The notes under the pieces were generated by a model. The model ran no database searches. It saw nothing but the letters and a program-made list of their open reading frames with translations, and was not told where the DNA came from. The position numbers were made by a program, and so were the translations under genes. Shown here piece by piece: positions 1-64,000 of a DNA stretch of 64,000 bases (positions within the stretch are counted from its first letter, which is position 1; each line of letters opens with the position of its first letter). The DNA is taken from positions 10,515,466 through 10,579,465 of the forward strand of contig CM045746.1 in NCBI GenBank assembly GCA_024760905.1. The letters run 5' to 3'. Source of the stretch: Plotosus lineatus (taxonomy: Eukaryota > Chordata > Actinopteri > Siluriformes > Plotosidae).

Positions 1-430
1 ACAACTGCACCAAATTCAAATATCTTCAACAGCAGCTCTATACAGCTTGCAAACATTTCACCCAGGGAACAGAATCTGATGCTTTATGAATGAACCCGAT
101 TTTCAGTTTGGACAGCAGTGACACCAAAATACGTGTGCTAATCCAAAAAACTCCACTATTCTTCAGGAAACTGGTTCTCCATGTACTTCTCCCTGAAACA
201 CTGACTTTTAGTGTGTGCCCTTAATCGTCTGTTTGGTTTCCTCCTCCCACTTATGATGTTTCTGCTCTGTGCTTACTGTGTTCTGATTGGTCAGCTTTTT
301 AAAGTGGGTTGCCTTTCCATTCAATGTTCTGGGAGACAAACTGGGATGGTTGGAAATACCTCTGTGGCAGGAGGAAGTGGATTAAGGGCAGCACATTGTG
401 ACGCACTAGTGAGGGTCCCCTATCTAGGCA
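1..430 (-). repeat. Left copy of duplicated lectin upstream region
   Basis: This stretch matches 17777-18240 nearly base for base, apart from a block of about 45 bases (about 17873-17918) present only in the right copy. The right copy lies directly upstream, in minus-strand sense, of the lectin membrane exon. This copy therefore probably flanks a second lectin paralog whose exons lie beyond the left edge. No convincing coding exon was resolved here. A CCAAT-like ACCAATCAGA occurs on the minus strand of both copies. Confidence 0.75.
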
Positions 431-1003
431 CCATCTATGCCTGAGACCCCCAGATCACCCTTTACCTAATAATCGGCTATTAACAAAACTAAACAAGTAA
501 GTTTTTAGCCTCGTCTTCAAAATGGTGACTGTGTCTGAGTCCTAAACATTAGCTGGAAGACTATTCCATAACTGTGAGGATGTGTAAGGAAAAATTCTGC
601 CCCCTGCAGTAGTCTTTATTACTCGAGGTATCACCAAGCATCTTGCACCTTTTGATCAAAGGAGGTGTGCCGGATCATAAATGACAAGAAGTTTGCTAAG
701 ATAATGTGGAGGAAGACCATTAAGCGCTTTATAGGTTAAAAGTAGTATTATATATTAGTTTCAAAATATGACTGTGAGCCAGTGCAGTGGAAATAGGATC
801 AACGTGATATACTAATGCCTTCTGATTGGACTCTCACTTCTGCATTCTGGACTAACTAGCGCTTATTTATGCACCTATCGGAACAATCAGACAATAATGC
901 ATTACAATAGTCTAATCTGGAAGTAATAAAAGCATGAACAAGTTTTTCCGCATCAGACATTCACATCATATTTCTTATTTTAGCAATACAGGGATCCCTC
1001 GCT

Positions 1004-3940
1004 ATGATGCAGAGGAGGAAGGTAGACATACTGTGTGTTCCAGAGACCAGGTGGAAAGGTAGCAAGGCTCGAAGCTTAGGAGCAGGGTTTAAGCTGTTTT
1101 ATCACGGTGTGGATGGGAAGAGAAATGGAGTAGGAGTCATCACCATTAAAGACTGGAATTCGCTACCACCAGACCTGATCAGCACCATTTCAGCAGCCAA
1201 GGAGCCAGCTAAATCCTTTGCTGAAATAGTAAGGGGGTCCTGCTAATCAGCTCGACTCTTGCGCGGTGAAGTAATGTCCTTGCGACGTATCACCCTAACC
1301 TATCAAGATCAAGATCAAGATCTTGAAGGAGGGGTTTGTCAGGAATGTTCTAGAAGTGAAAAGAGTGTCAGACAGAGTGATAAGTCTCAAGTTAGAAATT
1401 GAAGGCGTGATGGTCAATGTTGTTAGTGCTTATGCCACACAGGCAGGATATGAGCGAGAATAGAAGGAGAGATTCTGGAGTGAGTTAGATGAAGTGATGT
1501 AGAGTAGCCCCAGAGGTAAAAGAGTGGTCATTGGGGCAGACTTCAATGGACATGTTGGTGCAGGCAACAGAGGGGACGAGGAAGTGATGGGCAGGTTTGG
1601 TATACAGGACAGGAACATAGAAGGACAGATGTTGATCGATTTTGCAAAAAGGATGGAAATGGCTGTGGTGAATACTTTCTTCAAGAAGAAACAGGAGCAT
1701 ATGGTGACTTATGAAAGCAGAGGTAAGAGCACACAGGTAGACTACATCTTGTGTAGGCGATGTAATTTGAAGGAAGTCAGTGACTGCAAAGTAGTAGTTG
1801 GTGAGAGTGTTGCCAAACAGCATAGGATGGTGGTGTGCAGGATGACGCTGATGGTGAGAAAGGTGAAAAAGGCCAAGGCAGAGCAGAAGACAAAGCGGTG
1901 GAAGCTGAAAAAGGAAGAGTGTTGTGTTGTCTTCAAGAAGGAGTTGAAACAGGCTTTGGGTAGTCAGGAAGTGCTTCCAGATGACTGGTCAACCACAGCC
2001 AATGTGATCAGGGAGACCGGTAGAAGAGTACTTGGTGTGTCCTCTGGAAGGAAAGTAGATAAGGAAACTTGGTGGTGGAATGAGGAAGTGCAGGAGTGTG
2101 TACAAAAGAAGAGGTTAGCCAAGAAGAAGTGGGACACAGAGAGGACCGAACAGAATAAACAGGAGTACAGGGAGACATAGCGTAAGTCGAAGGTAGCGGT
2201 GTCAAAGGCCAAACAGAGGGCGTATGATGACTTGTATGATAGGCTGGGCAGTAAGGAGGGAGAAAATGATGTATACAGGCTGGCACAGCAGAGAAATAGA
2301 GATGGGAAAGACGTGCAGCAAGTTAGAGTGATAAAGGACAGAGAGGGAAATGTATTGACTGATGACAGAAGTGTGCTGGGAAGATGGAAAGAGTACTTTG
2401 AAGAGCTGATGAATGAGGAAAATGAGAGACAAAAAGAGTAGAAGGGGTGACCGTTGAGGACCAGGAAGTAGCAAAGATTAGTAAGGGAGAAGTGAGGAGG
2501 GCATTGAAGAGGATGAAGAGTGGAAAGGCAGTTGGTCCTGATGACATACCGGTGGAGGTATGGAATTTTCTAGGAGAGGAAGAAGTAGATTTTCTGACAA
2601 GAACATTTAACAAGGTCTTAGACAGTGAGAGGATGCCAGAGGAATGGAAGAGAAGTGTGCTGGTGCCCATTTTTAAGAACAAGGGAGACGTGCAGAGTTG
2701 TGGCAACTACAGAGGGATAAAGTTGATGAGCCATACGATGAAGTTATGGGAAAGAATAGTGGAAGCTAGACTAAGGGCAGAGGTCAGCATTTGTGAACAA
2801 CAGTTTGGTTTCATGCCAAGAAAGAGCACCACAGATGCAATGTTTGCTTTGAGGATGTTAGTAGAGAAGTACAGAGAAGGTTAGACGGAGCTGCATTGTG
2901 CCTTTGTGGATCTGGAGAAAGCATATGACAGGGTGCCAAGAGAAGAACTGTGGTATTGCATGAAGAAGTCTGGAGTGGCAGAGAAGTATGTTAGAGTGGT
3001 GCAGGATATGTATGAGAGATGTAAGACAGTGGTGAGGTGTGCTGTTGGTGTGACAGAAGAGTTCAAGGTGGAGGTGGGACTGCATCAAGGGTCAGCTCTT
3101 AGCTCCTTCTTGTTTGCTATGGTGATGGACAGGCTGACAGACGAGGTTAGACAAGAATCTCCATGGACTATGATGTTTGCAGATGACATCGTGATCTGTA
3201 GTAAGAGCAGAGAACAAGTGGAGGAAAATCTAGAGAGGTGGAGGTATGCCCTGGAAAGGAGGGGAATGAAGGTTAGTCTCACTAAGACAGAATACGTGTG
3301 TATGAACGACAAAGACCCAAGAGGAACTGTGAGGTTACAGGGGGCAGAGATAAACAAGGTGGAGGATTTTAAGTACTTAGGCTCAACAATCCAGAGCAAT
3401 GAAGAGTGTGGAAAAGAGGTGAAGAAGTGCGTGCCGGCAGGTTGGAATGGTTGGAGAAAAGTGTCCGGTGTGATGTGTGATAGGAGAGTATCGGCAAGAA
3501 TGAAGGGAAAAGTGTACAAGACGTTGATGAGGCCAGCGATGTTGTATGGTTTAGAGACAGTGGCACTGGGGAAAAGACAGGAGTCAGAGTTGGAGTTAGC
3601 AGAGATGAAAATGTTGAGGACATTTCTGATCAGTACATCAGAGGGAGAGCACATGTTAGATGTTTTGGAGACAAAGTCAGAGAGGCTAGATTGAGATGGT
3701 TTGGACATGTACAGAGGAGGGATAGTGAGTATATTGGTAGTAGGATGCTGAGGTTGGAACTACCAGGCAGAAGGCCCAGAGGAAGACCAAAGAGAAGATT
3801 TATGGATGTGGTGAAGGCGAACATGAAGGTTGTTGGAGTAAGAGTAGAAGATGCAGAGGATAGGGAGAGATGGAGGCAGATCATTTGCTGTGGCGACCCC
3901 TGAAGGGAACAGCCGAAAGGGAAAGAAGAAGAAGAAGATG
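1004..3940 (+). mobile_element. RTE-type non-LTR retrotransposon, 5'-truncated and broken
   Basis: Translated pieces in order give an apurinic-type endonuclease (ETRWKGSK near 1045, GADFNGHVG near 1530, YILCRRC near 1743), a linker, and a reverse transcriptase (MKSGKAVGPDDIP near 2515, NYRGIKL near 2706, MFADDIV near 3174). The 3' end is GGCGACCCCTGAAGGGAACA followed by (GAA)n. Short simple-repeat tails and this domain order fit the RTE clade (BovB relatives). The copy starts at the codons for MMQRR, so its 5' end is missing. In-frame stops (for example near 1500, 2178, 2439 and 2882) and frameshifts make it non-autonomous. A foreign 181-bp block sits at 1141-1321. Confidence 0.9.
1141..1321 (+). 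mobile_element. 3' fragment of a second LINE inserted in the RTE
   Basis: The RTE endonuclease reads continuously from GGAGTCAT (ending 1140) to CTTGAAGGAG (from 1322) when compared with the intact copy at 32.3-35.4 kb. The block between is foreign. It encodes a short LINE-like C-terminus (DWNSLPPDL) and ends in a tandem ATCAAG tail, as 3' ends of some LINEs do. No clear target-site duplication is visible. Confidence 0.7.
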
Positions 3941-4259
3941 TCCGTATACGTCAGTTGGCAGGGGAGGGTTGGGGTGTGCTCTTACTTCACGGATTTTGAT
4001 GGTAGCGTGGGGATCTCGGTCCCAATTAACCGCGGAAAGTGAGGGATCCCTGTATTTTTCAGATGAAAGAAGGAAAGTAATAAAAGTAATATTATCTACA
4101 TGAGCTTCAAATTAAATTTTGTTCTAACTTGTAGGTGTTCTGTTTTAGTGTGCGTGTTTCATCATTATACCAGAAGGCTAATTTCTTTTCTCTCTGATTG
4201 GTTGTCTTTTAAGAGGAGCTACATTATTTAGCGTATGGCATAGGTTTCACTCAAAACAC

Positions 4260-4835
4260 TTGGTGAAGTTGAATCAACTAAAGAAAAGGTATTCCTTGCT
4301 TTTGGGATATGGCTATGGTAAGAATGGGTATCGAGCCTTCTCTAACCAATGTCTTTATTCCTCATGGACCATTTTAACAGTCAACATCTCCAGGGCTCCA
4401 GTATCATATTCAGCCTCAACAAGAGTCAAGTGTCAAGAAAGGTAAGAATATGAAAATGATATTTATAAATTATTTTGGAGATGATCCATAGTGTCACGCA
4501 TCCCATAGGTGCTGTTATTCATGTCCAGCAGTTATATATAATATATAGCCCGAGAAATATTAAAATAACATTGTTGTGCTCTGGTTGAATTCTGTCATTT
4601 TTTTCCCTCATGGAAGAGTCTTCAGAACAGAGGCGTTTGAGGTTTGTGGTTTCTCAGGCCCCTTCAGCACCTGCTATTAATGTGTACTTGGTGATCACAA
4701 CATCTACAAGTACATCACTTAACACCTTTGACTTCACAAACATGTCAAGTAAAAACTTATGATCACATCTCACTGCTCAGTACATAAATAAACACGTACA
4801 GACATATTTTATCCTTATATCCTTGTTGCCCCCTG
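4260..4835. other. Non-coding stretch with a duplicated fragment
   Basis: No gene is recognised. Bases about 4480-4560 match 19465-19545 (CCATAGGT...TCCTGCAGTTATAT pattern). This extends the tandem duplication that begins at 1-430. Confidence 0.5.
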
Positions 4836-4839
4836 TCTC

Positions 4840-7515
4840 GGTGCCCACACATTGGCATTCTCTGCAGTCGACAAAAGGGTATCTTCCCTCTGCCTTCGAG
4901 TGGGGGGGTCCGGTCCTGACTGTTGTTTGTCCTTAAGCACCAATGACAGTTCAGAGTACCCACCCTTCTTAGAGTCTTTAAGTGTGTTGGGGAACGCTCC
5001 CCCGGGAAACTCACTCATTGTTCTGGGAGACTTCAACACCCATGTGGGCAACGATAGTGTGACCTAGAAGGGTGTAATCGGTAGGTACGACGTCTCCATC
5101 TGAACTCGAATGGTGTTTCGTTGTTGCACTTCTGTGTGCATCACAGTCTGTCCATCATGAACACCATGTTTGAACAGAAGGGTGTCCATCAGTGCAGTTG
5201 GAATCAAGACACCCTAGGTTGCAGTTCGATGATCGACTTTGTAGTGGTGTCGCCGAACTTGGGGCGCATGTTCTGGACACTCGGCTGAAGAAGGGAGTTG
5301 AGCTGTCAACCAATCACCACCTGGTGGTGAGCTGGCTCTGATAGTGTGGAAGGCCACCCTCCAGACCTGGCAGGCCCAAGCATGTAGGTAGGGCTTCTGG
5401 GAACGTTTGGCAGAGTCTTGTGTCTTTAACTCCCCCATCTGGCAGAGCTAAAACCATGTTCTGAAGGAGGCTGGTGACATGGAATCTGAATGGGCCATGT
5501 TTCGTGCCTCCATTGCTGAGGCAGCAGCCCATAGCTGTGGTCGGAAGGTCATTGGTGCCTGTCGTGGTGGTAACCCCCGAACCCGTTGGTGGACACCTGC
5601 AATGAAGGAGGCTGTCCAGTTGAAAATGGATGTCTGTCGAGTCTTATTGGCCTGTGGGACTCTCGAGGCAGCAGACAAGTACTGGCAAGCGAAAGGTGCT
5701 GCAGCCCGAGCTGTCGCCAATGCAAAATATTGAGCATTGGAGGAGTTCAGTGAGGGCCTGAAGAGCGATTGTCGTTTGGTCTCAAAAAGGTTCTGGACCA
5801 CCATCCAATGCCTCAGGATGTGGAAGCAGTTCTCCACAAATACTGTTTACAGTGGAAGTGGGGAGCTGCTCACCTCAACTGGGGATGCTGTCGGGTGATG
5901 GAAGAAATACTTCGAAGACCTCCTCAAGCCCACCAACATGCCCTCCGTGGAGGAGGAAAACCCTGGGGGTTTGGGTGGATGTCCGGCCATCACTGGAGCT
6001 GAGGCCGCACAGGTAGTCAAAAAGCTCCTCGGTGGTTGGACTCTGGGGGTTGATGAGATTTGCCCTGAATATTTCAGGGCTCTGGGTGTTGTAGGACTGT
6101 CTTGGTTGATATGTCTCTGCAACATATCGTAGTCATTGTGGGCTGTATTTCTGGATTGGCAAACCAGGGTGGCAGTCCCGCTTTTTAAAAAGGGGGACCA
6201 GAGGGTGTATTCCAGTTATCATGGAATCACACTCCTCAACCTACTTGGGAAAGTCTAGACAGGGGTACTGGAGAGGAGGATCCGACCGATAGTAGAACCT
6301 TGGATTCAGGAGGAACAATGTGTTTTTTGTCCTGGCCGCACCACTCTTGAGAAACTCTATATGCTCTACAGGATCCTGGAGGAGCATGGGAGTTTGCCTA
6401 ATCTGTCCATATGTGTTTTTGTGGATCTGGAGAAGGTCTTCAACTGTTTCCCTCTGGTTATCTCATGGGACATGCTAGAGGCATGACATTCCGGACCCGT
6501 TTCTGCGGGCCATTCGATCGCTGCATCACCGGAGCCAGAGCTTGGTCCATATTGGGCACAACAGGTTAAATTAATTTCCGGTAAGGGTTGGAGTCCACCA
6601 AGACTGTCCTTTGTCACCAATTCTATTCATAATTTTTATGGACAGAAATTCTGGGTGCAGCCAAGGTGTTGAGAGGTTCTCTTTTGGAGGCCATTGGATG
6701 TCGTCTCTGCTTTTTTACGATTGATATTCTTTTAGCTTCATCAAGCCAGAACCTTCAGCTCTCATTCGAGCAATTCACAGTCGAGTGCGAAGTAGCCAGA
6801 ATGAGAATCAGTACCTCCAAGTCCAAGCCCATGGTTCCCAGTCCGAAAAGGGTGGAAGAATGCACCTCCTAAGTCAGGAATGAGGATCCAGCCCCAAGTG
6901 GAGGAGCTTAAGTATCTCAGGGTCTTCTTCATGAGTGAGGTAAGGAGATCAACAGGCGGATCGCTGCAGCATCTGCTGTATAGCGGAGCCTGTACCGGTC
7001 CGTTGTGGTGAAGAGGGAGCTGAGCCATAAGGCAAAGCTCTGTTTACCAGTCGATCTACATTCCAACCCTCACCTATGGTTACGAGCATTGAATACTGAC
7101 TGAAAAAACAAGATCATGGATATAAGCGGCTAAAATGAGCTTCTTTCGCTGGGTGGCAATGCTCTTCCTTAGAGATAAGGTGAGAAGTTCAGCCATCCAG
7201 GGAGAGCTCAGAGTAGAACCGCTGCTTCTCTGCGTTGAGAGGAGCCAGTTGAGGGGGCTCGGGCATCTGGTTAGAATGCCTCCCGAACATCTGTCTGGTG
7301 TGGTGTGTCGGGCATGTCCAACCGAAAAGAGACCCCGCGGTCGACCCAGAACACGCTGGAGGGATTATGTCTCAGCTGGTGTGGGAACGCTTCGGTGTCC
7401 TCCTGGAAGAGCTGGAGGAAGTGGTTGGGGTGAGGAACGTCTGGATCTCATTGCTTAGGCTGCTGCCCTTGCGAACTGACCCCAGATTAATCAGGAAAAG
7501 ATTAAAATAAAGGTT
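4840..7515 (+). mobile_element. Degenerate APE-RT non-LTR retrotransposon, clade unassigned
   Basis: Fragments of one LINE ORF lie in order on the plus strand. They are an endonuclease piece (LGDFNTHVGNDS near 5020), a linker (GGNPRTRWWTPA near 5565), reverse transcriptase pieces (VDEICPEYF near 6048, CPGRTTLEKLY near 6331, VDLEKVFN near 6421) and a C-terminal block (LRGLGHLVRMPPEHL near 7250, RPRGRPRTRWRDYV near 7335). Many frameshifts and stops separate them. The catalytic Y/F-A-D-D box is lost (FFTIDIL near 6710). It differs in sequence from the RTE and from the LINE at 12.7-16.7 kb. Confidence 0.85.
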
Positions 7516-7530
7516 CTTATTATTAAGGTC

Positions 7531-8165
7531 GAAAAAAATCCAAACCTACAGTACATGGCCCTGTATGAAAAAGTGTTTGCCCCTAAACCTAATAAATGGT
7601 TGGGCCAACCTTAAGCAGCAATAACTGCAAGCAAGCATTTGTGATGATCTATAATGAGTCTTTCACAGTGCTTTGAAAGAATTCTGTCCCACTCATTGCA
7701 AAATTGTTGTAATTTAGCCACATTGGAGGGTTGTCGAGCTTTAACCACCTTTTTAAGGTCAGGATTCGGGTTAGGACTTTGACTAGGCCACGACAATGTT
7801 TTCATTCTGTTTTCTTTAGCCATTCAGAGGTGGACTTGCTGTTGTGTTTTGGATCATTGACCTGTTATAGAACCCAAGTTCGTTTCAGCTTGAGGTCGCA
7901 AACAGATGGATAGACATTTTCCTTCAGGGTTGTTTAAAAAACAGTGGAATCCATGGTTCTATTTAACACAAAGTCTTCCTTGTCTTGAAGTAGAAAAATA
8001 GCTCCAGACCATCACACTACCACCACCATATTATGCTGTATGTATGTTCTTTTTCTGAAATGCTGTGTTACTTTCATGCCAGATATAATAGGACTTTATT
8101 AAAATTATGTTTTAATGAGGGGGTGGTAAACACTTTTTTACATGGGGTCGTGTAGTTTTGATTTT
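7531..8165 (-). mobile_element. Internally deleted Tc1-like transposon
   Basis: The left part (7546-8060) is the reverse complement of a Tc1-family transposase C-terminal region, seen in pieces such as MKTLSWPSQSPN on the minus strand near 7795. A terminal segment AAAAAGTGTTTGCCCC (7569-7584) recurs in inverted form near 8125-8150 (GGTAAACACTTTTTTACATG). The transposase middle and N-terminus are deleted between about 8080 and 8110, so the copy is inert. Confidence 0.7.
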
Positions 8166-8449
8166 TTTTTTTTCTCCCTTAATAATTTTTTTAACTGTAT
8201 TTTGTGTTTACTTGTGTTGTCTTTGTCTTATATTTAAATTCATTTGTTCTGAAATATTTAGGTGTGACACATGCAAAAACTTAATAAATATGGAAGCAAG
8301 CAAATACTATACTTTTCGTACCACTGTATAATAGTAATAATGTGCATCACTTTGCTTGTGTTTTTCATGTAGCATGTGCCTTAAATCCATTTAAAATCAT
8401 GTCAGTAGGAAGCACATTTTAATTATATTTCTGTTCAGTATTCAAATGA

Positions 8450-8505
8450 TTCGCTGTGGCGACCCCTGAAAAAGGGAAAAACCGAAAAGGAAAAAAAGAA
8501 GATAA
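8450..8505 (+). repeat. RTE 3'-terminal fragment
   Basis: GATTCGCTGTGGCGACCCCT followed by an A/G-rich tail is the terminal segment of the RTE family seen at 3870-3940. Nothing upstream belongs to the element. Confidence 0.7.
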
Positions 8506-8590
8506 AGTGAAATTTTATATGGCATTAAAATAACATATTTATCAAAACAGCGCTCAGAGCATGCAGTGCTCACCTGATCTGCCTCTTTAA

Positions 8591-8949
8591 TCATTCATTC
8601 TTTTTCAAAGACACTTCATCCTAATTGGGGTTGCGGGGAAGCTGGTGCCCATCTCAGCTCACTCTGGGTGAGGGCAGGGTACACTCTGGACAGTTCACCA
8701 GGAAATCTCACACACACACACATACATTACTGTTCACACTGACATTTAGGGGTGATTTGGAACTGCAAATTAGCCTACTGTGCATGTTTTTGGACTGTGG
8801 GAGAAAACCAGAGTACATGGAGGAAACCCATGAAAGCACGGGAGGACAGACTCTGCAGATTCCAGACAAAGACACCCCAGGCACTGGAATCGAACACAGG
8901 CCACCTTGCTGTGAGGCAAATGTGCCATCCTTACACCACCATGCCACCC
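8591..8949 (-). repeat. tRNA-derived SINE, mermaid-like body
   Basis: Read on the minus strand it begins GGTGGCATGGTGG, has a B-box-like GTTCGATTCC, a body with GTTTTCTCCCACAGTCC, and ends in a CCAATTAGGAT...GAATGAATGA tail. The same layout recurs at 9643-9994, 23229-23570, 26593-26922 and 59799-60151. Confidence 0.75.
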
Positions 8950-9361
8950 GAGTTGCCTCCATAATGGGTAAAATATGTGAAATAAAAACTGTAAACTGAT
9001 TAATTTGCTTTTTATGCTCCCATGAAGTATACACAAAAACATTTATTCATCCCAGGCTTAGTAGATGCTGCTGAATTAAGTAATTCTGTCTTGGGAATTA
9101 TTTAGCAGCATCCATCTCATCTTTAGTGAATAATTGTTATTAAAACACTTGAGGATGTGCTATTTTGGAAAATACCATAATACTCTCCATCACTGATAAT
9201 TTTCTTTATAAAATCACTGTTTATTATTTAACTTAAAATTGCTCTAATGCCACAAAGTCTCTCTACAGATTTATTGAAATTATGTTTTTTTACATGAAGA
9301 GTGTTCACAACAAACTAGAACAGAAACATCATCAGAATCCTAGTTTTATATCAGATTTGCA
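8950..9361. other. 3' flank of the lectin gene, no other gene seen
   Basis: A/T-rich sequence downstream (minus sense) of the lectin stop codon. It contains the candidate polyadenylation signal listed separately and nothing else recognisable. Confidence 0.5.
9270..9275 (-). promoter_or_regulatory. Candidate polyadenylation signal (AATAAA)
   Basis: TTTATT on the plus strand gives AATAAA on the minus strand, 87 bases downstream of the lectin stop codon. Position and orientation fit the lectin transcript; use is not shown. Confidence 0.5.
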
Positions 9362-9509
9362 TCAATTTGTAAATGAGTACAAACTTTTCTCACAGATCCA
9401 ATTTTGTTCTTTCGTGCAGTCCTTGTCATTCCAGATGTTCTCATTTGAGCCTGTTGTGTACATTTCAGCACAGTAACCATCACCACTTTGTTCCCACTTA
9501 TTCCAGGAC
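9362..9509 (-). CDS. Lectin exon: C-terminal part of CTLD with stop
   Basis: Acceptor TTTCAG precedes base 9509. The exon completes a split AAG codon and reads [16 protein letters not shown], then IWNDKDC and WICEKS, ending in TGA (9364-9362). The WND signature is kept; the EPN/QPD position is EQS. Confidence 0.88.
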
Positions 9510-11733
9510 CTGAAACCCAGAGAATCAGAATTAGATCAGTGCTCAGTTTCCTTCTATTCCACACTTGGAATCCTCTCAGCCTCAGTTTACTGAAATATAC
9601 AGTATGTTAGAACCATAGGAATGATAACAATAATCAATAATATCCATCCAGCCATTTTCTAAACCGCTTAATCCTAATTAGGGTCATGGGGAGGCTGGAG
9701 TCCATCTCAGCCAACTCTGGGTGAGGGTGGGGTACACCCTGGACAGCTTCCCAGGCCATCGCAAGACCAACACTCACACAACCATTCACACCCACAGCTA
9801 GAGGTGATTGGGAACAGCCAACATACTGTGCATCTTTTTGGACTGTGGGAGGAAACTGAAGTATATGGAGGAAACCCACACAAGCACAGGGAGAACATGC
9901 AAACTCAACACAGAAACGCCCAAGCTGGAAATTGAACCCAGGACCTTCTTGTTGTGCCAAGGATATGCTAACCGCTGCGCCACCATGCTACCCCATCAAT
10001 AATATCAATAATAATAATAATAATCTCGGTATAATAAAGAATCATCTTTGTAGTTGTTTTTAAGCAGAAACAAACTTATATTAAGATTTAAATATATTAA
10101 TTTCTTACTTGGTGGTCAACGGTGAACGGTCCACCCATTTCCACTGCCCTTCTTTATCTTCATCACTCAGTCCAATCCAAGTTAGAGAATCTCCCAGGTG
10201 ATTACCGATGAACTCCTGTAAATGGCATCACAATAAAATATCTCTATTTTTTTGCCGTTCTCTCTCTCTTAAATGCACTCTTCCTCCCTCCCTCCCTCTC
10301 TCTCTCTCTCACCTGTTTTTCTCTGCTGTCTATGATCACCAGATCTCCTCCGGTTTCCCTGCAGTACTGTCTGCTCTTCTTCCAGCTCTTCTTCTGTGTA
10401 GACATGCAGTACAAACTGGAGTTTAAATGCAAACACTGGCATTTACCTACAAATAAAAAATGTTATTATTATCATTATTATCATCATCATTATCATCATC
10501 ATCATCATCATCATCATCAACCATAAGAAAGCACTTTTTCACGTTGTCTGTTTGTAAAGTTCAATTAGAATCAAATTCAATTTTCAGTTCAGCTCTGTAG
10601 TTTGATTAAAAATTGCATAGATTGAAAACTGTTATTTTTACATCAAATTATTCAATGGGGACAGAGGGGGCCCAGTAGTAAGGTGCTGGATTGTTGATCC
10701 GAACGTTTGGGGTTCAAGCTCCACGGTCAACAGTTGTCACTGCTGTCCCCCCAATGTAGCTAGTTGGGTTGTCAAAGGCCAGCCATGTCTGTCACTGTCT
10801 ATGGAGTGAGGTTCATGTAAAAGAACCATTGCTGACTTTCGACAAGAGTCGCTGTATAGCCGTCAGCATGTTTAAGCCCTGCGATGGCCTGGTGAGCTGT
10901 CCAGGGTGTACTCTACACTCACCCAGAGTCGGCTAAGATGGGCACCAGCCTCTCCACAACCCTAATTAGGATTAAGCGGTTCAGAAAATGAATTTCTGTA
11001 GAACTAGAGCTTGCAGTTTTGTAAAACTTGATTATAGATGTGTAAATGGACGTGGTGTGAATGTATTATCTGCAGCAGGAAAGTACATTTAAATAACTGT
11101 AAAAGAATGTTGTAGTGGTGGCCCAGTGGGAGGATGCTGGATTACTGATCCTGAGGTCGGCGACTGAAGCCCCAAAATCACAGGGTTGTCACTGATGTCC
11201 TTCCAGTGCAGCTAACCAGGTTCTCAAAAATCAGCCATGTCTCTCACTGTCTGTAGTGAGAGGTTCATGTAAAAAAAACAACTACTGTATTGCTGATTTT
11301 CCTTAAAAATAGCTGCATGGTCGTCAGCATGTTTCTGCTCTGCGAAGGCCTGGCAAGCAGTCCAGAGTATACTCTGCCCTCACCCAGAGTTGGCTGAGTT
11401 GAGGACCAACCTTCCTGCAATTCCAATACTAAATTCGAAAATGAATGAAGGAATGTTGAAGTAATAAGATTTTAGCAGCTAATGTAAGTACAGTGGAGCC
11501 TCGGTACTCAAACTTAATCCATTCCAGATGGCTGTACGGATTCCGATTTGTTTGAAGTCCGAATTCGCTTTTCCCATTAGATATAATGTTGGTCTTAATC
11601 CGTTCCATCGTCTTTTGAACAGAAGTTAACAGTACCGTAACTCATACCATAGGTATGCAAATTAAGTGAAAAAATGATTGAATACAGTACACTATGTTAT
11701 GATCTGTGTTGTGAAAGACTCTAGTTTTGGCCA

Positions 11734-11765
<32 letters not shown>

Positions 11766-14700
11766 TTCTCTCTTTCTTTTTCTCTCTCTGATTCTGTGCG
11801 AGTTGAAGTCACACGCAGGTGGAGCACTAAACACACATACACCTGATTCCACTTAATCTCAGTGTATAAAGACTAGCAGAGTGCTCATCCCAGTGCTAGA
11901 TGGTTCTCCCTCTTCCCCGTGATCTCTCTGGCTCTCAGCTCCGTGCTCCACCAGTTCCCACTTTAGTTTGATCTCCATGTTTCTCCACATCTCTAACAGT
12001 GACTACGATTTCCCAAGGGTGTGTTTTATTGTTCACAGGGAAAGCACTATAGCATGGGGAAATCGTAGTCACGGTTAGAGATGTGGAGAAACTCGGAAAT
12101 CAAACTAAAGCGGAAACTGTGGAGCACAGAACTGAGAGCCAGAGAGATTATGGGGAAAAGGGCCAATCTTCTAGCACCGGGAAGAAAGAGCACTGCTAGT
12201 CTTTATAGCCTGTGGTTAAATGGAATCAGGTGTGTGTGTTTAACACTCCACCTGCGTGTGACAGCCATGCCCCTCTCCAAAGTGCATTTCAACGCGCAAC
12301 TGTTTTGTGAGAGACCATAACAAACTAAAATAAAAACCACAGTGCAGTTAAAGCATAAGAACAATAAAGATAAGAATTTTAACCTTTGTGGTGGTGAGCA
12401 GTTGGCATACATAAATATTGGAGAGGAAGAGAAGAAGTGTATCCCCTTCCATAACAGAGAGGGAGAGAGGAAGCGGATTCCCTTCCATAACAGCTTCAGG
12501 TAAATCAGCCGAAGGTGTTTTTATCTCTTGCTACTGCTTTGCATGGATGACTCTTCTTCGGGATGTTACTTTCTTTTCTTGAAGAACATTTCTAATCTGG
12601 CTTGTTTCTGCCTTCTTTTCAAAACCTTACGGAGGTGGCTCATGACCTTATCATTCAGGTTTTCACAGTGCTGCTAGTGCTTTAGCTTAGCTTTAGTTCG
12701 AGTGGTGGGGTGGAAAAATCCTCCACCAACAGGAGAAGTAAGGCGCCTCCTTCCCTCTGCTAGCCTGTGGGAGATCCTTGGGCAAGATCGAGCACCCACT
12801 TAGCCCCCCATGCCAGGGTTTCTGTGAAGTCACGGAGATTGCATGGCACGAATTTTTCCTGTTGCCTTGCGGGTTGGCCTTGAATGGCTAAGGCTAAGGG
12901 AGTAAACCCCAACAGAAAATCCGGAGTGGATCCCCGTAGGCGGTTAGAAGTCGTATCTCATCCCTTTCCGGCAACTCCTGCACCCTCGATGAGTCTCCAA
13001 CTGTCTTGACTCTGTCTTGCCGTGGGATCAGGCTCATCAGGACGAGAGAGAGTGAGGCTGGTGCTGCGCAAGCCTCCTTCACTTTAATCCAAGTTCTGCG
13101 CAAGTCATGGCAACACCACCATGGACAACCCTTTACCCTCAAAGTCCTGTGGCGATGGGGGAATGGCGAAGCAGCAGGTGCGGAATCACTGGAAGCTGTA
13201 GCTGCAATCTTGCACACAGGCGGCTCAGGCCATATGGTCGTTCTTCTCTGATCGGGACAGCAGGGAAGTTCAGCAGCCCCCTGAGCGACCAGGCAGCCTC
13301 CACCACCTCCGTAGTCTGAGGACAGAGCTAGAAAAGGTGCTCTAAACATAGCCTGTTCCACAACCACCTGGCCAGCATACCGCGGCTAGCGGGTTCCCAT
13401 CTTGCGGCCGAAATCACAAGAAAATATCCAAGAAAATATTCAAGCTCATCCTTGCGTCATGGAACGTTAGAACTCTTCTCGACTCAACCACCTGTAAGTC
13501 AGGGAGACCAGAAGGACGTACGGCCCTCGTAGCCAGAGAACTCGCCCGCTACAATGTCGACATCACAGCCCTCAGCGAAACACGCTTTCCCGACAATGCT
13601 CAGCTCAGTGAGATTGGAGGCGGCTACACCTTCGCAACAATGAAGAGCGACGTGAGGCTGGTGTCGGATTTGCGATTAAAGACCATCTCGTACGAAAACT
13701 TGATTGTATACCAGAAGGCATCAACGATCACCTCATGAAACTCAAGTTCCCCGTGGACAGGAGGAGATCCGCAACCTTCATTAGCACCTATGCTCCCACC
13801 ATGACAAACTCTGAAGACACTAAGGAGGAGTTCTATGAAGAACTGGATGCCCTCATCTCCACTGTTCAGCAGGCAGACAAGCTTCTACTCCTTGGCGACT
13901 TTAATGCTCGTGTAGGTCACCAGGCATGGGAAGGAGTCCTCGGACCCCATGGAGTAGAGAAATGTAACAGTAATAGTCTCCTCCTGCTCAGAACATGTGC
14001 CACCCATGGCTTAGCCATCACCAACACCATGTTCTACCTTCCAACTCGTAATAAAATGTCGTGGATGCACCCTCGATCTAAGCATTGGCATCTTATTGAC
14101 TTCGTCATTGTCAGAGCAAAGGACAGGCAGAATGTGCATGTGACTAAGGCAATGTGTGGTGCTGACTGTTGGACAGACCATCGTCTCATCATTTCTAAGA
14201 CCAATTTGCACATTCAGCCCAAGAGAAGACCACAAGGCCAGACAGTTGTGAAGAAGCTCAACATCAACAAGCTCAAGCTTCCTTCCGTTCAAGAAGAACT
14301 AGTAGCAAGTTTAGAAAGCCAGCTGAGTGAGGCTACCGGAAACGACTGGGACTCTTTGAAGACATCTGTTCATTCTTTTGCCCTACAGGTGCTCGGACAA
14401 GCTACCAGGAACCACCAGGACTGGTTTGATGAAAATTACGTCAAAATCAGAGCCCTGCTGGAAGAAAAACGTCAACTCTTCAGAGCTCATCAGAGTGATC
14501 CCAACTCGGTCTCAAAGAAAGACGCCTACGTCAGTAAGCGTAGACAGGTGCAGATAAATCTCTGCGCTATGCAAGACACATGGCTAAGTAACAAAACCGA
14601 CAAGATTCAAGGCTTTGCAGATAGACACAACATGAAATGCTTCTATAATTCACTCAGGTGTGTATTCGGACTACCAACATCAGGCAGTTCCCCTTTACTC

Positions 14701-17700
14701 AGCGCGGCGGAGCAACATCATCACCAACAAAAACAAGATCATAGAGAGATGGGCAGAACACTTCAACGGCGTTCTAAATCATCCGTCGTCCATCAATGAC
14801 GAAGCTGTTCAACGCCTTCCCCAGGTGGACATAAACCCAGACTTGGACATAACTCCATAGGAGGACGAGGTTGCCAAGGCAATCAAGCAGATGTCGACTG
14901 GGAAAGCCCCTGGCTCTGATGCCACCCCTGCTGAAGTGTTCAAGACAGGCAGCCCTTTGCTCCTACACAAACTTACAGCACTATTTCAATCGTTTTGGGA
15001 AAGTGAGACCCTCCCTCAAGATTTTAAAGATGCCACAATCGTTCACATCTACAAAAGAAAGGGAAACATGCGATTGTGTGACAACCACAGAGGGATATCA
15101 CTTCTCTCTATCGCCGGCAAGATCTTTGCCCGAGTGCTCCTCAATCGTCTCCTGAAATATCTCGAGCAAGGTCATCTCCCCGAAAGCTAATGCGGATTCC
15201 ATGCAGGTCGAGGGACTATTAGTATGATCTTTGCTGCCCGTCAGATTCAGGAGAAAAGTGTGGAACAAAGTCAAGATCTCTATATCACTTTCGTAGATCT
15301 AACAAAAGCCTTCGACACTGTGAGCAGAGAGGGACTGTGGAAGATCATGTCGAAGTTTGGCTGCCCGGACAGGTTCTTGAAGATTGTCAGATAATTTCAT
15401 GATGGAATGATGGCCCATGTTCTTAACGATGGAAACGCCTCCGATCCGTTTCAGGTGTCAAATGGAGTTAAACAAGGCTGTGTCCTTGCCCCTACACTGT
15501 TCAGTTTGATGTTTTCGGCAATGCTGACCAATGCCTTTAGGGAGACTCCCCTAGGCATCCCCATCAAGTACAGGTGTGACAGAAAGTTGTTCAACCTCCG
15601 ACATCTGCAGGCCGTCACTAAAGTCAAAGAGACTGTGATTTGTGATCTGCTCTTTGCTGATGACTGTGCAGTCAGTGCCATCAATGCGCAAGAAATGCAA
15701 CAGGAAATGGACGCATTCTCGTCTGCCTGTGACAACTTCGGCCTCACCATCAGCATCAAGAAGACTGAAGTGATGTATCAGCCCGCCCCAGGAAAACCAT
15801 ATCAGGAACCAAACATCACAGTGAAGGGACAGCGACTTCAAGATGTGGAAAACTTCACCTACCTCGGCAGCACTCTCTCTCGCTACGCCAACATCGATGC
15901 TGAAGTCAGCAACCGCATTGCGAAGGCAAGCAGCGCTTTTGGGAGATTGAAGAAGTTAGTCTGGGAACGAAGAGGTATCTCACAATACACCAAGATCAAA
16001 GTGTACAGAGCAGTCGTCTTAACTATACTTCTTTATGGCTGTGAATCTTGGACCATCTACAGAAGACATGAGAAACTTCTCCAGCAGTCCCATCTACGTT
16101 GTCTCCGAAACATCTTTAATAGCCGCTGGCAAGATAGGATCACAAACACCGAGGTTCTGGAGAGAGCAGACCTCCCCAGCGTTACTACCATCATGCGCAA
16201 AGCTCAGACACAATGGGCAGGACACGTCTGCCGTATGTCAGACTCCAGGATACCCAAGCAGTTACTGTACGGTGAACTCAGTCGTGGCAGCAGGAAAGTA
16301 GGAGACCAGCGCAAACACTATAAAGACTCCATGAAAGCATCCCTGAAGGACTTCAACATCGACGTTGCAACGTGGGAAACCGCAGCATTTGACAGACCGG
16401 CTTGGCGCAACCTGATTCACAAAGGTGCCATCCACTCAGAGAATAAATATTCGAACGCAGCCAAAGATAAATGTCAAACATCAAGGGTCGAGCTGACCAA
16501 TCTACCAACACGACCCCCTCTCACTGGTGTCCAACTTGTGGGAGGGGTTTTCACACCCGTATTGGCCTTACAAGCCACCTGCGGACACATCACCCCGCCT
16601 CTTAGACACTGTGTTGTTTGTGTTGCTATGGTCATACTCGATATCGAGTCGACAAACATCATCATCATCATCATCATCAACGCTTTAGCTTAGCTTTAGT
16701 GCTTTAGCTTTATGAGGGTGATACGTACATAGTACTGTATCAACCACTTCCGGACTTCCCCAGGACAACTTTTTCAGAGTGATACATAGTATCAACAACT
16801 TTCAGACTTCCGGAAGTTGTGCACTTTTCCTGCCTCTCAGTGTCGTTTGTTTCTTGCGCATTTCTCGAGTTCAACTTCTGGTTTTTGTTCGGATTCCAGG
16901 ACAAAAAAAAAATCACGGAATTTTGTTTGGATTCCGATTTGTTCGAACTCTAGAGTGTTCGGATTCCGAGGCTCCACTGTAATCTAAGAGTAATATTTGT
17001 ATAATACTGAAATAAAAAAGTTACCATTTTTAATGAGAGCCACAAGAATAAAGGTCAGAGGATGTGAATCAAAAGTTTTATTTCCAGTTTCAACATAGCA
17101 AGCAGATTCCAATGAACCCTGGGTTTACACTAAGGACACGATGTTCGCGATCCCCATGATTTGAGAGAATTATGATGAGAGTGGAGTTTATGTGATGGAA
17201 TCGTGATGATTGTTGCAAAATGTTTGACTGTTACTAGGACATTGGAATCGCAGTACAGCGACTTGAACAGACTTTTACAGACCTTGATGCACCAACACAG
17301 GGGATCTTCATGAGTCTGGAAACAATTCCTTCATGTTTCATCTATTGAATGCACTCTGCTTCCTTTTTATTCCCCAATTGTCCTCAAAGAGGGATCATGA
17401 ATCGTGAAGCTTCAAGCTTTTATTGAACTGTACAGATGTGGACATGTGGACATAGTGGTCCCCAGAGTAAGCCCAGTGTAAGAGCTATTAGCTCTTAGAA
17501 ATAAAACTGAATGCTAAGATTTCTACTTACTCGGATTACAATGTGCCCTCAGGTGTTCATCTCGTTCCCTTTTTAGCTGGTTTGATTCAGTACTCAGCAA
17601 GTTGAATTTAATGCCCAGGACTATGATGACGATCAGTAGAATAACACACAGCACCATCAAACAAACCGCAGGTCGTCTGTAATATCTGCTCCATGTCTTG

Positions 17701-17704
17701 TTTC
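9362..17704 (-). CDS. C-type lectin-like type II membrane receptor (partial gene, four exons)
   Basis: Four exons with matching phases join into one frame: membrane exon 17704-17531, then lectin-domain exons 10446-10313, 10215-10109 and 9509-9362 (563 nt). The encoded part has a short basic cytosolic stretch, one hydrophobic segment ([19 protein letters not shown]), a short stalk, and a C-type lectin fold. Landmarks are [45 protein letters not shown] and NWICEKS, with the family cysteines. Layout and size resemble CD209/CLEC4-type and fish NK-receptor-like lectins at the cell surface. The usual EPN or QPD sugar/calcium motif is absent; the matching position reads EQS. The N-terminal exon upstream of 17704 was not identified. 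A LINE and a TIR element enlarge the intron between the membrane and lectin exons. Paralog identity is not assignable. Confidence 0.85.
9643..9994 (-). repeat. tRNA-derived SINE with 12-bp target duplication
   Basis: Same family as 8591-8949. It is bordered by direct repeats ATCAATAATATC at 9633-9644 and 9995-10006, which fit a retrotransposed insertion. It lies in the intron between the last two lectin exons. Confidence 0.82.
10109..10215 (-). CDS. Lectin exon: middle of CTLD
   Basis: Acceptor TTTACAG and donor GTAAGA flank 107 nt, in phase 0 and out phase 2. It encodes [20 protein letters not shown] and [12 protein letters not shown] and the Q-W-x-W-x-D motif are diagnostic of the C-type lectin fold. 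Confidence 0.9.
10313..10446 (-). CDS. Lectin exon: first part of CTLD
   Basis: Acceptor TTTGTAG and donor GTGAGA flank 134 nt. It encodes [17 protein letters not shown] followed by [20 protein letters not shown] and IDSREKQ, the usual first CTLD exon. A (CT)n run follows the donor and an ATC-rich microsatellite lies upstream of the acceptor. Confidence 0.9.
10460..10520 (+). repeat. ATT/ATC microsatellite
   Basis: Tandem ATT and ATC triplets lie within 20 bases of the lectin exon acceptor, on the intron side. Confidence 0.8.
10663..10994 (+). repeat. tRNA-derived SINE with LINE2-like tail
   Basis: The head carries A- and B-box-like sequence (CCCAGTAGTAAGGTGCTGG, GGGGTTCAAGC). The body has AAAGGCCAGCCATGTCTGTC. 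It ends CCTAATTAGGATTAAGCGGT plus GAAAATGAAT. The head family is shared with 11113-11452, 28952-29280 and 58868-59190. Confidence 0.8.
11113..11452 (+). repeat. tRNA-derived SINE with LINE2-like tail, diverged
   Basis: Same head and body as the element at 10663-10994. The tail is worn but still ends in AAAATGAATGAAGG. Two such copies lie 120 bases apart in the same orientation. Confidence 0.75.
11695..12320. repeat. Large imperfect palindrome
   Basis: The arm at about 11808-12026 is nearly the reverse complement of the arm at about 12056-12265, with a loop of about 30 bases. Paired landmarks are TCACACGCAGGTGGAG with CTCCACCTGCGTGTGA, and ATGTTTCTCCACATCTCTAA with TTAGAGATGTGGAGAAAC. Weaker pairing continues outward (GTTATGATCT near 11696 with AGAGACCATAAC near 12311), broken by a (CT)n tract. 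Confidence 0.8.
11736..11790 (+). repeat. (CT)n microsatellite
   Basis: A CT/TTTCT tract within the left arm of the palindrome, without a counterpart in the right arm. Confidence 0.85.
12698..16681 (+). mobile_element. Near-complete non-LTR retrotransposon with 19-bp target duplication
   Basis: A perfect direct repeat GCTTTAGCTTAGCTTTAGT occurs at 12679-12697 and 16682-16700 and brackets a complete unit. It has a GC-richer 5' leader (12698-13440), endonuclease (ASWNVRTLL near 13449, LSETRF near 13573, [11 protein letters not shown] near 13890, [11 protein letters not shown] near 14164), reverse transcriptase ([14 protein letters not shown] near 14900, HRGISLLS near 15088, [10 protein letters not shown] near 15648) and a C-terminal block with [11 protein letters not shown] near 16209. 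It ends in a (ATC)n tail. The catalytic FADD is kept. Frameshifts near 13640 and 14660-14700 and stops at about 14858, 15188 and 15393 break the frame. The clade looks I/Nimb-like, but I am not certain. Confidence 0.9.
16990..17525. other. Lectin intron remainder, no feature seen
   Basis: Unique-looking A/T-rich sequence between the TIR element and the membrane exon. No exon-like open frame with splice sites was found. Confidence 0.5.
17531..17704 (-). CDS. Lectin exon: membrane anchor and stalk
   Basis: Acceptor CATAAG precedes 17704 and donor GTAAGT follows 17531. The frame reads [13 protein letters not shown], a 19-residue hydrophobic segment, then [18 protein letters not shown]. Arg-rich residues precede the hydrophobic segment, as in type II anchors. 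Its last base joins the first CTLD exon in phase. Confidence 0.82.
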
Positions 17705-17776
17705 CTTATGGAGAATAATGAACATGTAGGTTTTAGTTTCCACAGTTTTTCTGTAATTTTTTTATAGTTTACTCTG

Positions 17777-18240
17777 AACAACTGCACCAAGTTCAAATAT
17801 CTTCAACAGTAGCTCTATACAGCCTGCAAAAATTTCACCCAGGGCACAGAATCTGATACTTTAGGAGTGAACTTACTAGACTGGGGTGCAGAAACTACAG
17901 GTTAGACAAATATTATACCGATTTTCAGTTCGGACAGCAGTGACACCAAAATACATGTGCTAATCCAAAATACTCCACAATTTTTTAGGAAACTGCTTCT
18001 CCATGTACTTCCCCCTGAAACACTGATCTTTGAGTGTGTGCCCTTAATCATCTGTTTCGATTCCTCCTCCCAATGTTGCTGTTTCTGCTCTGTGCTTACT
18101 GTGCTCTGATTGGTCATTTTTCTAAAGTGGGTTGCCTTCCTTTCAGTGCGCTGGAAGACAGACCAGGATGGGTGGTAATACCTCTGTGGCAGGAGAAAGT
18201 GGGGAAAGGCCAGCACATTGTGATGCACTGGTGAGTCGTC
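17777..18240 (-). repeat. Right copy of duplicated lectin upstream region
   Basis: Partner of 1-430. On the minus strand it contains an exon-like frame between TTTCAG and GTATAA (about 18019-17920) whose phase would join the membrane exon. Its product is not recognisable as a lectin cytosolic tail, so I do not call it coding. It most likely holds the promoter or 5' end of the lectin gene. Confidence 0.6.
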
Positions 18241-18381
18241 CTTCCCAGAAAAACGTGTTTACAGCCAACTTAAACAACCCAGAGGGAAAAATTAAGCATG
18301 TACTGACCTTGTAATCTGACAGTCTGGCGTGAACTAACAATATTCAACACTGTAACAATATTTATGGGTTGATGAATTCAA

Positions 18382-18382
<1 letters not shown>

Positions 18383-18421
<39 letters not shown>
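18383..18421 (+). repeat. (CA)n microsatellite
   Basis: Uninterrupted CA dinucleotides, directly followed by a 5'-truncated SINE. Confidence 0.95.
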
Positions 18422-18423
<2 letters not shown>

Positions 18424-18424
<1 letters not shown>

Positions 18425-18655
18425 TCGCTAAATGGGTTGTGAAATGCCGGTCATGTCTCTCACTGTCTATGTTGGGAGGCATGTAAAAGAACCATTGCTG
18501 ACTTTTGTCAAGAGTAGCTGCATAGCCATCAGTGTATTTCTGCACTGCGATGGCCTAGCGAGCTGTCCAGGGTGTACTCCCGATGGGTGCCAGCCTACTC
18601 ATGACCCTAATTAGGATTAAGTAATTCAGAAAATGAATGAATTAATTAATTCAAA
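18424..18655 (+). repeat. 5'-truncated tRNA-derived SINE
   Basis: It has the body and LINE2-like tail of the 10663-10994 family (CATGTCTCTCACTGTCTATG, then CCCTAATTAGGATTAAG and AATGAATGAATTAATT). The head is missing. Confidence 0.75.
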
Positions 18656-18659
18656 CCTT

Positions 18660-19022
18660 GAAAATGAGGTGCTTTCGTAAACTACTGGGCATCTCCACCA
18701 GATACCATACTACAAACAAGAAAGTTAGCAGAAAAATAAGACAATCCATTGGACCATACGAGGATTTACTCACAATAGTTCAAAAAAAGAAAACTCAAAT
18801 GGTATGGACATGTAACTAGATCATATGGACTTGCAAAGACAGTAATGCAAGGCACCGTAAAAGGAGGAAGAAGACAAGGCAGGCAGAAGAGGAGAAGGAA
18901 AGACAATATAAAGGATTGGAATGGATTAAAATGAGCAAAACAATAGGAAAAGTGGAGAGCAGAGGGGAGGGAACTGGTTGCAAGGAGGTGCCCCTAACAG
19001 TCACTTCAGCCACAGGATAAGA
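18660..19022 (+). mobile_element. 3' ORF fragment of another LINE
   Basis: Two frames joined by a one-base shift give IGPYEDLLTIVQKKK, then KWYGHVTRSYGLAKTVMQGT and KGGRRQGRQKRR. This is the C-terminal block typical of certain endonuclease-reverse transcriptase LINEs (WYGHVxRS...GGRRxGRQ). Endonuclease and catalytic domains are absent. Confidence 0.75.
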
Positions 19023-19029
19023 AGAGGTT

Positions 19030-19650
19030 ACTGCTCACATTCTTCCAGATAACTACCATCATTTCTGTTTACTGTGCGCTATAAAATCATGAATTACTGC
19101 ATCCCTGCACTCGTGAACAAGTTGCACCTTAGAAACAATTTTTTATTTACCAGTGAGTTCTGTTTTTCTTAGACGTCCCACCATGCCAGTGCTCCTCAAC
19201 TCTGTGTTGCGATCGTTACCTCTGATGGCATCTACAGTCTCATAGATATGCACTGTCATCATCTCCATTACCCCTTTAATCTTAAACACCTTTAATCTAA
19301 AAACAACTCACTAACAGTTGAAATTACTGCATCTCTGTGTGGACGTGAAGGACAGACTGCCCCTCTGTACTCTGTGTGTGCATTAAACATCAGGAAATGT
19401 TAGATGAAGTTAAATAACAGAGGAGGGGCATCAGTGGGTTCTTGTGTACAAAGTGAGAAGATATTTTAGCTGGAAATGTCACACATACCATAGGTATTCT
19501 TAGTCATATCCTGCAGTTATATAAATATAGACCAAGAAGCGTGACGCATGTCTTGTGCCTTTTGGTTGGTATCATATGTAATTGTATATCAGATAAACAG
19601 ACCACTGGTCAAAATTTCAGTGCGACGCGTTGCCAGGCAGGTTGCTGTTG
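19030..19650. other. Intergenic stretch, no gene seen
   Basis: Contains the right partner (19465-19545) of a duplicated fragment at 4480-4560. Otherwise nothing is recognisable. Confidence 0.5.
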
Positions 19651-19668
19651 TAAACAAACCGGGGGTGT

Positions 19669-20175
19669 GTGTCATGGGCCATGGATCCCAAAGGAAAAAA
19701 GAAAAAGATAGCCTATGAGAACAGAGGATTCAAGGAAGAATGGACCGAATCTTTTGCTTTCATTGGCAATGTGAAAGGATTGGCTGTAAGTTGTCAAATA
19801 ACAAAAAAAAAGTCATTTGGAAAGACATTTCCATGGAAGGCATGCAAATTTGCAACTGACCACCCAGTTGGGACTGAGATAAAAAGTGCGATTGCAGAAT
19901 TACTGGAGAAATTAGAGAAGTGCAAAGATAGATTTAAGAAGTGAATTGCATTTCCAAACTCCACTACTGCGGCTAGTTTTGTTGCAACCCGAGAGATAAT
20001 AACGCGTGGAGATGGTGCACAGATGGTGATCATATGAAGGATTCATTCATTCAATTATCAGAGCACCTATTTTCAGACTTCAAAAACAAAACAGAGATAA
20101 TACAGAAAATTAAAGACATGCCTCTCCACAAAGATAGTGAAGGAAAGGGCCATTAAAATGCAGGCAACATCACCA
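19669..20175 (+). pseudogene. hAT-like transposase N-terminal remnant
   Basis: An open frame from the ATG at 19681 reads MDPKGKKKKIAYENRGFKEE and WTESFAFIGNVKGLAV, then a degraded segment and AELLEKLEKCKDRFKK before a stop at 19942. After the stop, sequence continues in other frames as TTAASFVATREIITRG and, near 20055-20150, QLSEHLFSDFKNKTEIIQKI. This order recalls the zinc-finger N-terminus and following region of hAT-family transposases related to GTF2IRD2-like genes. The expected Cys/His pairs are not intact. No DDE domain or TIRs were found. Confidence 0.55.
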
Positions 20176-20208
20176 ATCAGCAAATCAACATTAATTCAGC
20201 TCCAGCAT

Positions 20209-20575
20209 ACAGTAGGCCCCTGTTTTTCATGATGGTTCGGTTCCAGCCCTCCCCATGGATCAAGAAAGTCCATGAGTTATTGGTGCATTTTTAAAACTCT
20301 ATGTATGATATTACATGCTCTAAAATATGCGTATTAAACACATTCTATAAACAGTCTTACTCATTAATACAAGTAATAATGTAGTAATGATTAAGTACAA
20401 ACTTTTTAAATTTTGTACAGTGATAATATTTATGAATAAATAAAGGGCTTAGGCTCCTTACCAGAAGCTAGAGAATATGCAGGGCATTTGAGTGACATCA
20501 TATGGCTTAAATAATAATTAAAAACACACGAAAAAAAATTACTTCGCAATTCAAGCAGTCACGTTTATAGGGGTG
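20209..20575. mobile_element. Tigger-like TIR fragment
   Basis: TACAGTAGGCCCCTGTTTTT followed by ATGGTTCGGTTCCAGCCC is the terminal pattern of Tc1/mariner Tigger-type elements. An A/T-rich interior follows. The opposite TIR was not located. Confidence 0.5.
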
Positions 20576-21059
20576 TACATATCATCTGAAACCAATAAGC
20601 AGGAGGGAGAAGCAATCTTTGTACTCAATCACCTGTGATGAGTCATGTGATGTGATTGACATTAAACAGACAGCCCTGTGCAGGTATGTAAAATCTGATG
20701 GGCCGCTGATTTCTTTATTGAATTTATATAATTTCATCAGTGCAACAAAAGATAATACATTAATATAGTAATGGAAGTAAAACTTAAAGCACAAAATTTC
20801 ATACAACAGAGTAGTCACGTGGTGTCGTTCTCTCCAGGATGCACTGCAGGGAAAATAAACATTTAATCATGAATGCTCATTATGAATTTGTAGCCTACTT
20901 AGTCATTTTGATAGTAGGCTAATAGACACTTACAGCCTGGGTTGTCTATAAAGCTTATATGAGGGTTTTAAATTTTGTGGTTCCAGACAGCTTTGTTTTT
21001 AGTTTAGTTTGGGTGGGTGGGGGGGAGTTGGTCCAATATGGCTCATTGAAAATTTTGGG

Positions 21060-21325
21060 TTCCCGACCCCTGTACTATGGTCACCGGGAGGCTGGTACCT
21101 ATCTCAGCCGACACGGAAAAAGTGGGGAACACCCTGAACAGTTCGCAGACCATCACAGGGCAACACACACAACCATTCACACATACTTTGGGGAAATTTG
21201 AAAAATTCGTGTCTTTGGACTGTAATCATACATACAAACACGAGAAGAACATGTAAACTTCACATAGAAACGTAGACGGCTGGGACCTCTTCCTGTGAGG
21301 TCACCACTACGTCACGATGCCGTTC
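21060..21325 (-). repeat. Degenerate SINE fragment
   Basis: Matches the mermaid-like SINE body at several points (GGGAGGCTGGTACC, ACACACAACCATTCACACAT, CACTACGTCACGATGCC) but has lost much of the middle. Confidence 0.6.
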
Positions 21326-21679
21326 ATTGCCAAATACAGTACAACCTGCCGACTGTTAAGAAATCCATGCGAGTTATGGTGAAGTCCTTTGTTACAATCT
21401 GGCAACCTTGTGCCTGCTTTCTGTTTGTGGAATTTCCTCTAGAGGGCCGCGCGAGGGCGCGTAAACGCTAACGTGTCTGTATGCGCGAGCGTGTCACGTG
21501 AGACTCGGACGGTTGTTCGTTCGGTTCTTTCTTTCGTTGAAGCAGTAGCAGCGACGGTGACTCCCCGGGATTCCTCATTGCACGTGCTGCCACACCGTCA
21601 CGTGATTCAGAACGCTTGTTTTTATAAAGAAATATACACCGTCGGAGTGTTTGAGGTCCGCGCGAGCTGTTGGGCGGTT

Positions 21680-21706
21680 ATGGAGGAGCCGCCTGGTTTC
21701 CGGTAG
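21680..21706 (+). CDS. Upstream ORF 1 of fnip (MEEPPGFR)
   Basis: ATG at 21680 with G at -3 and G at +4, eight codons, then TAG. It would lie in the 5' leader if transcription starts upstream. Coding use is not shown. Confidence 0.4.
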   Translation: MEEPPGFR

Positions 21707-21724
21707 TCTACGTGCGCGAGCCGC

Positions 21725-21766
21725 ATGAGTTGGACGGTGCGCGCTAGCCAGACGAGACCAGTCTAG
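21725..21766 (+). CDS. Upstream ORF 2 of fnip, stop one base before main ATG
   Basis: ATG at 21725 opens 13 codons (MSWTVRASQTRPV). The TAG at 21764-21766 is followed by a single G and then the fnip ATG (21768). It has a weaker initiation context than upstream ORF 1. Confidence 0.4.
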   Translation: MSWTVRASQTRPV

Positions 21767-21767
21767 G

Positions 21768-51937
<30,170 letters not shown>

Positions 51938-52178
51938 ACAGAGCTGCAATCAGTATGCTCCTAGCTACAGCAGGCCAATAAGGAGTTGATCAATGATCAG
52001 AACAACCCGGATCATGCTATTTGTTTTAAAAGGGAGATCAGATTGTAAGGTTTACATCCTCTCTGGATTCAGCGGGTGGGGTGCGTGCCTGGGGAGTGGG
52101 TCATCTTGGTTTTCTTAAATGCACTATTCCCACAGTGTTGAGTTTTTTTTTGTTTTGTTTTTTTTCTCTTTTTGTCTT

Positions 52179-52184
52179 ATTAAA
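52179..52184 (+). promoter_or_regulatory. Candidate fnip polyadenylation signal (ATTAAA)
   Basis: The common ATTAAA variant lies 242 bases after the stop, following a T-rich stretch. A longer 3' untranslated region cannot be excluded. Confidence 0.4.
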
Positions 52185-52257
52185 GTAACGCGAGCAGATG
52201 ATGCTACTTTTTAAAAGTTGTGTAATACGGTATGACAGGCGACAAATTAAAGGAAAC

Positions 52258-52459
52258 CCCATCATGAGGACAGCCTGATAGTTGGAGAAGCAACTTTGGG
52301 ACTGAAAGGTCGCTGGTTTGGTTCCCAAGTGTGGAGGCGGTGGGGAAGTGAGAAGCACCTTGCCGTCCTCCACATAAATGGCTGATGTGCCCTTGAGCAA
52401 GGCACCTAACCCCCAACTGCTCTTCGGGCACCTCCAATGTGTGTGTGGCAGCCCACTGC

Positions 52460-52503
<44 letters not shown>

Positions 52504-52555
52504 CACTTTGAATGGGTTAAATGCAGAGGAAATCATTTCCCTTATATCTAAATTT
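52258..52555 (+). repeat. SINE, fourth family, with internal (GT)n
   Basis: B-box-like GGTTTGGTTCCCA, then GAGCAAGGCACCTAACCCCC, CAGCCCACTGCTCC, (GT)n at 52463-52501 and TTGAATGGGTTAAATGCAGA. This layout is a widespread fish SINE type. Confidence 0.7.
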
Positions 52556-52559
52556 GTTT

Positions 52560-53179
52560 AAAAAATCATAAGAGTTAGCATCCAGGTTGTATTTTGAAAG
52601 TGGTCTGCTTTGACAAGGTTCGAAAGCCAACTTCAAATCTGCAAAGGCAATCCCATAAGAGTTTAAAAAGCATCACAGATTAAAATGCTAATCCTGCCTC
52701 TGTCGCTTCATGCCCTTGATAAATATTTTTGCACTGCATTTTATTTAATTTATCGCAGCGATGTTGATGCTCTGGGTTAAATTGTACACGCTGCCTAAGA
52801 TTAACTCAAAGCAAACAAGACTGGACATCACTAAAATGGAAAATGGTTGGCTGTTTGTTTACACCCAGTTTCTGGAGATCTGCTTTCTTAGAGAATTGCA
52901 TAATTTGGTAGTTCTGATGCAGTGAATTGAGTAGGATTAATATTAAGATTCAAATGAGTGTATGATTCGTTTTGGATTTGGAAGATCTCTAGAAAGAGGA
53001 CCAGTTTACATATACTGAAGACTCATAAGAATTTAGTCTTTATTACAGGAAACAACTCATACACATCAATTATTAAGTCACTTTAATTTCCTGCCGCAGT
53101 TGATTTGGGGATGGATTTTGGCTCTGCCTTGTGGTGGCATTTATGTTTACAGTTCATTCAAAAAGACCAAGAGAGAATT
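52560..53179. other. Downstream of fnip: nothing recognised
   Basis: Unique-looking sequence. It may include distal fnip 3' untranslated sequence, but I see no evidence. Confidence 0.4.
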
Positions 53180-53621
53180 GTTGAAGCTTGTATTAGAGCT
53201 GTGCGGAGATTAAATTTGATTAATATGTATATATGAACATAATGAGAGATTTCCTTTTGGCCTTTTCTCTTTACCAGGGGTCGCTACAGCGAATGATTCA
53301 CAAAATTTGGTTTGGCATAGGTTTTTACGTCGGATGCCCTTCCTGACAACCCTTTTTAGCAAGGGAGAGAAACATGATGACGGCTTTGCAGCTACTCTTT
53401 ACGAAAGTCAACAATGGTTCTTTTACATGCCTCTCACCATAGACAGTGACAACCTTAGTTAGCTGCACTAGGGGGACAGTGACAACCTTGTGGGGAGTGG
53501 GACTCGAACCCCCAACCTTAGGATCAGCGATCTGGCGCCCTATACCACCAGGCCACCACTAATATGAACATAATCTCAACCTCAAATTTAATCTCCGCGC
53601 AGCTCTAATAGAAGCTTCAAC
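53180..53621. mobile_element. Palindromic MITE split by a SINE
   Basis: Arms GTTGAAGCTT...TTAGAGCTGTGCGGAGATTA (53180-53226) and its near reverse complement (53581-53621) pair over about 41 bases. The SINE between is bordered by ATATGAACATAAT at 53231-53243 and 53562-53574. Without it the element would be about 110 bases. Confidence 0.8.
53244..53561 (-). repeat. tRNA-derived SINE with RTE-derived bipartite tail
   Basis: Second copy of the chimeric family of 44575-44918. Plus-strand GGGGTCGCTACAGCGAATGA, then TTTTTACGTCGGATGCCCTT and CCTGACAACCCTTTTT, then the shared body and head. The 13-bp target duplication is intact. Confidence 0.87.
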
Positions 53622-53761
53622 TATATATAATATACACACACACATACACACACACAGTATATATAATGACAACTTATATACAGAATATGAACTTAATGCA
53701 GAGATAAATAAGACAATAATGCTCTCTCTTTATATTATATATGTATATATGTATGTATGTT

Positions 53762-54622
53762 CAGACGCTCCCCGACTTACGTTTTTACTTGGTTCCGGAC
53801 AGCCGAACGTAAGTAGAAACTGAACATAGGTTGTTCCAGTGACGTATGACGCTCATACTGCACTATACATCCATAAATACCATTGCCGTATCTCATAAAA
53901 CACCCTTAAATCAATTATTATAAACATAACAATGTAAAATAATATCAACATTAATTTCAAATAAATTAAATTCAAGCAAAATAATTTCAAATTGATTAAA
54001 ATTTATCTATTTGAAATTATTTTGCTTGAATTTAATTGCATTATAATATAACAAATATGTTATATTTGATACTGTATTTTATATAACCTTTAACATTCTC
54101 TATGATGCGATCTTTCTGCTTGTAAATAGTTCCAATGGTCGACAGATGGACACTTTACATGAAGCTGAGCCGAGTCACTTTACATGAAGCTTAAAACAGC
54201 CAGTCAACGCTTACAATATGTGAGGCATTCAACACCGAAAGTAGTTTACTTATTTTGTGCTTGAGACAAAGCGCGGGTTATACGGACTTCTGGTCTTTCA
54301 AGTGAGCAAGGGCGCTGTTGAATGCTGGTTTAGTAATCAGCCTGCACTGATGTGAATCACCAGCAGAGCGGACAGTTCTTTCTTTTTTGGATTTGGGTTT
54401 TCATTCATTTTACAACGCTCTTTGCTTAACTGAGTATGCATGGTAGATTGCGCCGATCCGAGCAGATAGTTAATTCATCTCTGTGTATGAGACTTGCACC
54501 CATGCTAGTAGGCTTACGTTTCTGACCAACCATATTTGCTTAGGGTTACAAAAGTCCGCAAAACAGTGTAAACACAAAGATCACACAGACTACGTCTTAA
54601 CACAAGGGTAGCATGCTATATA

Positions 54623-54710
<88 letters not shown>

Positions 54711-54919
54711 TATATATGTGTATATAGAACTGAACTGGGAAGAAGGAGGGGCACGTTCAGTCTGTCGTTTGTAAACAATGGACGCAGTGTCATTACGTCA
54801 GCGTACTACATAGGTACGTCTAAACTCAAAATTTGACAATTTTTATTTTTTGAAAAAAGAAAAAAAAACGTAAAATCGAAAAACCATAAAACGGATGAAC
54901 GTAAGTTGGGGAGCGTCTG
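53762..54919. mobile_element. Tigger-like TIR element
   Basis: CAGACGCTCCCCGACTTACG (53762-53781) pairs with CGTAAGTTGGGGAGCGTCTG (54900-54919) with one mismatch. TA follows the right end; the left neighbour is TT. No transposase. The interior has a near-palindrome around 53975-54030 (TTTGAATT...AAATTATTTTGCTTGAATTT) and (TA)n(TG)n at 54627-54708. Confidence 0.78.
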
Positions 54920-55029
54920 TATTTGCAAGTTCATCCCCAACTCATCTTTGCCTAGTAAGCCACCATTCATAGTACCCTATATACTTCTATATATTTAATA
55001 GGCCACTGTTAAATGTACCTCACATAAGA

Positions 55030-55091
<62 letters not shown>

Positions 55092-55950
55092 CTGGGCGAG
55101 TCAATAACCAATATCAGGTGCTACGATGTTGGACACTGTGTAAAGGTATGTTAAATACGTACTATTTTATATTCAATCTACTTTACTAATACCTTTCTGC
55201 AAGAGTATGCCACCTACAGCTCTATTCAGGCTACTACTCGATTCTCAATTGTACTCAGTCTTACCTTTTCTTATTTCTTTAATATTCAAGAGATTTTTGT
55301 TATTATTTTTATACACTAAATTCTACCTCATGGTTGCTTTTAAACGCAGTCCTGATCGCAGACATGAACGACAAGCCAGTAGGGTTCGACCAGGTCTTGT
55401 TTAGGTGTCGAGCAGCGCTGAAGTAACTGACGTTTCAGGTATTAGGTGTCTGTGTTTGTGCGTCAAGTGTATTTGGTATGTTTTAAGTTTGATCCTTGGG
55501 TATGGAATAAAGTTGAATAAATTTCTCATGATTGAAAAACTTGTCACTGTTGTGTTTTATTTTCATTTAAATTCACAGTCTCTGAAAACAAGGCTCATTC
55601 CATAGTACACATTGAGTACATGGGTTGAGTTTAGTGTGTTTGTCACTGATTTTTAGATCCCAAAAATTCAACAATGAATATAAAGAAAGCTTCACACTCT
55701 GGGTCTTGCATTATGCTTTAAAAAACGAACCATAAAAAAAAAAAAAAAAAAAAGTTTTAACTTCTTTGATTTCCATTATTGACTGAATTATCACCTTCAG
55801 GTGTAGAAAGCACAACAAAATCTCTACATCATGATCATATATGTTGGGCCATTTGTTTTTGCTTTGCTTGGACTTTTGTTTGTTTAAAAACAAAACTACA
55901 AAACTGTACAAAAAAGTTACAAAACTGGTACATTTTCCAGCTCCCCAACG
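54920..55950. other. Intergenic: (GT)n and nothing recognised
   Basis: (GT)n at 55034-55090 and a poly-A run at 55733-55753. Open frames here lack splice or homology support. Confidence 0.5.
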
Positions 55951-56085
55951 TTATCATTCATTCATGCATTTTCTGAACCGCTTAATCCTAATTAGAGTCA
56001 TGGGAAGAATGGTGCCTGTCTCAGTCAACTCCGATCAAGGGCAGGATACACCCTGGACAGCTCACCAGGCCATTGCAGGGCCTTC
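55951..56085 (-). repeat. SINE 3' fragment
   Basis: TTCTGAACCGCTTAATCCTA and CACCCTGGACAGCTCACCAG are the reverse complement of the LINE2-like SINE tail. Confidence 0.7.
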
Positions 56086-56917
56086 CCAACTTCAAACTTG
56101 AATAAATATTTTCATGTCCAAGTCTTTTTGTGAATCAGTGAAAATCCTTAGGGCATGTCTGGGTGATGTATCAAAATATGTACATAGGGTGAACACAGTT
56201 TTTGAAATCATTCAAATACTTCCAAGTTTACACCTTTTTTATGCTCACTTTTGTTACAACAGAAAGACCTCGTTATTCTCCAGTCCCGCTGAGCTTGTGC
56301 TAAGGTCTCGACAGTTCCAATGAGCACATGATTCGAAACACAAATGCACACACAGTGAACCACGGAATTTAAATGTGTGTGGCAAAATTGGTAAATAAGC
56401 ACCAGACTTAAAACAGGATCTATATACTGTACGTAACTTTCCTGTCCACATTTTGTATTTTGTACTTTGTGTATCTTGTGCTCCCACCGATCACTGATGT
56501 ATTGGCATTTATTAACTATAGAAAATAAAGAAAAGTTAAACATGTCAAATTATCAATTGGCAAATTGTAACTAATTACATAGTCATTATCTAGAGCTATT
56601 ATTAGTGAATGAATAGTTCTATTCTTTCCATTCGTTCTTACTATTTGTTCTGTTCATGTTACTTATTGACTTTGAGTCGTTGTACTGATAATTTGATGCT
56701 CCTGCTTCTCCAAGCAATATTATTACGCATCTACCAGCCTTTACTGCATATTGGGCTCATACATTAAAAATGAGGGAAATTATATATTTATTAAAAAGTA
56801 TTAAAATTATTATTAAAAAGTATTAAAAAAAATTTTTTTTCAAGTTTTTATTTTTTTTATTGAAATACAAAAAATGTAAAAGGTCAGTGTCACACATTTT
56901 AGTACCAGTATCAGAGT
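56086..56917. other. Intergenic: nothing recognised
   Basis: A/T-rich sequence. Frames of 69-111 residues at 56114-56543 overlap on both strands and lack domain features. Confidence 0.45.
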
Positions 56918-57235
56918 GGGGCTGGTGGCGTAGTGGTTAGGGTGCTGTGCTCATGATCGGGAGGTTGTGAGTTCAAATCCCACTGAGAACCTCACTGTGC
57001 TGAGACCCCTGGGCAAGGTCTCAACCACAAATGTGCCTCTGGTCTCCAAGAAGTATAAATGGGTACCAGTAAAAATATACTGGGAAGGTAACCTGTGATG
57101 GACTAGTGTCCCATCCAGGGGGAGTTGAACTCCTGGTTGCTTCATGCTATGGAAACCGGGGATAAGCACCGGCCTGATGAGCCACTAGGCTCAGGTGTAA
57201 AAACCCAATAGACTGACCCCTTCATCATCAGACCC
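56918..57235 (+). repeat. tRNA-derived SINE, third family
   Basis: Well-preserved tRNA-like head: GGGGCTGGTGGCGTAGTGGT (A-box region) and GAGTTCAAATCCC (B box). Body with TGTGCTGAGACCCCTGGGCA. It pairs with 35710-36022. Confidence 0.85.
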
Positions 57236-57334
57236 ATATACTTTGTTTACTTTCATTCTTGTTTAATGTTTCCTTATAGCAGGTTTTTTTCTTTGTTTTT
57301 GTATTTGGCTTTTAGTTTTCTTTGTGAAATTCCT

Positions 57335-57520
57335 GGATGGCGTCGTTGTTAGTACGTCCATGTCACAGCAGGAAGGTGCTGGGTTTGGGTCCCTGGCTCA
57401 ATGAGTTTGTATGCTGTTCCTGTGCATGGTTTTCCTCCATGTACCCCACCTTCGCCCATTGTCAGTGTCTTACACTCATTGAGCTCAAATTGTTTCCTGC
57501 TGACACCCTGACCAAACAAA
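57335..57520 (+). repeat. Degenerate SINE-like repeat
   Basis: TGGATGGCGTCGTTGTTAGT, GGGTTTGGGTCCC and TTTTCCTCCATGTACCCC recall a SINE head and body but are highly diverged. Confidence 0.4.
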
Positions 57521-57526
57521 ACAAAA

Positions 57527-57527
<1 letters not shown>

Positions 57528-57559
<32 letters not shown>

Positions 57560-58487
57560 TGTGGGTGGTATCAGTCAGAGCCCCACCCACTCTCAATTTG
57601 TTCTTTTTGTTGCCATAAATATGAAAGATTTAATCCACTGTTCTGGGCTGCTACAGAAGCTGAAAAACCTAATCTGAGAACCTGCATGTGAATCATGAAT
57701 CGTTCACGTACGATTGACTCTTAATTGTCTGAAAGAGAGAGGTGGGGGGTTTTCGATGAGAGTGTGTTTTGGCTCAGTGTCGTGGTCTTCTCTTAGACCT
57801 GTGCTTTGAATAAACTCTGTGGGGTCATGTCACTCAGGAGATGATGATGGTGATCCAAAATCCTTCCAGTTTCTCGATTTAAAATTGTTGCTGGTTATGT
57901 GTTATATGATATGCTATGCTACAGTACTGTTGAACTTTTTATGCTGGTAGTGTGTATTATTGTTCAACAGACTTGTCTCTCAGTTTCCTGATCTGAAGCT
58001 CATGAGGATTTATGGGAGGAAAGTTGTGTGAGAAATGTAGATTGTGGACTCATTCCTGTACACTGCAGGATTGCTGATGAAATATTTAAAAGTCACCAGA
58101 TACGTTTCAACAAAGCCTTATTTAAAAATGCAGAACTTGCAGAAAATGCAGCAGTTCCCCAGCGCAGAGCTTTAAAAACAATCTGACAGTGCAGGACACC
58201 TGAGAAAGATGCACACTTGAGTTCCTTTTAATTATACAGCCAGCTTTAATGTCCACTGATGAAGCCAAGACAAGAGCGACAGAAACAATAAGAAGAGGCC
58301 TCAAGAGAAACTTCAATTCAAGAGAGGTAACCATGAGCCATGTATCAGATAATCAGATTCACAGAATGCGGTGAGTCGTGGCGAGTGAATGAAGGCAGAA
58401 AATGGGTTCATGGGTTTATTTAGTATTGGTGGTCTGGTTACCTCTGCCAGGAGGTTATGTTTTCGTCTCTGTTTATTTATTAGTCTT
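57528..58487. other. Intergenic: (GT)n then nothing recognised
   Basis: (GT)n at 57528-57557, followed by unique-looking sequence. Confidence 0.45.
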
Positions 58488-58500
58488 ACTGTTTGTTTCT

Positions 58501-58854
58501 GGGCAGTGGTGGTCTAGTGATATAGGGCGCTGGATCGCTGATCCAAAGGTTTGGCGTTCGAGTCCCACTCTCCACAAGGTTGTCACTGTCCCCCCCCAGT
58601 GCAGCTAACTGGGTTATCAAAGGCCATCCATGTCTCTCACTGTCTATGGTGTGAGGCATGTAAAAGAACCATTGCTGACTTTCGTAAAGAGTAGCTGCAA
58701 AGTCGTCAGCGTGTTTCTGTCCCTTGCTAAAAAGGGTTGTGACAGGAAGGGCATACGACGTAAAAACCTCTGCCAAAATCAAAACGTGCGAATCAGATGA
58801 TTCGCTGTGACGACTCCTGAGTAAAAGGGAAAAAGCCGAAAGGAAGACTGACAG
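58501..58854 (+). repeat. tRNA-derived SINE with RTE-derived bipartite tail (plus copy)
   Basis: Head GGGCAGTGGTGGTCTAGTGA, B box CGTTCGAGTCCC, body ending GTCAGCGTGTTTCTG. The tail is AAAAAGGGTTGTGACAGGAA, GGGCATACGACGTAAAAACC, then GATTCGCTGTGACGACTCCT and AAAGCCGAAAGGAAGA. This is the clearest copy of the chimera. Confidence 0.9.
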
Positions 58855-58867
58855 ACTGTTTGTTTCA

Positions 58868-59190
58868 GGGCAGTGGTGGTCTAGTGGTATAAGGTGCCGG
58901 ATCGCTGATCCAAAGGTTTGGCGTTCGAGTCCCACTCTCCACAAGGTTGTCACTGTCCCCCCACAGTGCAGCTAACTGGGTTATCAAAGGCCAGCCATGT
59001 CTCTCGCAGTCTATGGTGTGAGGCATGTAAAAGAACCATTGCTGACTTTCGACAAGAGTAGCTGCAAACCCGTCAGCGTGTTTCCGCCTGGCGAGCTGTC
59101 CAGGGTGTACTCTGCCCTCACCCTGAGTTGGCTGGGATGGGCACCAGCCTCCCCGTGACCCTAATTAGGATGAAGCGGTTACAGAAAAGG
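58868..59190 (+). repeat. tRNA-derived SINE with LINE2-like tail, adjacent to RTE-tail copy
   Basis: Head and body are almost identical to 58501-58854 until GTCAGCGTGTTTC. It then continues GGCGAGCTGTCCAGGGTGTA and ends CCCTAATTAGGATGAAGCGG. ACTGTTTGTTTC(T/A) repeats flank both SINEs. Confidence 0.9.
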
Positions 59191-59214
59191 AACTGAACTG
59201 TTTGTTTCTGTGCA

Positions 59215-59798
59215 GTATTTTAAAAAGTAAAAATTTTTAGGACAGATTTTATTTATTTAATTATTTATTTTAAATCTCGGGTAGAGTGTGGTGCAAGTAA
59301 CAAACCATTACAACATGAAGGTGAGCCGTACATGGGCTCATGGTGGGAAAAAAATCTATTAAGGTCAATAAGTGCAAGTAATTCCTGCTCATCGGACGCT
59401 TGGTTGAAACAGACATTTCATTATAGCTATGCCAAATTATAATTAGACATTTTTCAAGTTATGCAATGCACTTGTCATTGTAGTCCATGTGGCTGACATA
59501 GGTACCTTGCACTCTAAGTTCCTCTCTAGGTTAGGTTCTTTATTTATTTTTGATATGTTAAGTTTTTTGTTTTTTTGTTTTTTTACGTTGCATTGTTTTC
59601 TTTTTGGTTTGTTTTTCCCACTCAATTTGTTTAGTGTCCAGGTTTTGGGGTGGAGGGGGGGGGTGTCTTCCAAAATGTTTTCTCGCAATTTTTAGTCATT
59701 GCAGATTCCCACAAACTATTCAAACAGGGCTAAGCATGGCTAGACACAGCATCTCATTTGTGGTTTGCAATATTTAGCTTTAAATAAAAAGCACAACA
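59215..59798. other. Intergenic: nothing recognised
   Basis: A/T-rich sequence with a G-run near 59651-59662. No gene seen. Confidence 0.45.
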
Positions 59799-60151
59799 TT
59801 CATTCATTTTCTGAATTGCTTAATTCTTGTTAGGGTTTCAAGGAGGCTGGTGCCCAGCTCAGCCGACTCCGGGTGAGGGCAGGGTACACTCTGGACAGCT
59901 CGCCAGGCCATCACAGGGCAAACACTCACACAACCATTCACTCTCACACCTCGAGGTGATTTGGAACAGCCAATTGACTGATTGTGCATGTTTTTGGACT
60001 GTGGGAGGAAACTGGATCACCCAGAGGAAACCCACGCAAACACGGGGAGAACAGGCAAACCCCACATAGAAACACCCAGGCTGGGGATCAAACACAGAAC
60101 CCTCTTGCTGTGATGTGGACGTGCGAACCACTACGTCACTGTGCCACCTGA
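59799..60151 (-). repeat. tRNA-derived SINE with 10-bp target duplication
   Basis: Mermaid-like family, reverse orientation, bordered by GCACAACATT at 59791-59800 and 60152-60161. Confidence 0.82.
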
Positions 60152-60420
60152 GCACAACATTATATTTTAAAAAATAATGTATTTTGAATGCCATGAAAGA
60201 TCACTTTGGTTCTAAGGAGGCTTCATTTCATTTCTAATTTAATTTGTTTTAATTTATTTTTTAAATCAATCATCCCTTTACCTTTCATGAGATTATTATC
60301 TCGGCATGCTGAAAGATGATGCATTGTGTTTGTGAAGATGTGCATGAGAAATAAGTGAAAGGATTCGTCATGCATCACGAGAGTGCTGAGTGATGTGTTT
60401 TATCCTCAGAGTGACACCTG

Positions 60421-60424
<4 letters not shown>

Positions 60425-60455
<31 letters not shown>

Positions 60456-60550
60456 TGAGCATAAAAGGCAGAAGAGTTTCATCTTGAGAATCTCATTCTT
60501 CAAAATATAACATTGTATAAGGTTTGTTTTTAATGGAATAATATCATAAC

Positions 60551-60602
<52 letters not shown>

Positions 60603-60653
60603 ATTAGAAGTTCTTGTGTTAAAAATAGAAGAATAGAGTTATTTGTATTAATG

Positions 60654-60740
<87 letters not shown>
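60425..60740 (+). repeat. (GT)n and (TA)n microsatellites
   Basis: GT at 60425-60454 and 60553-60599, TA at 60658-60708 passing into TG at 60709-60740. Confidence 0.93.
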
Positions 60741-60741
<1 letters not shown>

Positions 60742-61344
60742 GCATTTAAACCAGGGCTTGTGCCCTTCTTCTCGGTACAGAGTAATTGTGTACCAGTTCC
60801 ACTACTCTTGGTAGCGACACTCAGGCCATGAGTAAGCAGGGATTTCCCGATTGTGTGTATGCACAAGCAGCCAATGCTTTCCGAACATCCTGTACGGAGA
60901 AGATCCTGGATTACACGGCTACCTGCTATGTCCCTCTCCCACAACATGCTGCTGGAGACTCCAGAAATGAATGCAACACAAAGCAAAGGGAGCTCTGGGC
61001 TTTTGAGCTTGCATTCAACACTCTGAAATGTAAGTCATGCATTTAACAGCTTGCAGGTTCATTTGTTTATGTTGTGATGTCATTAACCGGATATTTTTTA
61101 ATGGATTAATTTCCAGAATGTCAGGAAAATAGCCTCCAGGACTCTAACAATTGCTAAGAATGGTCCAGAATAGATAGAATTGCATAGAAGTACAGCAGAT
61201 TTATACAGACGACCTGCTGCTGTAATAATAAAGACCACTCTGGGATCAAAACTGAATATTGGCCAAATCACCAACATACTATAATCTGTATATCTGACCT
61301 CACTCCGAACAAATAATATACAGAGCAATAGATTATTGTTTCAG
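60741..61344. other. Unassigned sequence with an 80-codon frame
   Basis: A frame at 60786-61046 lies between an AG at 60779-60780 and a good GTAAGT at 61030. The frame is closed by TAA directly after the AG, and the product is not recognised. It could be a first exon, a non-coding RNA exon or chance. Confidence 0.25.
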
Positions 61345-61590
61345 GACTTCATTCAGGATGAACAGTACACCCTAAACAGCTCCCCAGACCACTGCAGAGC
61401 TAACACACACAACCATTCACACTCAGACTCACACCTAGGGGCAATCGAGACTATCCAGTTAGCCTGATGTCTTTAGACTGTGGGAGGAAACCGGAGTACC
61501 TGAGGAAAACATGCAAATTCTACACAGAAACACCCTCGCCGAGACTGGGACACAAACCCGGGACCTTCCTACTGTGTGGCGTCTGTATCG
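61345..61590 (-). repeat. Degenerate SINE fragment
   Basis: AACACACACAACCATTCACA, GACTGTGGGAGGAAACCGGA and GGGACCTTCCTACTGTGTGG match the mermaid-like SINE body. Confidence 0.65.
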
Positions 61591-62200
61591 ATATTTCATA
61601 GATGAGTATAAGTACTAATGATTATTGATATTATAAATATTATTACAGCTATTTCATATCAGTCGGTTTTAGATTTAAATTGGAACTGAGCGCTGCTGCT
61701 CTATTTTTGTTCCACGGAAACCCACAGGGAGAGTGAATGAAAGGCCATGAGCTGAATAATGGATGGGTCTATTCTGTACATTAATGTGAAATCCTGCTCC
61801 AGTGTGTGCATACGCTACTCGATCCTCTCTGACCACTTACAATTAACTGCTATTCTCTGAAATCTTATTATTACACAATCTACATATGCTCTGTGGTTTA
61901 ATTTAATATATTTTAGATATACTAGTAATATATTTTTTATTTATTATTTAATCAGATAATGCTAATGAATTTAATAGAAAAACTTATAATTCGGACTTAG
62001 TGTACAGCAAGAAGCTTTCTGACTGGTCCACTGTCATGGGATTTGAAACTATTATTCTGAGTGGATAATGCCTGAATCGAAATGATGGGCACTCACGGTT
62101 TGTCACAGTCACTTGGAGCAGGTAAAACCATAATCACACTTTAAACTGGAAAAAAAAATTTAGTTTATTCATATTTTCCTGTATAGTACAGGTTCTTCTT
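61591..62200. other. Intergenic: nothing recognised
   Basis: A/T-rich, unique-looking sequence. Confidence 0.45.
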
Positions 62201-62202
62201 CA

Positions 62203-62815
62203 TCTTCATCTTCTTTTCCTTTCGGCTGTTCCCTTCAGGGGTTGCCACAGCGAATCATATGCCTCCATCTCACCCTATCCTCTGCATCTTCTTCCCTTAC
62301 GCCAACGACCTTCATGTCTTCCTTCACCACATCCATAAATCTCTTCTTTGGTCTTCCTCTAGGCCTTCTGCCTGGTAGTTCCAACCTCAGCATCCTACTA
62401 CCGATATACTCACTATCCCTCCTCTGTACATGTCCAAACCATCTCAATCTAGCCTCTCTGACTTTGTCTACAAAACATCATACATATGCTGTCCCTCTGA
62501 TGGACTCATTCCTGATCCTACCCATCCTCATTAGTCCCAAAGAGAACCTCAACATTTTCATCTCTGCTACCTCCAGCTCTGCCTCATGTCTTTTCCCCAG
62601 GGCCACTGTCTCTAAACCATACACAATATTTAAAAAATATATTTTGATATTCAGTATGTTGATTTCAAATATAATGTTTGCATTTTGTATTCTGGCAAAA
62701 GTTTTACACCGGATGCCCTTCCTGACGCATCCCTCTGCATTTATCCGGCTTGGGACCGACGTGAGGGCGGGCACTTCTTTGTGCCCCCCCCCATCCCACC
62801 CACCCCACCCACCCA
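62203..62815 (-). mobile_element. Internally deleted RTE copy
   Basis: 62203-62623 is the 3' part of the RTE (RRDSEYIGSRMLRLELPGRR on the minus strand) and 62690-62815 is the RTE leader (CACCGGATGCCCTTCCTGAC on plus). About 65 A/T-rich bases lie between, so endonuclease and reverse transcriptase are deleted. Confidence 0.8.
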
Positions 62816-63630
62816 CAGCTGTATTCCTGTATAGTACAGTATATACTGAAATCATTTTACGAAGCATTTCAATGTAGTATGTACTAAGTAGGCACGTTCT
62901 TTCTGAGGGATTATTCAGTGATGTTCACCTCACTTTGGGCAGATAATTATTAATTTTACTCATCAAGCTGTCATATATATGATTCCTTTCTCTTTTCACA
63001 ATTTTTCTAGCCACTGTCGAATAAGGAACTCTGATGGGTTCGGGTTTTGTGTTAGATCAGAGTGCCTGATTCCCATAGCTATTTCTCCTATCCATATTTC
63101 ATCCTCCTCTTCCTCCATCCTTTTATCTTGTTCTCCTCCAGCTTCTCCTTATGCATTATTGAAGCAAACGGCACTTCAGGAACCAAATATTCCGTGTCTT
63201 TTACATCTTTATATTTAATCTGTTCGGCCTCATAAATTAATTTTATGGTCACTTTTACACAAAGTGTATGACCGTACTGATTCTGCGCTCGCCAGAGTTC
63301 AAACACGGCCTTCAGATATTAAAGAGAATGATCAGCAAACACCAAACCGTAATCAAAGAAAGGATGGTGTGATAATATAAAATAAATTATTCTGATATAA
63401 CATTCTCACATATCATTCCCGGAGCTGTACATGTTACCGCAATGTTGTATAAAAGTTGAAAAGCAGATGTTCTCAGGACACCAAGAACGCTTGACTGACT
63501 AGTTTTTAGAGAAGGGAAGAACTGCAGGGCTTAGAAAATACTCTGTTAACTTGCACTTTGTTAGCTGTGAGAGCTGTTGAACCAAAAATCTCCTGCAAAC
63601 ACAATACAAAATCCCCAGAGAAGAATTAAC
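62816..63630. other. Unassigned sequence
   Basis: A minus-strand frame at 63306-63088 (FELWRAQNQYGHTLCVKVTI, then a Lys/Glu-rich run) matches nothing I recognise. No other feature seen. Confidence 0.3.
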
Positions 63631-63631
63631 G

Positions 63632-63960
63632 AGTAACGAGGATGGATAGGATCAGAAATGAGCACATCAGAGGGACAGCCCATGTAAGATGTTTTGGAGA
63701 CAAAGTCAGAGAGGCTAGATTGAGATGGTTTGGACATGTACAGAGGAGGGATAGTGAGTATATTGGCAGTAGGATGCTGAGGTTGGAACTACCAGGCAGA
63801 AGGCCTCGAGGAAGACCAAAGAAGAGATTTATGGATGTGGTGAAGGAAGATATGAAGGTCGTTGGATTCAGAAAAGAAGATGCAGAGGACACGGTGAGAT
63901 GGAGGCGGATGATTTGCTGTGGCGACCCCTGAAGGGAGCAGCCGAAAGTAAAAGAAGAAG
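63632..63960 (+). mobile_element. RTE 3' fragment, plus orientation
   Basis: Encodes MDRIRNEHIRGTAHVRCFGD, VREARLRWFGHVQRRDSEYI and RRPRGRPKKRFMDVVKED, then GGCGACCCCTGAAGGGAGCA and an AAGAAGAAG end. It is 5'-truncated. Confidence 0.9.
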
Positions 63961-64000
63961 TCCAGTCGAAAAGTGTAGTGTGTTAATTCAACTCTGGGGA

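What the first reader, a model, noticed from the sequence alone, without database searches (positions are those of the whole stretch)
58501..58854. SINE whose tail is a fusion of RTE 5' leader and RTE 3' terminus
Three SINEs (44575-44918, 53244-53561, 58501-58854) share their tRNA-like head and body with the LINE2-tail SINEs of this window but switch tail. The new tail first matches the RTE leader (AGGGTTG...CAGGAAGGGCAT...CGTAAAA, compare 35310-35345 on the minus strand). It then matches the RTE 3' end (CGCTGTGGCGACCCCTGA, compare 3890-3905). This mirrors the known Bov-tA design in ruminants, where a tRNA head is joined to a 5'+3' remnant of the RTE element BovB. One tRNA head using two different LINE partners suggests a tail swap.
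Basis: partly seen in the sequence, partly recalled or inferred. Interest (0 to 1): 0.75.

Follow-up and report, generated by a model that had tools for sequence, protein, structure and literature searches.

The report
tRNA-SINE with a bipartite RTE tail
A very abundant family of short jumping elements in this animal genome shares its tRNA-like front with an older family but carries a back end made of two stitched pieces of a different long element, a known kind of partner switch seen here in a new and very successful example.

Summary
Three SINEs (58501-58854 +, 44560-44911 -, 53251-53560 -) share a tRNA-like head and body with the window's LINE2-tail SINEs up to ...GTCAGCGTGTTTCTG, then run into an RTE 5'-leader piece joined directly to the RTE 3' end. 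Single RTE copies carry these pieces at opposite ends. The fused tail is a genome-wide family: 21,771 exact matches to a two-part pattern, reversed control 0. The first 30 of these on contig 1 are all SINE copies; a standalone RTE fusion gave 3 matches. Twenty full-length copies of those 30 lie on average 3.4% from their consensus. Target-site duplications were found in 42 of 53 full-length copies (mismatched-pair control 19 of 600), median 16 bp against 13 bp for LINE2-tail copies. It is a new member of a known kind (bipartite-RTE SINEs in hagfish; CORE-SINEs with L2 or RTE tails in mammals). Added here: all four head/tail combinations occur more than 800 times each, so it was not one clean swap; the tail repeat changed from (GAA)n to (GACA)n; the RTE joint falls between two complementary arms; the RTE leader holds a twister-like motif.

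The parts
58501..58854 (+). RTE-tail SINE, full length; direct repeat ACTGTTTGTTTC on both sides
58503..58576 (+). tRNA-like head
   Evidence: Rfam tRNA 19.4 bits here, below the gathering score of 29; 33.6 bits, above it, in sister copies L002, L003 and window 44836-44909. A and B boxes recognised by eye
58577..58719 (+). SINE body shared with LINE2-tail SINEs
58719..58795 (+). RTE 5'-leader piece; aligns from GTCCC, in the 3' half of a twister-like motif, to GCGAATCA
58794..58854 (+). RTE 3'-end piece (CAGATGATTCGC...), ending in a (GACA)-type repeat
44560..44911 (-). second RTE-tail SINE, full length, 94.6% identical
53251..53560 (-). third, older RTE-tail SINE with old head states; direct repeat ATTATGTTCA
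58868..59190 (+). young LINE2-tail SINE with the same head, beside the 58501 copy (end approximate)
35280..35388 (-). RTE leader with twister-like motif 35327-35388 (29.7 bits)
32327..32371 (-). RTE 3' end of the same copy
51001..51136 (-). RTE leader of a second copy, starting AATGCAGCC, twister-like 51054-51136 (42.0 bits)
46702..46747 (-). RTE 3' end of the second copy
62192..62823 (-). internally deleted RTE copy with leader and 3' end, between 16-bp direct repeats CTGTACTATACAGGAA
3600..3930 (+). 3' end of another RTE copy; the 39 other scored genome matches are 97-99% identical over most of it

Best explanation
It is a tRNA-derived SINE family whose LINE2-type tail was replaced by a bipartite RTE tail: a piece of RTE 5' leader joined to the RTE 3' terminus. 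RNA polymerase III would transcribe it from the tRNA-like head (inferred). The RTE reverse transcriptase would recognise the RTE 3' end and insert copies by target-primed reverse transcription (inferred from the shared 3' end and the target duplications). The tail most likely arose when reverse transcription of RTE RNA skipped the coding region, and a second template jump or a DNA recombination joined the product to a LINE2-tail SINE body (inferred). The family then expanded to tens of thousands of copies. Head or tail exchange between the two tail classes probably happened again afterwards. Shown: composition, copy counts, low divergence, target duplications, head/tail mixing. Inferred: promoter use, RTE dependence, the jump mechanism.
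For: Composition. Counts, each with a reversed control of 0: fused tail 21,771; RTE leader with its own downstream sequence 9,754; LINE2 junction 28-mer 3,137. The first 30 fused loci on contig 1 all have SINE-side sequence directly upstream; 20 are full length, 9 are cut at the 5' side, as target-primed insertion often leaves, and 1 (L071) runs into a withheld stretch. K2P to own consensus averages 0.034 for the 20, and 0.099 for 22 of 30 LINE2-tail loci. Target duplications: 42 of 53 full-length RTE-tail copies (control 19/600) and 18 of 35 LINE2-tail copies (control 7/600); median lengths 16 and 13 bp, Mann-Whitney p = 0.0006 (lengths typed, simple repeats included). One RTE copy of the window has a 16-bp duplication. 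Older RTE-tail copies (L003:2656, L005:1924, L017, L047, L074) end GAA-rich like the RTE. RTE-type copies hold reverse transcriptase domains.
Against: The young tail differs from the RTE 3' ends seen: of 40 RTE 3' ends in hand (22 of them from loci chosen by similarity to 3600-3930) none shows a (GACA)n array, though L084 has GACGACAGAAG and L055 has lost its tail. Only 5 exact genome matches join that RTE coding end to GGAAGACAG; its baseline count did not complete. So the present RTE partner is not pinned to one subfamily. Two of three RTE copies of the window gave no direct repeat of 8 bp or more, so the RTE duplication length rests on one copy. Copies were drawn by exact patterns or best score, which favours young ones. 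11 of 53 full-length copies had no duplication scoring 9 or more.
Confidence: 0.88

Rival explanations
1. 'One tail swap' is the wrong frame: the RTE tail was acquired early by an old-head SINE, and the young head later moved between the RTE-tail and LINE2-tail classes by template switching, recombination or gene conversion. This refines the main reading rather than excluding it.
For: Exact genome counts of head x tail: old head + RTE tail 872, young head + RTE tail 10,825, young head + LINE2 tail 822, old head + LINE2 tail 977; reversed controls 0. In 102 aligned copies: RTE-tail young 49, old 2, other or missing 4; LINE2-tail young 9, old 22, other or missing 16 (from the alignment). The two old-head RTE-tail copies are among the most diverged (L003:2656, window 53251). 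L023:2560-2860 has an old-type body with the same body/RTE junction. In a head/body tree the LINE2-tail copy at 41207 falls among RTE-tail copies (support 70-71).
Against: Head state rests on two nearby nucleotides; parallel substitution cannot be excluded. Support in the tree is mostly low.
Confidence: 0.55
2. The RTE joint was made by reverse transcriptase crossing a stem: RTE leader GCGAATCA pairs with the 3'-end TGATTCGC in the same RNA, and the jump deleted everything between.
For: The joint in the SINE falls between the two arms; 16 of 19,950 possible joints lie within 3 nt of both (arms chosen after seeing them). The arms are the longest leader/3'-end complement in the RTE copy L070. 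Of 68 SINE joints scanned, 55 keep at least 7 of 8 pairs, the left arm being the best within 45 nt. The old copy L023 has both arms changed together (GCAAATCAT/ATGATTTGC) with a 29-nt loop.
Against: An 8-nt complement arises in 59 of 500 shuffles of the leader, so complementarity alone is not significant. In window copies A and B the longest strict complement is another, 6-nt one. Only one L023-type copy was seen. Only four elements in hand had both ends, so matching of leader type to 3'-end type across RTE subfamilies is untested.
Confidence: 0.15
3. The three window copies are related only by local duplication and no family exists.
For: 58501 and 58868 lie side by side and share the head variant TTTGGCG, which differs from the family consensus.
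Against: The 40 best copies lie on 18 contigs, and most full-length copies have their own flanks and duplications.
Confidence: 0.01

Closest known systems
Hagfish SINE2-1_EBu, SINE2-9_EBu, SINE2-10_EBu and SINE1-1_EBu (PMC7245038, passages seen)
   Same: tRNA (or 7SL) head; tail made of an RTE 5' UTR piece plus the RTE 3' end; the paper calls bipartite RTE derivatives common and proposes chimera formation with older SINEs
   Different: Named families of another animal; the passages seen describe tails exchanged among UCON3-domain SINEs, not an L2-to-RTE change. Sequences were not compared here
Bov-tA and Bov-A2 of ruminants (Table 1 of PMC3747384)
   Same: tRNA head with Bov-B (RTE) tail; Bov-A2 is listed with the 5'-end of BovB
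   Different: Here a standalone fused RTE is nearly absent by exact pattern (3 hits). Sequences were not compared here; the 5'+3' make-up of Bov-tA itself is recalled
Mammalian CORE-SINEs: MIR with L2 tail, Mar-1 with RTE-3_MD tail (Table 1 of PMC3747384)
   Same: One SINE superfamily with L2 or RTE tails
   Different: The table gives no 5'-leader piece for Mar-1; here both tails occur in one genome under the same young head
Twister ribozyme at the 5' end of RTE elements (PMC7761336, passage; Schistosoma work named in a passage of PMC11620745)
   Same: Twister motif at the RTE 5' end, proposed to process the 5' end of the RNA
   Different: Stated in 2020 as the authors' result in preparation, without this genome or SINE tails

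Membership tests
tRNA-derived SINE | 5' tRNA-like region | tested here: met
   Rfam tRNA 33.6 bits, above gathering 29, in L002, L003 and window 44836-44909; only 19.4 bits in the 58501 copy; ARAGORN found no tRNA gene in the window
tRNA-derived SINE | dispersed, uniform copies with target duplications | tested here: met
tRNA-derived SINE | transcription by RNA polymerase III | not testable with these tools
   no expression data
Bipartite-RTE SINE | RTE 5'-leader piece joined to RTE 3' end | tested here: met
Bipartite-RTE SINE | RTE elements with both pieces present in the same genome | tested here: met
   three window copies and L070 carry both ends; 9,754 leader matches
Bipartite-RTE SINE | mobilised by that RTE | not testable with these tools
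   duplication length agrees, on one RTE copy
Bov-tA type with standalone Bov-A-like relative | a family of fused RTE without tRNA head | tested here: not met
   3 exact hits for RTE leader context plus fused 3' end; diverged ones would be missed
Type-P1 twister ribozyme (in the RTE leader) | Rfam RF03160 above gathering score 67.2 | tested here: not met
   best 48.4 bits, E 4.6e-8 in 28 kb; 42.0 bits in the window
Type-P1 twister ribozyme (in the RTE leader) | conserved core, with the cleavage site at the element's 5' terminus | tested here: met
   core found in 9 leaders with up to 4 errors allowed; 5 of 9 start AATGCAGCC after unlike flanks, 2 start with one or two changed bases, 2 are eroded or truncated. 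That cleavage falls there is read from the alignments and recalled knowledge of twister
Type-P1 twister ribozyme (in the RTE leader) | self-cleavage | not testable with these tools
   needs in vitro transcription

The most novel reading that the evidence does not exclude
RTE RNAs carry short complementary arms in the 5' leader and at the 3' terminus that bring the ends together, and reverse transcriptase crossing this stem is why bipartite RTE tails keep arising. SINEs then pass heads between LINE2 and RTE tails repeatedly, so head and tail evolve as separate modules.
Probability: 0.12. Interest if true: 0.7.

Novelty: new member of a known kind. Interest (0 to 1): 0.42.

Why it matters
One genome holds both states of a partner change, LINE2 tail and RTE tail under the same young head, in many copies of low divergence, with older intermediates still readable. 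That makes it a good natural test of how SINEs change partner LINEs, whether by one event or by repeated module exchange, and of how the two-piece RTE tail forms.

Tried and rejected
Splicing as the source of the RTE 5'-3' joint was considered and set aside by eye on the few copies: the joint keeps the AG before ATGATTCGC, and of the leaders seen only the 51 kb one has GT at the break. A standalone fused RTE as immediate parent: searched, 3 hits. An RTE subfamily with the SINE's (GACA) tail as true partner: none of 40 RTE 3' ends, 5 exact hits. Linking leader type to 3'-end type across RTE subfamilies: tried with L067 and with all leaders in hand; only four elements had both ends, so it stays open. 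Naming the host: not done; a fish was guessed from contig sizes and not verified; the FNIP domain fits an animal. A consensus filter kept only 2 sequences and was redone. Copy number: 10 of 19 incidental junction copies match the exact pattern; four of the 19 re-see loci chosen by that pattern, leaving 6 of 15; scaling 21,771 gives about 41,000-54,000, an order of magnitude only.

Full report
What is there. Up to ...GTCAGCGTGTTTCTG they align with seven LINE2-tail SINEs of the window, one of which (18422) lacks the head. One LINE2-tail copy (58868) is 94.5% identical over head and body and lies next to the 58501 copy. After that point LINE2-tail copies run into a LINE2-type 3' end (recognised from recalled LINE2 tails), while the three run into an RTE leader piece and then an RTE 3' end. 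Against a single RTE copy (L070) the leader piece aligns from GTCCC to GCGAATCA and the 3' piece from CAGATGATTCGC onward.

It is a large, young family. Besides the query itself, 39 further full or nearly full genome matches were scored, at 94-96% identity, on 18 contigs in all (only the best 40 of 4,334 candidates were scored). The exact two-part pattern CAGGAAGGGCAT-N(30-60)-GATTCGCTGTGGCGAC occurs 21,771 times, with no match for the reversed pattern. The first 30 of these on contig 1 were fetched; all 30 have SINE-side sequence directly upstream and none has the RTE leader context. Twenty are full length, nine are cut at the 5' side and one runs into a withheld stretch. Mean K2P distance to the family consensus is 0.034 for the 20, against 0.099 for 22 of 30 LINE2-tail loci fetched by an exact 28-base junction (3,137 matches). 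Exact patterns favour young copies in both sets. RTE leaders still attached to their own downstream sequence occur 9,754 times.

It moved by retrotransposition. Of 53 full-length RTE-tail copies, best-scoring ones included, 42 have a target duplication by the script's score; mismatched flank pairs reach it in 19 of 600. LINE2-tail copies: 18 of 35, control 7 of 600. Median lengths are 16 and 13 bp, p = 0.0006. A window RTE copy (62.8-62.2 kb) has a 16-bp duplication; two others gave none of 8 bp or more. The difference in length agrees with two different LINE machineries but does not prove it.

Which RTE. The nearest RTE 3' ends read GATGATTCGCTGTGGCGACCCCTGAAGGGAAAAGCCGAAAGGAAAAGAAG. The young SINE has extra bases in the last stem-loop and ends in (GACA)n. 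Of 40 RTE 3' ends in hand none shows that array (a 41st row, L083, is a SINE; L055 has lost its tail; L084 reads GACGACAGAAG). The exact RTE-plus-GACA pattern has 5 matches, without an answered baseline. Older SINE copies end GAA-rich like the RTE. So the tail began RTE-like and probably changed within the SINE.

Not one clean swap. With a young head (GTGGTCTAGTGGTA) or old head (GTGGCCTGGTGGTA) and either tail junction, exact counts are: young+RTE 10,825, old+RTE 872, young+LINE2 822, old+LINE2 977; reversed controls are 0. In 102 aligned copies only two RTE-tail ones keep the old head, and both are strongly diverged. An old copy, L023:2560-2860, has an old-type body and the same body/RTE junction but keeps about 29 more bases between the two RTE pieces. 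Repeated exchange of heads or tails, or parallel change, is needed.

The RTE joint. In a fold of the SINE tail the leader arm GCGAATCA pairs with TGATTCGC across the joint. Of 19,950 possible joints 16 would lie within 3 nt of both arms (the arms were chosen after seeing them), and 55 of 68 copies keep at least 7 of 8 pairs in a lenient scan. Against this, an 8-base complement is not rare by chance (59 of 500 shuffles), and two window RTE copies do not show it as their longest strict complement. I hold it as an idea, not a result.

The RTE leader. Rfam finds a type-P1 twister-like motif in RTE leaders: 48.4 and 46.5 bits in L070 and L067, 27.4-34.0 bits in four more, 42.0 and 29.7 bits in the window; all are under the curated cut-off of 67.2. 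Nine leaders hold the core with up to four errors allowed; five begin AATGCAGCC after unlike flanks, where twister cleavage would fall. A 2020 review mentions, as work in preparation, truncated but active twister ribozymes at RTE 5' ends (passage). The SINE keeps only a worn 3' half.

What is known. The hagfish paper states that RTE elements often give bipartite derivatives and that these join SINE heads (passages; Kojima 2018, which it cites, is not held). The 2013 table lists L2- and RTE-tailed CORE-SINEs, Bov-tA and Bov-A2, and no fish SINE with an RTE-named partner.

Noticed in passing
window 51054-51136 (-), 35327-35388 (-); L070:503-593 (-), L067:231-328: Twister-like ribozyme motif in the RTE leader, with predicted cleavage at the element's 5' terminus.
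   Followed up: partly
L023:2560-2860: Old SINE copy with a longer RTE joint (about 29 extra bases) and old-type body; candidate intermediate, one copy only.
   Followed up: partly
window 58480-59205: A LINE2-tail SINE sits against the RTE-tail SINE; the repeat ACTGTTTGTTTC occurs three times and both share the head variant TTTGGCG, as if one inserted in the duplicated target of the other, with possible gene conversion.
   Followed up: partly
window 62192-62823 (-): Internally deleted RTE copy that keeps leader and 3' end with a 16-bp target duplication; a separate example of RTE internal deletion.
   Followed up: partly
window 43385-44098 (+): Exon-like ORF with folliculin-interacting protein middle domain, E 2e-16.
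   Followed up: no
window 13735-14799 (+): ORF with endonuclease-reverse transcriptase domain, E 2.6e-7, followed by a long ORF at 15407-16693 that reads like reverse transcriptase by eye; apparently another LINE type.
   Followed up: no
L074:1095-1148 (-): UnaL2 LINE 3' element, 42.5 bits, below its cut-off of 55; possibly a further LINE type in this genome.
   Followed up: no
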